Part shown: positions 1 through 64,000 of the stretch, in pieces
Layout of the letters: each line of letters starts with the position of its first letter
Numbering within the stretch: the stretch's first letter is position 1
Virus record (IMG/VR): IMGVR_UViG_3300043425_001539
Location: 62,001 to 126,000 of that record
Reading direction: 5' to 3' (one strand)
Length of the DNA: 64,000 nt
Source: a virus
Notes under the pieces: generated by a model
Seen by the model: only the letters and a program-made list of their open reading frames with translations
Told to the model about the DNA's origin: nothing
The model's database searches: none
Translations under genes and position numbers: made by a program

Positions 1-1287
1 ATCTTTTGCCCGTTTCATAAATTCATATACTTCCAATTTATCTTCAATAGACATATCACGTGGTTCCATGTGTGGGAGTAATAAACGAATTCTTTCCATC
101 AGAGTTACGTCGTCTGGGTTTACGTCAACCAAAATTGATCTTGAACGAATTGCGCCATCGGGATCCGCTTTATCTTTTGGTAAATTTGATATAAATACAA
201 CTCGTCCTGCAAACTCAAAATAAGCTGGGATCATACCACCTTCAACAGCATTCCATTCTGCCTCAGGATCATTTTCGTAATCTTTAGGATCAAATACTAT
301 AGATGATTTTTTAAGATATGAAATTCTTCTAACCTTTTTAGTGTCAAGCGCAGCTTTTAGGATGTTACGTCCTGTTTCGTCTCTAAACACAGAATCACAA
401 TCATCAAAAACCAAAACTTTATTGCGGTATTGGAACATCTTCTTATACATCATAATTACTGAAACCGCACCGGAAACAATAATGTAATCTTCATCCTCGA
501 CAAGGCCTTCATCTTTTAATGCACGTTCAACACTGAAAGTTTTACCTGTACCTGCTCTACCAGAAATAAACAATGAATTAAATCCACCTGCAGCAAGTCT
601 TCGCGTAATTTCGTAAATGTCTTCAAGAGTTTCGTCCAACAGTTTTACTTTATCTTCCAATAGCATTTCATTACGCTTTACCGCTGGAATTTTTTCTGTG
701 GTTGATGTTACACCCTTTCTTACCTGCAAGATCATTCCGTATGAAATGCCCATACTTTTTGAAATGTCTGCAGCGCTCTCGCCTTGTTCCAATCTTGATT
801 GGATTTCAGATTGTTCATCAGGTGACAAAGGTTTACGTGCTTCATACAAAGAAGATTCAACCAATTTATCAATTGATTTAGCGTAAGATGGATCATTAAT
901 CAATCTTACAAATTCACTTAACAGAGAAACGATTGGAAAATTTTCACTTGATACAGAAAAATCTGCAACTCCAGAATTAGGCTTTGAAAGATATTCCAAA
1001 GTACCTATAATTCCTCTGCGTCCGCCACCATAAATTTTTACGCATGACAAATCCTTATCACTAAACAACATAACAACTGGTGTGTTATGATCATCATATC
1101 CAATAAACGGAAACAAAACGAATGCTTTGCCTGTCTTTTTGTTTAAAAAGGATTTTATAATTTCCGATGCTTGATTTAATTTAGGTTCTATATCAGTCTG
1201 AGACCTTCCTAAATTTTCGTTCATGCTATCAGAAGAATGCAAATCTCCGGAAATAAATTCCTCGAATAGTTGAATGTAATTCTTCAT
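1..1287 (-). CDS. AAA-family ATPase, 3' end cut off by the window edge
   Basis: Partial gene of 429 codons, open to the left edge; I translated it by hand from the ATG at 1287. It has a Walker A motif GRAGTGKT (about residues 243-250), a Walker B motif VLVFDDCD (about 291-298) and a following sensor-like VVFISNLPK, so it is an AAA-type nucleotide-driven remodelling enzyme. Residues 161-191 look like a helix-turn-helix (SAADISKSMGISYGMI). The N terminus, MKNYIQLFEEFISGD, resembles the shared leader of neighbouring proteins (see findings), though without a clear (I/L)-x-E site. The substrate is unknown. The ATPase call is firm; a role inside the virion is inference. Confidence 0.85.
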   Translation of the reverse strand, partial: MKNYIQLFEEFISGDLHSSDSMNENLGRSQTDIEPKLNQASEIIKSFLNKKTGKAFVLFPFIGYDDHNTPVVMLFSDKDLSCVKIYGGGRRGIIGTLEYLSKPNSGVADFSVSSENFPIVSLLSEFVRLINDPSYAKSIDKLVESSLYEARKPLSPDEQSEIQSRLEQGESAADISKSMGISYGMILQVRKGVTSTTEKIPAVKRNEMLLEDKVKLLDETLEDIYEITRRLAAGGFNSLFISGRAGTGKTFSVERALKDEGLVEDEDYIIVSGAVSVIMMYKKMFQYRNKVLVFDDCDSVFRDETGRNILKAALDTKKVRRISYLKKSSIVFDPKDYENDPEAEWNAVEGGMIPAYFEFAGRVVFISNLPKDKADPDGAIRSRSILVDVNPDDVTLMERIRLLLPHMEPRDMSIEDKLEVYEFMKRAKD

Positions 1288-1335
1288 TTAATTTTTTTTT
1301 ATTTTTATTATATATTTTGATTAAAATTTATTTTT

Positions 1336-1659
1336 TTATTTTTTTGGCTTAAACCCCGCGTCTCTTGCCTCTTTTGCTAAATCAGCATCAGCTTTACCCC
1401 AGGTACCTTCACCGCCAGTTAAAAAACTGTTTACTCGTGCATAACCCCATTGCTCCTGTCCTGCTCCAGGTCTATGCCCGCTTTTCCATGCTGCCATGCC
1501 TCTTCGCATAACTGCTCGAATTATTCCGATAGGAGCGCCTGATTCTTCGCTTTTCTTTTTGAGCGCTTTTTCGATATCGGGATTATCAATAGGACTTCTG
1601 TCAGTTGATTGTTGCTTTTCTTCAAGCAGCCAAGATTCATATGTTTTTGTGTATTCCAA
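1336..1659 (-). CDS. Conserved phage protein with a GMAAWKSGHRPG motif, probable packaged protein
   Basis: A 107-residue hydrophilic protein. The part from about residue 36 to the end holds the pattern GMAAWKSGHRPG, QWGYARVNSFL and GTWGKADADLA. I recognise this as a small conserved family of unknown function in cyanophages and other T4-like phages (DUF5824-like, from memory). The only start that includes the N-terminal leader is a TTG at 1659; no ATG lies upstream in frame. The leader MEYTKTYESWLLEE matches that of the neighbours and has L-L-E ending at residue 13, a T4-type prohead protease site. No enzymatic function is known. Confidence 0.75.
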   Translation of the reverse strand: MEYTKTYESWLLEEKQQSTDRSPIDNPDIEKALKKKSEESGAPIGIIRAVMRRGMAAWKSGHRPGAGQEQWGYARVNSFLTGGEGTWGKADADLAKEARDAGFKPKK

Positions 1660-1673
1660 AACAATTATAATTT

Positions 1674-2294
1674 TTATTTGAATTTATGAATTAATCCTAG
1701 AACACCCGAAACGTAATTTGCAGTATCTCTTATTAATTCCTTTTCATCTTCTGTAAATTCGTGAATATCTTTGACAAATTCAACTCCCATTGCCCCGTGT
1801 AATTTGCCAGTTGGGGTTTTTAAAGAAACTATAAATAAAGATTGACAACCCGTTGACTCAGCTGTATCTCTTAATCCAAAGGATTTTTGATTTTCGTCGC
1901 TTATGTCATTTATACATAATTCCTCATTATCATGAATTTCTTTAAGTGCTCGACTAAAAAAACTTGTTGGCACATTTTGAAATTTATCTCTAATAGTAGA
2001 AATACCAATGTTTACTATCTCAAAGAAAAAACTAAATTTTTTAATTGAAACTCCTGATGAATAATAATGTCCTCCATTATGAAACTGCATTATCCATATT
2101 CTGTCACAATCTATTTCACCTAATAAATATGTTAATTGTTCATTGATTAAAATATCCGACTCCATTTCTTCATACATCGGATCTTTTAAAGATTCTTTTC
2201 TTTTAATGTAGGACCTTACATATTCCAAAACCGCTGGGCCGATAACCGCAGTTATCAAGGCAACAATAATTGTAACAATTAATGATGTTTCCAT
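1674..2294 (-). CDS. Membrane-anchored GAF-like domain protein
   Basis: About 206 residues from the ATG at 2294; a TTG two codons upstream is possible but less likely. Residues 1-25 form one hydrophobic membrane segment (METSLIVTIIVALITAVIGP). After a charged linker comes a GAF-like fold with the conserved string RIWIMQFHNGGHYYSSGVS and the late GAMGVEF beta strand. GAF domains bind small molecules or act as dimerising sensors. The protein has no packaging-type leader, unlike its neighbours, so it probably acts in the inner membrane of the infected cell. The ligand and partner are unknown. Confidence 0.65.
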   Translation of the reverse strand: METSLIVTIIVALITAVIGPAVLEYVRSYIKRKESLKDPMYEEMESDILINEQLTYLLGEIDCDRIWIMQFHNGGHYYSSGVSIKKFSFFFEIVNIGISTIRDKFQNVPTSFFSRALKEIHDNEELCINDISDENQKSFGLRDTAESTGCQSLFIVSLKTPTGKLHGAMGVEFVKDIHEFTEDEKELIRDTANYVSGVLGLIHKFK

Positions 2295-2361
2295 TCTCAA
2301 AAACTCTAATAATGTCTAAGACATTATCTCTTTCTTTTTTCATATTTTTATTTTTTCTTAA

Positions 2362-2907
2362 TTAATTATCTTTGGAGTTTAAGTGTTTTTTAAGCCATTT
2401 TTTATAGTCTGAAAATGACATTAACCCAACTTTACGATTTGGATCATCTTCTTCAGGGTTAAATACATCGCCTGATCCTACAGAATCTGCTGACGGCGGT
2501 GCTGCATTTCCCATACCAGGAACATTCGAAGGACTTGCGGATATACCAGTGCCAAAATCTCCTTCATTAACGTCTTTTCCGCTAATATAATCTATAAATT
2601 GTTGAACAACAGGATCTTGTTTATCGCTTGTCATAGAAACCTTTTGAACACCTGCTTGGCTTGCTTGTGTAAACCAAAAGTATGATCCAGTATAATATGA
2701 TCCTAAACTATATTCATCAATTTTTTTAGTTTTTCTTTCAGGCAAATCCTTATGACTTGTTTCAGCAAAATCTTTAAGCTGCTTTAAAGTCATATTGTCA
2801 GCTAAGTCTTTGACTTCTTGACTTGCTTCACTTCTTGGCATGTCTCCTTTTTTAAGAGCGTATGCCATGCCCATTAGTTTTTGTTGTGCTTTTGAAGATG
2901 CCGGCAT
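2362..2907 (-). CDS. DUF3008-like protein
   Basis: A 181-residue protein. The first 60 residues (SKAQQKLMGMAYALKKGD, then EVKDLADNMTLKQLKDFAET and HKDLPER) match what I remember of the DUF3008 family, small proteins common in phages and of unknown function. The rest is low in complexity, rich in Gly, Ser and Pro (about 105-160), with a final basic SFSDYKKWLKKHL segment. It lies two bases from the next gene upstream and is surely cotranscribed with it. It lacks the N-terminal leader of the packaged set. Confidence 0.7.
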   Translation of the reverse strand: MPASSKAQQKLMGMAYALKKGDMPRSEASQEVKDLADNMTLKQLKDFAETSHKDLPERKTKKIDEYSLGSYYTGSYFWFTQASQAGVQKVSMTSDKQDPVVQQFIDYISGKDVNEGDFGTGISASPSNVPGMGNAAPPSADSVGSGDVFNPEEDDPNRKVGLMSFSDYKKWLKKHLNSKDN

Positions 2908-2909
2908 AA

Positions 2910-3257
2910 TTACGATATTTGATTCATTATAGCTGAATGCACCCGTGAGCCTAAACCAGATAAACGGTAAGTCTTTGATCCATTCTTTTCAGATATTTTA
3001 AAATATCTAGTGTTTTTATTAATCCATTTTCTGCTGGTGGCCCCACCTGTTTCTTCATTCATACCAGCTATAAATTCCATAAGCTCTTCATGTGTCACTT
3101 CACCTGATTCTTTAACAAATGAAAGAATTTTTTCGCGAATAGGCGCAACTGAAGAAATTTCCATTTTAGGATATTTATCAGTATATCTTCTTTTAATTGT
3201 TAACTTTTCCTCATTAATAAATTCATCAAAAGAAAGCGTATGTCTTTCGTTAGTCAT
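2910..3257 (-). CDS. Small protein with packaging-type leader and winged-helix-like body
   Basis: A 115-residue protein. The N terminus, MTNERHTLSFDEFINEEK, contains the leader core (F-x-x-F-I-N-E, the E at residue 16), so it may be targeted to the prohead and trimmed there. Residues 36-110 alternate short helices and strands (VREKILSFVKES-like, then HEELMEFIAGMNEE and a basic SRKWINKNTRYFKI) in the manner of a winged helix, which suggests nucleic-acid binding. That fold is a guess from residue pattern only. A GATATATA-type motif lies 24 bases upstream of the ATG. Confidence 0.6.
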   Translation of the reverse strand: MTNERHTLSFDEFINEEKLTIKRRYTDKYPKMEISSVAPIREKILSFVKESGEVTHEELMEFIAGMNEETGGATSRKWINKNTRYFKISEKNGSKTYRLSGLGSRVHSAIMNQIS

Positions 3258-3281
3258 AAATTAATTTTATTTTTATCTTTT

Positions 3282-3289
3282 TATATATC
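3282..3289 (-). promoter_or_regulatory. Candidate phage promoter element, GATATATA
   Basis: On the minus strand this reads GATATATA, 24 bases before the ATG at 3257. The same octamer sits ahead of several other genes at transcription-unit starts (31800-31807, 45987-45994, 63924-63931). Its position suits a -10 element. It is AT-rich and also occurs inside genes, so the call is tentative. Confidence 0.35.
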
Positions 3290-3291
3290 AA

Positions 3292-5025
3292 TTAATTATA
3301 AAAAAATTTGTCAAAAGACGATTTAATTTGTGTCCAATAAGGATGTACGCATTCCGGTGTTAAATTCTTAAACTCTTTTAAATTATCTTCAGTTAAACAT
3401 TTTTGCAATTTAGATATTGCTTTATTATTTATTTTTTGAATCTGAACAGGTTTGTTTTCTTTAGAAAAATAAATAGTCTTAAGCCCATCTTGTTCGGATT
3501 TTAGATCATTAAAACTTTGTTCTGTTGCAATGATTACGGGTTCATATTTGGGTCTTAATGAATCCAATATTTTTTTAAAGAAAGGACGATCCATTATTTT
3601 ATAATCTATCAGAAGTTCATCGTTATCTTGTAACAATGAATTAACAATCTTTTCTTTATTGTCTTCATCAGATCCATACATTTTTTCAGCCAAAGAATTG
3701 CTATGTATTAACAAAATTTTGTGGCCATTTAATTTTTTAAGTCTATCAGCTTCCTCAATAACATCTTTTGTCAACAAATTAAAATTTGTTATAATAACAT
3801 TTACCGGTGTTTTTCCAACGGTTTCATTCTTTCTAAGACTAAAAAATCTAGTAAGTAAACTTACAGCTTTAACATAATCCGCAGCCGATTCATCGTTTAA
3901 ATTATTTTCTAAGCTTTCAGTTTTTTCTTCTTTAAGTATTGAAGAAAACTCTAAAAATGAAAAATCGCCTCCAGCTAATTTGTTAATTTCTTCAATTTTT
4001 TCGTTAAAAGAATTTGCTACACTTTCGCTAATTAATCCGCTTTTATATTTAGGCTTTTTAAGATTGGTTAAAAATATAGAATATAAATACTCATAATTTT
4101 TATTATTTTCAAGAATCTCTAAAGTTTTGGGATTTTTAATCCATTTTTTGGATAAATTTCCTGACTTACTTAAAAAATCTGGACGTTTTAATCCAGATTC
4201 TAAAAATTCTTGTCCTTTCTGTACAACATATTCATTAAAAATTTCCGAAACTATTTCAATATAAGATTCATCGGGGTTAGCAGATGAAATTTTAATATTA
4301 TTAATAGGGAATGATTCTAAGTGTTCGCAAATGTTTAATAAAACTACATCAAAAAGATGACTACGAGATTCATTTATAATATCTGTATCCTTGCCTAATT
4401 TGATAAGTTCATTTTCAAATTCAAATATTAATGCTTCAACGTTTCTAAGTTTCTTGTTAAGAAACCCTTGTGTATAAATTTCTGATTCTGTTAATAATAA
4501 ACTGTTATTTCCTATTAAAGAATTAATAGTTTCTTCGGATAATTTTCCTTCAAATACAGGTTTTGCGTAATCAACTTTAAAAAGCTGCGACCATCTTTCA
4601 AAAACCGTAGTATCTTTAACTTCATTAATTACATCAAATTTGTTATTTCTTACAGTAATGTCTGTTAATATTAATCCGTTCTTTGGTGTTTTTTCATATT
4701 CTGTAACCAAAGGCATGTTTGAAGGAAACCAAGAAAACCCAAATCTATGTCTAACAGGTATGGATTTTTTTAATTCGTATGGAAGATTTTCAATATAATC
4801 AATAGCAGACTCATATAAATCACTTATTGTACGATCTATGCGTGATAATGGAACTTTTCCATTTTTTCCGTAAAATTGAAACTTATATGTTTTAGGATTT
4901 TTTTCAAATGAAAACCGAAAAGCATCAAATTTTTCAGTCACGCGCACTTCTTGTGAAAGAATTTGCTTTGCTTTATCCTGACCGTATTTATTTACAAAAG
5001 TGTTAAAATTTTTTATTCCTGCCAT
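3292..5025 (-). CDS. Two-domain protein: ligase-type nucleotidyltransferase-like N terminus, cytidylyltransferase-like C terminus
   Basis: A 577-residue protein. Residues 26-38 read EVRVTEKFDAFRF, close to motif I (K-x-D-G) of the covalent nucleotidyltransferase/ligase superfamily, but with Ala in place of the motif Gly; K32 would be the nucleotide-accepting lysine. LILTDITVRN near residue 135 would suit a later motif. The last 190 residues look like a Rossmann cytidylyltransferase fold (VNVIITNFNLLTKDVIEEA, then KILLIHSNS), but the HxGH catalytic signature is missing. This could be an RNA or protein nucleotidylating enzyme, or a decayed relative. The N terminus MAGIKNFNTFVNK faintly recalls the packaging leader. 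Confidence 0.55.
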   Translation of the reverse strand: MAGIKNFNTFVNKYGQDKAKQILSQEVRVTEKFDAFRFSFEKNPKTYKFQFYGKNGKVPLSRIDRTISDLYESAIDYIENLPYELKKSIPVRHRFGFSWFPSNMPLVTEYEKTPKNGLILTDITVRNNKFDVINEVKDTTVFERWSQLFKVDYAKPVFEGKLSEETINSLIGNNSLLLTESEIYTQGFLNKKLRNVEALIFEFENELIKLGKDTDIINESRSHLFDVVLLNICEHLESFPINNIKISSANPDESYIEIVSEIFNEYVVQKGQEFLESGLKRPDFLSKSGNLSKKWIKNPKTLEILENNKNYEYLYSIFLTNLKKPKYKSGLISESVANSFNEKIEEINKLAGGDFSFLEFSSILKEEKTESLENNLNDESAADYVKAVSLLTRFFSLRKNETVGKTPVNVIITNFNLLTKDVIEEADRLKKLNGHKILLIHSNSLAEKMYGSDEDNKEKIVNSLLQDNDELLIDYKIMDRPFFKKILDSLRPKYEPVIIATEQSFNDLKSEQDGLKTIYFSKENKPVQIQKINNKAISKLQKCLTEDNLKEFKNLTPECVHPYWTQIKSSFDKFFYN

Positions 5026-5064
5026 TTCTTTTTGGGCTTTTGGTTTTTTCTTTTACCTGTTATC

Positions 5065-5072
5065 TATATATC
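5065..5072 (-). promoter_or_regulatory. Candidate phage promoter element, GATATATA
   Basis: The octamer reads GATATATA on the minus strand, 39 bases ahead of the ATG at 5025, in the only gap between that gene and the LamG-like gene upstream. It is identical to the element ahead of several other transcription units. A promoter role is inferred from position alone. Confidence 0.3.
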
Positions 5073-5087
5073 ATATTGAGAAATTCA

Positions 5088-6221
5088 TTAAACTACTTGT
5101 CTAAATTCAATAGATTGTAAATCAAACAACAATGATACATCTGTTGCACTAAATCCAGTGTTCCATATTGCTAAACTATTAAATCGAACAGGCACATATG
5201 TTGTAGCATCCATAATAAAACATTCCTCTGTATTTCCTATTTCAATTGTTTGATATGTAGTACTGCTTTGAAAATCTCCACTTACATATAAAGCATATCC
5301 GTATTCCGAACTATTTGTTAAAACAATATTTGCCCAGTTTACTGGAACCGAACCAAGTTCAGCTGATAGATTAACATTGCCCGCTCCGCCAGGGTTTAAA
5401 TTACAAGAAACGCCTACAATACCTGAACCTTCGTCAGCAAGACTGATTGATATAGCATTACCTACATCATCTAAAAAACTAAATAATTTTGCACCAGCAT
5501 TAATAGCTGCAACTCTTACCCATATACTAATTGTAAAACTTGTACTTGTTTTAAGTAAATCAGTAACTCCAGTATCAATATACCCTCTTTCTTGCGCGTC
5601 AGTACCAAAGTCCAAAAACCAAGGTAATTCAGTAGGTGCGGATGGATGCCATCCATAAAGACCGACAGGTGAACCTGATACTGCTTGCACAAAAGACCAT
5701 GCATAATTATTTAAGCTTAAATCTTTTCCACTTCCGTATATTTGATAGTCGGTTGATAAACTTGGAGGAACACATAACCATTGATTAACGTCAAAAAAAT
5801 AAGATAAGTTTCCTATTTTTGGTATGGTTTTAAATCTATTAGAAATAACCGTGTCAGTTACAGCAGTTGTCATATACCACTGAATAGCATTAGGAACAGT
5901 TGAATATGTTGCACCTGCTAAATCCGTCGTTCTTATAGGAAAAATTTCATTAACGCCTGTGCCTCCGCTAAAAACAACAATTGACGGCCCTTCAGATGCT
6001 TTATATGAATAAATAGCGCATCCTGCAGTTGACCCAAATTCACCAGGCCCACTTCCTCCGCTTGACGGCGGATCAAGAACAGAATAATATCCAGTTACCG
6101 GAGTTTCACCATAGTCTCTGTATCCTACTCCAAAATTAAAACTATTAAAACGTAATGCATTTGCATCTGTCCCAGCCGCAGTTTCACCGCCTGCTACGCC
6201 ATGTATAGGTTTGTCTGGCAT
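5088..6221 (-). CDS. LamG / concanavalin A-like virion protein
   Basis: A 377-residue protein in two parts. Residues 1-115 hold a Gly-rich module containing CAIYSYKASEGPSIVVFSG. Residues about 200-370 look like a concanavalin A/LamG jelly roll (TSTSFTISIWVRVAAI, LSAELGSVPVNWANIVLTNS, VRFNSLAIWNTGFSATDV). Such domains bind sugars or decorate phage particles. The neighbouring gene at 6371-7384 has the same two-part plan, so the two are probably distant duplicates. A surface or fibre role, perhaps receptor binding, is inference; no chaperone or autoprotease domain is seen. Confidence 0.6.
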   Translation of the reverse strand: MPDKPIHGVAGGETAAGTDANALRFNSFNFGVGYRDYGETPVTGYYSVLDPPSSGGSGPGEFGSTAGCAIYSYKASEGPSIVVFSGGTGVNEIFPIRTTDLAGATYSTVPNAIQWYMTTAVTDTVISNRFKTIPKIGNLSYFFDVNQWLCVPPSLSTDYQIYGSGKDLSLNNYAWSFVQAVSGSPVGLYGWHPSAPTELPWFLDFGTDAQERGYIDTGVTDLLKTSTSFTISIWVRVAAINAGAKLFSFLDDVGNAISISLADEGSGIVGVSCNLNPGGAGNVNLSAELGSVPVNWANIVLTNSSEYGYALYVSGDFQSSTTYQTIEIGNTEECFIMDATTYVPVRFNSLAIWNTGFSATDVSLLFDLQSIEFRQVV

Positions 6222-6236
6222 ATTTTAAAACTATTT

Positions 6237-6374
6237 TTAGTTATAAATGATAGAAATATAAAAATTATAAGCGTCTTCTTCTTTGCCATAATAATTTTTA
6301 TAATATTCACCATTTTCGGAATATTCAACCCACCAGTTTGAACCGTCAAAATCCATATTCACAAATTTTTTCAT
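6237..6374 (-). CDS. Small acidic, aromatic-rich protein, 45 residues
   Basis: A short open frame I translated by hand. It starts MKKFVNMDFDGSNWWVEYSE and ends in YISIIYN before a TAA at 6237. It is rich in Tyr, Asn and acidic residues. Its ATG overlaps the stop of the LamG-like gene upstream by four bases (ATGA), the usual sign of translational coupling, and it fills most of the gap to the next gene. No family is recognised. Confidence 0.55.
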   Translation of the reverse strand: MKKFVNMDFDGSNWWVEYSENGEYYKNYYGKEEDAYNFYISIIYN

Positions 6375-7384
6375 AGCCCATAACTATTTTTCATTGCTTC
6401 ATATACCGCAGATATTTCAGCATCTGATAACATTCTATTGTAACATAAAACCGCGCCTATTCCTCCATTTGTACATGTGTTGGTATATCCTGTACCTATA
6501 CGAATTTCACCTGCTGGTACTAATGCAGTATTACTTCGGCATAAAAAATCAGCAACCCAAGGTGTACCGTTTTTACTAGAAAAACCTGTTCTACAAGCAG
6601 TAGTTTTTCCCGTTGATAATTTAACAGCCATCATATTCCAAGCATTAGCTGTTGTTTGTGCAATGGCGCCAGTATCGTAGGTAGGAGTCTTTCTGCTATA
6701 ATAACTAAATGCAGAAGTGGTTTCCCATGTTATAGCAAGTTCTTGTTCATATGAAGCATATATAGTTCCAGCTTTTTCAAAAATAGTCTTTCTTACAGCT
6801 CCTTGTGAACCGTACACCCAAAAAATAACTGTACAGTCTCCACCTAAATCAACAAGATTTGAGTTTGTACTACAATTCCAAAAGCCTGAACCATTAAAAG
6901 CAAATCCTGGATAACCTCCCAAAGATTGAAGCGGAGTTAAAGTATTATTGGAATTAAATTTTAATCCTTGTGCTATATCATACCAAGATGTGCTTCCGCT
7001 ATTATAGCTAATTACATTATGAGGCAATAAACACAAAGTTAATCCATCAGTTATAATAGGTTCTATATTAGCGCCTAAAACCATTTTATCATTTTCGGTG
7101 TTAAAATAATTCATACATTCCGAAAAAGTTGTGAATCCCGCACCTGAAATAGAATTTGTTATTCTAATTAGCTCTTCTTCATTAGAAGCAATTCTTATAG
7201 AAGGGCCACCGGATATCCTATTTTGATATACGGCATAACCGCCAGTAGGAGGATCAATTCCATTCCAAAAATTTGTTAAACTAGTCGGGCCTTTTGCTTG
7301 ATCTCCAGTTCCAATATAAAAGTTGCCTTTTTTTAACGCATTTGTTTCAGCAACTTCAGCGCTATATTTAATGGCATTTGGCAT
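6371..7384 (-). CDS. LamG-like virion protein, second copy
   Basis: A 337-residue protein. The N-terminal module contains GGYAVYQNRISGGPSIRIAS, the counterpart of the GCAIYSYKASEGPSIVVF stretch in the gene at 5088-6221. Residues about 150-335 have the LamG/concanavalin A pattern (YPGFAFNGSGFW, DCTVIFWVYGSQG, GEIRIGTGY, GGIGAVLCYNRMLSDAEI). The last string is the usual end of phage and bacterial LamG domains. It probably sits on the particle surface and binds glycans. The start overlaps the stop of the nucleotidyltransferase gene by one base. Confidence 0.62.
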   Translation of the reverse strand: MPNAIKYSAEVAETNALKKGNFYIGTGDQAKGPTSLTNFWNGIDPPTGGYAVYQNRISGGPSIRIASNEEELIRITNSISGAGFTTFSECMNYFNTENDKMVLGANIEPIITDGLTLCLLPHNVISYNSGSTSWYDIAQGLKFNSNNTLTPLQSLGGYPGFAFNGSGFWNCSTNSNLVDLGGDCTVIFWVYGSQGAVRKTIFEKAGTIYASYEQELAITWETTSAFSYYSRKTPTYDTGAIAQTTANAWNMMAVKLSTGKTTACRTGFSSKNGTPWVADFLCRSNTALVPAGEIRIGTGYTNTCTNGGIGAVLCYNRMLSDAEISAVYEAMKNSYGL

Positions 7385-8259
7385 TAACTTGGTAAAGGTA
7401 ATTTTGCATCTTCCAATTTATCAAAAAAATCTTGATAAATTTTTTCTCTTGCTTCAGGATATTTAAAAGCTGTAGAATCAATTAAATCTTTAAGCTTTTC
7501 ATATGTATTAATATCATTAGGCGCGTGTTTACCTGTAAATAGCAATTTAACTACTTCTTCGGGAGTATTTGTTATAAATCTATCATAATCTTTTAAAAGT
7601 TGTGCAGTTTTAAGTAATCCTTTTTTACCTTCAAAACTTTTTCTTACTTGCACTATTCCTTGATTTAACCTAACAACATACGATTGAAATTCTGCAGTCT
7701 CTCCGCTTTCAGATTTTTTAGTTACTTCAAAAAAAGATTTTCCAATTGCAGACATTAACAATAAATTTCTGTAAGCTCCTTTATATCTTGATTCAGCAAT
7801 TCTAAAATCAGGTGAATGATATATGAATCTACTCCAGCTTAAATCAGTAGAAAGCATAAAGTCAACTTGTGCGTATCCTTTTGATACAAATCCGCTAACA
7901 GGCGCTGCTATACTTACTTGATTAAAACCAGGCATCAATTTAGTTTGGTACCCAAGTTTTTTAAGTTCGTCATTTAACGCAAAAAGAGCATTTTGCAAAG
8001 GAACTCCAAAAAAACCTGCAATCTTATCAGCCGATACTGCAATGTCAATATCACCGCTTGTCTGATCAGGAAGTTTTTTACCTGCTGAACCTATAAGAGC
8101 AGCATCTTTATCCAAACCTTCTAATCCTATTTTAGGAAATATTTCTTTTGCTATCCATTTTGCAGTTTCAATTACTTCAGTTTGATTAATAGGGCGAACG
8201 TCGTCAACAGCATTTCCACTTTCTTTGATGTATTGCTCAAAAAGTTTAACATATTTCAT
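7384..8259 (-). CDS. DNA polymerase beta-superfamily nucleotidyltransferase, probable packaged enzyme
   Basis: A 291-residue protein from the ATG at 8259. I prefer this to the ATG eight codons upstream because it removes the overlap with the previous gene and makes the leader MKYVKLFEQYIKES line up with its neighbours. The I-K-E ends at residue 13, a T4-type prohead protease site. The enzyme core follows: GSAGKK at 57-62, then GDIDIA with D70 and D72, and a third acidic residue in AQVDFML (D133). These form the metal site of the pol-beta nucleotidyltransferase fold. Such enzymes move NMP onto RNA, proteins or antibiotics; the target here is unknown. Confidence 0.75.
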   Translation of the reverse strand: MKYVKLFEQYIKESGNAVDDVRPINQTEVIETAKWIAKEIFPKIGLEGLDKDAALIGSAGKKLPDQTSGDIDIAVSADKIAGFFGVPLQNALFALNDELKKLGYQTKLMPGFNQVSIAAPVSGFVSKGYAQVDFMLSTDLSWSRFIYHSPDFRIAESRYKGAYRNLLLMSAIGKSFFEVTKKSESGETAEFQSYVVRLNQGIVQVRKSFEGKKGLLKTAQLLKDYDRFITNTPEEVVKLLFTGKHAPNDINTYEKLKDLIDSTAFKYPEAREKIYQDFFDKLEDAKLPLPS

Positions 8260-8261
8260 AT

Positions 8262-8498
8262 TTAAGAATTTGTCTTTATCCATGCTTTAATTGCATCTTC
8301 AGCAGCCTTTCGTAATTTTTCTGTGTCTGCAGGACTAAAATCACCAGATTTTATATCCGAGAAAGAATTAGCAACACTTTCCCAAAAAGCATCAAGAGCA
8401 TCTTCGGCTACTTGACTAATTTTTTGCGAGCTGTAATTAATGCCTTCATCTAATGAGTCCTGATTTAAAAAGTTTTTAAATGTTGTAAAATGTTTCAT
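8262..8498 (-). CDS. Small helical protein with packaging-type leader
   Basis: A 78-residue protein with N terminus MKHFTTFKNFLNQDSLDEG. It has the leader core (T-F-x-x-F-L) and a possible protease site L-D-E at residues 16-18. What would remain after cutting is about 60 residues, mostly helix (VAEDALDAFWESVANSF, KLRKAAEDAIKAWIK), without recognisable function. It overlaps the gene before it by four bases and ends two bases before the next start, so it sits in one operon with both nucleotidyltransferases. Confidence 0.65.
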   Translation of the reverse strand: MKHFTTFKNFLNQDSLDEGINYSSQKISQVAEDALDAFWESVANSFSDIKSGDFSPADTEKLRKAAEDAIKAWIKTNS

Positions 8499-9076
8499 TG
8501 TTTTATGTATTTTTTTAGTTCATCATAATATTTATGCAATTCTTTTGGCATTAATTCATTAAACAAAGCTTTGTCATCATTTCTTAACGCCTGCCTAACT
8601 TTTGTTCCACTTGGTCCATCTCCTTCTCTTGCATCAACCAATCTAACAGAAAAATTAGCATCAACTGGTGTATCAGTTTTAGGACCTGTTATGTATTCAA
8701 CCTGTCTCTGATAATCCTTCATGCGGTCAGCGCCTGCGCCTAATCCTAAAGGTTCATATCCCAATTCTCTGATGTATTGAACCATTAAAGGAATCACAGT
8801 TTTTTTACCTGTAGGATATATTTGAAAATCTTTAATAAAAGAATTGTTACGAACAACATCTCTAGCCATTTTTTGAAGTAAAGTATCAGGAAAAGGCGAT
8901 TCTTCTTTTGCCGATAATATTTGTAATGCAACAACAGGTTTTCCGAAAATTTCTGAAGTTCTCTTTAAGGCGGCTAAATGACCCTTATGAAAAGGCTGAA
9001 ATCTACCAGGAAAAAATACTACCTCATTATTTGAGTTTTCGTTTATAAATGATTCAAATGTTTGAACGTGTCTCAT
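8495..9076 (-). CDS. HxGH adenylyltransferase (NMN adenylyltransferase-like), probable packaged enzyme
   Basis: A 193-residue protein. After the leader MRHVQTFESFINE (I-N-E ending at residue 13) comes a complete cytidylyltransferase-fold enzyme. GRFQPFHKGH at 24-33 carries the H-x-G-H signature, and SGTKVR at 156-161 is the C-terminal phosphate-binding motif. The layout is closest to NadM/NadR-type nicotinamide mononucleotide adenylyltransferases, which make NAD+ from NMN and ATP. Cutting after residue 13 would leave the active site intact. The superfamily is certain. NMN as the substrate is likely but not proven; other nucleotides or phospho-compounds are possible. Confidence 0.82.
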   Translation of the reverse strand: MRHVQTFESFINENSNNEVVFFPGRFQPFHKGHLAALKRTSEIFGKPVVALQILSAKEESPFPDTLLQKMARDVVRNNSFIKDFQIYPTGKKTVIPLMVQYIRELGYEPLGLGAGADRMKDYQRQVEYITGPKTDTPVDANFSVRLVDAREGDGPSGTKVRQALRNDDKALFNELMPKELHKYYDELKKYIKQ

Positions 9077-9092
9077 AATATTTTAAATTTTT

Positions 9093-9644
9093 CTATACAG
9101 ATATTTTTTTTGTATCCGTAGATCCTATAAAATCTTTTTTAACCATAACTGTGATAATGACAAAAATCAAATTACCTGAATCATTTTTTAGAGCACCTAT
9201 TATGTTTAAAAAATTTTTATCGTTTCTTATCCAATACTTTTGTCCTATCTCATCAATTCCTTTTAGTTGATTGTTTGCAATTTTAGGTAATGCTTTATTT
9301 ATTTGATCGACTATATCATTATCTTTTATTTCGTTATCATACCCATGTCTAAACTTTCTTATTTCTGCATGTGTCGTGGTATTTAAAATAACTTTCATAG
9401 GAATTGTACTTTTAATTGCTCCGATATTTCTTTCTATCAATTTTTTATTATCTAATCCATCAATAACCGAAAAACTTAACAATTCTTTATACTGATTTTC
9501 CGCTATTAAATTATTATTACATATTGATTTGATGGTTAGCTTTTCATTATTTATTTCAATAAAATCTTCAACTTGATAATTAGAAAAAAATTCAAATGCT
9601 TCTTGATTTTGGATAAATGATTCAAAAGTTTGAACGTACTCCAT
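9093..9644 (-). CDS. Unknown protein with packaging-type leader
   Basis: A 183-residue protein. The first ten residues, MEYVQTFESF, are nearly identical to those of the genes at 8495-9076 and 12644-13237. The usual I-x-E is replaced by IQNQE, so cleavage at this point is doubtful. The body has alternating strands and helices (PMKVILNTTTHAEIRKFRHG, KYWIRNDKNFLNIIGAL, LIFVIITVMVKKD) and could be a toxin-like or nuclease-like alpha/beta domain, but I recognise no family. Its start overlaps the end of the cupin-like gene by 23 bases. Confidence 0.6.
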   Translation of the reverse strand: MEYVQTFESFIQNQEAFEFFSNYQVEDFIEINNEKLTIKSICNNNLIAENQYKELLSFSVIDGLDNKKLIERNIGAIKSTIPMKVILNTTTHAEIRKFRHGYDNEIKDNDIVDQINKALPKIANNQLKGIDEIGQKYWIRNDKNFLNIIGALKNDSGNLIFVIITVMVKKDFIGSTDTKKISV

Positions 9645-9906
9645 AATATTTTTTTATTTTAACTTTAAGATCAGTAGATCCTTTGATAACCCGATGAATT
9701 ATACCAGCGGGTATATGTATTTTTTTATTGATAGGAATAGGTAATTCATTATCAAATTGAAAAAACCAATCATTTTCATTCAAAGGTTCAACGTCTCTGT
9801 CTTCTTCATCCCAATGCCATTTAAGTTCGCTTTCATCAACGTTGGCATCAAAATGACGAACTAATTCATTGCTATTCACTTTAGATTCATCAAAAGGTTT
9901 AATCAT
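9622..9906 (-). CDS. Small cupin-like protein
   Basis: A 94-residue protein with a pattern I know from cyanophages: FDANVDESELKWHWDEEDR, then WFFQFDNELPIPINKKIHI, then PAGIIHRVIKG. The beta-rich arrangement with the final PAGxxHR and the W-H-W stretch looks like a single-chain cupin barrel, with His residues placed to bind a metal. No enzymatic activity is known for the family. There is no packaging leader. A GATATATA element lies just six bases before the ATG (9913-9920), and a transcription terminator stands upstream, so this is the first gene of its own unit. Confidence 0.6.
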   Translation of the reverse strand: MIKPFDESKVNSNELVRHFDANVDESELKWHWDEEDRDVEPLNENDWFFQFDNELPIPINKKIHIPAGIIHRVIKGSTDLKVKIKKYYGVRSNF

Positions 9907-9924
9907 ATATTTTATATATCAAAT

Positions 9925-9975
9925 AAAAAATCCTGCCTTACAATGCAAAAATACAAAGTAAAGCAGGATTTGGAT
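9925..9975 (-). terminator. Rho-independent terminator behind the holin-like gene
   Basis: On the minus strand AAATCCTGC followed by T-T-T-A-C pairs with G-T-A-A-G-GCAGGATTT, a 14-pair stem containing one G-U wobble, with a loop of about 16 bases, followed by a run of six T. It lies just after the stop of the gene at 9992-10183 and before the cupin-like gene, so it separates two transcription units. Confidence 0.75.
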
Positions 9976-9991
9976 TTTTTAATTGATAAAA

Positions 9992-10183
9992 TTAAGCAGG
10001 AGTTTCTTGCTCACTTTTAATTTTAGCAATCACAGACCAAATGCCACCGATAAGTGTAACAAAAGCGCCTGATAGCTCTTCATAAACTCCATTTTCAACG
10101 TAACCTCTCATTACCAAAATACCGCCGGCAAATGTAAGTACGTGTCTAATGACGCCTAATACTTGTTCTCTTGTGAATTTCAT
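9992..10183 (-). CDS. Holin-like two-segment membrane protein
   Basis: A 63-residue protein with two hydrophobic segments (VIRHVLTFAGGILVMRGYV and LSGAFVTLIGGIWSVIAKI) joined by a short acidic turn (ENGVYEEL) and ending in a charged tail. The size, pattern and the phrase VLTFAGGILV match a common family of small phage proteins usually annotated as holins (Pam3 gp28-like, from memory). Holins make inner-membrane holes at lysis. No endolysin gene is recognisable in this window. The gene has a strong terminator directly behind it. Confidence 0.6.
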   Translation of the reverse strand: MKFTREQVLGVIRHVLTFAGGILVMRGYVENGVYEELSGAFVTLIGGIWSVIAKIKSEQETPA

Positions 10184-10219
10184 AGTTTAAAATTTTATTT
10201 TATATATTAAGATTAAAAA

Positions 10220-10759
10220 TTACCAAGGCTCATCACTCTGCAAACCCAATTGCTTGCCAAATAATGAGGGAGCATAACAGCTCCAAAACCCAGGTTTGCT
10301 TGGATCCATTCTGGCCTTTGTGTCACATTGCTGTCTTGCCCAAAAACTTGCAGCTGCTTTTGGGTCATCATTTTTTATGCTTAGTCCGCTGGTATCACCC
10401 CATTCAATTTTTGTAGCTAAGATGTTGCCGTCATCATCTTTTTTCCCACTGTTATGATAAACAAAAAATTTCTTGTCTCCGCCTCTTGTAGGAGTATCAA
10501 GTTCAACATCTAATAGTTTGCCATCATCGGATTTAAACTTTGCCTTTTTTCCTACTTCTAAATTTTTTGTCATCCATGCAGCTTTACCTTTCAATATTAT
10601 GTTGCCTTCATCCCAATATTTTTTGGTTTCCTCAAAAAGATTACGATATGCATCACTTCCTAAACGATACACTGAATTAGTTATATCCAAACCGTTTTCC
10701 ATGTGATACCTAAAGCCTTCACTCACAATAAAATCATTAAAATCTTTAACGTATTTCAT
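10220..10759 (-). CDS. Unknown conserved phage protein with packaging-type leader
   Basis: A 179-residue protein from the ATG at 10759, which restores the leader MKYVKDFNDFIVSEGF; the longer frame would need a TTG. The leader has I-V-S-E instead of a perfect I-x-E. The body has an ordered pattern (ENGLDITNSVYRLGS, AYRNLFEETKKYWDEG, KAAASFWARQQCDTK, PGFWSCYAPSLFGKQLGL). I recognise this as typical of conserved small phage proteins of unknown role. The paired Cys residues (QQCD, WSCY) could bind metal. It has no similarity to its neighbours beyond the leader. Confidence 0.62.
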   Translation of the reverse strand: MKYVKDFNDFIVSEGFRYHMENGLDITNSVYRLGSDAYRNLFEETKKYWDEGNIILKGKAAWMTKNLEVGKKAKFKSDDGKLLDVELDTPTRGGDKKFFVYHNSGKKDDDGNILATKIEWGDTSGLSIKNDDPKAAASFWARQQCDTKARMDPSKPGFWSCYAPSLFGKQLGLQSDEPW

Positions 10760-10790
10760 TTTGTCATCCAAGTTTGTATTTTTATATTCA

Positions 10791-11243
10791 TCACATTCTT
10801 TCTTTTGTAAATTTTACAAGTTTATTTTTTTCAATGTAATCTTCATACAATTTTGCATTCATTAACGGTTCTTCATATACCATAATGTATCCTTCATCTT
10901 CCCAAAATTGTAAAAATTCTGGTATTTTCTTTTCTAATCCACACGTGAGAGAAAAACTGCTGCTAGGAGGGACTACTCCCAAATCTAAAGCAAGCTGTGT
11001 GCGTTTAAATTTGCCTCTTTCTTCAGTAAAAAGTTTAGGGTAATGCAATTCCATTGGCCACGCAATTGATGAATTGTATTTAAGCTCATTATAAAATGTT
11101 ATTGAACAACTTTCAATATTTCGTTTATCACGAGAATAAAGTTTCCACCAGACGTATTTGGCTTTATTATTTTTTCCTTCATTGATTTCAGCATGTTTTC
11201 CGTTTTCTGCTAAATATTTATCAAAATTATATATGTGTTTCAT
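10791..11243 (-). CDS. Unknown protein with packaging-type leader
   Basis: A 150-residue protein. I place the start at the ATG at 11243, one base past the stop of the ferritin-like gene. The longer frame needs a TTG inside that gene and would hide the leader MKHIYNFDKYLAENG. L-A-E ends at residue 13, a good prohead protease site. The body is basic and aromatic (YVWWKLYSRDKR, AWPMELHYPKLF, FLQFWEDEGYIMVYEEP). No family is recognised. Confidence 0.6.
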   Translation of the reverse strand: MKHIYNFDKYLAENGKHAEINEGKNNKAKYVWWKLYSRDKRNIESCSITFYNELKYNSSIAWPMELHYPKLFTEERGKFKRTQLALDLGVVPPSSSFSLTCGLEKKIPEFLQFWEDEGYIMVYEEPLMNAKLYEDYIEKNKLVKFTKERM

Positions 11244-11244
11244 A

Positions 11245-11838
11245 TTAGAAGTATGTTTGTTCAAAGAAAAGTAATTCAAACGGATTTGACGGATTGACTA
11301 ACTCAAGCGCGTTTAAATAGTCTGAATATTCTTCAACTTCGCCATTTTGGATATCAACGTATTGTTGTATGAAATTAAAGGTAGCAGGATCTAAGCTAAC
11401 CAAAAACTTTTGATTTTCGGAATACGCATTTAATAAGGTTTCCTCAATCATATAAGCTTTGTTAATAATATCAACTAAACCCGAAAAATTAATTGTGGTA
11501 TGTACTTGCGGAATAACAGGTAAAGCATTCCATTGAGTAATGTAATCTTGTAAACCTTTTGCGTGACCCAATTCGCCTTCCGCTTCTTTGTTAAAAAAAT
11601 CAGCAGCCTTTTTATAATTTGCATTTTTACACCAGTTTGCGGCATTTCTGTAAAAGAAATATGCTGTATATTCATCGCCCAATCTTTCATTTAATAATTG
11701 TTCAACTTCAGGCAAAAGTTTTTTAGGTTTAATAGGTAAAACTGTTGAAGACATACCTATAGAGTGAAAAGATTCGTTAACGCCTGAATCCGCGGGTTTT
11801 TTAGATTTTGAACTTCTAAAAGATGAAAAATTTTCCAT
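11245..11838 (-). CDS. Ferritin-like diiron protein
   Basis: A 197-residue protein. Residues 40-180 form a ferritin four-helix bundle with the full set of ferroxidase ligands: E56, E89 and H92 (EGELGH), E133 (IEET), and Q164/E167 in QNGEVEE. The spacings E56-E89-H92-E133 (33, 3, 41) equal those of bacterial ferritin FtnA (E17, E50, H53, E94). Ferritins oxidise and store iron as a 24-mer cage. The first 35 residues are an extra polar extension (MENFSSFRSSKSKKPADSG); it begins a little like the packaging leader but lacks its F-(I/L)-x-E. It is flanked on both sides by leader-bearing genes. Confidence 0.85.
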   Translation of the reverse strand: MENFSSFRSSKSKKPADSGVNESFHSIGMSSTVLPIKPKKLLPEVEQLLNERLGDEYTAYFFYRNAANWCKNANYKKAADFFNKEAEGELGHAKGLQDYITQWNALPVIPQVHTTINFSGLVDIINKAYMIEETLLNAYSENQKFLVSLDPATFNFIQQYVDIQNGEVEEYSDYLNALELVNPSNPFELLFFEQTYF

Positions 11839-11878
11839 TTAAAAAAATTATTTTATGTATTCTTTATACTTATTATAT

Positions 11879-12163
11879 TTAATATATTAAGTTTTCCCAG
11901 TTAAACCCTTCACCAAGAAATTCATCATTAAACTTTGTTGAACTTAAAAGATTTCCTTGACTGTCGTATATGTTCCACATAATTACGCCATGTTCATTGG
12001 TGATTTCAATTTTTCTTTCTCCATATTCGGAAACATATGTGGTTGATGCTACATCAGTTGCGTCGTTATATTTCCACCCTAAACTTTTTAGGTCAAGAAC
12101 AAGATCTTGCCATTCAGTATCGGATTCATTAATAAATGTTTTAAAACTATTAATATAATGCAT
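11879..12163 (-). CDS. Small unknown protein with packaging-type leader
   Basis: A 94-residue protein from the ATG at 12163, one base after the stop of the esterase gene. The longer frame starting at 12250 would overlap that gene and has no support. The leader is MHYINSFKTFINE, with I-N-E ending at residue 13. The remaining 80 residues form a compact strand-rich body (GWKYNDATDVASTTYV, ERKIEITNEHGVIMWNIYD) with no recognised family. Confidence 0.65.
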   Translation of the reverse strand: MHYINSFKTFINESDTEWQDLVLDLKSLGWKYNDATDVASTTYVSEYGERKIEITNEHGVIMWNIYDSQGNLLSSTKFNDEFLGEGFNWENLIY

Positions 12164-12164
12164 A

Positions 12165-12638
12165 CTATTTGTATTTTTTAATCCAATTTTCAAATACTGT
12201 AACAGGAGTCCTGTGCGCCATATTTTCGTAATGAAAAACATTGTTACCATTTCCCATTATTTGCAACCATTGCACTGTTTGAAAAGGTTTAATAACTTGA
12301 TCATTTAAACCCAAAATAATAGTATTGGTTACCTTTTTACCTCCTTTGGGATCAGGCGAAATGTTAACATGTATGCTACGATTATGCAAAGCTGGATTAA
12401 ATAATAAAGTAGGAATATTGGTTTTTGTTGAAATGCAATACGATATCCATCCGCCCATTGAAGACCCAATCAAAAGATCAATCTTTTTTTCTTTAATTTC
12501 TGATATAATTTTATCATAATTAATATTACTTTGGTAGTTCATAGGCGGATCATACACATAATCAAAATATTTGCGCAAAATATCATTTTTCTCTGTGTAA
12601 GGATCGGATTCTAATCCGTGAAAATATGCAACTTTCAT
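12165..12638 (-). CDS. YqiA-type alpha/beta hydrolase (esterase)
   Basis: A 157-residue alpha/beta hydrolase. The start YFHGLES is the usual opening of the YqiA (UPF0227) esterases. GSSMGG at 58-63 is the nucleophile elbow with Ser60; GLNDQVIKP supplies the Asp, and AHRTPV near the end supplies the His. YqiA proteins cleave short-chain acyl esters, and their natural substrate is unknown. There is no packaging leader; the enzyme sits between two leader-bearing genes and is probably cotranscribed with them. It might clip an acyl group from cell-surface sugars or lipids, but that is speculation. Confidence 0.75.
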   Translation of the reverse strand: MKVAYFHGLESDPYTEKNDILRKYFDYVYDPPMNYQSNINYDKIISEIKEKKIDLLIGSSMGGWISYCISTKTNIPTLLFNPALHNRSIHVNISPDPKGGKKVTNTIILGLNDQVIKPFQTVQWLQIMGNGNNVFHYENMAHRTPVTVFENWIKKYK

Positions 12639-12643
12639 AATAA

Positions 12644-13237
12644 TTATTTTTTTGGTCTGCCTAACATAATTTTATCGTGAACATGCCCTCCAATCGTTCT
12701 GCTATACCATCCATCACCTGAAGCATTATTTTTGGTTCCTATCCAGTTAATTGGTTTACCTAAAATTTTGGCAACCAATTCAGCATCATCAACAACAGGA
12801 ACGTTATATTTATTCATTAAAATTTCCGCAATTTTGCCCGAAACTTCAATGTAATGTCCTAATTTTTTAAGCTCAGTGCCACGCATCTCTAAATACTTTC
12901 TTTTGGATGCGGCATCGCCGTCGTGTCCTACTCCGGAATATTTTATGCCATGCTTTGTCTTTTCTCCAAAAATAATAATATCAAAGTTATTATCATTATG
13001 AATATCAACCCCTTCCCAATAATTCCAATCAGGATCAGAAAAAACATCTTTAGGCGTTTTTACTTTAACGTGTCCTCCTATCTCAGCATATGCAATGGAA
13101 ATTAATTCATAAAATTCATCAGCCAATTCAGGATGTTTTTTAGGATCAAATGTTATAGCTTTATTTCTAACAGGATTAAAAATTTCTCCTGAAGATTTTT
13201 CATTTAAAAAGCTTTCAAATGTTTGAACATATCTCAT
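12644..13237 (-). CDS. Unknown conserved phage protein with packaging-type leader
   Basis: A 197-residue protein. The leader MRYVQTFESFLNEK has L-N-E ending at residue 13. The body resembles conserved phage proteins sometimes predicted to have an acetyltransferase-like fold: ADEFYELISIAYAEIGGHV, WEGVDIHNDNNFDIIIFGEK, SGVGHDGDAASKRKYLEMRG, and an end rich in Gly and His. The GHDGDAASKR stretch could be a coenzyme A or phosphate loop, but this is weak. The family is seen in many T4-like phages and has no proven function. Confidence 0.65.
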   Translation of the reverse strand: MRYVQTFESFLNEKSSGEIFNPVRNKAITFDPKKHPELADEFYELISIAYAEIGGHVKVKTPKDVFSDPDWNYWEGVDIHNDNNFDIIIFGEKTKHGIKYSGVGHDGDAASKRKYLEMRGTELKKLGHYIEVSGKIAEILMNKYNVPVVDDAELVAKILGKPINWIGTKNNASGDGWYSRTIGGHVHDKIMLGRPKK

Positions 13238-13248
13238 TTTTTTAACAT

Positions 13249-14988
13249 TTATTTATTATATACAAGAATAGAACGAATTTGATGAAGAGCCGCAAAAATT
13301 CCTGTAAATTTATATAATTTTCCTTTGTATAAAAAAGTTATACCTTCGGTAGGCACAATTGATTCTAATCCGCCGGCCGCCGCAACTCTTTCCAATTCAT
13401 ATTCCATTTTTTTAATTGCGTCTTCTCCGCCTTCCTTGCGGATTTTAGCAATAACACTATCAATTTCTTTTTTCATTTCTTCAGCTGCTTTAGTTGGATT
13501 TGCTGATAGAAACGAAGAAACATTTTTCATTACTTCGGTGCCTAATTCCAAAAATATTGATTCAAGCGGAAGATATACTCTTTTTTTTAATTCTTTTTCG
13601 CGAGTCTTTTCTAAATTAATAAACCATTCGGAAACGTTTACTGCTAAATTCTTTTTAATATTAGCAACTGTAAATGACTTATCTATGCCTGCTATCCTCT
13701 TTCCAAGCGCATCTAAATATTCATCAGGTATATCAATATTATCTCTTTTAGCAAGATCCTGTAGCATCCTTTTTGCATTGCCTAAAGCGTATTCTTCAAC
13801 GCTCGAAGAAAGATTAGTACCGCTTTCTTTCATTATTTTATTTAATAAAGAATAGTAGTATGCTTCCCTTGATTTGGTATTAGGCAAAGGTTGTAATGAA
13901 ATATCTTGAGGTCCTCTTACATAAAACATTTCTTGCGCAGCAGCATTTGCATCAGCAATTAATTTACCTAAATCTCTGCCAGCCTGTTTATCTTCGCCAA
14001 TAGGGTTTCCATTTTCATCATATTCAATAACTCCATGAAATACCAACATATTTTGTCCATAAGGTACAGTATTTTGTGTAACTGGAGTTATAATTTCAAC
14101 GCTTGCAAATTTTCTTCCGTTTGCAAAATATTTTTCTTTGATGGCATTGCTTAACGATCCTACAGAAGAATTCAAGTCTTTCATTGCGGCAACAAACGCA
14201 ATTTCTATGTCGCCTCTTCCCGCAAACATATTGGCAATTCCTTTTATTGTCAAAGAATCTTGCCCAAAATTTTTAATATGACTTTTATTACGAGCTGCTC
14301 TAATTTCTCCGTCCTTCCATGATATTGATAGCTGCTGGCCGTCTGTGTTATGAACCAATATGCCATTAGCAAAATATCTATGATTATTACCTACTGTTAA
14401 ATCATAACATTTTTCGGTAGATACAATTTTACGAATTGATTTTACTTTTGATCTTTTGCTTAAATTTTCGGTATCCCGCAAATCTTTTTTCCAGACAGTT
14501 AAAACTTCATCACCTTCTTTTATTTCGTCAGCTCTTAGGTCAAACCCGTTAACATAAATTCTATGATTCGGCGTAGTTCTAATAATTTGTCCGTCTTCGG
14601 TTTCTATTTCAATCCATTCTGTTGCTTCTTCATTTTCAACCCAATCCATAATTGGTTGATATGAAATTTCTCCTAATTCATTGGATGTTAAAATATCATC
14701 TTCAATTTTTGATTCTACTAAATCTTTAATTGAAATTAATCCTTTTGATTTTAAAGAAACGATAGTATCTCCGGACAAACATTTCTCTTGTGTAAAATTT
14801 TCAGGTCCAAAAGAGCCATTCACCGCAGCACTTATCATATCCTTTATATCCTGCATTGATAAATCAATATCCTCAAAAGGATGCGAGAGGTGCCCGTAAG
14901 CACCTCCTTCATTTATTTTATCATTAACATTAAAGTTTGCTATACGGCTTTCTTGAATAAGAAATTCTTTATATTTTAAAAAAGTCAT
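13249..14988 (-). CDS. Ligase-type nucleotidyltransferase interrupted by an intein, probable packaged enzyme
   Basis: A 579-codon frame: 434 residues of host protein plus a 145-residue intein (residues 70-214). The leader MTFLKYKEFLIQES has I-Q-E ending at 13. After splicing, the joined sequence reads FTQEK-TDGQQLSISWKDG. This creates the E-K-T-D-G motif I of covalent nucleotidyltransferases (RNA/DNA ligases, capping enzymes); K69 is the presumed nucleotide acceptor. Later motifs fit: AARNKSH (motif Ia-like), FASVEIITPV (motif III-like), VPTEGITFLYKGKLYKF (motifs IV and V). The C-terminal half is a long charged helical region. The enzyme may join nucleic acids or nucleotidylate a target; which is unknown. 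Confidence 0.78.
   Translation of the reverse strand: MTFLKYKEFLIQESRIANFNVNDKINEGGAYGHLSHPFEDIDLSMQDIKDMISAAVNGSFGPENFTQEKCLSGDTIVSLKSKGLISIKDLVESKIEDDILTSNELGEISYQPIMDWVENEEATEWIEIETEDGQIIRTTPNHRIYVNGFDLRADEIKEGDEVLTVWKKDLRDTENLSKRSKVKSIRKIVSTEKCYDLTVGNNHRYFANGILVHNTDGQQLSISWKDGEIRAARNKSHIKNFGQDSLTIKGIANMFAGRGDIEIAFVAAMKDLNSSVGSLSNAIKEKYFANGRKFASVEIITPVTQNTVPYGQNMLVFHGVIEYDENGNPIGEDKQAGRDLGKLIADANAAAQEMFYVRGPQDISLQPLPNTKSREAYYYSLLNKIMKESGTNLSSSVEEYALGNAKRMLQDLAKRDNIDIPDEYLDALGKRIAGIDKSFTVANIKKNLAVNVSEWFINLEKTREKELKKRVYLPLESIFLELGTEVMKNVSSFLSANPTKAAEEMKKEIDSVIAKIRKEGGEDAIKKMEYELERVAAAGGLESIVPTEGITFLYKGKLYKFTGIFAALHQIRSILVYNK
14347..14781 (-). other. Mini-intein (Hint domain without endonuclease)
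   Basis: A 145-residue in-frame insertion. It begins with the nucleophile Cys in CLSGDTIVSL (block A), has TPNHRIYV (block B with the Thr and His), ends with CYDLTVGNNHRYFANG (block F) and VHN (block G), and is followed by Thr as the +1 residue of the host protein. No homing endonuclease domain is present, only a short linker between blocks B and F. All residues needed for protein splicing are visible. It separates the catalytic Lys from the T-D-G of the ligase motif, so the host enzyme cannot work before splicing. Confidence 0.93.
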
Positions 14989-15002
14989 TAGATTTTGTTT
15001 TT

Positions 15003-15686
15003 TTATCCAAGTCCTGCTGTCAAAATTCCTACTGCAGCGCCTAAATCGCCTTTAGCTTTTTTAAGAATACCATCAATTGTTTTTTCAGCTTTATTTTCAT
15101 CATAATCATTTTTATGCGCCTTCTTTAGAAGGTTTTGTGCATATTCTTTAAATTCTTCCTCGGTTTTAATTTTTGCTTCATTCAAGAATAAACCATACAA
15201 AAATTCAGCTTCGTCTATTACTAACTCTAAGTCTCTATCTTTATTTGCAATTAATTTGTTTAACTCTTTTTCAAGTTCTTTTTTCTTGGCGGTAAGAGCT
15301 TTTAATGTATTAAGTACTTTATCTTTTTCAGCGCCTGTTGCAGTTTTCCAAACTTTAGCAAGTTCAGCCATTTCTTTAGTTACTTTGCCCCATTCGTCAT
15401 GCACCTTTTCGATTGATTTAGCCTCATACATTTTAGCAGATTCTTTAACGCCGTGTTTTTCAATATCTTTTTCCCCCGCTTCGGTTGCTCCTTTGCCTTT
15501 ATCCCAATCGGTTTTTAAATCATTAAAAAACTCTTTTTTCTTTGCGTCGTCCAAATCAGCTGGTGATTTTGCTCCATATTTTGCTAATTTAGCGCCAAAA
15601 TAATCACGCCAATTTTTTTGCAAATCTGACAAAGCTTTTTCCTCTGCTTCGCGTATAAGTGGTGTATAAACCGATAGTTTTTTCAT
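15003..15686 (-). CDS. Charged helical protein, possible prohead-core or packaged protein
   Basis: A 227-residue protein, very rich in Lys, Glu and Ala, and mostly helical. It opens MKKLSVYTPLIREAEEK, with I-R-E ending at residue 13, and has a second good site, F-L-N-E-A, near residue 171. KNWRDYFGAKLAKYGAKSPADL followed by KKKEFF recalls a repeated element of packaged or core proteins in marine T4-like phages. T4 core proteins are similarly helical, charged and cut at several (I/L)-x-E sites. The nature as a scaffold or internal protein is an inference from these features. Confidence 0.6.
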   Translation of the reverse strand: MKKLSVYTPLIREAEEKALSDLQKNWRDYFGAKLAKYGAKSPADLDDAKKKEFFNDLKTDWDKGKGATEAGEKDIEKHGVKESAKMYEAKSIEKVHDEWGKVTKEMAELAKVWKTATGAEKDKVLNTLKALTAKKKELEKELNKLIANKDRDLELVIDEAEFLYGLFLNEAKIKTEEEFKEYAQNLLKKAHKNDYDENKAEKTIDGILKKAKGDLGAAVGILTAGLG

Positions 15687-15704
15687 TCTTTTGGATTTTA
15701 TTTT

Positions 15705-16073
15705 TTATGCAGTTGTTCCGTAATGATTATCTTCATTTCCGAAATATTTTTTGGTTTCTTCTGTTAATGTTTTAATTGTTTCCTTAACTGTTTCGCCGAC
15801 AGAATCAGCAAGCATTTCAACAATATCTGAACTTATTCGCAATTTTTTATCAAGAGCATACACATACGTGGAAATACATTTATTAATTGTATTTCTTGCT
15901 TGTTTGTCATCGGTTTTGGCAAAATATACATCAAGTAATTTCCGCCTAAACCCTTCAACCGTTTCATCAGAATGGTTAACCGAAACTTCTTGTGGGCTAT
16001 TAGTTTTCATAACCCGACCAGACAAGTTTGTGCCTTTTTTTCCTTCAGCCAAAAAATCTTTATATAGTAACAT
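15705..16073 (-). CDS. Small unknown protein with packaging-type leader
   Basis: A 122-residue protein. MLLYKDFLAEG has L-A-E at residues 8-10, the same register as the I-A-E of the T4 internal protein leader as I remember it. The rest is helical (VEGFRRKLLDVYFAKT, QARNTINKCISTYVYALDKK, EMLADSVGETVKETIKTL) and has no recognised family. A GATATATA element lies only four bases before the ATG, so the messenger may be nearly leaderless or the element may serve something else. Confidence 0.62.
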   Translation of the reverse strand: MLLYKDFLAEGKKGTNLSGRVMKTNSPQEVSVNHSDETVEGFRRKLLDVYFAKTDDKQARNTINKCISTYVYALDKKLRISSDIVEMLADSVGETVKETIKTLTEETKKYFGNEDNHYGTTA

Positions 16074-16101
16074 AATTTATATATCATATGCGTTTATGAT
16101 A

Positions 16102-17619
16102 TTAAATGTTAATTCTGTATTCTTTATATGGAAATCCTTGCTGTTTGTATATCTTCATTCTTTCTTCACCATGCTTTAATAAATAATTCTTATTTCCTCC
16201 GTTCATTGAAAAGTCATCTACAAAATCTATAATGTTAACTCTTTCCTTGCCGTCTTTTAAACGCATACCTCGCCCAATAGATTGCCTAACAATTTTTTCG
16301 GATTTATAGGATTCCACAAAAAACACATTATGAATATTATTAATACTAATTCCTGTTGAAAAAGTACCAAAACTTGCAATTAGTATTTTATCATCGCCTT
16401 CTTCCATTCGATTAATATAATCATCTCGCAAATTAATAGGAGTGTTGCCGTCTACATAAAATATCGTCTTATCACTTGTATATTCTCGCAAATAGTCATA
16501 AATTTGTTTTCCATATTGGTCTTTAACATTTTGAAATAATACTAAGCTATTTTTTGTTGATTTGGAAATAAAATCACACACAAATAAAAATCTAGGGCGA
16601 TTTTCAACAACCAATCTCTTTTCTATTTCTAATAGTTTGCTACCGTCAATTTCCGCTTTTCTGCTTCTTAGCTCTTCTAATTTTTCCCTGGAATCGGCAT
16701 CTAAATAATTGAGCTTTATTACTTTAATAAAAATTTTTGTGGCATAAGAATTTGCTTGCAAAAATGCGGCAGATATATTGTTTACCTGCGGACCTAAATA
16801 TGCTTGAATTGTTAATGCTTCGGTGCTACCATTTTGCAACATAGTACCCGACAACCCAAATGCATATTTGGTATTTAAACAATTTCCAATAATTTTTTTG
16901 ATGGAACTTGCTTGAGTGTGATGCGCTTCATCAACACAAATAGTAAAAATATCATCAAACCATTCTTTTTCACGTTTAACTAAAGTTTGATATGTTCCTA
17001 TAATAACATCAACGTCTTTTTTAGTTTTATCTGTTCCTCCGTGAACCATTTGTAATAAATAACGTAATTTACCATTATTATAAACTTCCCAATCCTCGTT
17101 GGTTTGAATAATTAGATTGGTGTTAGGAACAACCATTAAAAACTTTCCAGCTTTTTTACGGTCATATAAATAGGCAAAAATCATAAAAATGATTAGAGTT
17201 TTACCAGCCGAAGTGGCAATTTCAGATATGCTTCTACGGTATTTTAAAATTGGAATGCAAGCATCTATCTGATAATCTCTGGGTTTAATTTTTGGATGAT
17301 CGGAAAAAAACTCGTTTACCCAGCTTCTAAAATCTTCTTCATCAAAATTATAATCAATAACTTCTTCAATTCCTTCGATATCAAGTTTAAATTCGTATGT
17401 TTTACAAACATTACTTAATTCATTCCACAATCCAATAGGTATTCTTTGATATTTATCAATAAATGTTATGTACCCATCCCAAAGTTTTTTCTTTACGAGT
17501 GGGTGAAACCTCCAATTAGTGATTCTTTTTTTGAAAGAATATTGTATTTGTTCTAACTCTGTACTATTGCCTTCAATAATCTGTATAAATCTTCCATCAG
17601 GAGTTACTCGTGCTTTCAT
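16102..17619 (-). CDS. uvsW: UvsW-like DNA/RNA helicase
   Basis: A 505-residue superfamily 2 helicase, almost the length of T4 UvsW. Visible are the Walker A loop TSAGKT at 136-141, the DEAH box CVDEAHH at about 228-234, SGTM (motif III-like), and a C-terminal half with QSIGRGMRLKDGK (motif VI). T4 UvsW unwinds branched DNA and R-loops and shuts down origin-dependent replication in favour of recombination-dependent replication. The N-terminal 110 residues match the small DNA-binding domain of UvsW (WRFHPLVKKKLWDGYITF). Its start overlaps the RecB-type nuclease gene by 23 bases. Confidence 0.9.
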   Translation of the reverse strand: MKARVTPDGRFIQIIEGNSTELEQIQYSFKKRITNWRFHPLVKKKLWDGYITFIDKYQRIPIGLWNELSNVCKTYEFKLDIEGIEEVIDYNFDEEDFRSWVNEFFSDHPKIKPRDYQIDACIPILKYRRSISEIATSAGKTLIIFMIFAYLYDRKKAGKFLMVVPNTNLIIQTNEDWEVYNNGKLRYLLQMVHGGTDKTKKDVDVIIGTYQTLVKREKEWFDDIFTICVDEAHHTQASSIKKIIGNCLNTKYAFGLSGTMLQNGSTEALTIQAYLGPQVNNISAAFLQANSYATKIFIKVIKLNYLDADSREKLEELRSRKAEIDGSKLLEIEKRLVVENRPRFLFVCDFISKSTKNSLVLFQNVKDQYGKQIYDYLREYTSDKTIFYVDGNTPINLRDDYINRMEEGDDKILIASFGTFSTGISINNIHNVFFVESYKSEKIVRQSIGRGMRLKDGKERVNIIDFVDDFSMNGGNKNYLLKHGEERMKIYKQQGFPYKEYRINI

Positions 17620-18388
17620 TATCTTTATTTATTTCATAATAATATTCTTTAAACGGTAAAGAGTTCCAATTTGCATGAAAATCTTTACTTAATTCAATAA
17701 ATTCTTTTTTCTTTTTGTCCAATTCTTCGCCTGCAAGAACTTCAAGTTGCATTCCTCCTGGGTGTGATATCCAAACTTGAACTTCATCAATAGGTTTTTT
17801 AAAAAGTTCTTCAAAAGAAAGGGCATATGCAGCACCTTGTTTTTTATATTTATTCATCACATCAATCCCACGTATTCCTGAAGCACTTTTAAAATCTGTG
17901 ATAATTCTTTTGCCGTTAATATGTTCAAATCCAAAATCGGCTGTTCCAGCAAATAAATTTTGCAAAGACCACAAAAACTTTTCAGTAAAAATTACTCTTT
18001 TGATGTTGTCAAATACATTTTCATGTATAAAATTATAAAATAAATCTCTGCCGTAAGAAATTTTATCTTCAGCCATCCCATCTTCTCTTAAATCAGCAGG
18101 TGTCTTCTTTTGCGTGTATAATAAACACATATCAGAATTACCTCCATTTTTGATACATATCATATAATTCTCCAAAAACCGATGCATAGCCGTACCTCTG
18201 CCTGCTGCACGTTCTCCTATTTCTTGAAGCTTTTCTTTTCCGATTGCATCTTCTAAATCTTGAAGATACTTTGAAGGTTCATATGAAAGAATAGTGGTAA
18301 CAGAAGGCATAAATATCGGCTCTGCATCATTTTCTTTATAAACATAAACTCTCCCGTGTGGTGTTTCAAATCTTTTAACTTTTGACAT
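17597..18388 (-). CDS. RecB-type PD-(D/E)XK nuclease
   Basis: A 263-residue protein. The nuclease core reads GTAMHRFLENYM (H69 of motif I), ADFGFEH with D151, and IITDFKSASG with D165 and K167. This is the Cas4/RecB/AddB type of exonuclease domain. The MPSVTTILS start is standard for this family. It lies between UvsW and the UvsY-like gene, so it most likely trims DNA ends for recombination. T4 has no such gene at this place; T4 uses gp46/47. No Fe-S cysteine cluster is visible. Confidence 0.8.
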   Translation of the reverse strand: MSKVKRFETPHGRVYVYKENDAEPIFMPSVTTILSYEPSKYLQDLEDAIGKEKLQEIGERAAGRGTAMHRFLENYMICIKNGGNSDMCLLYTQKKTPADLREDGMAEDKISYGRDLFYNFIHENVFDNIKRVIFTEKFLWSLQNLFAGTADFGFEHINGKRIITDFKSASGIRGIDVMNKYKKQGAAYALSFEELFKKPIDEVQVWISHPGGMQLEVLAGEELDKKKKEFIELSKDFHANWNSLPFKEYYYEINKDNESTSNS

Positions 18389-18389
18389 A

Positions 18390-18860
18390 TTATCCTCTTC
18401 TATATTCTTCTAATTGAATTCTGTGTTTAATACCGAAAGAAATTGTATCAATTGTTTTAACAGTTTCTTTCATATAATCTAAGTGATTTTGTAATAATTC
18501 TTTTCTTTCGTTAATATCAGCAATATCTACATATATATGTAATTCCTTTGGCTCTTTATCCATTCGTAAATCATAATTTCTGGTATAATGTTCCCACTTT
18601 TCAATTTTCTTTGCTCTAAAAATTTGATTTACTTTAGATAAATGAACCATTAAAGTATGACAATATTCAACAGCAATTTGCCTATACGAATAAATGTCAA
18701 CCTGCAAATCAGCAATTTTGTAAATATCCCTTAATCTTTCGGACATATCTTTAATCCTATCCGTCCACTCGTTTCTTTCAGTTTTAAATCTTGCAATTAA
18801 TTGCTCATTAATTTCACTAGAAGAGGTTTGAGGATTTGTGTTTGTGTTTTCTTGTGTCAC
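18390..18860 (-). CDS. uvsY: UvsY-like recombination mediator
   Basis: A 156-residue helical protein starting with GTG at 18860; the next ATG is 38 codons downstream and would remove conserved sequence. The middle and end (KKIEKWEHYTRNYDLRMDKE, then LLQNHLDYMKETVKTIDTIS, FGIKHRI) align by eye with T4 UvsY, including its C-terminal I-x-x-x-x-F-A-I-K-H signature. UvsY loads the UvsX recombinase on gp32-coated single strands. The neighbourhood (gp32, primase, nuclease, UvsW) fits this role and matches T4, where uvsY and uvsW are close. The call rests mostly on pattern and synteny; no recombinase gene lies in the window. Confidence 0.6.
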   Translation of the reverse strand: MTQENTNTNPQTSSSEINEQLIARFKTERNEWTDRIKDMSERLRDIYKIADLQVDIYSYRQIAVEYCHTLMVHLSKVNQIFRAKKIEKWEHYTRNYDLRMDKEPKELHIYVDIADINERKELLQNHLDYMKETVKTIDTISFGIKHRIQLEEYRRG

Positions 18861-19008
18861 GTATTTCAGATTTAATAATTAACTTTTTCTTGACAGATGA
18901 TACTTGAATTTCAGAAAAATCAGGTTTTTCAAAATTAAAAGAAAACTCGACATTTCCTTTAAACCTCACTTCTTCGTCTAAACCTATTTCATTAGATCCA
19001 GTATGCAT
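18817..19008 (-). CDS. Small unknown protein between primase and UvsY-like genes
   Basis: A 63-residue protein from the ATG at 19008, which lies inside the last codons of the primase gene and is the best start; the longer frame would run 125 bases into the primase. It begins MHTGSNEIGLDEEV, continues as a strand-rich acidic segment (FKGNVEFSFNFEKPDFSEI) and ends in a basic tail (RDTRKHKHKSS). It overlaps both neighbours and is presumably translated by coupling. No family is recognised. Confidence 0.55.
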   Translation of the reverse strand: MHTGSNEIGLDEEVRFKGNVEFSFNFEKPDFSEIQVSSVKKKLIIKSEIRDTRKHKHKSSNLF

Positions 19009-20113
19009 CGTATTTATCGTTGGAAAAATAGTTTGCCAATCTTGGTATTGAGATGTTTTTTCTTTTTGCCAAGACGACAAGGTCTGTGAGGTCCATTTTT
19101 TTATTTGTCGGTTCATCGATATTTGCTTCTTTAAAAAATTTCTTCCATAAAAATACAGGCTTGCCTTCTTTTAGGCGTTTAATTGAGGCTTCTTTACCCG
19201 CTTTATCAAAATCATACAAATATCTTAAAGATGATAAATCAATCGGAACATCAATATTTGACGAACAAGTAGCTATCGAATTTTTATATAAAAAAGAATC
19301 TAAAGGTCCTTCAAACACCGTAATAGGCAATGATAAATCCACATTAAGTAAACCAAAAATAGTTGACATTGGATCAACTTCTTCTACTTCATGTGTTACA
19401 GTTTTTCCAAAAATTTCGTATATTTTGCTTAATCTAAATGTCATATACTTAGGATATGTTTTAAAATTTCTAATCTGAAAACCTAAAACTTGATTGGTAT
19501 TAGGAATCAGATTAAAAATGTAAAGTTGTTCTTTTTCTTTACTCCAAGAAAAAATATCCATGTTTGGCTGCAACCTTTTAATTAAATAAGTTGCTATTGG
19601 AGATTTATCAATTCTTTTTAATTTAAACTTGTCCTCAATTATATTCCTATCAACAGCTAAAGTTTTTAATTTTTCTATGTCAAATAAGTAAGAAGGGTCT
19701 AATTGAATAATTTCCTTTTTTGTACTTTCCTCAGCATCTTTGATGTAAAGCATCTCATCAACGCTAAACACATCTTTTTTGAAGTCCTTTAAGAATTTAT
19801 AAACATCAGTGTATTTTCCACAATTATAACACTTAAAATATAATTTATCAATATAAATATTTCCGCGTTTTTTATGTGTATCAACGCTACTGTCTCCACA
19901 ATAAGGACATGCAAAATTTAAACGCCCAGCTTTATTATAAATTATTCTCTTTTCACTGTGTGCATGGTTGCTGTTTAAAATTTCCTGTAAAGAAACTTTA
20001 ATCTTTTCAATAATTTGTTGAGGATTAACAGCAACTGAATCTTTATCATAAGAAAAAGAGAATGAGGTTTTACCCCCATTCTCTCCGTTTTCATTTGAAT
20101 TAAAGTGATGCAT
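18992..20113 (-). CDS. DnaG-type DNA primase (T4 gp61-like)
   Basis: A 373-residue protein from the ATG at 20113, fourteen bases inside the gp32-like gene; the longer frame is a shadow of that gene. Residues 69-98 form a zinc finger (CPYCGDSS ... FKCYNCG). A TOPRIM-like domain follows, with TVFEGPLDSF (E268) and YLYDFDKAG (D301, D303). Such primases make short RNA primers with the replicative helicase. The C terminus has a helical end (DLTDLVVLAKRK). The arrangement zinc finger, linker, TOPRIM equals DnaG and T4 gp61. The function is reliable; the helicase partner lies outside the window. Confidence 0.85.
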   Translation of the reverse strand: MHHFNSNENGENGGKTSFSFSYDKDSVAVNPQQIIEKIKVSLQEILNSNHAHSEKRIIYNKAGRLNFACPYCGDSSVDTHKKRGNIYIDKLYFKCYNCGKYTDVYKFLKDFKKDVFSVDEMLYIKDAEESTKKEIIQLDPSYLFDIEKLKTLAVDRNIIEDKFKLKRIDKSPIATYLIKRLQPNMDIFSWSKEKEQLYIFNLIPNTNQVLGFQIRNFKTYPKYMTFRLSKIYEIFGKTVTHEVEEVDPMSTIFGLLNVDLSLPITVFEGPLDSFLYKNSIATCSSNIDVPIDLSSLRYLYDFDKAGKEASIKRLKEGKPVFLWKKFFKEANIDEPTNKKMDLTDLVVLAKRKNISIPRLANYFSNDKYDAYWI

Positions 20114-21035
20114 AAAGGTCATCATCAAAAGAATTTGGGTCAAAATCATCAGAATCATCGAGTATTGATGATGTTTCAACAGCCGCAGGTTTTGGTTTAG
20201 TCGGCGCGGACGGCAAAACAAAATCATCATTGCTTTCAGAGATTGCTGATGTAGTTTTTCGATTGTTTTTTTCCACGGATTCAATCATACGGCCACCTGG
20301 GACAGTGTTTCTGATAACTTGATTGACAAAATCTTCGGTTGCTTGATCCCAATCTTGATAATCATAAGCACTTAGATCAGGAGATTCGTCAAGATATGAT
20401 TTAATTTTATTAAAGCATTCTTGAGTTTTTTCCATTTTTTCTCCATCTATGGTAAGCGGCATTTTTTCATCCAAAAAACGACAATTATCATAGTTATTAT
20501 AACCTGCTACTTGCGTAATGTGAACAAGAAATGGCTTTCCTTCAAAAAGATCAAAAGGAATGTGTGGTTTTCCAAATTCTGGCTTCATTTCAGCCTGTAA
20601 TTTGTTGTAAATTTTGACTCCATAAGGCCACACCATAATTTTACCAACCATTTCAGGATTGTTGTCATCTTTGATGATTTGAACCAATGAAGCAAATCGT
20701 TGCCTGCGAGAAAAATTTTCGGCTAATTTTTGTTCAGCAACAGAATCAGACTTTTTAAATTTCCAATAAAAATCTTGGATAATTGACTTTTTACCAACAG
20801 TGGAAGGGCAGTCAACCATTTTTCCTTCATTATTAGCTGGATCAACCAACCAACATGACCATTTTTTCATTACCGATTTTTTTGCATCCTTATGCCAAGG
20901 AATAAATCGAACTACTGCTTTGTAAACTCCATCTTTACCAGATTTTGAATCAGGTTTAAAAATTAAAGATTGTTTACGTTCGGGCTCTTTGAAGTCATCG
21001 AGCGAAAGATTAAAGATGTCATTAAGATTCTCCAT
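20100..21035 (-). CDS. gp32-like single-stranded DNA binding protein
   Basis: A 311-residue protein with the layout of T4 gp32. A basic N-terminal arm is followed by the OB-fold core (VVRFIPWHKD, KKWSCWLVDPANNEGKMVDC, DFYWKFKKSDS, RRQRFASLVQIIKD, GKIMVWPYG) and a strongly acidic C-terminal tail (DDSDDFDPNSFDDDLY). gp32 coats single-stranded DNA and coordinates replication, repair and recombination through its acidic tail. The OB core is quite long, with three Cys residues (WSCW, VDCP, NCRF) that could bind zinc as in T4. The gene is the first of the primase and UvsW operon. Confidence 0.88.
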   Translation of the reverse strand: MENLNDIFNLSLDDFKEPERKQSLIFKPDSKSGKDGVYKAVVRFIPWHKDAKKSVMKKWSCWLVDPANNEGKMVDCPSTVGKKSIIQDFYWKFKKSDSVAEQKLAENFSRRQRFASLVQIIKDDNNPEMVGKIMVWPYGVKIYNKLQAEMKPEFGKPHIPFDLFEGKPFLVHITQVAGYNNYDNCRFLDEKMPLTIDGEKMEKTQECFNKIKSYLDESPDLSAYDYQDWDQATEDFVNQVIRNTVPGGRMIESVEKNNRKTTSAISESNDDFVLPSAPTKPKPAAVETSSILDDSDDFDPNSFDDDLYASL

Positions 21036-21110
21036 TTTACTTTAGATTTATTTTAGTTTGTTTTAAGTTTACATTAAGACGCCTTAAGTGAATTCAATTT
21101 ATATATTCAC
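21036..21110 (-). promoter_or_regulatory. Leader and candidate promoter of the gp32-like gene
   Basis: About 65 bases upstream of the gp32-like ATG lies AATATATAA, a likely -10. The leader then has a small hairpin (TTAAG ... CTTAA with a four-base loop, 21074-21087) and about 35 bases of A/U-rich, unpaired sequence up to the start. T4 gp32 controls its own translation by binding just such a leader (pseudoknot plus unstructured A/U tract). The resemblance is suggestive; no pseudoknot was established here. Confidence 0.4.
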
Positions 21111-21120
21111 GAACAAAACA

Positions 21121-21441
21121 TTAGTTTTGTACTTCATTAATATTTTTTTGTACTTCTTCTAAGACTAAATTTTTTGCTTCCTCTAAAGAGATATTTAAAC
21201 GTTCACTTAAGTCTTTATAAAAATTATTTTCTTGCTGTGTTACATATTGCATTTTTGCAACAATGATATTCATATCATCTTCGGCATTTCTAATTTGAGC
21301 ACCTACTTTACTTGCCTCGGCATAAATTTTTCTTAGTTGCTCAAGTAATTCGGATATTTTTTGAATTTCATCCTGCGACAGCTTAGAAGATTTGTAATTT
21401 ATCATTGGCTCAGGTGTAATTAAATCTTTATTAGTTTCCAT
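21121..21441 (-). CDS. Coiled-coil protein upstream of the gp32-like gene
   Basis: A 106-residue protein from the ATG at 21441. The longer frame uses a TTG and overlaps the RuvC-like gene, while this start has GTATATAATAA just ahead of it, which fits a promoter. Residues 20-105 are almost all helix with heptad spacing (QKISELLEQLRKIYAEASKV, VAKMQYVTQQENNFYKDLSE, EEAKNLVLEEVQKNINEVQ). No family is recognised. Its position ahead of the single-strand binding protein would suit a small replication accessory factor, but this is only context. Confidence 0.5.
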   Translation of the reverse strand: METNKDLITPEPMINYKSSKLSQDEIQKISELLEQLRKIYAEASKVGAQIRNAEDDMNIIVAKMQYVTQQENNFYKDLSERLNISLEEAKNLVLEEVQKNINEVQN

Positions 21442-21467
21442 ATTATACTTATTATATACAAATTGTT

Positions 21468-22106
21468 TTAAATAGTTTTGTGATGCGCTTCGATTGTTTT
21501 TAATACCCAATATGAATCAACGATATCATCAAGAGGTTTAAGCCAGGCACCTTTTTTATTTTGAAATTTTTCAGGATTTTCTTTTAAAGATTTATGTAAA
21601 GATGTATTAATCAAGAATGCATCGGTAGAATTAATAAATGCTTCTATCATATTTTCTTTTTTAAAGTTTCCTTTGCCAGCTGTTGATTTAACGGTCATAG
21701 GCGAATATACATTAAAATTCTCAATATCCAAACCATTTTTAATTAACTCCCATCGCAAAACCCATTGATATCCACTTATTTGTGCAAGACGGTTTCCAGT
21801 GGATGCAAAAGAGAATCCTTCTATACCCCATTCTTTAATAGGTATTCCTGCAAAACAATTTGTTATTTGTGGAATTAATAATAAAGCATCTTTTACAGAT
21901 GTTCGTTCTCTTTCACCTATTGAAGCTTTTTTATGCGGAGCAGCTTCTTCGTCTGATTCAAATAATAAAACCTCCGCATCTAAAAATGCTTGTTTATCTT
22001 TTTCTTTAATTATGCCATTTCTTGCATAAGAATAAAAATTATAAGAATTTTCGGTTTTGAGAGTTGCGGCTGCTGATTTGATTGAAAAGTCAATCCCTAA
22101 AATCAT
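21468..22106 (-). CDS. RuvC-like Holliday junction resolvase
   Basis: A 212-residue protein with an RNase H-like fold. GIDFSIKSAA carries the first Asp (D6), WGIEGFSFASTGNRL the Glu (E96), and PLDDIVDSYWVL the C-terminal Asp pair (D194, D197). SPMTVKSTAGKGNFKKENM near 135-153 is the typical basic helix before the last motif in RuvC relatives. It would cut DNA branches before packaging, the work done in T4 by the unrelated gp49. It overlaps the start of the upstream gene by four bases. Confidence 0.8.
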   Translation of the reverse strand: MILGIDFSIKSAAATLKTENSYNFYSYARNGIIKEKDKQAFLDAEVLLFESDEEAAPHKKASIGERERTSVKDALLLIPQITNCFAGIPIKEWGIEGFSFASTGNRLAQISGYQWVLRWELIKNGLDIENFNVYSPMTVKSTAGKGNFKKENMIEAFINSTDAFLINTSLHKSLKENPEKFQNKKGAWLKPLDDIVDSYWVLKTIEAHHKTI

Positions 22107-22426
22107 TTATTCATATTGTTTTGTATAGCATTGCCTAATGCGGCTGATACCAAGCGTGATGTAAACATATCATATAAAATTCCTTTTTCAATACCTAGTG
22201 CTCTTGCAACAACCCTACCTATTGAAGGCCCTACTAAATACCCTAACGCTGCACCAAAAATACCTTCACTTATTGCTTTCTCTAATCCGGGTATTCCTTC
22301 TTTGTCAACAATTTCATTTAATTTTTTTTCAAAATTGCCAACCTCTATGATTTGATCTTCATCAAGTTCATAAATTTCGATTTGTTCAATCTTTGGAGGG
22401 TTTCTAAATTCTTTAAAACTTTTCAT
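22103..22426 (-). CDS. Small protein with leader-like N terminus and Gly-rich hydrophobic helix
   Basis: A 107-residue protein. The ATG at 22426 gives MKSFKEFRNPPK, close to the packaging-type leader but lacking the (I/L)-x-E; the longer frame uses a TTG. From about residue 48, GIFGAALGYLVGPSIGRVVARALGI forms a glycine-zipper helix that could insert in a membrane or pack tightly. IEKGILYDMFTSRLVSAALG near the end recalls small virion proteins of T4-like phages, from memory. A role in the head, the neck or DNA entry is possible; no family is certain. Confidence 0.5.
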   Translation of the reverse strand: MKSFKEFRNPPKIEQIEIYELDEDQIIEVGNFEKKLNEIVDKEGIPGLEKAISEGIFGAALGYLVGPSIGRVVARALGIEKGILYDMFTSRLVSAALGNAIQNNMNK

Positions 22427-22427
22427 T

Positions 22428-22973
22428 TTAATCAAATCTTTTCTTAATGTTTACGTAGTTATACTTAAAATTAGCAGTAAAATTCTTAAAATCCGCTGTG
22501 TTTGATGAATAATCAAGTTCAAGTTCAGATAAACTAGTATATACTATTTGTGAAAGTTCAACTGCAACAAATTCAAATCCTGATTGGTCCAAAAAGGAAA
22601 TGGTTACATCTCCTAAATATTTATTTTTTTGGTCCAAATCATAATATTCAAAAAACATATCAAACATTACCCAATAATTTATATATCCTTCATAAGATTT
22701 AAAAGTTATAGTAAAATTGCGGTCCAACCAATATATAGGTCGCAAGCCAGCCTTTGCAGTTACAGGATCTTCATATAATGTCTGTTCAACCGTTTCTGCG
22801 GTTAATGAAGGAAATGAGATTGATTGTATGCCCGCTGTCATATAATCATGCAAATTTTCATATGGCAGAGGTAATCTTTTAATGTACGTTTCGTATTTAT
22901 TAACAATTTCTGGGTAGAAAAAGTTTTTTTGAAGCCGTACAATAAAATTGGTATTTTTGCTATTTAAAATCAT
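22428..22973 (-). CDS. Tail tube-fold protein (gp19-like or baseplate tube paralogue)
   Basis: A 181-residue protein. The pattern of strands (PSLTAETVEQTLYEDPV, NFTITFKSYEGYINYW, VTISFLDQSGFEFVAVEL) and the ending (YTSLSELELDYSSNTADF then NFTANFKYNYV) fits the two-sheet fold of contractile-tail tube proteins. In T4 gp19 the corresponding end reads GLWPTNVGELQLDWDSNN. It could be the main tube protein or one of its baseplate relatives (gp48/gp54). The distance from other tail-tube genes leaves this open. Confidence 0.6.
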   Translation of the reverse strand: MILNSKNTNFIVRLQKNFFYPEIVNKYETYIKRLPLPYENLHDYMTAGIQSISFPSLTAETVEQTLYEDPVTAKAGLRPIYWLDRNFTITFKSYEGYINYWVMFDMFFEYYDLDQKNKYLGDVTISFLDQSGFEFVAVELSQIVYTSLSELELDYSSNTADFKNFTANFKYNYVNIKKRFD

Positions 22974-22978
22974 AAAGT

Positions 22979-25123
22979 TTATCTAAATTCAAAATTTGTT
23001 GTGCCATCAGCATTAACACTTGAAACAATTCCTTCTTCGCGTTTTTCGTTATTAATAGGAATCGTTTGTCCAGATGGATTTTTAACAACAGGTGCTGTTG
23101 CTGCCCAATTGTTTGATTCCATATTGGGAGTTAACCCAGGAATTTCAGGTATGTTTAATGTACTTGCTGTGCTATTATTTGCATTTGCTAATGCATAATT
23201 CACTGCGGCGGATTGTGATGTTGCAGTAACTATTCCTTTGGTTGTGCTAACAGCATTATTGGCAATTTGCGCTTGTGCTATTGAATTAGCGGGGGATGAA
23301 GATGTGCTTGTTACGCCTGAAGTTGCAACAGCTGTGCCTGTTCCTGTAGTTACATTTAATGTTAATGCTTTAAGTTTTTGTTTAAGTTGAGTAATTTCCT
23401 CGTCTTTTTGCAATAAGGCAGCAGATATCGAAGTCTTAAATTCAATATTTTCAAATTCTCCTGTGTATATTAAAACGTCATCACCTTCTACATTTTTATT
23501 AACCAAATAATAATTTCTTGTTGTCCCTCCTAAAAGTTTAACCGCGGTTTCACTGTCTATTTTAAATAAAATTTCACCTGCCCCAGGATTTGCTGCTTCA
23601 ATATTTTGAACAGGATCTATAAATATTTGTGAATTATCACTGAACACAAAACTTAATTTTACATTCATCCCGTTACTTGCAAGATCCAATGTAACATTTT
23701 GTTTTTTATCCTTTGATTTTGTAAAAATTTTGAATTTTACAAAATTATCAAACGGATTCATATAAAAAATATTTGTTCCTTGTGGATATACAACTTGTCC
23801 TAAATCAGCCGAATCTATTTCGGTTGTTGAGGCAACAGAAATAAAATTAACATCATAATAATTATTAACATAGCTGTATTGAGTTATTATTCTAGGTGTT
23901 CCAAATGAAACACTTGGAGCAGGAGTATCATCGGTTTTAACAATTTTATTGTAAACTTTAATTGGTCTAAATCCTTCTAAAGCATTAATCTTTTCTAATT
24001 GATAACCGTATTTTTTTGCGTCTGTTGAAGAAAACGTTGATCTTCTAACTATTTCTTTGTTACTTACTTTATTTACTAAACGCATAATATATTCAATATT
24101 ATAAGAATATATTGCAGCAGCATTTCTTAATACTGGCCTATAAATTGACGGCTGGTCAAAATTATCTTCTTGCAAAATTGTCACATCAGACGTTTTAATA
24201 AAGTTGGTTCCTATTTGTTCGTATACCGTTAATTGGTTGATAACAACCCATTGACCTGATTCGTTCAATAGATTAATGTAATCTTCAATAAACCCTCCTT
24301 GAAAAGTAGGGTAATATTCTATAAAATCAAATTCTGCATTTTCTTTAATCACTGCGCCAACAAAAGAGTACTCATCTTGCTGATTGACAGAGCTATTCCA
24401 TGTAGTTCCAATATTAAGATATCTATTTCCATTGGTTTCTGTAATTGAATTTATTTCATACAGATTAATGCTTATTTGTGAAGACTGTGAAAAACCTACA
24501 TTACCAAAAGTGTATTGATATCCTACTGAATTTGTTGCCGCAGGAGAAGTCCAGAAATCTAAATTTACATTATATAAAGAAGGAACTTTAAATTCTATGT
24601 ATCTATCAAAATATCTATCAGCAATAAAAATAGGATCGGGAGAAAATGTTACATCAGGTTCACTTCTTAAATAAACATTAGCAGCAGCGGTAAAAGGACG
24701 TTGATTTGTCCCGTTTGCAGTCCATTCATTAAATGCTATTTCTGTGATTACACCATCTAATCCAGGAAATGTGAATCCAGCTAAAAAATGAACACGAACA
24801 GTATCATATTTTTGATTTGATAATAAACTTGCGGTAACATCAGTTAAAACAAAATTATTATCTCGTTGGATAATAGGAACAGGTGTATCTATGTCATGAT
24901 ATGCCCAAACTTTTGAATCTAATCCTAGTTTGCTAGCTGATTTATCAAGAATGTTGCCAGTTCTTTTGTATGCCTGAGCATTATTTAAAAACTGATACGT
25001 ATTAGTGTATCTATTCTGCAAACGTAAACATCTTGCTTGTGATGTTGTAATTGTTTCATTAGAATAGATGTATTCTACTAATGCATAATTTGTTATTTGT
25101 ATGTACTGTGAAGTAGCAGACAT
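22979..25123 (-). CDS. Large virion structural protein, 714 residues
   Basis: A beta-rich protein with many aromatic, Asn and Thr residues. The last third contains a short coiled coil (LQKDEEITQLKQKLKALTL, about residues 570-590) followed by a low-complexity Ser, Thr and Ala region and a final proline-containing tail (IPEIPGLTPNMES). It stands between a tube-like protein and the membrane/coiled-coil pair and is likely part of the tail or baseplate. No fold family is recognised by eye. Confidence 0.55.
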   Translation of the reverse strand: MSATSQYIQITNYALVEYIYSNETITTSQARCLRLQNRYTNTYQFLNNAQAYKRTGNILDKSASKLGLDSKVWAYHDIDTPVPIIQRDNNFVLTDVTASLLSNQKYDTVRVHFLAGFTFPGLDGVITEIAFNEWTANGTNQRPFTAAANVYLRSEPDVTFSPDPIFIADRYFDRYIEFKVPSLYNVNLDFWTSPAATNSVGYQYTFGNVGFSQSSQISINLYEINSITETNGNRYLNIGTTWNSSVNQQDEYSFVGAVIKENAEFDFIEYYPTFQGGFIEDYINLLNESGQWVVINQLTVYEQIGTNFIKTSDVTILQEDNFDQPSIYRPVLRNAAAIYSYNIEYIMRLVNKVSNKEIVRRSTFSSTDAKKYGYQLEKINALEGFRPIKVYNKIVKTDDTPAPSVSFGTPRIITQYSYVNNYYDVNFISVASTTEIDSADLGQVVYPQGTNIFYMNPFDNFVKFKIFTKSKDKKQNVTLDLASNGMNVKLSFVFSDNSQIFIDPVQNIEAANPGAGEILFKIDSETAVKLLGGTTRNYYLVNKNVEGDDVLIYTGEFENIEFKTSISAALLQKDEEITQLKQKLKALTLNVTTGTGTAVATSGVTSTSSSPANSIAQAQIANNAVSTTKGIVTATSQSAAVNYALANANNSTASTLNIPEIPGLTPNMESNNWAATAPVVKNPSGQTIPINNEKREEGIVSSVNADGTTNFEFR

Positions 25124-25133
25124 TTTAAAAAAT

Positions 25134-25634
25134 TTATTTTATTGCTATTATTCCCAAGATTAAACCAATTAAGGATATGCCGCTGATTGAACCGCCTACT
25201 AGCATTTTAGTTTTTAAACTATGTATTTCTTTTTGATAGATATCTTCAATTTCTTTAGACTTATCTAATTGTGATTCCAATGTTACAATTGCTTCCTCCC
25301 TGTTTATTATCATTTCTTTAAGTTCAGAAATTTGTGTATTTTTATAATCCACAGCTTCTTTTAGGATATTTATTTGAACATACTGTTCCATGATTAATTT
25401 ATCTTTTGATGATATTATCTTTAAACAAATACTATCATATTCGGCTACTTCTAAATTTAATTTTTCAAACCAAAAAAGTAGGTCAGTTAAATTATCAAGT
25501 TTTTGAGCTTGTTCAACCGTCATTATAATTACATCATTGCCCGAAGAATCTTTTTCAAAAATAGGATAATTTGTCTGACCTAACAAAGAAAAAGAAAAAG
25601 AAATACATAATATTAATAGAATACTTTTAATCAT
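25134..25634 (-). CDS. Exported coiled-coil protein with C-terminal membrane segment (spanin candidate)
   Basis: A 166-residue protein. Residues 1-19 form a signal peptide (MIKSILLILCISFSFSLLGQ); the Gly-Gln ending is the Bacteroidota style. Residues about 70-140 are a long coiled coil (LKEAVDYKNTQISELKEMI, EEAIVTLESQLDKSKEI), and the last 20 residues form a membrane helix (GGSISGISLIGLILGIIAIK). It overlaps by four bases the gene upstream, which encodes a protein with an N-terminal membrane helix plus coiled coil. The pair may work together in the periplasm as a spanin-like lysis complex; this is inference. Confidence 0.55.
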   Translation of the reverse strand: MIKSILLILCISFSFSLLGQTNYPIFEKDSSGNDVIIMTVEQAQKLDNLTDLLFWFEKLNLEVAEYDSICLKIISSKDKLIMEQYVQINILKEAVDYKNTQISELKEMIINREEAIVTLESQLDKSKEIEDIYQKEIHSLKTKMLVGGSISGISLIGLILGIIAIK

Positions 25635-26041
25635 ATCTCCAACTTAATTTTTAAAGAGTTAAGTAAATCTTCATTTGTTCTATTATTGGGATTTCTTTTT
25701 AACTCGTCAATCTTTTTTTGGGTTTCAGCTAATTCTTTTTTAATTAAAAATAACTCTCTTTGTGATCTATACAAGTTTCTTTGTAAAATTTCAATTTCTT
25801 TATCAGAATTTTTAATTTTGTCAACAAGAGTTAATTCTTTTTTTTCCAAAACTTGATAATCATATTTTAGGCGACGAAATTCTTCATTTAGAATTTCATA
25901 TTCTTTGTATAATTCCTGTTTCTTTGCCTCAAGTGTTGCTATCTTTTCTTTATATCCACTATTACTTGTATACCACATTGATCCCAATACACCGCAACAT
26001 ATAAGTAAGATAATAATTATAATATTTCTACTGTCTTTCAT
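25631..26041 (-). CDS. Membrane-anchored coiled-coil protein (inner-membrane spanin candidate)
   Basis: A 136-residue protein with an N-terminal membrane anchor (NIIIIILLICCGVLGSMWYT) followed by about 100 residues of continuous, charged coiled coil (EKIATLEAKKQELYKEYEIL, LVDKIKNSDKEIEILQRNL, QKKIDELKRNPNNRTNEDL). This is the shape of an i-spanin such as lambda Rz, which spans the periplasm and joins inner and outer membranes at lysis. No lysis genes other than the holin-like one are nearby, and the gene lies in the tail region, so a structural role cannot be excluded. Confidence 0.5.
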   Translation of the reverse strand: MKDSRNIIIIILLICCGVLGSMWYTSNSGYKEKIATLEAKKQELYKEYEILNEEFRRLKYDYQVLEKKELTLVDKIKNSDKEIEILQRNLYRSQRELFLIKKELAETQKKIDELKRNPNNRTNEDLLNSLKIKLEI

Positions 26042-26053
26042 ATTTGTGATTTT

Positions 26054-29000
26054 TTATTCATCTTCAGCAGGAAATTCGGGAGGAGTTGTCCAACTGCGAG
26101 TGTAATTGTTAGAATACCTAATAATTGACTGTCCGCTTACGGTCAAGTATTTATAATATGTACCTGTGCCTGTGCCTGTTATCGATGATTCGTTAAACAT
26201 TGCATCTCTTAACGGTATATCATGGTGCATAATCGGATCGTCAAACATAATTTCTAATGCAAATGAATTACGGTTAACTGAACCTGATTCTGTAGGAACA
26301 ATACCTCCATTATCCGCATAATAATTACCAAATTGAGGAACAATTCTCCAAGCACAAGAACGGTTTCTGCTAAATGCACGGTTGCCCATAAGTTGGAATG
26401 TTGCACCTAAATAAGTTTGAAAATATGCTTGACGTAAATCAGCAGCACCATCTATTTCATTTACCATATTAACGGACTGGGAATACACAAATTTGTTTGA
26501 TGCCTTTTTTGTGTCAATCCATGTGTAAGTTTTTGCAGTTCCTTCGATCCCTAATGATGTTGAGGCAGATTGTCTAGGCTGCCATAATATTGATGATTGG
26601 TCATTTGCAAAATAATAACTCATACCGTAATTGATAACATTGCCATTCCAACGGTTGAAATAATTTGAAGCTGTTGCGCCTGACGATTGATTTAACATAT
26701 AAAACGAATCGCCAGTATTAGATGTTGATAAAGTGCCTGCGGAAGTATCATCGCCAACAACAGCCCATCCAGAGTTCCAATTTTTATAAGAACTCCAATT
26801 TGCAAAACCTAAACCATTTCCAAATAAATCATATAAAAACAAATTGCGCTGATAGTGATCATCGGTCAAATCGGTAGCAGATGGGAAGTATTTTAATCTG
26901 ATAAATTGTGTCCATCTTGGTGAACCTCTGTCAATTAATTCAGATTGGTTACCTGATACCGAAGAATCACCAACTTCACCGGGCGCAATTCCAGTGTTTA
27001 GGTTGGGATTTCTAACAGCAACCGTAACATTAAAATCAATTAAAGCAAACTCACTGTTAATACGTTTGAATCTAAATTCGGATGCTTTATTTTCATAGTT
27101 TGGATCACCCCATCCTCCATCATAATTGCCTGTTGAGCCATCAAAAATATTATAAAATTTATCAATATTTCGTATCATGGTGGATGCTGTTCCACCACCT
27201 GTCATTCCCGTAGTATCATTACCATCTGGCCAACTAATATAACTTCTTCCATTGGGCATCGACGGTCCAATTGCATACATTTTAGCATATTGGTCACTTG
27301 TAAACAATTCTTTATAATCGCTTGCAAGAGGACCGGTATAACCTGCTGTAGGCCACACATCATCAAGCATTCTGCGATTTGTGTATATTACATGCGAAGG
27401 CCAATATCCTGTGCCTCCATTATTTCCTATTACGTCTGTTCCGCCTGAAACCACGCCGTACGTGGTAGTTCCATAATTTGATGTTGCACCTGTTACCGCA
27501 GCAACTCCTACAACTCCAGCTGTTGCAGTATATCCATAAATAAATTCCAATGTAACAACTTCCTCTAATAAGAAATTGTCCATATTTACCGTAACATTAT
27601 CAAACCCGCTATTCTTTTCTTTTTGCCCATAATGATCGGTAAATACCATAAACGTTCCGCCTGTATTATCCGTTTTAGGAATCCAATATTCGCGCAAAGA
27701 AGATTCATTTTGCGCTGATGCAACAACAGTATTGACTTTGCGATAAGCTGATGATGAAGTTATTGGTCTTGATGTTGAAGTATCACCCGGGATTTTTGTT
27801 GCGTCAGCCTCAAGGAATGTAAATACCAATTTTGGTGATTGCTGTCTTGCTTCTTTAACAGCAACAGCATCGCCCGAATTTTCATTCGCACCTGATAATC
27901 CAAGTCCTTCACCGGCAACAAAATTGTTTAGTCTTATGTTTCCTAATATCAAAGGGTCTTGTTCAAATGTAAGACGGAATCCCATTCCTGAACCTATGGT
28001 GCCGTTCCATGTAACATTTTCGCCATCCCAAGCTGCGGCAACTGCGCCTACGGGTGCTTCATATGATCCAACATAAGAATCAAGTGGAGCACCACTTTCA
28101 AATTCTGTTGGGTGAGGAATCATTATTGCTTCCAACCAAGTAGAAGGAGGAGTACCGCCGGTTATTCCAAAGCCGCCAGTTTGTCCAGCAAAAAATATAG
28201 TACAAGATGTTACTCTTCCTTCCCAATCAGTTTGTAAATTTAATGCATTAACATATGACGTATTTGGCGCTTGATTATACGGACTTTTTAATACTATATA
28301 CTTTAATGCATCAGCATTGGTAATGTTTATTGTTGAAGAAGGCGGATATCCCCAACCTCCGTTCTGTAAAGTACGTCCTGGTCTACCGTGTAATTTTTCT
28401 GCGGCAAATTCTGCTCTGAAAGTATCAGAAATGGTTGCGTTTGAATTTATTAATGCTGCATTACTTGTGGAAGAATTTTCAATAAAGCTTCCTGAAACAC
28501 CTGTATATAATACTAATCCATAAGCGCCAGACGCGCTATAATATGCTATGTTGTGATTGGGCGATGCGCCAGCCGTTGAAGGCGAAGCAGTTAATCCGTT
28601 TGCAACCGCTGGTCTTGGAACATAGTTTAAGAAGCCAGTTGTGATATTTCTTTCGGTTGAAGCATATGCATTTTCATCAAAACCAGCGGCGTTACCAAAT
28701 CCAACACTGCCATCTTTTTTGACTATAAGCTTGATATTGTTTAGTACATCTCGCGTACTCAATCGTTGTTCCCAAAATCTATAAGATTTTCCGCCATTAC
28801 GTCCAGACTTTATTGATGATATTGCAAGATCACCATCACCGTTTGTTAAAATTACTGAGCCTCCATTTTCAGTGCCTCCATTTGTGCCAGATATCCAAGT
28901 AATTGTTTCATCTTTAACATCTCCTTTATTCATCAAGTCTCTAAACAGATTAAATCCTTGATAATGAACAGGTTTAAATAAAGCATTCTCTATTCCTCCG

Positions 29001-31774
29001 TGTCTGAATGCATTATTAAATGCTCCGGTAGAAGCAGTAATACCAGACATATCATCTTTGTAAAAAGCTGCATACAAAGAACCGCTGTCTCCTGTATTAC
29101 CGTAAGGTATAATATGTCTAGTTGGTGATAGAATTTCTTTGAAAGGAAAGTTTGCGGCATTTGTTGAATATGCACCTAAACTTCCTGTACCTACTCCTGC
29201 CGTTGGTGATCCTCCTAATGTTGTATATGGATATTCCAAAATACCCGTTGGATATAAATATGAATCTCCTATAAAATCGGTAATTACTTGCGTATTTGAA
29301 CGATAATTTGGCTGATAATAAGGATACGTTGATGATAAACTTCCTTGCGCGGCATAAGCATATCCAGCATATACTGCATCATTATCAGTTATTCCTCTAT
29401 CAGTTTCATTATACTTATTTTTCCCGTAAATATGAAAACGCGTTCTTGGCCACAAATTATGAACACCAAATCCTGTAATTGCTGTTCCCGTATTGCTGAC
29501 TTCAGTTGCATTTGCATTTAATGGATGTAAAGCAACTTGAAACTCATTTCGATAATTATCAAGAATTTCACCGATATTTGTTCCTGTTGCTGCTGGCTGA
29601 ACGCCTAATCTAAATGAATCAAATCCTTCATTTGCATACCATCCTTCTCTTCTAAAACCTATTCTAAAATTACCTGTTGCCGAAGTAATAGGAGATGTTC
29701 CAGATCCGTAAGGGTTTGCACTTTCATATGAACTTTCAACAGTTCTTCCCAAATAAAAATCAATAAAACCTTGATTATTTGCAGAAGACGTTGATGAAGT
29801 AAATGCTGCAACTTTGCTGAGTTGTGTATTAATGTCTAACTTATTTGCAATATTGCCAAATTGCATCCACACGTTTGTAGGATCATTTCCATCATTAGAA
29901 AGAACGGATGGATTGATATGTATATGCATTTTAGCAAGAGGCTCCCAGACGCCGTTGTCGTCACTTGTAAATGTACCTATACCTATATTTCTAAAAGGAG
30001 ATACATATAATGAAGGCAAACTTCTTTGTTCATTTATAGAAGCGTCAATATCTTGACTTGACACGGCATGATCAGCACCCGCAACCGAACCGTCTAATTT
30101 ATACTGTGAAGTATAGAATATAAGTTCACTTAAAAAATAAGTATCATCATTTGTTGTGTTCCAAGTACGCTTTCCTCTTTCAGCCATACCTGCAAGACGA
30201 GCGTATCCTTCTGATAAAGGATCCGATGAATTAGTTGACCAAGAAGAAACATCATCAAATCTAAATCCTGAACCATACCAAGAACGTCTTGTTTGGTTGC
30301 CTAATAAAGGTGTATCATTGAATAGACCGCTGCTTGCAATTCCTGCGCCGTAGTCTATAAAATTTGCAAGAGAAACTTGCCCACCTACATTTTTGCCGTT
30401 TGCTGCGGATATAAATCCTTGAAACACTCTATAAGCGTATGGGCTTGAACTTTCGCGATATGTTTCATCACCAGAATTAACATAATCTGATGATAAAACT
30501 AAATCTTGAGGCAAAGCACATATTATTTGATTTGAAGTTGTTAATGATTTAACATCAAGAACTAGTTCAGCCAAATTTATTGTTCTTGCATTGGAAATTC
30601 CAGCGCCAGCAGACATTGCATCGTAATCTTCAGGAGACGGAGCCAATCTTGTTGACAATAAAAACATTGATTTTGTTTCCTTTGGAAAGATTGAACCTGC
30701 TGTTGAACCTGCGGTTATACCAGCGCCACCACCGTACGGAGTTGCTAATGTAGCGGTATATTGATAAAGTCCTAATGTACTAAAACGTTCTTCGCCAATT
30801 CCGCTATCTGGCCTTAATTCTGACCAAAAGAAAAGAGGAGTATAATCATCAAGAGGTGTGTCATACATCGGTTTAACCCAATATCCATCACCTGACAAAG
30901 GAACGATTCCTACTCTTGGGTAGGACGTGTCCTCTGCATTTGCAGGTTGATCCAATAAAGTGGTAGACCTTGCATTAATTATACTATGATATGGTAAAGA
31001 ATCTAAACTAAATTTAAACAGTAAACGATCAACCCCTGCATTCCATCTACCAGGTTGAGGAAACGGCAATGCAGCATCTCCGTAATCTTGCCCCCAACTT
31101 TCAATCGATGGTGTATTATAATCTTGAGATCCTGTTGCTCCTGAATTGCCTGCACTTACCCAAATTGTTCCATATTTGCTGTTAAAACGTGCATTTGGTA
31201 TCTTAAGAGGAGAAGAAGATGTATCAAATGGTCCTGTTGCATAAGGAGGGTTTGTAAAATATGTAGAATAATCATATGTCCAAACATTACTCAAATCTTG
31301 TGTTTCAGGTTGAGGGTAAAAATACCACCCAGGCCCTCCGTAATATCCTGTGCCAGTTGGCGGATATGTTGGTCCAATATTTGCATATTGCCCTTCCGAA
31401 TCAGCGGATGTTAAATACATCCAATAACCACGATTATAGTGATCTATATAAATATCTCCTTGTCCACCTGTTCCTATAGTTATGTCTAAATAATCAAGAG
31501 ATGCAATAGGCCAAGGACCTGCTATTGATGATGGACCAGTTGTTCCGCTAACTCCATCAGCAAAAGGAATCATATATGCACTTAATCCAGTAGGTCCAAC
31601 TGGACCTTGCGCCCCCGTTTCTCCTTTTCTACCCGGTAAACCCGGTAATCCTTGATTACCTCGGATTCCTTGAGGCCCTCCACCCGCGAGTGATATTACT
31701 TGAAAGTTATTATTAAGTTTAGCAATTATTGTTGATAAACTGTCGCTTTCAAGAAGATTTTGTAATGTTATCAT
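26054..31774 (-). CDS. Very large tail-fibre-like protein with a collagen-like stretch, 1906 residues
   Basis: The N terminus has MITLQNLLESDSLSTIIAKL and NNNFQVISLAGGG, a start typical of phage fibre proteins that attach to the baseplate. It is followed by about ten Gly-X-Y triplets (residues 33-62: GPQGIRGNQGLPGLPG and onward), a collagen-like rod. The remainder is beta-rich with many Gly, Asn, Thr and Tyr residues, as in adhesins and trimeric fibres. It probably extends from the baseplate and touches the host surface. No autocleavage or chaperone domain is recognisable. Upstream, a GATATATA element lies 25 bases before the start. Confidence 0.7.
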   Translation of the reverse strand: MITLQNLLESDSLSTIIAKLNNNFQVISLAGGGPQGIRGNQGLPGLPGRKGETGAQGPVGPTGLSAYMIPFADGVSGTTGPSSIAGPWPIASLDYLDITIGTGGQGDIYIDHYNRGYWMYLTSADSEGQYANIGPTYPPTGTGYYGGPGWYFYPQPETQDLSNVWTYDYSTYFTNPPYATGPFDTSSSPLKIPNARFNSKYGTIWVSAGNSGATGSQDYNTPSIESWGQDYGDAALPFPQPGRWNAGVDRLLFKFSLDSLPYHSIINARSTTLLDQPANAEDTSYPRVGIVPLSGDGYWVKPMYDTPLDDYTPLFFWSELRPDSGIGEERFSTLGLYQYTATLATPYGGGAGITAGSTAGSIFPKETKSMFLLSTRLAPSPEDYDAMSAGAGISNARTINLAELVLDVKSLTTSNQIICALPQDLVLSSDYVNSGDETYRESSSPYAYRVFQGFISAANGKNVGGQVSLANFIDYGAGIASSGLFNDTPLLGNQTRRSWYGSGFRFDDVSSWSTNSSDPLSEGYARLAGMAERGKRTWNTTNDDTYFLSELIFYTSQYKLDGSVAGADHAVSSQDIDASINEQRSLPSLYVSPFRNIGIGTFTSDDNGVWEPLAKMHIHINPSVLSNDGNDPTNVWMQFGNIANKLDINTQLSKVAAFTSSTSSANNQGFIDFYLGRTVESSYESANPYGSGTSPITSATGNFRIGFRREGWYANEGFDSFRLGVQPAATGTNIGEILDNYRNEFQVALHPLNANATEVSNTGTAITGFGVHNLWPRTRFHIYGKNKYNETDRGITDNDAVYAGYAYAAQGSLSSTYPYYQPNYRSNTQVITDFIGDSYLYPTGILEYPYTTLGGSPTAGVGTGSLGAYSTNAANFPFKEILSPTRHIIPYGNTGDSGSLYAAFYKDDMSGITASTGAFNNAFRHGGIENALFKPVHYQGFNLFRDLMNKGDVKDETITWISGTNGGTENGGSVILTNGDGDLAISSIKSGRNGGKSYRFWEQRLSTRDVLNNIKLIVKKDGSVGFGNAAGFDENAYASTERNITTGFLNYVPRPAVANGLTASPSTAGASPNHNIAYYSASGAYGLVLYTGVSGSFIENSSTSNAALINSNATISDTFRAEFAAEKLHGRPGRTLQNGGWGYPPSSTINITNADALKYIVLKSPYNQAPNTSYVNALNLQTDWEGRVTSCTIFFAGQTGGFGITGGTPPSTWLEAIMIPHPTEFESGAPLDSYVGSYEAPVGAVAAAWDGENVTWNGTIGSGMGFRLTFEQDPLILGNIRLNNFVAGEGLGLSGANENSGDAVAVKEARQQSPKLVFTFLEADATKIPGDTSTSRPITSSSAYRKVNTVVASAQNESSLREYWIPKTDNTGGTFMVFTDHYGQKEKNSGFDNVTVNMDNFLLEEVVTLEFIYGYTATAGVVGVAAVTGATSNYGTTTYGVVSGGTDVIGNNGGTGYWPSHVIYTNRRMLDDVWPTAGYTGPLASDYKELFTSDQYAKMYAIGPSMPNGRSYISWPDGNDTTGMTGGGTASTMIRNIDKFYNIFDGSTGNYDGGWGDPNYENKASEFRFKRINSEFALIDFNVTVAVRNPNLNTGIAPGEVGDSSVSGNQSELIDRGSPRWTQFIRLKYFPSATDLTDDHYQRNLFLYDLFGNGLGFANWSSYKNWNSGWAVVGDDTSAGTLSTSNTGDSFYMLNQSSGATASNYFNRWNGNVINYGMSYYFANDQSSILWQPRQSASTSLGIEGTAKTYTWIDTKKASNKFVYSQSVNMVNEIDGAADLRQAYFQTYLGATFQLMGNRAFSRNRSCAWRIVPQFGNYYADNGGIVPTESGSVNRNSFALEIMFDDPIMHHDIPLRDAMFNESSITGTGTGTYYKYLTVSGQSIIRYSNNYTRSWTTPPEFPAEDE

Positions 31775-31799
31775 TTTTGATCTTTTTCTTCCTTTTTTC

Positions 31800-31807
31800 T
31801 ATATATC
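31800..31807 (-). promoter_or_regulatory. Candidate phage promoter element, GATATATA
   Basis: On the minus strand GATATATAG followed by a run of A residues, 25 bases upstream of the ATG at 31774. The same octamer and A-run occur ahead of the gene starting at 45958. This is the only candidate for a separate late transcript of the fibre gene. A promoter role is inferred from position. Confidence 0.35.
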
Positions 31808-34800
31808 TTAGACTCTTTTGAGAGTGACTGACACAGTATATCCATAAGATTTTTTGGTATCTAAAGTTTTGGTGACTGTGTAATTAAATTTGGATAATTG
31901 GGAAACTTGACAATCTTTATCAACTCTATATCCATTTGTTGTTTTTTCAGACTCAGATAAATTGCTCACAAAAACAGGAACATCATCTCTTTGAACAGAA
32001 TATAAAAATATGTTATTTACTTCATATAATGCAAGCAAATTTTCCCTTATGTAAATATCTTTAAGTGTATCTAATTCGCTTTCAGTAAGATTTAATCCTA
32101 AATTTGTGTTTAACCAATTAAATTCATCAAAATTACTATAACTTATATTTTCCTTAATAAATCTTATTAATCTTTCTTGTAGTGCTAATTCAATAAATAA
32201 TCTAGGCCTAGATACATTAATTTGTGCAGTTAAACCATTACTAATTGCAGGCTGTAATACAGTAAAAGTAATTTCATTAGGCAAAAATGTTTGAACATCT
32301 AAGCTTTTTGGTATTATCATAGCCTTAGATGCCATAAATGTTTTAAATTCTTTCATTTCATTATATCCGTCAATATCTACATAATTGTTTAAATCTATAT
32401 ACTTTCTAAAATATTTTGCATCCCAAGAACTGTTTAAAACATTAATATTTTTACGGTCAACCGCAACTTCATGTATAAATTCATAAACACTTTTATATGC
32501 AGAGTTAACAGGTATTTTTAAAATTTCTTCATCAGCTACTTTATTTATTCCATAGTTTCTAATTACACCAGAATATGTAGGTAAACTACTAATTCGGGTA
32601 TTTGCCAATAAGAAATCTTTTTCAAAATGATTTGTAACCGATTCATCTTCGCGAACCCAAAAAGATATAATATCCATTGATTTAGGCTCATAATATCCTC
32701 TGTGCCTAATAACAACTTCGTTTTGATTTGTATTAACAATATTATATCCAATTACATTTACGTTTGCGTATTGCGGCGGCCTGTCTTGATCTACTATATA
32801 ATTTAAAACACCTTTTTTAATTATCTGATCTGCTGCAATAATTGTAAGTTTAAAATCTTGTGCTTCTACTTTGCCATTATCTGTTACTTTGTAATATTTA
32901 ACAAGAGGGCTGGAATCATTAATATTTTTTTTAATATTAGCAAATGTAAATAAATTTTTTGTATTTTGATAAAAACCTATTCCACCTCCTATATTAAATG
33001 TTTCAAGTGTTAAAAAAGGATAAGAATTGTTTGGGTAAGTAAAAGTATTTAAACCTTCGCTGTTTCCAAATGATGTGATTGAATTTTTAAAATATTGATA
33101 TCTTAAAGGCGAAGATATTCCTAAGCTGTTTATTAAAATTGTATCTGAAGACTTTCTTGTATCAGTAAAGTCATATGTAAAATATGTGGATGTACTGTCA
33201 GAAAAGCCAGTTGATATAAATTTATTTAAAAACCCTTCAAATGAAAAACTATTTGGCACAATTCTTGTTGAAGCTATATCATAAATAAAAGGATATGATG
33301 AGTCTAAACTAATTGGGTATTTATTAATAAAAGGATTTACTTCATCAGATACCGAAAAAGGATAATATGTATCTGAAGAATTTAAAAAGAATGTTAAATA
33401 ATCGGATGTAGAATTATATGATGGCAAAACATTTGAAGTATCAATGACCCCACTTAATTTAGGATCACCTTCTTGTATGTACCCTCCACCAAAAAATAAT
33501 TGTCTTGGCCTATATGCTGCTTGCGCATCATAGCTGCTTCCTGTTACGCCGTAAGGAGCAACAGTCGAAATATTGGAACCAATTGCAGACGATATATTAA
33601 ATTGCTGTTGATTATTATTTTTTAAATTATCCAACGCAGAATAATTAAATACATAATCTTGCAACCCTGATTGTGTTCTATAGTCGTGTGTTCTTTTGGT
33701 AATAATAATTAAAATTGACTTAAATTTATCATTTTTAATTATTTCTATTTCTAAAGGAGACTGTGTTTCATAAAAATTATATGGAACGGTTCTTTGTATT
33801 GCAGCAAATTTATATTCATTATATTTAACAGAATTAGCTATTTCGGGCAAATCTATTTTGGAATCATCTATGTCAATAACCTGTATTTTGGCGCCTCTAA
33901 ACAAAGTTTGTGGTCTTGGTATGCCTGGGTTAAGGGTTAAAAATGTAAATCTTTCTTCCCTGGGTTTAGGAATTAAATTGCCATAATAATCCTGTTCAGA
34001 CGGATAACCCACTGAAAAATATTTCAAAAACCAATCATTGCTATTATCCGTCATAATTAAATCATACCAAGACTTGTTATCATAAGCAATGTCGGACAAC
34101 TTCGCAAACATATACGACCTTGAAGATCCTAAAGATTCTTCTGGATAATCTTTAGGAACAGTGTCCAAATAAGGAAATTCATGTGATAATATGATGGGTT
34201 CAGCAAAATCCACGCTGTCATCAGGAGAAAAATTTGTTCTTCCAAATGCTCTTGACGTATTTAATCGATAATAATTATCTCTTGCATCCGTGCCTTCTTG
34301 CACCCATTTATTTATAAAAGGCACAACTCTTGACAATGTAGCAAAATCTTTGTTATAATTTTCTCTTAAACGATCATATTCACTTAATAATTGTTGACGC
34401 AAAAATGCTTCTACATATTTTCCTTCATCTTTTAATCTTGTTATTTCTTGTTGGTCATTAATATTTAAAATGTCAGTTATGCCGACAAATCCTCCAAATT
34501 CTTTGATATCATTATCCTTTGAATAATCAGATTTTTGAATATTAAGATACGGTAAACCAGCTCCACCTAAATATCTAATTCTAAATTTTTTAACATCAAT
34601 AGTAGTTATACTGTTATCAGGATTTTTATTTGAAACTAATGACCTTTCAAAATTTCTATAACCCGATCCTCTTATTAAATACTCACTACCATCATCATAT
34701 TTTTGCGGATGCTCATATGTGTCATAGTGATAAAAAGGTGTATAAGTATTAATTAAAAAGCCTGTTTCGGATGAAACCGAAGTAACTGAAACGGTTGATA

Positions 34801-37800
34801 AGTTATCCCATGTAGATGTTATTTCATTAAAACCTTCAAAAGAAAATTGATATGAACCAAATGATGGCATTTTTTTAATTCCACCAGGATCTGACGGATC
34901 AATGATTTGAGGTAAAAGAACATAATTTTCATCCGAAGATAACTCTAAATATTCATTTTCACCAATTGATTCATTCAAAAAATATCTAAAAGTTTCAAGA
35001 ATAGGTGAATATGAATAATCTGATAAAAAGAAGTCAAAATCAAATTCTTTAATAGGAAACATCGAAAATAAACCTATTGTAGGTCTATACATTTCATATG
35101 CCACTATTCTTTTTTCATCCGATAGATAAAATTCTTGTGATGCGTCATTTATCTCTATTATAGAATAAGTGTTTTTTTCATTAAATGCACTTATTAAATT
35201 TTTATTATCAAATATAGGCTCGTCTAAATACGGTAATGAATAAACGTATTTTCCTTGAACGTTCCAAGGTAATAAACGTGAATACTGACTTTTTGCTGTT
35301 TGGAACCATTGTTGCAAAAATAATTCATTATTTAATATAGAAAGGTTCCCAAATGATAAATTAAAGTTTCCAGTTTCTGTTGCTGTATTATTTATTGTTA
35401 CAGACTTCGTATTTTGATTAATTTGTAAAACATAGCTATTTACAGGTATGCCTGTTCCTGAAACTGCTCCTCCTACATATATTCCTTCTGTTGTACTAAC
35501 ATTAATTATATTGCTACCAAGTGAAATTCCTGTTAAAATTTCACTTTTATTGTTTTGAAAATATCTTTCCCCATCCAATTTTGCAATTCTTGCTCTAGAC
35601 CTCCTTCTTTGTGCACCTCCAATAAATAATTGCGAAGCATTGGTGTCAACTGTTAATTTAATAACAAAATTTTGATACGAGCCTAAAGAAATGTTACTCG
35701 TATCTATTGAAAACGGAATTGTGGTATCGGAAAAATTACTATTAGTTGTAAAGAAAGAATAGTAAGTACCTGTATTTTGTATTGTGCTGACATTAAGAGC
35801 ATTAACATCTGATCTTATAATTATATTTGCTCCTGATGAAGTTTTTAATATTTTAACAAAATAAAAAGTATCGCCTGCAATGTTAGGATTATTAACAATA
35901 TTTAATCCTATACTTTCATTAGACGTTAATCCAGCATAAGATACTGTGGAAATATTAGTTGCTACTTTTACGTTTCCATTTTCATAAAAACCTAAATTAT
36001 TTATATAGCTTTTTCCGCTAATCATATGCCTTTTAAACTCTATGGTATTGCCATCTAATGGTTTAAGTTTAGATTTTAAAATTATTTTATTGTCTTCAGC
36101 TAATGCATATGCAGGTGAATTATCAAATGAATTTATACAATTAGATATTGCTTTTGCAATGTCATTAACATTTCCATCATTGCTGAAGTTTGATATCCAA
36201 TCATATCCGTTTGGATCTTGTACAGGAAATGCCCAAGATTTACCTTTTTGCAATCCCGTAGGATTTGCAAACATTTTCCATCTAAACTGTTTAAACTGTT
36301 CCTTTATTATTACGTTAAGTCCTGATGATCCATTTAAAACTGATAATGTGTATTTAGGGTATTCTATTATAATTTCGTAAGAATCCAATAAAGCATAATT
36401 TGAGCTATTTCCTGAATATCCTTGTTCTAAATCTAAAGATATGTTTGTATCAATATCCAATTTATAGCTTAAAGCAGTGTATGCATACGTTGCAATTCCA
36501 GTAGGATAAGAACCTACTAACGCATTTGCATTAATGGTTGTTCCTTGTGCAGAATTTTCAGGATTACCTAAATTTTTAATTTCAGCTGATGTAGAAGAAA
36601 TTAAATTAACTATTTTATAAAAACCTCCTGATACAATAAAAATTGTTTCATTTTCAACTAAATCTTGTGTGCTATCAAATGAAGCTGTTACGTTTTCACC
36701 AACATTTGGTTGAACAAACGAAGATGATAATGAAGTTACAGATTGATCTTGGAAAAAAGTAAATGAAGTTGCCGTTCCTCCTACAGCAGAAACTTGAAAA
36801 TAATATTGTGAATTTTTGTCTGTGTTATTATAATTCTTAACATTTATTTCTAAACATTCGTCATCAGCAATTATACTTCCATTATTTCCTTGATCTATCA
36901 GATTAATAATCAATTGTGACTGTCCTTCGTTTAGCAACAAGGCATCATTTTGTGAGATCATTTGTATAGGTCCTCCATATTTACTGATGTCTTCTTGTGT
37001 GTCAAAGAGTTTGACTTGTGTTACTCTTTTATAATCGGTAGTCCCAGTAAAACCGTAATCAACTTCAGACAAAGAAATTGCTCTTTTAAAAACATCATCT
37101 CTATCTTTAATATAAAAGATCCTTAAAGGATCATCAACCATTGCAGGTAAAGGAAACTTTCCTATTACATTTCCTTGATAAAAAGGAATTGATGATGTAT
37201 TGTTATTAAAAGAAGTGTTATGGTAATATTCAATAGGTAATTGTATTCCGTTTGGATTAGATTGAACAAAACTTCTTGTTGAATATGGCTCACCGTCAAC
37301 ACCAGGTTTTGGTGGTGGAGACTGATTAGGTATTTTTCCTAACACTGACGAAGCTAATTCAAATTCAGCTAATTGAATTTCAGATACATATAATCCAAAA
37401 TATCTATTAATTGAATAAATATTTGCCTCAGGATCATCAAATAAAAATTCTAAATTAATTAAATTTGTGCTAATTATGCCATTTCGTTCAAATCCGTTGG
37501 TGATAAAATTTTCAAATTCTTTAATCGGTTTATCCGTTGTCCAAAAATCATTTAACAATTCTCCTTTTCCAGCAATAGTTCCGCTTTTATAAACTATACC
37601 ATTCCATACAGTTGAAGCGTCTTCATCAAAACTTACTTCGATAGGACGTTCGATAAATCTTGGATCATTAACAATTTTTCTAATGTATTTACCTAATTTA
37701 GAGGTATCTCGCATATCAAATGTTTTAATTATACGAGCATCTTTAAATACATCTTTAAACAAATCATCAACGCTACCTTCATTATACGTTACTAAAGATA

Positions 37801-39280
37801 GCGGATGTTCTACTCTAAAAATTACAAAATAATCAGGCAAAACTTTTCTCATCCACAAAGGAGCTAAGAAAGACAAATCTTCGTCATAAAATTTACTTCC
37901 TAATTGTTCTACGCCATAATTATAAAAATTATCATATTGCTGAAATAAAGATGTTTTTGTACTTTGATAATCTTCATCAGCTTGAAATAAATCAAAAACA
38001 ACCTCTTCAGGTGTGTCTTTAAAAAATGTATATAAATCTTTTTGATATGTAGATTCAGGACTAATAGTGAATCTTTTATATCGGCTATCTGATAATTGAG
38101 AGTTTGCATCAAACGAATTTAATGAAAGTTCTCCTTTAGAATCAACTGTCAGTTTAACATTTCCTGATAATTTAGGATTTGACTTTAATAAAGCATAAGA
38201 GCTTCTATCATCATATACGGTATTGGATGTATTTTTATTATTTTGATATGTTGTTCTTGAAGTTCTTACAGTAGTTTCGGCATATCCAAATATATGGAGT
38301 TCTTGATAATCAATGTTATCAGAGAACTCAGTAGGAATCATAGAAACATTTCCAGATTTTAATCCTAAAAATTCTGAAGCAAAACTATTAGGGTTATTTG
38401 GTCCTGTTATACTTTCAGGCATTATCACAGGAAATGCTTGTGATAACGGGCCAAAACTAGGATTATACCTAAAAATAAGAATATTTAATTTAAGATGACT
38501 GTCATTATTGCCTTCATAATCTATTCTTACAGTAATACCTCTATTTTTATCAAGTTCGGGTGATGATGAAATAATTTTTGATGAGCTGAAGCCCAATAAA
38601 TCCCTGGAAACAAAGCCTGTTCCAGTAAATCCACCAACAGAACTTCCTGTTGGATTATATGCTGTGCCATCAAACGGATTTATAACTGAACTATAATCAA
38701 TAGCTGTACCTGTTGCTGGAACACTATACACTAAATTTTCAAGTTCGCCTAATGAAACTGTGTTAAATTTCCAATTTTCTTTATCAACTTCAGAATAAAA
38801 TCCTACATTAATGTTTTTACTTGACAAAGATCCAGTTGCACCAACAAATGGTTCAGAACCACCAGTTGGTCCTGTCAAAGAAACTTTTGTTACAATACCG
38901 GATAATGTATTTAGGTATTCAACTTTTTCAATTATAACAGGCCCTTCGCTATTAGGTAAAAAATCTTGAGTATTTTTAACATATAATCCAGGGCCTATAT
39001 TATTAAAACCAAGAGTATTAACAGTTGATAAATCTTGATCAATAAAACCTTGTGATGTTAGGTTGCATTGCCCTCCTATTGCAGAAGTTTGAGAAATTTC
39101 AAATGTTCCTACACTTTCAAATGTACGAGTATTTGGATAAAAAAGGACATAAAGTGTTTCATCTTGTGCAAGTACGTCATCATTTCTATTAATAGTTAAA
39201 AATGTTGACGATTTTCCTTGCATTACAACTTCACGTTCAAAATCTATGTTGTAAAAATTAGGACCGTTTATATTACTCAT
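31808..39280 (-). CDS. Giant virion structural protein, 2490 residues
   Basis: The largest protein in the window. It is beta-rich and full of Asn, Ser, Tyr and Phe. Examples are FYNIDFEREVVMQGKSSTF at the start, PDYFVIFRVEHPLSLVTYNE in the first fifth, and long stretches with repeated Ser/Thr-Gly-Asn turns. It ends in a clear strand (SYGYTVSVTLKRV). No enzymatic motif or membrane segment is seen. Its position between other structural genes and its size suggest a long fibre or baseplate-rim component, perhaps of the adhesin type. The family is not recognised. Confidence 0.6.
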   Translation of the reverse strand: MSNINGPNFYNIDFEREVVMQGKSSTFLTINRNDDVLAQDETLYVLFYPNTRTFESVGTFEISQTSAIGGQCNLTSQGFIDQDLSTVNTLGFNNIGPGLYVKNTQDFLPNSEGPVIIEKVEYLNTLSGIVTKVSLTGPTGGSEPFVGATGSLSSKNINVGFYSEVDKENWKFNTVSLGELENLVYSVPATGTAIDYSSVINPFDGTAYNPTGSSVGGFTGTGFVSRDLLGFSSSKIISSSPELDKNRGITVRIDYEGNNDSHLKLNILIFRYNPSFGPLSQAFPVIMPESITGPNNPNSFASEFLGLKSGNVSMIPTEFSDNIDYQELHIFGYAETTVRTSRTTYQNNKNTSNTVYDDRSSYALLKSNPKLSGNVKLTVDSKGELSLNSFDANSQLSDSRYKRFTISPESTYQKDLYTFFKDTPEEVVFDLFQADEDYQSTKTSLFQQYDNFYNYGVEQLGSKFYDEDLSFLAPLWMRKVLPDYFVIFRVEHPLSLVTYNEGSVDDLFKDVFKDARIIKTFDMRDTSKLGKYIRKIVNDPRFIERPIEVSFDEDASTVWNGIVYKSGTIAGKGELLNDFWTTDKPIKEFENFITNGFERNGIISTNLINLEFLFDDPEANIYSINRYFGLYVSEIQLAEFELASSVLGKIPNQSPPPKPGVDGEPYSTRSFVQSNPNGIQLPIEYYHNTSFNNNTSSIPFYQGNVIGKFPLPAMVDDPLRIFYIKDRDDVFKRAISLSEVDYGFTGTTDYKRVTQVKLFDTQEDISKYGGPIQMISQNDALLLNEGQSQLIINLIDQGNNGSIIADDECLEINVKNYNNTDKNSQYYFQVSAVGGTATSFTFFQDQSVTSLSSSFVQPNVGENVTASFDSTQDLVENETIFIVSGGFYKIVNLISSTSAEIKNLGNPENSAQGTTINANALVGSYPTGIATYAYTALSYKLDIDTNISLDLEQGYSGNSSNYALLDSYEIIIEYPKYTLSVLNGSSGLNVIIKEQFKQFRWKMFANPTGLQKGKSWAFPVQDPNGYDWISNFSNDGNVNDIAKAISNCINSFDNSPAYALAEDNKIILKSKLKPLDGNTIEFKRHMISGKSYINNLGFYENGNVKVATNISTVSYAGLTSNESIGLNIVNNPNIAGDTFYFVKILKTSSGANIIIRSDVNALNVSTIQNTGTYYSFFTTNSNFSDTTIPFSIDTSNISLGSYQNFVIKLTVDTNASQLFIGGAQRRRSRARIAKLDGERYFQNNKSEILTGISLGSNIINVSTTEGIYVGGAVSGTGIPVNSYVLQINQNTKSVTINNTATETGNFNLSFGNLSILNNELFLQQWFQTAKSQYSRLLPWNVQGKYVYSLPYLDEPIFDNKNLISAFNEKNTYSIIEINDASQEFYLSDEKRIVAYEMYRPTIGLFSMFPIKEFDFDFFLSDYSYSPILETFRYFLNESIGENEYLELSSDENYVLLPQIIDPSDPGGIKKMPSFGSYQFSFEGFNEITSTWDNLSTVSVTSVSSETGFLINTYTPFYHYDTYEHPQKYDDGSEYLIRGSGYRNFERSLVSNKNPDNSITTIDVKKFRIRYLGGAGLPYLNIQKSDYSKDNDIKEFGGFVGITDILNINDQQEITRLKDEGKYVEAFLRQQLLSEYDRLRENYNKDFATLSRVVPFINKWVQEGTDARDNYYRLNTSRAFGRTNFSPDDSVDFAEPIILSHEFPYLDTVPKDYPEESLGSSRSYMFAKLSDIAYDNKSWYDLIMTDNSNDWFLKYFSVGYPSEQDYYGNLIPKPREERFTFLTLNPGIPRPQTLFRGAKIQVIDIDDSKIDLPEIANSVKYNEYKFAAIQRTVPYNFYETQSPLEIEIIKNDKFKSILIIITKRTHDYRTQSGLQDYVFNYSALDNLKNNNQQQFNISSAIGSNISTVAPYGVTGSSYDAQAAYRPRQLFFGGGYIQEGDPKLSGVIDTSNVLPSYNSTSDYLTFFLNSSDTYYPFSVSDEVNPFINKYPISLDSSYPFIYDIASTRIVPNSFSFEGFLNKFISTGFSDSTSTYFTYDFTDTRKSSDTILINSLGISSPLRYQYFKNSITSFGNSEGLNTFTYPNNSYPFLTLETFNIGGGIGFYQNTKNLFTFANIKKNINDSSPLVKYYKVTDNGKVEAQDFKLTIIAADQIIKKGVLNYIVDQDRPPQYANVNVIGYNIVNTNQNEVVIRHRGYYEPKSMDIISFWVREDESVTNHFEKDFLLANTRISSLPTYSGVIRNYGINKVADEEILKIPVNSAYKSVYEFIHEVAVDRKNINVLNSSWDAKYFRKYIDLNNYVDIDGYNEMKEFKTFMASKAMIIPKSLDVQTFLPNEITFTVLQPAISNGLTAQINVSRPRLFIELALQERLIRFIKENISYSNFDEFNWLNTNLGLNLTESELDTLKDIYIRENLLALYEVNNIFLYSVQRDDVPVFVSNLSESEKTTNGYRVDKDCQVSQLSKFNYTVTKTLDTKKSYGYTVSVTLKRV

Positions 39281-39293
39281 TATACATTAATTT

Positions 39294-42200
39294 TTATACA
39301 TTTGAGCGGAAAAGCGATTGAACACTTTCTTTTGTAAATGATATGTTTTCGACCACTTGTGCCACTTCAGGAACTGATTGTGCATCAACAAGAGCAATGC
39401 TGTCTTTTTTGTATGTTGAAGTCACTTGAACATCAAACGAAAATACAGGTTCATCTTGCTGGTAAATGTCAATACCTATTTTCTTAGTGTATGATAAATT
39501 TCGCAATGTTCCAACCCTTTGAGGATCATATCCTCCAAGTATTCCTAAACCGCCAGCAATTACACTTGTAACTGTTGAAGATATCCAAGGTCCAAAATAA
39601 TCAGTCATTCTGTATTGAAACACAATCGGAACAACTATTGCATTATCTGACCCAGGCTGAACGCTCTTATATGATCTTGCATCAACTCCATTAACCAACA
39701 ATTGATTAAATTGTGCAGGTCCTACAAAAAGATATGCTCCTACTGTTTGTGAACCTATTAAATATCTATCGTTATCAATAAATCCAAATTTGTTAGGCAA
39801 TTCATCAACAGATGATGGTGTGTAGGTTGATGGGAAAGGCGCTGATCCTGTTATATTAAGATTATTATCTTTGTAGCTAAGCTGTAAAGGCAAATATGAT
39901 GATAATCTTGCTGGTGCAGGTTCGTTAAAATAATTTGAATGTATAAACTCTGAAACAATCTCAGGCGCCTGCGGTAAACCAGTATTTGTGTTTAGATTAA
40001 CAGTAGGTAATTGGAGATTACTCATTGCTACTGTTGTGCCAACATTGTTAATAGCAGGATGCTGAATATGTACACAAAAATTTGTTAAATACCCATTTCC
40101 TGCTGCAGTATTTCCAGGAGTTACAGGAGAAACAACGTCCCACACCCACGGAGCGGTTGTTCCAAAAATACCCGATGCGGTTGTTCCAGGAATAGCAGTA
40201 ATTCCCGTGTCACCAAGATCGGGAATGAAACTTCTTGTTGCTGTTTGTCCATAAATAGGATTAGTTAAACCTACATCGGTATATCTACTATATAAAAATT
40301 GACCTAATAATTGTCCACTTTGATAAAATGAAGCAGATAATGTATTATCATTATTTGTATCTGTTGTATTTATACCTAAATTAACAATAGGAACATAATC
40401 ATATTTTCTATAATTATTATAATCTTGATCATTTACAGTAAATGATCCTCCTGTTGCTCCTGTTCCGCTGTAAGGAACCATTTGCCCAAATCCTCCTGGG
40501 AATCTTGATATTAATTTAAGAGGAGAAGCACTATCATTTTGCAGATATAAATAATATGTTTTAGTTAATATTGCGCCTCTTTGCTGCGCTGTTGGCAAAG
40601 AAGCAACTTGGTCTGCATAATATCCTGCAAATAAATTAACAGTAGAACCGTTTTGTACAGGTAATTTAGTATTGCTTTGATCATCAACCAAAAATATAGA
40701 TATTGGAGTAACCACTTCGTTTAAGCGATTTTCAAGATCTTGTATACGCAACTGCATTTCCTGTAACTTTTGATACAAAGATATAACGTTGCCGTCGGGT
40801 GTATAAAAATTTGAAGCAATTACATCCGCACTGTGAGCAAAATATTGTTCATTTGCTGTAAAAGAGGATGATAGGTGTTGATCCAAACCTTGTGCAGCTA
40901 AATCAGATTCAATGTCAACTTTTACCTTTTCTTGTGCCGCCTGCTGTAATGCAATTGTAGCTTCGTCTTCGGTAACCAAATCATTAGGAAATTCAAACGA
41001 TATTGTATTTGACGGCGAAGACAGAATTGGATTATTTGGCCATCCTGCCTCAGACACAGACACTACATAAAATTCAACTTTTTCTCCTTTAGATATAGGA
41101 ATATCTATTTGATTAATATTGATAACATCAGGATTAGTTATATCCTCATTTGCCCAAACGTATTTTCCTGTATTGCCATCATATATTTTTTTACGAACCG
41201 GTGATTTATACTCGTTTAAAGCTGAAAATGATGCTCTTTGTTTTGATCCATTAGGATCGGTATAATCGAATTGCTTAATATCAGTTGCACTGCCGTCAGG
41301 CCTAACATATCTATAATAAGTTATAAATTGAATTACATTCTGCGCACCTGTTTTTTGACTGATAACAGGATTTGGTATTTGAAAAAATCCACGTAATCTA
41401 TATTTAGGCGTATCTAATGCAGCTGGTGCATTTTGTGCAGCAGAATTTAGATCAGCAACAATGGACGCATATAAAGATGATTGTGAAGTTTTTTGCTTAA
41501 TTGCTCTGTCTAACTTATTTATATCAGACTTTCTTTCATTCTCATTTGCATATTTTTTGGAATTAATTTTAGATTTTAGAAAATCAATCGATTTTTCCAA
41601 TTCATTAATTGTTTGCTGAACTTGTATTTTATCAGATTGTTTTTTTCTGATTGCTTCAATTTCTGCTTGATCTAACTTATGATCATTTATTTGAACAACT
41701 TGAAAATTATTAATGTCAAGCACAGGAGCATTTGGAACTAATCCATCAAACGTAGAAATTGATCCATCTCTTGCGCTTGTTAATAAATAATTACCAAAAT
41801 CTAAAACAGAAGACTGATAAAAATCTTTGAGATTTGTGGTTCCAGTTGTTAATGAAATGTTTAAATCATTTGTAAAAAATCCAATGCCTGGTGACCAAGT
41901 TGTTGATAATAAATTTGCTTCATCGTTAATTGTTCTAAAAAATACAACAGTGTACTCATTATATCCTATCCCAACATTAATTAATTTAGGCGAAAATGTT
42001 TCTGAATAAAATTGAACATTTTCGCCAATAACTATCGGTTCGTATCCGCTTATTCTTGTCACTCTCACGTATCTTGTTGAGCTATCAATTTCAGCTATTT
42101 CATAAATAGTTTCGCCTTTAATTAATTTATCGCCGACCTTTAAAGTCATAGAATCTACAGATAATGATAAATTATCAGTATAAGTTAATTTATCAAACAG

Positions 42201-42911
42201 ATAAAATCTTTTTGTTGAAGTGGTGCCATCGGAATTAGTGTATGTTCTATCTTCATAATTAACAGGCAAAAAAGATCCTGTATAACGAACAACTGATAAC
42301 GGCAAATCATTTACGCCTTCATCTAAAAAATATGTTATACCTTGTTTTTGTAAGTCAACCAATAAGTTAACATAATTTATATTATTTTTTCCTTGGATGT
42401 TATTTTGAAAATACTCAAGTTGTGTTTGATTGCTAATGTTTAGAATCATCCTTTTCACAAACACCTTGGATTCTTCTTGCGGAATATAACGTGTTACATC
42501 AAAACTTACTTTTAACGCAGGACTCATCAGGTTTTCAAAAAACCAATTATTCTCTGAAATAAAAGTTGATGGAACAGCAACTTCTCCGATTGGAGAAGGA
42601 TTAACAGGAGTTTTTGCTTGATAGATTTTTTTATAAGTGCCATCAGGTTGTCTTATAAAAGCATCACTGCCGTCAAACCCCAACATTTTTGATATCGTGT
42701 TGTCAATCCTGTCTATGCTGGATTTAAGATATCCAAAAGAAGGTATTGAGTACGTTGATGTTGTTCCGTCATTTTCTTTGACCGAAATTTGAACTGTTTC
42801 AGAAACAGAAACAGTTGCTTGTTGCAACTGTTGCAATGTTTCTAATGAATTATTTTGCAGTCTAACAAAATCAGCAAGAACTGAGGATAAACTATTATTT
42901 GTGTCAGCCAT
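39294..42911 (-). CDS. Large virion protein with two coiled coils, 1205 residues
   Basis: A structural protein. An N-terminal helical lead (ADFVRLQNNSLETLQQLQQA) is followed by beta-rich modules. A long coiled coil lies near residues 410-490 (QDKIQ-type heptads: TINELEKSIDFLKSKINSKK, KLDRAIKQKTSQSSLYAS) and a second one near residues 720-740 (LYQKLQEMQLRIQDLENRLN). The C-terminal third is rich in beta strands. Coiled coils of this kind typically form the trimeric shafts of phage fibres. Part of the same structural operon as the two giant proteins beside it. Confidence 0.6.
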   Translation of the reverse strand: MADTNNSLSSVLADFVRLQNNSLETLQQLQQATVSVSETVQISVKENDGTTSTYSIPSFGYLKSSIDRIDNTISKMLGFDGSDAFIRQPDGTYKKIYQAKTPVNPSPIGEVAVPSTFISENNWFFENLMSPALKVSFDVTRYIPQEESKVFVKRMILNISNQTQLEYFQNNIQGKNNINYVNLLVDLQKQGITYFLDEGVNDLPLSVVRYTGSFLPVNYEDRTYTNSDGTTSTKRFYLFDKLTYTDNLSLSVDSMTLKVGDKLIKGETIYEIAEIDSSTRYVRVTRISGYEPIVIGENVQFYSETFSPKLINVGIGYNEYTVVFFRTINDEANLLSTTWSPGIGFFTNDLNISLTTGTTNLKDFYQSSVLDFGNYLLTSARDGSISTFDGLVPNAPVLDINNFQVVQINDHKLDQAEIEAIRKKQSDKIQVQQTINELEKSIDFLKSKINSKKYANENERKSDINKLDRAIKQKTSQSSLYASIVADLNSAAQNAPAALDTPKYRLRGFFQIPNPVISQKTGAQNVIQFITYYRYVRPDGSATDIKQFDYTDPNGSKQRASFSALNEYKSPVRKKIYDGNTGKYVWANEDITNPDVININQIDIPISKGEKVEFYVVSVSEAGWPNNPILSSPSNTISFEFPNDLVTEDEATIALQQAAQEKVKVDIESDLAAQGLDQHLSSSFTANEQYFAHSADVIASNFYTPDGNVISLYQKLQEMQLRIQDLENRLNEVVTPISIFLVDDQSNTKLPVQNGSTVNLFAGYYADQVASLPTAQQRGAILTKTYYLYLQNDSASPLKLISRFPGGFGQMVPYSGTGATGGSFTVNDQDYNNYRKYDYVPIVNLGINTTDTNNDNTLSASFYQSGQLLGQFLYSRYTDVGLTNPIYGQTATRSFIPDLGDTGITAIPGTTASGIFGTTAPWVWDVVSPVTPGNTAAGNGYLTNFCVHIQHPAINNVGTTVAMSNLQLPTVNLNTNTGLPQAPEIVSEFIHSNYFNEPAPARLSSYLPLQLSYKDNNLNITGSAPFPSTYTPSSVDELPNKFGFIDNDRYLIGSQTVGAYLFVGPAQFNQLLVNGVDARSYKSVQPGSDNAIVVPIVFQYRMTDYFGPWISSTVTSVIAGGLGILGGYDPQRVGTLRNLSYTKKIGIDIYQQDEPVFSFDVQVTSTYKKDSIALVDAQSVPEVAQVVENISFTKESVQSLFRSNV

Positions 42912-42930
42912 TTTTTAAATTTTTATTCTT

Positions 42931-45084
42931 TTAGAATATGTCGTATGTAAATACATAATTTACAGGGTCCAAGCATACAATTTCAATAATTGGCTTATCA
43001 CCTTTTTCAGCAAATTCAAGATATGTTATAAATGCAGCTTCAGCTTCATAAGCAAATCCTGTATTTAATCTGTCTATAGCATCAGTGTAAACAATCAGAT
43101 TAAAATTACCGTTATTATTTGACATATCTATGCCATTTTTAAATGATATTCTATATGTCTGACCTTTTTTCCAAACTTGATCCGTATCATCTATTCTAAT
43201 AACAATGTCTCTATCTATTACATAAGGAACGCCTAATGTCCCATCTGTAATTTTTAAATAATTGGAAAAAGGCAACAATTTATCCGTGTATTGATATGTA
43301 TTTGGAAAAATTGTAAAATCATTTGTAATTGAAACTAAAGGTTTCGGGCCTAAATTAAATTCTTGATTGGAATTAACAATTTTTATTTGGTTTTCTTGTG
43401 TCTTATCCAAAAATATTCCTTCTCCGCTTGATATAACATCTAAATTATAAGAAACTTGAATTGACGAAGTATTGTTATATATGTTGACAATATCTTCATA
43501 ATTCTTTTGGATTAAAGCAAGTAAACTATTATTATTGGCAAATATTGCTTTATTATCATTTACAAGTTGTTCTAACGAATTTATTCTTTGAGATAATACT
43601 TCAGAATTTTGTGAATCTACAATTAAATTAACTAAAGAATTTACTTGATTTTGTAAATTATTGACTAATTGATTATTTTTATTCATTAGAGTAACAGATG
43701 CCATCATTTCGTTTAGGACATCCATATAAAGCTCAAGAGAATAAGGATTATAATCATTTATTGAAGTTTCAACTGCCGTATCTTCTGTGTTGACATCAAA
43801 CTTTAAGTTGATTCTGAAAGAATATGAATTGCCATTAACACCTGTAATGCTATTTGGCTTATATTTGGTTAACCGTGGAATATAGCCTCCGCCTGATGGA
43901 AGAGGATCAACGTTATCAAGAAAGAGAACACCAAATAAATTTGAGGTTGAATTTTCAAGAGTTGCAGGATCATATAAGTCATAATAAATAAGAATTGCAT
44001 TAAATTCAAACGTCTGAGCGGCTGCTGTTTCATTAAACTTGCCAAAATCAGTTATTCCTACATTGCCCATACCGCTATATGTAGCCGTGTCAAATTCAAG
44101 AGTTATACCGTCAAGGCGACTTCTTTTAAATTCAACAGATTTATTAACACTCTCAATTTTAAAAGTATCATTTGTTGGATCCAAAAATGTAGCAGGTTCA
44201 GTAAAAAACGTATTTGGCACAGGATTGGCAAACCACCATTGAAACCCTGGATTTCCTTGCTGAATATAAGATGCCGTTAACGCATCATAATAATAAAAAT
44301 CCGCTGTTGCTCCAAAAGGATCGGGAGTTGTAAATGTAAATGTATCACTGTCAAAAAATGCACGTGTGCTTAATCCTGCAGGATGCGCTGATATTGCCGA
44401 TCTTCCATAAATATATTCAGCATTTAATGGATCAGCTGGATCATTTGTGAAAACCATACCTGGTGAATAATTTACATCATCCACACATTTAAACATTACG
44501 GTAGGTGTATTGCCATGTGATGTTGGTATATAAACATAAACTTCGGTAAAAGCATTTGCATTATTTTTTACCGTATTTAAAATTCCAATATCTCCAATGT
44601 ATTTAATTACCTTTTCATATGATAAGCTGTTGTCTTCTTCAACATAATGTATACCAAACGAAGAATTAGATTGTTCTGTTCCAACAACTGCTTCTCTAAA
44701 TCGTATTGCACCTAATTCTTTTAGCCATTTGAAGAAAACCCTCTCAGAAACTGTTCTAAAAACGTTTTGGTCATAATCTTGTGATGAAGAAATCATTGAT
44801 TCAAGATTAAGACAATAATTTTGAAAAGATTCCGCTAAATAATCATTTTGAGTTTTACTTCCGTCAATCTCCTCATAAGCTCCAGGCGAATTTGAAAGTC
44901 CGATATAGTTTTCAAAATTAGTACTTGGATTTTCGATATTTGGTATATTTAGTAACGCAAATTTAGAAAATCTAAATTTTTTATCTGAACTATTGAATGA
45001 AAGACCTAAATCTTCAGAAGCTGAAGAAAAGGTGTAAAAGGTACCTCCCGCTAATCGAATAGGCCTAATTAATGGTGCTATCAT
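42931..45084 (-). CDS. Virion structural protein with central coiled coil, 717 residues
   Basis: The protein begins MIAPLIRPIRLAGGTFYTFS and continues as an alpha/beta domain in which SERVFFKWLKELGAIRFREA is notable. The middle is beta-rich. Residues about 450-545 form a long heptad region (MNKNNQLVNNLQNQVNSLVN, SEVLSQRINSLEQLVNDNKA). The last part returns to beta structure with a clear jelly-roll-like ending. It looks like a tail or baseplate fibre subunit. No family is recognised. Confidence 0.58.
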   Translation of the reverse strand: MIAPLIRPIRLAGGTFYTFSSASEDLGLSFNSSDKKFRFSKFALLNIPNIENPSTNFENYIGLSNSPGAYEEIDGSKTQNDYLAESFQNYCLNLESMISSSQDYDQNVFRTVSERVFFKWLKELGAIRFREAVVGTEQSNSSFGIHYVEEDNSLSYEKVIKYIGDIGILNTVKNNANAFTEVYVYIPTSHGNTPTVMFKCVDDVNYSPGMVFTNDPADPLNAEYIYGRSAISAHPAGLSTRAFFDSDTFTFTTPDPFGATADFYYYDALTASYIQQGNPGFQWWFANPVPNTFFTEPATFLDPTNDTFKIESVNKSVEFKRSRLDGITLEFDTATYSGMGNVGITDFGKFNETAAAQTFEFNAILIYYDLYDPATLENSTSNLFGVLFLDNVDPLPSGGGYIPRLTKYKPNSITGVNGNSYSFRINLKFDVNTEDTAVETSINDYNPYSLELYMDVLNEMMASVTLMNKNNQLVNNLQNQVNSLVNLIVDSQNSEVLSQRINSLEQLVNDNKAIFANNNSLLALIQKNYEDIVNIYNNTSSIQVSYNLDVISSGEGIFLDKTQENQIKIVNSNQEFNLGPKPLVSITNDFTIFPNTYQYTDKLLPFSNYLKITDGTLGVPYVIDRDIVIRIDDTDQVWKKGQTYRISFKNGIDMSNNNGNFNLIVYTDAIDRLNTGFAYEAEAAFITYLEFAEKGDKPIIEIVCLDPVNYVFTYDIF

Positions 45085-45100
45085 TTAATTATTTTTTTTA

Positions 45101-45958
45101 TTAATATGCAACATACGGAGTGCTATTAAGTACTCTCCAACCGTTTCCTACTTGAGTATCAGCATAAAGAGTTATTGCCGCTTTTCTCAATTCATAGCTA
45201 TCACTATCAACAAAAGTTGCAGTAATTCCACTCATTAAAATGTCTTGATTGTATCCTGATGCAAGATTAACACTGCTAATACCAAATTGTGCACCAGTTG
45301 TTCCTGTTGCTGCAGGCTGATCTATAATAACCGTTATAATTTGTCCAGGAGTTACGTTTGCTGAAGATACGGCGGGCAATTGTATTTTAGTGCAACTTGT
45401 TGCCGCTAACGCAGGATCATACGTTGAATAATTTAAACGAATAACACTAATCTTAGGAAAATTTGAACCTGCTGTAATTTCTCTTACGGAAGAAGACGGA
45501 GTTTGTGCAAGGGTTTGTGGGTTTAGCAAATAAGCATTAGAAGCGCTTTGACCATCCAATTGCGGTGAAGAAAGAGCTGCATCAAGGTCAAATGGCAATT
45601 CACTCACAAAACTACTTCCATTAGTTGCAGTATCATCAAACACAACATTTCCACTAACCAATAAATCTAATCCAACATTTAATGCTTCAGTTATTGAAGT
45701 AGTTTTGGAAACGTTTAAATTTCCTTGAAATAAAGCTGATGCCTCACATGTAAAAATTTGTGAAGTGACTGGATTGGTATATCTTTTGATTAAAGCATTT
45801 CCTACATTTAAAGATCCGCCAGGTGTAAATGATGTATCTAAACGGGTCTCTATGTTATTAATAGCTGTTGCTAATGTAGAAAAATTTGAATTGATTGTAA
45901 TTCTTGAGCCTGCTATATTATCGCTGCCTAGAATTTCTGTAATTGATACGGTTGCCAT
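45101..45958 (-). CDS. Small fibre or baseplate-spike-like protein
   Basis: A 285-residue protein. MATVSITEILGSDNIAGSRI followed by TINSNFSTLATAINNIETRL is the typical start of phage fibre proteins, with the N-x-N-F motif and a short helix. The remainder is strand-rich with hydrophobic Val, Ile and Thr repeats, ending in a compact domain (RKAAITLYADTQVGNGWRV). It is the first gene of the large structural unit downstream and has a promoter-like motif 28 bases ahead, inside the loop of a perfect hairpin. Confidence 0.6.
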   Translation of the reverse strand: MATVSITEILGSDNIAGSRITINSNFSTLATAINNIETRLDTSFTPGGSLNVGNALIKRYTNPVTSQIFTCEASALFQGNLNVSKTTSITEALNVGLDLLVSGNVVFDDTATNGSSFVSELPFDLDAALSSPQLDGQSASNAYLLNPQTLAQTPSSSVREITAGSNFPKISVIRLNYSTYDPALAATSCTKIQLPAVSSANVTPGQIITVIIDQPAATGTTGAQFGISSVNLASGYNQDILMSGITATFVDSDSYELRKAAITLYADTQVGNGWRVLNSTPYVAY

Positions 45959-45962
45959 ATTT

Positions 45963-46014
45963 AATGTATTTTTTCTGCCTTTTTTCTATATATCAAAGGC
46001 AGAAAAAATACATT
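45963..46014 (-). terminator. Perfect 20-bp hairpin between the Fpg-like gene and the fibre unit
   Basis: The bases 45963-45982 and 45995-46014 are exact reverse complements over 20 positions, with a 12-base loop that contains the octamer GATATATA (minus strand). The stem ends in T runs and stands directly after the stop of the Fpg-like gene (46020). It should end that transcript, while the loop could carry the promoter of the next unit. It works as a terminator on either strand in principle. Confidence 0.8.
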
Positions 46015-46019
46015 GTGTT

Positions 46020-46859
46020 TTAACTATTTTTAATATAATTGGCTGGTAAATACTTTTCCCATTGCGGATCATACCAAAATCTTCTACCTGTTTTATCAAC
46101 AATTGATGCGCCTTTATTGTAGCATAGCATCCATTCTTTGAAAGTTTTTCCTTCAGTACCGTTTGGGTTAACCCAATCTTTAAGTTCACCTCCTCCTAAT
46201 TTGTAAGCATCTCTACAGCACAAATGAATGAATTTAATTAATGAATCCACTTCCAGTTGTGTCAACTTATTTGCTGGTTGAAAAGGATTAATATTCATTC
46301 TATAAAGAATTTCAGCTCTTAAATAATTGCCAACGCCATTAAATAGTGATTGATTCATAAGAATCTCGTTAAGCGGAGTATTAAAAACTTTTTGTTTATA
46401 CCAATTATGTCTTAAGTATTCCGAAAATTCATTAAATTCTGTAAGCGGGCAATAACCTCTATTTTTCGCCCACCCGTCAACCCATTTCCATTTAGCAAAT
46501 CTTCTAACGTCGTGCAAAAATAAATAATTTCCTTCTATTGTTTTGAATCTCAAATGAGCATGCTTCATAATTTTATCAAAATGCTCTGAGTTCTTTTTAA
46601 TATAAGCAAAATTCCCACTCATACCTAAAGTAACTGATAAACTCTTTTTAGGTAAACCATCACCTAACGGTATTAAATCAATAATCATTTCCTTGCCTCG
46701 AGTTTTTGCTTGCATTTTAAACACAACATCATCAAAACTGTCTAACGGAGTTTTAACTTTTGAAACTTCTGACTTTTCAACTTTATTAAAAAATGTTTCT
46801 TTGGATGAAACATAATTAATAAAATCTCCCATGATTTTAACTTCAGCTATTTCAGGCAT
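46020..46859 (-). CDS. Fpg/Nei-family DNA glycosylase with a zincless finger
   Basis: A 279-residue base-excision enzyme. It starts MPEIAEVKI (P2, E3: catalytic proline and glutamate). SLFNGVGNYLRAEILYRMNI at 171-190 is the helix-two-turns-helix DNA-binding region. The C-terminal finger (about 244-267, YNKGASIVDKTGRRFWYDPQ) keeps the catalytic arginine (R259/R260) but has lost most of the zinc cysteines; only C246 remains. This is the state known for the zincless finger of NEIL1 and plant or fungal Nei proteins. It removes oxidised bases. In a phage it could repair injected or packaged DNA. Confidence 0.82.
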   Translation of the reverse strand: MPEIAEVKIMGDFINYVSSKETFFNKVEKSEVSKVKTPLDSFDDVVFKMQAKTRGKEMIIDLIPLGDGLPKKSLSVTLGMSGNFAYIKKNSEHFDKIMKHAHLRFKTIEGNYLFLHDVRRFAKWKWVDGWAKNRGYCPLTEFNEFSEYLRHNWYKQKVFNTPLNEILMNQSLFNGVGNYLRAEILYRMNINPFQPANKLTQLEVDSLIKFIHLCCRDAYKLGGGELKDWVNPNGTEGKTFKEWMLCYNKGASIVDKTGRRFWYDPQWEKYLPANYIKNS

Positions 46860-46865
46860 AATATT

Positions 46866-47549
46866 TTAAATAGATTTGTTTGAATTTTTATATACAGCCT
46901 CACACATTTTAATCATAGCCGTTACATCTTTTTCGCAATATGTAATAATACGGTCAATTTCTCCATTCCAATACGTTGTATGAACCATTGAGCCGTCAAT
47001 GTCGTCTTTGGGTGATGGAATACCCATTTCATATACTGCTTCTTCAAATGAAACATCTAAACTTGAAAATGCCTTCCACCAATCTTTCATATCAAAAATT
47101 GAAATTTCCCAAGGTTTTTTATCAAAAGTATTTAAACATTCAGGAACATTATACCCATAAGACATAAGTTTACGATAAATCCATGCAATATCAAAATTTT
47201 TAATATTCCATCCAGTAGGCGTCATACCGTTTGCGCTTGCTTTTACAAAGAGCGCGTATACCGATTTTATTAGTTCAGCTTCGTTTTCATTTGAAATAGT
47301 ATTAACTTTAATTTCACCTTCTTTCCAAACACCAAAAGATAAACATGCAATTTTTCCAAATTCAGGAAATAATGAAACTTTATCTAAGTATGCTTGGTTA
47401 ACATCACCTAAGCTAAGGCGTTCAGCTTTTTTCTTGAAAATAGCTGCGCCAACTGGGTCTTTACTTTTAAATTCTTCATAGTTGCGGTATTCTCCGCAGG
47501 TTTCAATGTCAAAAAATAAAAAGCGGGAAAATTTTTCTTTAGAAAACAT
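46866..47549 (-). CDS. DEDD-family 3'-5' exonuclease (PolB exonuclease domain-like)
   Basis: A 227-residue protein. FLFFDIETCGE (D14, E16), GWNIKNFDIAWIYRKL (D120) and the late ITYCEKDVT (Tyr204, D208) give the four acidic residues plus the Tyr of the DEDDy exonucleases. It has the length and order of the stand-alone proteins related to the exonuclease domain of family B DNA polymerases (DNA_pol_B_exo_2-like). It degrades single DNA strands in 3'-5' direction. It lies six bases from the glycosylase gene and is cotranscribed, forming a repair pair. Confidence 0.78.
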   Translation of the reverse strand: MFSKEKFSRFLFFDIETCGEYRNYEEFKSKDPVGAAIFKKKAERLSLGDVNQAYLDKVSLFPEFGKIACLSFGVWKEGEIKVNTISNENEAELIKSVYALFVKASANGMTPTGWNIKNFDIAWIYRKLMSYGYNVPECLNTFDKKPWEISIFDMKDWWKAFSSLDVSFEEAVYEMGIPSPKDDIDGSMVHTTYWNGEIDRIITYCEKDVTAMIKMCEAVYKNSNKSI

Positions 47550-47624
47550 AATTTTTTTATGGTTTATATACCAAGTCTAATTAATAGTTTCAAGAACTTT
47601 TTTTAAAAGTGTTATATAATTTAT
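47550..47624. promoter_or_regulatory. Divergent promoter region
   Basis: The 75-base gap between the exonuclease gene (minus) and the zinc-ribbon gene (plus) is the only divergent junction in the window. Going right, TATATAAT lies about 12 bases before the plus-strand ATG; going left, GGTATATAAA lies about 15 bases before the minus-strand ATG. Both suit -10 elements. It must hold promoters for both directions, but neither -35 region is clear. Confidence 0.5.
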
Positions 47625-47885
47625 ATGGAAAACCAACAAAGAATGAAGATAGATATCTCAGATGCCCCTTGGGCTGAGTGCTGTGGAGAACCTCAACTGT
47701 TTGAGACAGCTTTTATGTTTAAAAGAATTTCTCCTATAGTGAGTCCTTCAGGAAAAGAGGAACATGTTCCTATAGAAATTGTTATTTGTAAAAAATGTGG
47801 TAAAGTTCCACAATTCATACTTAAAAATTATCCTGACTTACCTGATTCACTTAAAGCTAATTCATCAAAATTAATCAATGAATAA
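47625..47885 (+). CDS. Small zinc-ribbon-like protein
   Basis: An 86-residue protein on the plus strand. WAECCGEPQL and CKKCGKVPQFIL supply two Cys pairs spaced like a zinc ribbon, with a helix at the end (LPDSLKANSSKLI). Its stop overlaps the SET-domain gene by eight bases, so the two are made together. No function is known for this family. A small zinc protein beside a SET enzyme could help it recognise its target, but this is speculation. Confidence 0.65.
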   Translation: MENQQRMKIDISDAPWAECCGEPQLFETAFMFKRISPIVSPSGKEEHVPIEIVICKKCGKVPQFILKNYPDLPDSLKANSSKLINE

Positions 47886-48306
47886 TTCCCCGTTTATACT
47901 ATCATCTTTGTATATTGATTGGGTTAATGAAATTAATGGATGGGGCATTTTTACCAAAGAGGATATCAAAGAAAAAACTGTTGTTGAGGTGTCACCTGTC
48001 ATTGTTTACCCTGAAGAAATATTAAAAATTGCTTCTTGGCAAACACAAGGTGATAAAAATGCGTATGCATCATTAGGTTTTACTCTGTATAGCCTTAACT
48101 GGAATGAAAACTATGCCGCCATACCTTTAGGATATGGCGGCATTTATAATCATAGTGACAATAATAATTGTCAATTTATGAATGATATGGATAACGGTTT
48201 ACTTTATATCATCACATTAAAAAATATTAATGCTGGTGAGCAATTATTGGTTAATTACGGAAATGACTGGTTTGATAGCAAGCCATTTCCAAAAATTGAT
48301 TTATAG
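47878..48306 (+). CDS. SET-domain protein (putative lysine methyltransferase)
   Basis: A 142-residue protein with all key SET motifs: GWGIFTKEDIKEKTVVEVSP (N-terminal motif with the G-x-G), YNHSDNNNCQ (N-H-S, the S-adenosylmethionine pocket), and INAGEQLLVNYGNDW (G-E-x-x-x-x-x-Y-G, catalytic Tyr). SET enzymes transfer methyl groups to lysines of proteins. It has no post-SET zinc region, which is usual for bacterial and viral members. The natural target is unknown; host ribosomal or transcription proteins are candidates. Confidence 0.85.
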   Translation: MNNSPFILSSLYIDWVNEINGWGIFTKEDIKEKTVVEVSPVIVYPEEILKIASWQTQGDKNAYASLGFTLYSLNWNENYAAIPLGYGGIYNHSDNNNCQFMNDMDNGLLYIITLKNINAGEQLLVNYGNDWFDSKPFPKIDL

Positions 48307-49020
48307 CTATGTGTTTTGTATATGATCCAAAAATTTAGTTATTAGAGGATTTCTAACGATATCTGACCGTTCAAAACGCATAGTTCCAAATTCTTCTAAA
48401 TCTGTTACCGAATTAAAAAACCAACTTAAACCACTGGATTCTTTTTTCTTTAAATCAATTTGGTCTTCATCGGCTAAAAATATCATTTTGGAATTTTCTC
48501 CTATACGTGTAACAGTACTTATTAGGTGATGTTTAGGCATATTTTGTGCCTCGTCAACTATAATTATTGCATTATCTATACTTCTTCCTCGGATGTAGGC
48601 AAGAGGCATTATTTCTATCAATTCTTGCGCCTCTAAATTTTTGGATAATTCTTTACCAATTAATTTATAAAAATTATCCATAAAGGAAATCATATAAGGA
48701 TCCATTTTTTCTTTCATAGTACCTTTAAGAAAACCTATTTCCTCTCCTTCCAATACTGTAACCGATTTTACAATGATTATTTTTTTGTAAATATCTGATT
48801 TTTTTGCTAATAATTTTAATGCTTCAGCACAAGCAACATAAGTTTTTCCTGTTCCAGCTGGTCCCGCGCAGATTACTATGTCTTTAGAATCAATTAATCT
48901 TACAAATTGTTTTTGTCTTTCATTTTTGCATTTTAAATCAAAATTAACTTTTGTCAATGCAAGCTGTGCTGGTGATAACCATTTTTCTATGTTTTCTTCC
49001 TGTACGTACTTTCTTCTCAT
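48307..49020 (-). CDS. phoH: PhoH-like ATPase
   Basis: A 237-residue P-loop protein. ICAGPAGTGKTYVACAEAL holds the Walker A (residues 53-60), IIIVDEAQNMPKHH the Walker B (about 152-160), and MIFLADEDQID a sensor-like Asp. The KNERQKQFVRLID segment before the P-loop is the usual lead-in of PhoH proteins, which are frequent in phages. They are ATPases, possibly RNA helicases, linked to phosphate stress; the phage role is not established. It converges with the SET gene, whose stop lies one base away. Confidence 0.88.
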   Translation of the reverse strand: MRRKYVQEENIEKWLSPAQLALTKVNFDLKCKNERQKQFVRLIDSKDIVICAGPAGTGKTYVACAEALKLLAKKSDIYKKIIIVKSVTVLEGEEIGFLKGTMKEKMDPYMISFMDNFYKLIGKELSKNLEAQELIEIMPLAYIRGRSIDNAIIIVDEAQNMPKHHLISTVTRIGENSKMIFLADEDQIDLKKKESSGLSWFFNSVTDLEEFGTMRFERSDIVRNPLITKFLDHIQNT

Positions 49021-49047
49021 ATATAGTTTTTTTGTGAATTGTTAAAG

Positions 49048-49602
49048 CTAAACTTTAACCGTTTTAACTGTCACCCCTTTTTCTTTTTCGACTTCTTTTG
49101 CTAATTTTAAGTTATCATCATTATCATCAAAAAATATAAAATTTTTATACCCAGTTTCAACTAAACGATGCAATGCTTCTTTTTTTCTTTCGGCGATGCT
49201 ACCTTTAAAGCCATGTTTAGGATCGTTAACAGCAATTACTAAATCCTGATGTATATCTATGCCATTATGTAAGAAAAATTCGCGTATCATTGCAGAATTT
49301 GATCTTGCAGTCACAATTGCAACGTGAGTGCCTGATTTATAAAAATTCTTTAATTCGTCAAGAATGTGTGAAATGAATGTAGATTGTTTTAAAATATCAA
49401 AATCTTCAAATTCAGAAAAAGATAACGTGTGATTTTTATTGGGTTTAAAAAAATTAAATTCAGTAGGAGATAAAGTTTTTATTATCTTATGTGTTTTTGA
49501 ATCTAGTACATGTATTTTTGCTGTTGATAAAATTAACGTCTCGTCCAAGTCGAATACGGCAAGTGTGCTGGATATTTTTCCTTTTATATTTACTTCATTC
49601 AT
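49048..49602 (-). CDS. HAD-family phosphatase
   Basis: A 184-residue protein. AVFDLDETL (D18, D20) is HAD motif I, AIVTARSNS motif II and FFDDNDDNLKLA motif IV. It is close in layout to HAD polynucleotide phosphatases and to the phosphatase half of T4 polynucleotide kinase, but no kinase domain is seen. Its ATG overlaps the stop of the homing endonuclease gene (ATGA). A broken copy of its first 14 codons lies upstream of the endonuclease (50267-50311). The substrate may be a 3'-phosphate end or a nucleotide. Confidence 0.75.
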   Translation of the reverse strand: MNEVNIKGKISSTLAVFDLDETLILSTAKIHVLDSKTHKIIKTLSPTEFNFFKPNKNHTLSFSEFEDFDILKQSTFISHILDELKNFYKSGTHVAIVTARSNSAMIREFFLHNGIDIHQDLVIAVNDPKHGFKGSIAERKKEALHRLVETGYKNFIFFDDNDDNLKLAKEVEKEKGVTVKTVKV

Positions 49603-50210
49603 TTTTGTTTCATTAAAGTATTTTTTCGTATTTCTCTACTTCTTTTTCTTTTTTCTTCTAAAAAAAATTCTTTTGTATAAGTTTCTTTGTTTTTGTATAA
49701 TATCCAATTTTTGTGCCGATTGCGTCTTCCGTTAATAACCGCATTTATATGACATGAAAGTGAACCTATTTTATTTGCAAGATCAAACTTAGTTCCTACA
49801 TATTCTTCAAAAGTTTCTATATTAAAAAAATGATAAATTGTTTTATCATACCTTGGATTTTTTTCACCTTTTCTTGCGGTGGGATTTTCTTTTAAAAATT
49901 TTTTTAATGTTTCTGACTTTTTTTTATTTGCATATTCACCAAGATTTCCGCCCTGTCCACCGTCTACTAAATTATAACCTATATCAGGATTTGTTGAATT
50001 AAGTTCTTTTATCCAAAATTTTTCTTTGCTATTAAGCTCTTCTTTTGAAGAACAAGATTCTAAAATATCTTTTTTAAAATTTTCTGAACCATATTTTTTA
50101 ATAGCCCTGCGTAATTTGAAACCCGAACCTAAATATTTAGGATTGTTAAATTTATCTTGTCCAACATAAATTTTTCCATTAATAAGATTTGTGATTTTGT
50201 ATATGACCAT
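49599..50210 (-). CDS. GIY-YIG homing endonuclease
   Basis: A 203-residue protein. VIYKITNLINGKIYVGQD has the core (I-Y ... Y-V-G), then LRRAIKKYGSENF with the catalytic-site Arg, and FWIKELNSTNPDIGYNLVDG with the Glu region and the common end of the catalytic domain. RKGEKNPRYDKT is a NUMOD-like DNA-binding element. Like the T4 Seg proteins it is a free-standing mobile endonuclease that cuts the same site in related phages. It has a GATATATA element 13 bases ahead of the ATG and thus perhaps its own promoter. Confidence 0.85.
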   Translation of the reverse strand: MVIYKITNLINGKIYVGQDKFNNPKYLGSGFKLRRAIKKYGSENFKKDILESCSSKEELNSKEKFWIKELNSTNPDIGYNLVDGGQGGNLGEYANKKKSETLKKFLKENPTARKGEKNPRYDKTIYHFFNIETFEEYVGTKFDLANKIGSLSCHINAVINGRRNRHKNWILYKNKETYTKEFFLEEKRKRSREIRKNTLMKQK

Positions 50211-50266
50211 AAAAGTTTTTTAATATATATCATTAAAAAAAACTTATTAATGTATCATCTAAGATA

Positions 50267-50311
50267 TTAGATTGTGTTGGATATTTTACCTTTAATTTTT
50301 GCTTCGTTCAT
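50267..50311 (-). pseudogene. Remnant of the original 5' end of the HAD gene
   Basis: Reading from 50311 the frame gives MNEAKIKGKISNTI and then stop. The present HAD protein begins MNEVNIKGKISSTL; ten of fourteen residues are identical and the DNA is alike. The endonuclease gene lies between the two. This is the scar of an insertion that displaced the old start and gave the HAD gene a second copy of its beginning. Confidence 0.8.
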
Positions 50312-50312
50312 A

Positions 50313-51665
50313 TTATTCTATTTTGATATATGTTTCAGGTGTCCATTCAGAATAAATTTTATCATTAAGATTAAAAATGCTACATACCGACCAAAAATAT
50401 TCTCCATCAGATAATGTACCCGAAGGTATAACATATATATCTTCATTTGAATACATTTTAATTTCCGTGTATGCTATTTTTCTGTAATTATTGCCACCTG
50501 ACAAAACATTAACGCCTGAGTGAACAATAATATTTTTATCTATAATAGAATCTGCAAATGAAGAAGAAAATGTAAAATCTGCGCCGTTAAATTGCGCTAA
50601 TGTTATTTCCCAATTTCTATTTCCTAAATCAGTTTTTGATTTAATAAAAAGATCCTTTGATATATTTTCAACATAAGAGGAAATTTCAGGCACAAATGTA
50701 TGATTTTTAGCCTGTATTCTTAAAATTCCTGATGTATAATCAGCATAATAAATTCGATACAAATCTTTTTGCAATGATCCATCATTTCCAAGCAAGCAAG
50801 ATACGTTTGCGCCTGTTCCAGTGCCTACAACATTTACAAGTGGATTAACTGAATAGCTGCTCCCTGCATTTTCAATTTTTACCGTGGTAATTTTTCTTTC
50901 ATATGCGCCTGTGGTACCTATAAAAGGTTTTAAAAGAATATCATTATTTCCATTTGCTCTTGTCCCAGTTACGTCAAAATAATTAATATTACCGCCGTCA
51001 GAAACATTTTTTTCTCTAACTCTTAAATTATACTTAAATACATTATTTGTAGGATCTTCCCATCTAAAATATATTCCATCGTTTCTTATGGTTGATAATA
51101 AATTAATAGGATACTCTTTAATTTTTTCATTTGTTATGTCTGTATAAATTTTTCTTTTCCAAACAAAATTATCATTTATTTCCATTAATAAAGGATCCCC
51201 GTCATTAATATTACATAATAAATTATATTCATATGTATATATGTCGGCAAAAGGACCGCTGACTGCCACATCCAATATATCTATGACGGCACCTTTTATA
51301 TAGCTATGATTATCATTTATTGAAGTTACAGTAAAAAAATCTCCTTTTTTAATTAAATTTGACCCATACAATCCTGGAGTGTTTGCGGTGGGCGCTTCTT
51401 TTACTGTGTATTCAACTACAATTTCATATACAAAACCTACATTAGTTTGAGTTCTTCTTGAATTAAATGAAAGAATCGGAGAAGAATATTCAGTATCATA
51501 ATAATCATTATCTATACTTTCAGAAGTATAGATATACCCTTGATTTAATGCATTAGAAGGCGTATTACCATCTTCTATTGGAGGTACCGATATAAATCTG
51601 TTCAAATCATTTGTTGATAAAAAAACAGATTTTTCTTTAATTTGTCTGCGATCCAAAGTTTTCAT
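50313..51665 (-). CDS. Baseplate or tail structural protein, 450 residues
   Basis: A beta-rich protein starting MKTLDRRQIKEKSVFLSTND. Contained modules resemble fibronectin-like and Ig-like repeats, judged from periodic strands (TNVGFVYEIVVEYTV, DGIYFRWEDPTNNVFKYNLR, DGEYFWSVCSIFNLNDKIYS). It overlaps the gp7-like gene by 29 bases, so it is translated with it. Likely a wedge-associated protein or a fibre attachment site. No family is recognised. Confidence 0.55.
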   Translation of the reverse strand: MKTLDRRQIKEKSVFLSTNDLNRFISVPPIEDGNTPSNALNQGYIYTSESIDNDYYDTEYSSPILSFNSRRTQTNVGFVYEIVVEYTVKEAPTANTPGLYGSNLIKKGDFFTVTSINDNHSYIKGAVIDILDVAVSGPFADIYTYEYNLLCNINDGDPLLMEINDNFVWKRKIYTDITNEKIKEYPINLLSTIRNDGIYFRWEDPTNNVFKYNLRVREKNVSDGGNINYFDVTGTRANGNNDILLKPFIGTTGAYERKITTVKIENAGSSYSVNPLVNVVGTGTGANVSCLLGNDGSLQKDLYRIYYADYTSGILRIQAKNHTFVPEISSYVENISKDLFIKSKTDLGNRNWEITLAQFNGADFTFSSSFADSIIDKNIIVHSGVNVLSGGNNYRKIAYTEIKMYSNEDIYVIPSGTLSDGEYFWSVCSIFNLNDKIYSEWTPETYIKIE

Positions 51666-54600
51666 CTATTTCAATAAAAGTATTCTTTTTAATTGTTGCA
51701 GAATTTCCGTTTGTGTCCTCTATTAAAAGTTCAACTCCAAATATTCCTGGGTAAGTAAATGTCCACATTATTTTCGAATCAGATGTTTCTACTAAAGTTT
51801 CTTCATTTTCTTTAATCTTCCATAAATATTTAGATTTACCTGATATTTTAGAAGTATCTGATGTAAATAATATAGAAACACCTATTGGAAATTTTCCATT
51901 TTTATTGTTGGCCCAAGTTTCCTCCCATGTTAATGCTCCGCCGATTGATCTTTCATAAGGTAATCTTTGTGAATCAGATTCAGCCAGGCTAGAATTACTA
52001 AAATAAGGCGATGATATGTATGAATATGTAGAAGGTAAATCACTTGCTGGGTACCAACCTTTATATCCAAAAGGACTTAATCCTTCAAATAAATATGTTT
52101 GAATGTTTCTGTAATTTATAACAAAATCATTTAACCCAGTCAAAAAACTTCCTACTTTATTTTCACCAAATCCCAGCCAAGAATAATAATTGCCAACAGG
52201 AAACGAGTGGGATAGCGAAGAAATATTACCATCGGGTGCTTCAAATGTTAACCCACCTTCACCTGTAAGATACCCTAAACAGTCTACGCTTGGTGTTTTT
52301 GCCTGCGCAATTATTTTAAAGTTGGCAGCAATATCACCGGATAAAACCTGTGTTGAAATAACTCCAGTATTCCATTCAGCATAAAAGGATAAAGAATTTC
52401 CACTTCCGGTGAAAGGAGAAGATAAAGTTATTTCACGAATAACACCTTGCTGTACAAAAATATTTGTAACTGTTGCAGGCGCTGTTGGGTACAATGGCAA
52501 GTAGTCTGATGTCAGAATATCACCAGGAGCTATCTGATTTTCTAATAGACCTGCAACATTTTTAATTTTATAGTCACCTACTATACAGTCACCTATAAAA
52601 GTAGCTTTCTTTTTGATATCTTTATCTAATGTTACAGTAGTTCCTGTAATTCCCAATACGGTTGAAACTTTTTCAAAAGGTTCGCCATATATTACATCTC
52701 CCACATTAATAGCTGAAGAAGTAAAAAATGAATTGGGATCAGAATAAGTGTTAATGTTTATAAAGATTGGAGATACATATTGTTCTGATATTGGATAATA
52801 ATAAAATTTGTTTAATCCTTGAGATGTTAAGTTATTTAATTCATAAAGAGCTTGAGCATAAATTTGCGCCGTACTCATTCCTCCTACAATTCCAGTAAAA
52901 TTATAAGTATCGTCTTCATTAAAAGTTAATCCACTATTTTGTACCAAATCATTAATGATAAAATTACACCAATATGAATTTGAAAAGTCTAATGTATTCC
53001 AAGATAATGCACAAGATTCTTGCCAAATTACATCTTTGTAATTTTGCCATGTAATAATATTAGAACCTAATTTTCTTTCAGCGCTATCTTCATCAAAATT
53101 TCTTTGACACACCTGAAATGAAGAAGAAATTTTAAGTAAATCATTTTCTTGATCAGATACAGATAAAATTGTGCCTACACCATTTTTCCAATTACCTATT
53201 TGTGTAACTTGCAAAGAAAAATCTCCGTACAAAATTCCGTTATCAAAGTACCAATTTGTATGATTAGCTATTGCGGTAGAATCAAATTCAGATGAAGGCG
53301 CATTATTAAAATCTCCTGACGAAGGATACATATTAAAATCAAAATAAATATTTGCAGCACCTCCTACATTTTCTCCATAGTAAATTCTTGTAGGAAATTC
53401 TTGATATTCGTATTCTAAATAAACATTTTCAATTCCTTCTGCTGCTAAATTAATTAAATAAGAATTTAATTCATCAATAGGTCCACCGTTTATTCCTGCA
53501 ATATCTATTACATATATTTCAGATTCAGACCAAATATCATAAATGGATCCAACATTACTTGTGTCCAAGTAAACGTGCGTTGTTCTAAAATCTTGCGTGT
53601 ATTTTAGTTCATTATCTAAATATGCATACAGTTTAATTTGCGTAAATCCTGGCCGTATTTCATCAAGAGGATTACATGTGACGGCGGATTTTTTAATATA
53701 AATTTTACCTAAATGATCACGCTTTTCAGGGATATTTGAATTTACTGATTCAATTACCCAAGCAGAAGATGAAATTATAGGATTCCAATTCAAATCACCA
53801 TTCAAAGGTTCACCGTCTCTAACTTTATAGATTTTTCCAATTTCTCCTTTTTTAAGTAAAGATAAATCATTGCCTTCTCCATTAAGTATTATATTTGAAG
53901 GTTGTCCGCTATACGTATTTTTTCCATTAATAGGTATACGTTTTCTTATTGGCGAATTGTTTCTTTGTACCGCTTTTATAAACTTTCCTACACTTATGCC
54001 TGATGGATTAGTATCTTCATTGTAAATTTTATTTCCGTTTAAGGTAATAGTTCCACCTATTTCACGCAAAACTTCCCATGTTGCAGGAGAAGCCTTAAAA
54101 GCTTCAGGCGGTTCAGAAAAAAGCTCAATATATGTATATTCAGGATTTGAATAATCCGAACCTAATACATTAAGTTGATACACAGTTTCATCTCTTCTTA
54201 TAAATATCCATTCGTCATCAGGATTATATAACGGGTCTATCGGCGGATAAAGTCTTTGCCCTTGAACAATAATTGTAGGATTAACCGCTGGCGGATTTGT
54301 GGTAGAATCTTGATACCCAATAACAGGTCCTTCTAAATTATCTTCAGGCGATATTTCAACAATCGGAAATTCTTCACAATAAGGAAAGCTATAATTATTA
54401 ATATCAGAAATATCTGAAATATCAAGATTATCCCATCTAAAATCAAAAGATTCCCAAATAGAATTATTAAATATGGGATTTATCCATCTACCGGTAGAAT
54501 TATCCCAATTAAAATCTATGTATCTATTATTTTCAATTTCTTGCTGCGTTTGATTTTGCTGTGTATTAGGTAATTGCTTTAATGAATCCCATGTATTAAC

Positions 54601-57600
54601 ACAGCCATTTAAAAATTTTGCAATATAAGAAAAATCAGACTCTGCCATATAAACTTCTATGCAGTTCTTTTTTATTAAATTTGCAAAATTATTATCTGTA
54701 TTATAAACAATTAATTCAACCGTGTATTTTCCAACATAAGGAAGAACGACTGTGTGATCTATAAGTAAATCTATGGGTTGAACTCCGCTATCATAATTAA
54801 ATTGATTTGTTGGTTTTTCAGGTTCTGATAAAACCACTTTCCATTGCATTTGATAAAATTCGCCTCTTCCTAAATCATTCCATGTAAATATTGATCTAGT
54901 GTGTCCACTATTCACATTAACTTCTGGCGTGGATATGTATCCTGTACCTGCATTAGTAACTTCCACTCCTTGATGGACAAAGATTTTATCACCAGATTGA
55001 ACAGTTGTTGATGCTGGCGTTAAATCATAATTTTCTACCGTAATGGTTGATGTTCCAAGACCTACTGTTACATTTGATGTTAGTACAATATTTGATATAT
55101 TGTCTCCTGTAACAAGTCTGTTAGAAGTAACATTAAATGACCCTGCGGGCGCAATTTCAGGGCTAACGTTAAAAACATTATTTGTGCCACCTCCTGTTGA
55201 ACCAACAGAAACAACAGTATATTCAAGTAAATTAAGTTGTCCTTTTCTTAAAGAAGCTGATAATGTAGCATTTGCGCCTTCTTGACTTACAACCTTTAAT
55301 GTTGGTGTAAATTTATATTCGGTGCCTGGATTAATAATTTCAGCGGCTATAACTTCACCTGTTCCGTTTGGAAGAGGATCTACGTGAACAATAACATTGG
55401 CATTTGTACTTCCTCCTAATTCATACCAAGTATATGGAACTTCATCCCAAGTAATCGGAAATTCAGTTGACAAAGAAGCAACAGCTCCTACAGGTATATT
55501 AGGTGCATCATTCCACGCGGGAGTTCTAGTTCCGTTATTAATATTTCCTACTGGGGTGCCGTCATAAATTTTTAAATTTAATTCTGTAACCGTACCTAAA
55601 TTAGGTGTAAAATTTGCAACTGGGTATGTTGAGTACCCTAATCCTTTATTTAAAAACCAAACATCTTCAACTTCAAATCCTAAATCTGACGGTGCTGCAG
55701 TAAATCCTGATCTATTTACAACTTCATATTGTGTTCCAACAGGAGAAACTACCAAAGATTGGCCAAAAGCTTGAGGAAACGAAGAATATCCTGAACCTTG
55801 TAAAGACCCTTCTTGAATTATTACATCAGTTACCACACCCAATCCTGTAACACCTGATACTATCAATCTTAACGGAGATTCATATGTTCCGCCATTAAGA
55901 GTTATTATATCCCCCACAATAAAATCTGTACCAGCAGGATTTGCTAATGAATATGATCCAGTATACCCTTTCATTTTAACATATCCTGTTGCTTGTTGAT
56001 TTGAAGTTCCTGGAAATGTTACATTAGGTATACTTGTATATGGGCCGCCTGGCGAAGTTATTGAAATATCTAAAATATCATACCTATTCATAAAAGACTG
56101 TAAAGTCTTTTCTAAAGTAGGACTTAAATATGCATCTGATGTATATGGACGTAAATCCTGAATAATTGCTCTGTCTTCACATGTAAAATTAATAGGGCGC
56201 GTTAATTCTAAAACTCTTCGTTCATCAACATTTCGCCAAGAATTAATTGCATATCTTTCATAATAAACGCCTTCACCTGTTATATCAGTTATTTGACTGT
56301 TAAGAGGCAGAAATTTTTCTTTAAGATATTTTTTAAGAGCAAAGAATTTAATTAAGGCTTCCTCATTTGTAAATTCAAATGCATCAGTTGTTATAGGTAT
56401 GCCATTTTCATCAAAATTCCCTGAATCTTTAACCAAATCATAAAAAAGCCCAAACATACTGGTTTTTTTATAGTGCTTGCTTGGAACTAAATTTAATGAT
56501 TCTCCACTTTGTTTTTTGTCTTTTAACTGAAAAGCAATAGGTACTTGTCTATACGTTCCAAATTCGGTATCTAAGCTATTTACATTTAAAAAGTATTCTT
56601 TAAGTCTGATATCATAATAACCAAACCAATTTATAATATTAACCAATCCTTTATATGATCCAACGTAAGGCCAGATTTGATCTCCTTGTAGGAGCATTTC
56701 ACGTCTTTTTTGGTTTAATAAAATATAGTCAACATTAGATTCATCTACATCTGAATCTCTAAGTATTAATTCCTGTTCAAGATCAACATCTCTACCTATA
56801 TTTGATAATAATATTCCTAGTCTTTCATCTTCAGCTTCAGTTTCAGCTCTATAAACTCCGTACATTAATAATCCAGGATTTGATGCAAATGTTATATCAA
56901 GAATCCTAAAAATCGTTATAAATACTCCTTCTACATTTGACTGATGTCCTATGTTTATCGTTAAAGGAGTTTTTTGAATATTTTCATAAACTGTTCTTTG
57001 ATATAACTGATTATTTGCAGGTCCTCCAATTGGCGACGACGGTATGGTGTCGGATGATGCAGCTTGTGTAAATTCAAATTCCAATGAAGCCGATTTGGTA
57101 ATTGTAGGATAATCTTCATTGTAATTTACATCAAATAAAAAGAAAGAATCATCGCCTTCTACATAAGCTTTAAATTTAGGAACTACTTGATATGTTATTC
57201 CCGCACCCGGTGTAGTGCCAACGGTTAAAGACGTATCAAAATATAAGTTAAAAGTATCAACTTTAGTTAAAACATACGGCCCTCCATCAAGAGCACCTCC
57301 GTCTATAAATATTTTTGATCCAGCCTGTAAATCATGTGGAAAATATGCAGTAAAATTTATTTCTCCTAAAGATGTACCGGGTATTGGATTAGTTAAAGTA
57401 ATTGATTGTGAACTTGTGTTAATATCAAAAATAAAAGTGTTTTCAGGTATGCCTGTACCACTAATATTCATTCCTACAACAAGATTTGCAATTGTAGCTG
57501 CTGGTATTCTTGCAACAACATTTGCATCATACTCTCTAACAAGTCCCGTAAAGGTAAATGATTCAATTTCAATTTTAGCACTACTGCCGTTTGCTGAAAA

Positions 57601-58101
57601 AGAATTTATATTAAACGGTCCATAATTTTCAATTCTTGGAAATGTATATGTACTTTTTCCATTGGAATCAAAAATATTTTCCAATATGTAAATTTGGTCA
57701 ACTGATATTAAGTCAGTAGATACACGTTCTAAACTATAATCTATTATGTAATCTGTCGACGGAGTAGGAAAATCATTATTATTAATTGAGTTGGGAATAA
57801 TGATTGATTGAAAAGAACCGTTAGAATCAAAAGTTATATTAGAATTTGGTATAGTGAAAACAATATTGTCATTATCTATACTTCTTATTTCAATATAAGT
57901 ATTAGGCCCGTAATTTGTTCCTCCATCTAAAATTTCAATGTATATTACCTGGCCGCTAAAATTTGTATATGCATTAATAATTGCACCTATCCCAGGAAAT
58001 TGGGCATCATCAATTATTGAGACATATGTGGCATATCTCTTTTGAGGGTTTAAATTATCACCTTTTTTATTAAAAAACGCAAATCTATTAGTTAATAACA
58101 T
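51637..58101 (-). CDS. Giant gp7-like baseplate wedge protein, 2154 residues
   Basis: Located directly after gp6 and a small gene, as gp7 is in T4 (there 1032 residues). NIINWFGYYDIRLKEYFLNV near residue 490, followed by DTEFGTYRQVPIAFQLKDKK and ALKKYLKEKFLPLNSQITDI, matches what I know of gp7-type wedge proteins in large T4-like phages. The remainder has many Ig- and PKD-like beta domains (GRGEFYQMQWKVVLSEPEKP, then PYVGKYTVELIVYN; C-terminal FTYPGIFGVELLIEDTNGNS), often used as spacers and binding arms. It is about twice the length of T4 gp7, so it probably also forms baseplate arms. Confidence 0.6.
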   Translation of the reverse strand: MLLTNRFAFFNKKGDNLNPQKRYATYVSIIDDAQFPGIGAIINAYTNFSGQVIYIEILDGGTNYGPNTYIEIRSIDNDNIVFTIPNSNITFDSNGSFQSIIIPNSINNNDFPTPSTDYIIDYSLERVSTDLISVDQIYILENIFDSNGKSTYTFPRIENYGPFNINSFSANGSSAKIEIESFTFTGLVREYDANVVARIPAATIANLVVGMNISGTGIPENTFIFDINTSSQSITLTNPIPGTSLGEINFTAYFPHDLQAGSKIFIDGGALDGGPYVLTKVDTFNLYFDTSLTVGTTPGAGITYQVVPKFKAYVEGDDSFFLFDVNYNEDYPTITKSASLEFEFTQAASSDTIPSSPIGGPANNQLYQRTVYENIQKTPLTINIGHQSNVEGVFITIFRILDITFASNPGLLMYGVYRAETEAEDERLGILLSNIGRDVDLEQELILRDSDVDESNVDYILLNQKRREMLLQGDQIWPYVGSYKGLVNIINWFGYYDIRLKEYFLNVNSLDTEFGTYRQVPIAFQLKDKKQSGESLNLVPSKHYKKTSMFGLFYDLVKDSGNFDENGIPITTDAFEFTNEEALIKFFALKKYLKEKFLPLNSQITDITGEGVYYERYAINSWRNVDERRVLELTRPINFTCEDRAIIQDLRPYTSDAYLSPTLEKTLQSFMNRYDILDISITSPGGPYTSIPNVTFPGTSNQQATGYVKMKGYTGSYSLANPAGTDFIVGDIITLNGGTYESPLRLIVSGVTGLGVVTDVIIQEGSLQGSGYSSFPQAFGQSLVVSPVGTQYEVVNRSGFTAAPSDLGFEVEDVWFLNKGLGYSTYPVANFTPNLGTVTELNLKIYDGTPVGNINNGTRTPAWNDAPNIPVGAVASLSTEFPITWDEVPYTWYELGGSTNANVIVHVDPLPNGTGEVIAAEIINPGTEYKFTPTLKVVSQEGANATLSASLRKGQLNLLEYTVVSVGSTGGGTNNVFNVSPEIAPAGSFNVTSNRLVTGDNISNIVLTSNVTVGLGTSTITVENYDLTPASTTVQSGDKIFVHQGVEVTNAGTGYISTPEVNVNSGHTRSIFTWNDLGRGEFYQMQWKVVLSEPEKPTNQFNYDSGVQPIDLLIDHTVVLPYVGKYTVELIVYNTDNNFANLIKKNCIEVYMAESDFSYIAKFLNGCVNTWDSLKQLPNTQQNQTQQEIENNRYIDFNWDNSTGRWINPIFNNSIWESFDFRWDNLDISDISDINNYSFPYCEEFPIVEISPEDNLEGPVIGYQDSTTNPPAVNPTIIVQGQRLYPPIDPLYNPDDEWIFIRRDETVYQLNVLGSDYSNPEYTYIELFSEPPEAFKASPATWEVLREIGGTITLNGNKIYNEDTNPSGISVGKFIKAVQRNNSPIRKRIPINGKNTYSGQPSNIILNGEGNDLSLLKKGEIGKIYKVRDGEPLNGDLNWNPIISSSAWVIESVNSNIPEKRDHLGKIYIKKSAVTCNPLDEIRPGFTQIKLYAYLDNELKYTQDFRTTHVYLDTSNVGSIYDIWSESEIYVIDIAGINGGPIDELNSYLINLAAEGIENVYLEYEYQEFPTRIYYGENVGGAANIYFDFNMYPSSGDFNNAPSSEFDSTAIANHTNWYFDNGILYGDFSLQVTQIGNWKNGVGTILSVSDQENDLLKISSSFQVCQRNFDEDSAERKLGSNIITWQNYKDVIWQESCALSWNTLDFSNSYWCNFIINDLVQNSGLTFNEDDTYNFTGIVGGMSTAQIYAQALYELNNLTSQGLNKFYYYPISEQYVSPIFININTYSDPNSFFTSSAINVGDVIYGEPFEKVSTVLGITGTTVTLDKDIKKKATFIGDCIVGDYKIKNVAGLLENQIAPGDILTSDYLPLYPTAPATVTNIFVQQGVIREITLSSPFTGSGNSLSFYAEWNTGVISTQVLSGDIAANFKIIAQAKTPSVDCLGYLTGEGGLTFEAPDGNISSLSHSFPVGNYYSWLGFGENKVGSFLTGLNDFVINYRNIQTYLFEGLSPFGYKGWYPASDLPSTYSYISSPYFSNSSLAESDSQRLPYERSIGGALTWEETWANNKNGKFPIGVSILFTSDTSKISGKSKYLWKIKENEETLVETSDSKIMWTFTYPGIFGVELLIEDTNGNSATIKKNTFIEIDENFGSQTN

Positions 58102-58418
58102 TAAGATATGTATTTGTATTTTTTATCTACTGCATAATTAATCGATTTTCTGATTTGCTGAATTGTATCAACTATATAAGTTAAAAGTTTATTATATTGA
58201 GTCACTACCGCATCAACATCTTCATTTGCAAGAATATAATTAGACAAAGATTTTTTCATAAGATTAGGTCTCCAGTCATACCCTACATTTTTTAAATCAT
58301 CTTGACGATGGATCATTGCTTCATAAAAGCTTTGTCTTGTTAAATACGCACCCATTTTTATTTCTTCATTGGGATCTTCGTAAGTTTTTTCAATTATATT
58401 TACTTCTCTATTAGCCAT
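58101..58418 (-). CDS. Small helical baseplate-associated protein
   Basis: A 105-residue helical protein between gp6 and the gp7-like gene, overlapping both (eight bases on one side, one on the other). The sequence (YLTRQSFYEAMIHRQDDLKN, DAVVTQYNKLLTYIVDTIQQ) suggests a small alpha bundle. In T4 the small wedge protein gp53 is nearby; it is possible that this protein plays that part, but there is no sequence proof. Confidence 0.55.
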   Translation of the reverse strand: MANREVNIIEKTYEDPNEEIKMGAYLTRQSFYEAMIHRQDDLKNVGYDWRPNLMKKSLSNYILANEDVDAVVTQYNKLLTYIVDTIQQIRKSINYAVDKKYKYIS

Positions 58419-60111
58419 TTTTTATACTATCTATATTAATGCGATGTAAATCTATGTTTAAAGATTTTATGGTATCTTTACCAAAAGAGATATTAATTGT
58501 ACTTGGTTTTGATTGGCTTGTGCTGTCTTCAATAAAAACTCCGTTTCTATCGGGCCAACCTCCTCTTATTAATGCAAGTTCGCCTCTTCCTATAACAATA
58601 TCGCCAAATTCGTCTAATCCTATTTCTAAGGTGGAATCAGCATTTTCAGGTATTGCATGAAACGCTTCATTTTCTTCAGACATAAACCAAATATTTACAC
58701 TATCTACGCCTTCAACAGATTCAACGATTGAAACCAAATCCGAAGTAGGAATTTTGTCTCTTCTTCTATTTTTTAAGAAATAGTCTGAAGTTTTTGATAT
58801 AATGTTTTGGCGTATAATATCTTTGCTATACCCTTCAAAAGCCCTAACATTTAAGTTGATAACGTATTTTTTAACTATCGGATCAACTATCTTGACAATT
58901 GTATTAAGAGTTTTTTGACCGCTCTCTTCTATAACATCATAAATCTTTTGTTTTTCATTGTCAGATAACAAAAATAAATTTTCTGGGATTGTATAATAAT
59001 TTGAATTACTTGGTTTTCTCTTGTTAACGTCAGGAATTAAAAATAAATAAACCACATTATCATCAGATACATCATTATCGTCAAAAGTGCTAAATGCATC
59101 AACTACAGCAAAAAAATTATATTTTTCCAAAAAGTAAACATAAGAATTGGCATTTGCCAATACATACGATCTTGAAGTTTTTGGCGCTAAAATGCGAGTT
59201 AAAAATATCGGCTCAGCATCTGATCCAAATATAATAGGTTTTCCTACACCGATATTTATAATTGCATTTAGATCAACGCTATTTCCTGCTAGATCAAATC
59301 CATCATCTTCCCATTGAAAATTAGGCATTTCATCCATCAATATATTGCCAGCATCGCCTGCGCTAATTAAATACTCTACTCTTATAACAGAACCAGCGGG
59401 CGGAATTTTTCCAAAATACAAGTTGCCAAAAAAGATATCTATACCTGTGTCTAAACCTGTTTTAACAATTACGCCAGGTGCATCATAAGGTATATCATAT
59501 AAAGAATCATAATTTTTCCACAATTCATTATTTACATATATTCTATAAATAAAATTATCAATCTGAGTACCTTTTCTTGGTTTAATGTTGTACGATTGCA
59601 ATGGATATCCTGTACCCGTGATTGTTTGCACCTCAAAGCTTCCTTGCGTAACTTTAACTTCAACTACTTGCTTTCCCGATAAATTAATTCTTACTTCCTC
59701 GGTATTTGTTGTTATTACGTAAGAAAGACCAGTTGCTTGGTCAACTAATTTTGAATAATTAGGAATAATCACGGTGTTTCCATACATATCCACCGTAGAT
59801 CCATTATATCCAAGCAAAACAGTACCAGAAGCTGAAATTGCTCTTGTGGGATTATGTCCCGCTAATCTTGCAAGACCAATTATTGATTGGTCTCTACCAG
59901 CGGTCATTATATTAAGTTCAGTAATGCTGTCTTCAATGTAATAAAACATCAAGCGAGCTAAATCCAATATAACATAGAGTAATTGTCCGTATGCACTTGC
60001 CGGAGAAAAAACTTCTCCTACCTGTAAGAATTTTGTTGTCATAAAATTTCTTACATCTCCGTACAGCTGGTCAAATCTAATTCTATTGTATTTGAATATT
60101 TGAAGAGCCAT
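58411..60111 (-). CDS. 6: Baseplate wedge protein gp6-like (baseplate J family)
   Basis: A 566-residue protein. The beginning (FDQLYGDVRNFMTTKFLQVG, SAYGQLLYVILDLARLMFYY, AGRDQSIIGLARLAGHNPTR) and the central IPNYSKLVDQATGLSYVIT correspond to T4 gp6 and to baseplate J proteins of contractile tails. The protein forms the inner ring of the wedge. YVINLNVRAFEGYSKDIIRQ and the following helix make the usual late domain. Its partner gp25 is encoded directly upstream, as in other phages with contractile tails. Confidence 0.85.
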   Translation of the reverse strand: MALQIFKYNRIRFDQLYGDVRNFMTTKFLQVGEVFSPASAYGQLLYVILDLARLMFYYIEDSITELNIMTAGRDQSIIGLARLAGHNPTRAISASGTVLLGYNGSTVDMYGNTVIIPNYSKLVDQATGLSYVITTNTEEVRINLSGKQVVEVKVTQGSFEVQTITGTGYPLQSYNIKPRKGTQIDNFIYRIYVNNELWKNYDSLYDIPYDAPGVIVKTGLDTGIDIFFGNLYFGKIPPAGSVIRVEYLISAGDAGNILMDEMPNFQWEDDGFDLAGNSVDLNAIINIGVGKPIIFGSDAEPIFLTRILAPKTSRSYVLANANSYVYFLEKYNFFAVVDAFSTFDDNDVSDDNVVYLFLIPDVNKRKPSNSNYYTIPENLFLLSDNEKQKIYDVIEESGQKTLNTIVKIVDPIVKKYVINLNVRAFEGYSKDIIRQNIISKTSDYFLKNRRRDKIPTSDLVSIVESVEGVDSVNIWFMSEENEAFHAIPENADSTLEIGLDEFGDIVIGRGELALIRGGWPDRNGVFIEDSTSQSKPSTINISFGKDTIKSLNIDLHRINIDSIKNG

Positions 60112-60126
60112 TAAGGTAAAAATTAT

Positions 60127-60489
60127 TTAAGTTGCCTCGACACCAAGATATTTTTTGCCGTCTATGTATATATCAATATAGCAAATATCTCTTACCGTTC
60201 CTTGGGTAAAAGATACTTTAATTTCGATTGGCATGTTTGCTGTATCAGGTACATAAAAACCTAATTGTCCGTAAAAGCTTTCAGAAATCTGTCTTTCATT
60301 TGCATTTATTTCAAATAACATTTGTTCTAAACTCAATCCAAAGTTGGGATCGCCTAAAACCTCTCCTTTATTTGTAAAAATAATCATTCTTATTTTTGTT
60401 AAAAGAGCTTCGTAAGGCGATCCTGTCTCAAGTATTCCAGGTAAATAACCTGGATCAGATTCATTTCTACAATATATTTCTTTAAGCAT
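60127..60489 (-). CDS. 25: Baseplate wedge protein gp25-like
   Basis: A 120-residue protein from the ATG at 60489; the longer frame begins with a TTG and runs into the gene upstream. The segment IRMIIFTNKGEVLGDPNFGL followed by SLEQMLFEINANE is the signature of the gp25/lysozyme-like wedge family (no lysozyme activity is expected). It staples the gp6 ring and nucleates the sheath. Twenty-two bases ahead of the ATG is a TATATAAAT box, which supports this start and suggests a promoter for the baseplate unit. Confidence 0.85.
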   Translation of the reverse strand: MLKEIYCRNESDPGYLPGILETGSPYEALLTKIRMIIFTNKGEVLGDPNFGLSLEQMLFEINANERQISESFYGQLGFYVPDTANMPIEIKVSFTQGTVRDICYIDIYIDGKKYLGVEAT

Positions 60490-60521
60490 GTTTAAAATAT
60501 TGATTTTCAACAATTTATATA

Positions 60522-61253
60522 TTAATGAAATAGCATGAACCAATCTGGGCTGTTCTCATCATCAATTTTTTGCAATATTGAATTGAGCTCTTCTTGTCCT
60601 TCGTCTTTAATTGCGCTCGCGTCAACTTGTATGCCACCAGGCAAATTAAATGTAAAAGTTCCTAAAAGTCTACCTAATGATATTTTTGCTTGTGCCGTAA
60701 TATATCTTTGAAAAAACCAATCATCATACAACTTGTAGTCTTCAATCTTGGTATAAGTTAAAATATAAACGTTCTTTTTTGGATCTCTACCTAAAATTTT
60801 CAATCTTTTTGTGTTTCTGTTAAAATCAAACGCATATCTTTCAAGCATAAAACTTTTAGTTAAATCCCAATAAGAATATTGGGCTGTTCTTAATACCAAA
60901 TCGTCAGATTGAAAAGGTGATAAAAATAACTCAGCTGCTATTAAACGATTATCTGCAAAATCCTGGTCAACTGTTCCTAATATACCTCCTCCTGTAAAAT
61001 CCCTAACATCTTGTATAGAAATTACACAATCAGGAAGTAAAACACTTCTTGTTGCTTTCCATTCACTTTGTGCAAAAAGTTTTCTGGGCAATACATAATA
61101 TGTAGTCTCAACAGCAGGACCGTAGTTTACGTAAAACCAATTTTCAGCTTGACCTATAATTCTTTCCATTTCTTTTTGCGGAATAGAATAAGGTAAAGAA
61201 CCAGATACAGTAATCTCGTCGTTAACAAGCTGTATTAATTCGTCTTTCGTCAT
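60522..61253 (-). CDS. Virion structural protein, probably neck or tail-end component
   Basis: A 243-residue protein. MTKDELIQLVNDEITVSGSL, then EMERIIGQAENWFYVNYGPA, LPDCVISIQDVRDFTG and DDWFFQRYITAQAKISLGRL, with LPGGIQVDASAIKDEGQEEL near the end. I know this arrangement as a conserved structural protein of large T4-like phages, next to the baseplate genes. It may be a tail-completion or wedge-related part. The exact role is unknown to me. Confidence 0.6.
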   Translation of the reverse strand: MTKDELIQLVNDEITVSGSLPYSIPQKEMERIIGQAENWFYVNYGPAVETTYYVLPRKLFAQSEWKATRSVLLPDCVISIQDVRDFTGGGILGTVDQDFADNRLIAAELFLSPFQSDDLVLRTAQYSYWDLTKSFMLERYAFDFNRNTKRLKILGRDPKKNVYILTYTKIEDYKLYDDWFFQRYITAQAKISLGRLLGTFTFNLPGGIQVDASAIKDEGQEELNSILQKIDDENSPDWFMLFH

Positions 61254-61284
61254 TTTATTACTTTAATTTTTGAAAACAAATTAT

Positions 61285-62688
61285 TTATTTGTTTTTCTTT
61301 TTATCGGCATTTTTTGCACCTTTATTTGGATCTTTATAGCTGCCGGGAGATTCAGCAGGTTCAATAAGTTCAACAATTAAAGTTTCTTTTGAAATATTTG
61401 CAAGCTTTCCTATTTCTCCGTTTCTAATGACTCCGCCTACAACTTTACAATTAATAGGAAATCTTTTGTTTTCAATAAAGCAATCTTCGCAAGAATTTGA
61501 AATATGTAAAGGCGATTCAGCAACTTTACAAGAAATGAAACTATTTTCTTTGACTGGTTTGCATTCAGCAACTCTTGAATTTTTAATTTCACACCCATAA
61601 AATGTACATCTGTTAAAAACACCTTCCAATTCACAATTAACAAATTCAATATCATGCGCTACACAATTTTTAATTTTTGTGTCCTTTACTTGTAAAACCG
61701 ATAAATCTGTATCAAAATTAAATATGCCTTTAGTAATACCACTAGACAACAATAACTTAAATAGAGGTTCTTTAATTACATGCCAATATGATTCCAATAT
61801 CTGATCATCATTTCGCATATCTATTCCTACCTCTATTTTAGGAAAGTTTTTCTTGAACGTAGAATATTTAACAAACCCTTCATAAAGTTTGGTTTGTTTT
61901 TCCATTAACTTTTTAAAATAGGCACGGTCACTTTGGCTGAAATTGCCATCAAAATTTAATACTTCATATAAATTTAATATGTAATAATTTATAAGATCTA
62001 AAATTTTACGAGTTTTTCTTTCATAATCAGCCCCGCCCATATAACGGTATTCAAGATAACCTTTTTCAGCTTTTAAGAAATTCACCCCATAATATTTTTC
62101 TGACGGAACTTTAAGAACATTTTTGCTAATATCAGTTTCCGTCGTATAAAATAATATTGCATTGGGGTGAATTTCTTTGATGCTTCTTGCATAAACTGAA
62201 TCCCTTCTTTTTGGGAATATATCATAAACTTTTTCTTCATCAAATCCCAAAATGAATTTTACAATATTCATTTGCGGAATTTCAACTCTTGTTGGAATCT
62301 TATTTGGGTCTATACTGATGTTTGCGTGAATTGAACATCTTTCATTTGTGTATCCGTTTGACTGAATCCATTCAAATACTTTAATGATAACGTTTCTTGC
62401 TTCTGAATAATTTAAAGGCCCAGTAACCAATTCACACATTTTTTTGCCGCCTGAATAATCAGGCTCCAACTTAAAAACAGATGATGATGGCTGTACTGGC
62501 GAGTGATACAAAGGCTTAGGTTCTTGAATATTACTTAATGCCATTGGAACTACCACTCTTTTTTTCAGAAATGCAGAAAGAGAACGTGCTGTTTCAATAA
62601 TATCCATTGATGAATAAAATTCAAATTCCACCCCGATCCTGCTACCTGCAAGAATTTCATCTTCAGTATAAACCTTTTTGGTTTTCAT
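61285..62688 (-). CDS. Amidoligase-like enzyme fused to a pentapeptide/beta-helix-like C terminus
   Basis: A 467-residue protein. The N-terminal part has the signs of the amidoligase family (ATP-dependent carboxylate-amine ligases): RIGVEFEFYS (E21, E23), CELVTGPLNYSEA (E86), CSIHANIS (H121, N123), and GYLEYRYMGG (E213, R215). Residues about 318-425 alternate short strands of the type KIKNCVAHDIEFVNCELEG and FNRCTFYGCEIKNSRVAEC, like pentapeptide-repeat or right-handed beta-helix coils. A Lys-rich tail follows. It might join a peptide or amine to a protein. The gene sits in the tail operon, which is unusual for a metabolic enzyme. Confidence 0.7.
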   Translation of the reverse strand: MKTKKVYTEDEILAGSRIGVEFEFYSSMDIIETARSLSAFLKKRVVVPMALSNIQEPKPLYHSPVQPSSSVFKLEPDYSGGKKMCELVTGPLNYSEARNVIIKVFEWIQSNGYTNERCSIHANISIDPNKIPTRVEIPQMNIVKFILGFDEEKVYDIFPKRRDSVYARSIKEIHPNAILFYTTETDISKNVLKVPSEKYYGVNFLKAEKGYLEYRYMGGADYERKTRKILDLINYYILNLYEVLNFDGNFSQSDRAYFKKLMEKQTKLYEGFVKYSTFKKNFPKIEVGIDMRNDDQILESYWHVIKEPLFKLLLSSGITKGIFNFDTDLSVLQVKDTKIKNCVAHDIEFVNCELEGVFNRCTFYGCEIKNSRVAECKPVKENSFISCKVAESPLHISNSCEDCFIENKRFPINCKVVGGVIRNGEIGKLANISKETLIVELIEPAESPGSYKDPNKGAKNADKKKNK

Positions 62689-62703
62689 TTTTTTAAGGTA
62701 TTT

Positions 62704-63900
62704 TTATGCTTCATTTGGTATAGTCAAGTAGATTTTATCATTAATCACTTTATCTACTGTAACCATAATTTTTTCACCAACGTTATATTTCTTTTTCTTA
62801 GTCTTGACTTCTTTTTGAGATATCATTCCTATAATATCTTTTTGCAATTTAACTAATACTCCAAAAGATTGAATTGAAATAATTTCCCCTGTTTTAACGG
62901 TTCCCAAATTAGCATTTTTAAATTCTGTAATTTCTTTTAATCTAATTGCAGGATCTTCGTCAGTCAATATAATTTTTTTGTCATTGGTCACCTCTTTAAT
63001 CCAAAAAGAAATTTTATCACCTGGCCTAACTCGCCCTTCTTTAAATTTCTCTTTTAATTCGGGTGTCATTTTACTTGCGTGTATAAGTCCAGTAAATATA
63101 TCGTCAAACTCAATAAATATGCCATATTTTGCCGCACCTGTAATTGTTCCAGAATATTTCTTTTCTCTATCTAATTCATCAATTTTTTGCGGCAATATTT
63201 TAGAAATGTATTTTTTATATGAAAAAACAAATGTTGAACTTTCTTCTAAATAATCTTCAACCATAACTGGTACCTCTTTGCCTATCATTTCATCAAAATC
63301 TCTAACAATATTTGCTGCAGCAAGCGAACCTGGCAAAAAACCATCTACTCCTTGAACGTTAATAATAAATCCGCCATGATTTTTTCCAATTATTTTTCCA
63401 TAATAAGCGGTTTCATTTGCGGATATTTGTTCCATAAATTCATTCCGCGTCTTTTCGGTTTGCCCTGCATATAATGATGCTCGAGTATACGGATTAATAC
63501 CTTCAATTTTTACATGATAACCTTGATTTAAAAAAGATCTTTTCCAAGATTCATTTTTTGCATTTTCAATAAATTCTTCCTGCGTTAAACCAAGCATAGA
63601 GAAAAACTTACGTTCGCTATCCAGCTTAATTGTTGCGTCGATCATTCCTTCTAATGTAATTGCCATCTCTTTTTCGGAAACTCCGTAGATGTCAACCATT
63701 TTCATAATCATACCTTCATTAATTTCTTTACTGACTACATCAGATGCTACCATTAATTTACATAACTCTTCGGCATAAGGCTCGTGACAAAAAACTTTTC
63801 CTCCATATTTTTTGGATAGTTTTTTGTTTACAACTCGTCTTTCTGTAAGACTTAAAATTTCCCAATCAAATGCTGGGGACTGTTTTTTTTCTAAATTCAT
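62704..63900 (-). CDS. Multi-S1-domain RNA-binding protein
   Basis: A 398-residue protein. After a unique helical N-terminal region of 160 residues, three S1-like beta barrels follow: AYYGKIIGKNHGGFIINVQG, KYSGTITGAAKYGIFIEFDD and VKTGEIISIQSFGVLVKLQK. S1 domains bind single-stranded RNA. Ribosomal protein S1 has up to six; this resembles a short S1. It may steer host ribosomes to phage messengers, protect RNA, or aid phage replication. A GATATATA box lies 23 bases before the ATG. Confidence 0.82.
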   Translation of the reverse strand: MNLEKKQSPAFDWEILSLTERRVVNKKLSKKYGGKVFCHEPYAEELCKLMVASDVVSKEINEGMIMKMVDIYGVSEKEMAITLEGMIDATIKLDSERKFFSMLGLTQEEFIENAKNESWKRSFLNQGYHVKIEGINPYTRASLYAGQTEKTRNEFMEQISANETAYYGKIIGKNHGGFIINVQGVDGFLPGSLAAANIVRDFDEMIGKEVPVMVEDYLEESSTFVFSYKKYISKILPQKIDELDREKKYSGTITGAAKYGIFIEFDDIFTGLIHASKMTPELKEKFKEGRVRPGDKISFWIKEVTNDKKIILTDEDPAIRLKEITEFKNANLGTVKTGEIISIQSFGVLVKLQKDIIGMISQKEVKTKKKKYNVGEKIMVTVDKVINDKIYLTIPNEA

Positions 63901-63923
63901 ATTTTTTTAATTGGTCTATAAGT

Positions 63924-63931
63924 TATATATC
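63924..63931 (-). promoter_or_regulatory. Candidate phage promoter element, GATATATA
   Basis: On the minus strand GATATATAA, 23 bases before the ATG of the S1-domain gene at 63900. It is the same octamer seen ahead of other transcription units. No -35 sequence is evident. Confidence 0.35.
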
Positions 63932-63950
63932 TGTATTTGAAATGAATATG

Positions 63951-64000
63951 TTATGATATTATAGCAGCAGGTGAAGGAGCAACGGTTGCGCCTGTTTGAG
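63951..64000 (-). CDS. C-terminal end of a gene that starts beyond the right edge
   Basis: A minus-strand frame without stop from the window edge to a TAA at 63951, encoding QTGATVAPSPAAIIS. Gly, Ala, Pro and Ser dominate, as is frequent at the end of virion proteins. Only 15 residues are visible, so the identity is open; it is placed as a gene because it ends cleanly just ahead of a promoter-like box and because the gene spacing is otherwise tight. Confidence 0.35.
   Translation of the reverse strand, partial: QTGATVAPSPAAIIS

What the first reader, a model, noticed from the sequence alone, without database searches (positions are those of the whole stretch)
14347..14781. Mini-intein placed exactly between the catalytic lysine and the rest of a ligase-type K-x-D-G motif
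The intein starts with Cys right after K69 and ends with His-Asn before T215. The spliced protein reads E-K-T-D-G, motif I of covalent nucleotidyltransferases, so insertion destroys the active site until splicing. There is no endonuclease, so the element can no longer spread by itself. The host protein also carries the packaging-type leader. Splicing could therefore act as a timer or switch: an enzyme inactive in the producing cell or in the head and active after splicing in the next cell. This last idea is speculation; fast splicing would make it a simple parasite.
Basis: partly seen in the sequence, partly recalled or inferred. Interest (0 to 1): 0.82.

Follow-up and report, generated by a model that had tools for sequence, protein, structure and literature searches.

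The report
Mobile mini-intein in phage ligase-like motif
A phage enzyme related to RNA ligases is interrupted exactly at its catalytic lysine by a small protein that is predicted to cut itself out; the same spot is hit in many other phages, often by a split form next to a DNA-cutting gene, so it looks like a wandering parasite and not a timer.

Summary
A complete 145-aa mini-intein (14347-14781, minus strand; C70-N214, then T215) lies between K69 and TDG. Intein-free relatives read E-K-[T/L/M]-D-G without interruption at this point; the closest (L209, 80% identical) lacks exactly these 435 nt. The host enzyme belongs to a large, almost unstudied phage family. Its predicted fold matches RNA ligases at the top of the PDB search, and its EK-DG aligns with motif I of T4 RNA ligase 2. 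The "timer" idea is not supported: the intein is sporadic (3 of 32 close relatives, three separate branches). Catalytic residues are intact and the modelled intein matches solved inteins. The same K|TDG site in other phages carries allelic inteins: mostly split ("fractured gene") forms with a homing-endonuclease-like ORF between the halves, some split forms with decayed remnants of that ORF, and four contiguous forms including this one. The most parsimonious history is that split-plus-endonuclease elements lost the endonuclease and re-fused four times; this is inference, not proof. The packaging-type leader is conserved in relatives with or without the intein, so it belongs to the enzyme. Splicing itself was not tested.

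The parts
13249..14988 (-). Host gene: 579-aa precursor of a ligase-type nucleotidyltransferase, 434 aa after splicing
   Evidence: homologues
14893..14988 (-). N-terminal packaging-type leader (residues 1-32, MTFLKYKEFLIQES...), predicted disordered with a helix at 3-15
14782..14784 (-). K69, catalytic lysine of motif I (E-K-T-D-G after splicing)
14347..14781 (-). Contiguous mini-intein, residues 70-214 (145 aa), no endonuclease
14563..14574 (-). Intein block B T-P-N-H (residues 139-142)
14344..14346 (-). T215, the +1 extein nucleophile and second residue of the K-T-D-G motif
13309..13347 (-). Motif IV/V-like segment (EGITFLYKGKLYK; E548 and K560), invariant in the family
8495..9076 (-). Separate leader-bearing cytidylyltransferase-like gene; this domain is fused to the ligase domain in many relatives

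Best explanation
This is a canonical mini-intein that should splice itself out after translation (class 1 chemistry: Cys1, Asn145, Thr+1), rejoining K69 to T215 and so rebuilding motif I (E-K-T-D-G) of an RNA-ligase-like covalent nucleotidyltransferase. It is one allele of a mobile family that occupies this exact site in many T4-like phages. Most alleles are split inteins with a homing-endonuclease-like ORF between the two gene halves. The active-site position is explained by homing biology: the most conserved DNA is the safest target, and imprecise loss destroys the enzyme. The window copy probably descends from such a split-plus-endonuclease element that lost the endonuclease and re-fused into one reading frame. 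Shown: anatomy, empty site, allelic series, sporadic distribution. Inferred: that splicing happens, that the enzyme is active only when spliced, that the ORFs are homing endonucleases, and the re-fusion history.
For: Intein profiles and intact catalytic residues. AF2 of the precursor has pLDDT 84.4 and its top PDB hits are inteins, best the NrdJ-1 split intein (E 4e-10, TM 0.85 on the target). Exact empty site in L209 with conserved gene order. Host fold: the top PDB hits are RNA ligases and EK-DG aligns with T4 RnlB REKIHG. About 34 IMG/VR contigs carry same-site inteins, 27 of them distinct. The mid-ORFs tested match PHROGs homing/HNH endonuclease families. Endonuclease remnants lie in the gaps of L100, L101 and L115 (shuffle p about 0.005 each). 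The intein tree puts the window beside L128 (split with endonuclease, 97/91); contiguous copies as one clade are rejected (AU p 6e-21), and the count is 4 fusions against 7-11 fissions.
Against: No splicing experiment exists. RNA-ligase membership rests on motifs and a moderate fold match (best E 0.03, prob 0.8; hhalign P 0.055). The window intein itself shows no endonuclease remnant (p 0.54). The re-fusion argument depends on a tree of short, partly weakly supported sequences and on endonucleases not inserting repeatedly at one point.
Confidence: 0.88

Rival explanations
1. Timer or switch: the unspliced, inactive precursor is packaged into the head, and splicing after injection activates the enzyme in the next cell.
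For: The leader is conserved, the phage has a T4 gp21-like protease, and cytidyltransferases are reported from cyanophage virion proteomes (PMC10665884). Some known inteins splice conditionally (own knowledge).
Against: 29 of 32 close relatives lack the intein, and nearly all of them keep the leader. Carriers are scattered and same-site alleles carry endonuclease-like ORFs. In the split allele L094/L128 only the N-half carries the leader. No linked regulator was seen.
Confidence: 0.05
2. The intein is inactive or splices poorly and the gene is on the way to loss.
For: The linker between the two intein halves is longer than in most alleles, which could mark a recent or imperfect junction.
Against: All splicing motifs are intact and the reading frame is open. 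The invariant host residues (motifs I, IV and V) are retained. The model matches solved inteins.
Confidence: 0.07
3. The contiguous form is ancestral at this site. Endonuclease genes inserted repeatedly and split it in other phages, so the window intein was never split.
For: The split point is the usual endonuclease site of inteins (own knowledge), so repeated hits there are plausible. The window linker shows no remnant.
Against: It needs 7-11 fissions against 4 fusions. The nearest intein relatives of the window are split, with an endonuclease (L128) or its remnant (L100, L101).
Confidence: 0.3

Closest known systems
Fractured genes with split inteins and a free-standing endonuclease (Dassa et al. 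2009, known here only through the citation in PMC3653736 and own knowledge)
   Same: Same-site alleles have the host gene broken into two ORFs, each carrying an intein half, with an endonuclease-like ORF between
   Different: Host gene and insertion site (motif I of a ligase-type phage enzyme) differ from the nrdA and nrdJ cases that PMC3653736 attributes to that study; the window copy is contiguous and endonuclease-free
NrdJ-1 intein (PDB 8ubs)
   Same: Best solved relative by sequence (E 1.7e-9) and by fold
   Different: Different host gene; naturally split; the window copy is contiguous and has its own linker
T4 RNA ligases Rnl1/Rnl2 and the archaeal RNA ligase of Palaeococcus pacificus
   Same: Ligase motif I K-x-(D/H)-G, an EG motif IV-like segment, and top fold matches
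   Different: Large extra helical region; no Pfam match; often fused to a cytidylyltransferase-like domain; activity unknown

Membership tests
Mini-intein (class 1) | Block A Cys1, block B TxxH, penultimate His, C-terminal Asn, Cys/Ser/Thr +1 | tested here: met
Mini-intein (class 1) | HINT fold | tested here: met
Mini-intein (class 1) | In-frame insertion absent from homologues at the exact boundaries | tested here: met
Mini-intein (class 1) | Autocatalytic splicing | not testable with these tools
   needs expression
Fractured-gene split intein with free-standing endonuclease | Two host-gene ORFs with intein halves and an endonuclease ORF between | tested here: not met
   the window copy is one ORF; met in its alleles
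Covalent nucleotidyltransferase / RNA ligase superfamily | Motif I K-x-D-G invariant in homologues | tested here: met
Covalent nucleotidyltransferase / RNA ligase superfamily | Nucleotidyltransferase fold | tested here: inconclusive
   top PDB hits are RNA ligases, but best E is 0.03 and global TM about 0.25
Covalent nucleotidyltransferase / RNA ligase superfamily | Lysine-nucleotide adduct formation | not testable with these tools
   needs enzyme assay
T4-type head-packaged protein | Cleavable N-terminal capsid-targeting leader | tested here: inconclusive
   leader conserved and a gp21-like protease present; packaging itself not tested

The most novel reading that the evidence does not exclude
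Natural re-fusion of split inteins: at one active-site codon of a phage enzyme, split inteins with an inter-gene endonuclease lost the endonuclease and became contiguous mini-inteins again on several separate occasions, the window copy being one of them.
Probability: 0.5. Interest if true: 0.65.

Novelty: new member of a known kind. Interest (0 to 1): 0.55.

Why it matters
It defines an intein insertion site for which I found no report in the searchable literature, in an abundant phage enzyme family with very few cultured members. It supplies an allelic series (empty, split with endonuclease, split with endonuclease remnant, contiguous) at one codon, which makes the life cycle and possible re-fusion of split inteins testable. 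It also offers a set of new split inteins and points to a leader-bearing, RNA-ligase-like enzyme worth assaying.

Tried and rejected
Rejected: the timer model (sporadic distribution; leader independent of intein). Rejected: chance similarity (curated cut-offs exceeded; exact empty site). An endonuclease remnant in the window linker was sought and not found. The host tree with few relatives first suggested that the window groups with L101 and L100; adding close intein-free relatives separated them, so the re-fusion argument was moved to the intein tree. L093 is a chance pattern hit. The archaeal VHN|TDG hits (Thermococcus, Methanocaldococcus) were set aside as probable DNA polymerase inteins, on own knowledge of that junction; not checked. 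Profile search of the host domain against PDB sequences gave nothing significant; Pfam and PHROGs gave only weak or neighbouring-domain hits. T4 DNA ligase did not align at motif I. The probe alignment A4 has a hand-made consensus as its first row, used only for searching.

Full report
What is there. The minus-strand ORF 13249-14988 encodes 579 aa. Residues 70-214 (nt 14347-14781) are a complete mini-intein: Pfam Intein_splicing E 2.4e-15, TIGR01445 1.4e-13, TIGR01443 3.2e-6. It starts with Cys70, has block B TPNH and ends His-Asn214 followed by Thr215. Computed masses are 65.0, 48.4 and 16.6 kDa for precursor, spliced protein and intein. By sequence and by predicted fold its best solved relative is the NrdJ-1 intein. 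The precursor model has mean pLDDT 84.4. An identical copy of the region is in a second IMG/VR contig (100% over 11.7 kb).

The insertion point is motif I. Intein-free relatives LR756500, LR756508 and Microcystis phage Mel-JY01 read EKLDG or EKTDG without interruption. In IMG/VR, 80 of 80 retrieved members of the wider family read [TS]EK[TLM]DGQN. The closest relative L209 (80% identical in the aligned C-terminal part) has an empty site: blastn matches end at 14783 and resume at 14349, so what is missing is exactly the intein to within 2-3 nt. Gene order around the site is conserved.

The host enzyme. The family has no Pfam match of its own. AF2 of an intein-free member (pLDDT 83) retrieves RNA ligases, or a protein annotated as an ATP-dependent ligase, as the first 15 PDB hits, best the Palaeococcus RNA ligase (E 0.03, prob 0.8), then T4 Rnl1 and Rnl2. 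hhalign places EK-DG on REKIHG of T4 RnlB (weak, P 0.055, but in register; that this is the Rnl2 catalytic lysine is own knowledge). EG and K residues in a motif IV/V-like position are invariant. In many phages the domain is the C-terminal part of large proteins with a cytidylyltransferase-like domain. In the window phage that domain is a separate gene at 8495-9076, also with the leader.

Leader. Nearly all standalone relatives start with a short M...[FY]xxF... leader with a nearby Glu, with or without the intein. The precursor model has residues 1-32 disordered with a short helix, and the phage has a gp21-like protease. T4 uses such leaders to load internal proteins (PMC9958956), and cytidyltransferases are reported from cyanophage virions, with a caveat about contamination (PMC10665884). 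Packaging is therefore plausible, but it is a property of the enzyme and not of the intein.

Alleles at the same codon. Junction patterns and a junction probe found about 34 contigs (27 distinct) with inteins between the same K and TDG. Most are split: one ORF ends with the N-intein, another starts with the C-intein. Between them usually lies an ORF of 194-319 aa; three were searched, and each has PHROGs hits to homing or HNH endonuclease families. Five distinct split copies lack that ORF. In L100, L101 and L115 the gap still encodes pieces of the C-terminal end of such an endonuclease (LAEIHDFKYFVIWESEMKKII, YNVLYLWESNINK, IEKLLNCKFIRI; shuffle p about 0.005 each), while L103 and L118 show none at that level. 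Four distinct copies are contiguous: window, L106, L112, L116. The window intein segment is 54% identical to the L097/L100 allele but only 32% to the NrdA intein of its own phage, so these are alleles of one family.

Mobility and history. Among 32 close host relatives only 3 carry the intein, in three separate places (one clade rejected, AU p 3e-5). The intein tree pairs the window with L128 (97/91) although their host proteins are distant, which suggests lateral movement or a long-branch effect. Contiguous copies do not form one clade (AU p 6e-21). The tree needs 4 fusions from split ancestors or 7-11 fissions from contiguous ones over 200 bootstrap trees. Together with the remnants, re-fusion after endonuclease loss is the more economical reading. 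The window linker itself has no recognisable remnant, so I give this about even odds.

Timer idea. An intein at an active site does keep the enzyme off until splicing, but that is true of any intein at such a site and is explained by homing into the most conserved DNA (established knowledge of inteins). The timer predicts conservation of the intein with the leader; the leader is conserved and the intein is not. In the split allele L094/L128 the leader is only on the N-half ORF, so complete packaged enzyme would need trans-splicing before packaging.

Limits. No splicing, enzyme or packaging assay was possible. The samples of relatives came from capped searches and are not a census. Only openly licensed literature was searched; the 2009 fractured-gene paper could not be read.

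Noticed in passing
L008 10567-14240 (-) = G000 about 54567-58240, outside the window: nrdA of the same phage is broken by a split intein (N-half 13110-14240, C-half 10567-11646) with a 473-aa ORF between the halves; that ORF has no clear family match
   Followed up: partly
L255 612-4318 (-) and L254 5891-6640 (-), outside the window: A uvsX-like (RecA-type) gene appears broken into three ORFs by two split inteins with two intervening endonuclease-like ORFs; the first ends GESG|CLPK with a very short N-intein and resumes SSHN|TGKTF, at the Walker A motif
   Followed up: partly
L254 223-2479 (-), outside the window: A gp46-like gene half begins with an intein C-terminal region (SHN|STLSD, apparently Walker A), with a Vsr-like endonuclease ORF just upstream; the N-half was not located
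   Followed up: partly
window 8495-9076 (-): Leader-bearing cytidylyltransferase-like gene (Pfam 1.9e-7); in many relatives this domain is fused to the ligase-type domain
   Followed up: partly
L132 1757-4093, L098 1-2079: HNH-like insert (phrog_5104, phrog_23051) inside the polyprotein just upstream of the ligase domain
   Followed up: no
window 11245-11838 (-): Ferritin-like protein (Pfam Ferritin 3.2e-20) in a phage genome
   Followed up: no
window 2910-3257, 8495-9076, 10791-11243, 12644-13237, 15705-16073 (all -): Other proteins share the same leader type (M..F..FLNE): 5 of 56 ORFs with a strict pattern, against about 0.4% at internal positions
   Followed up: partly
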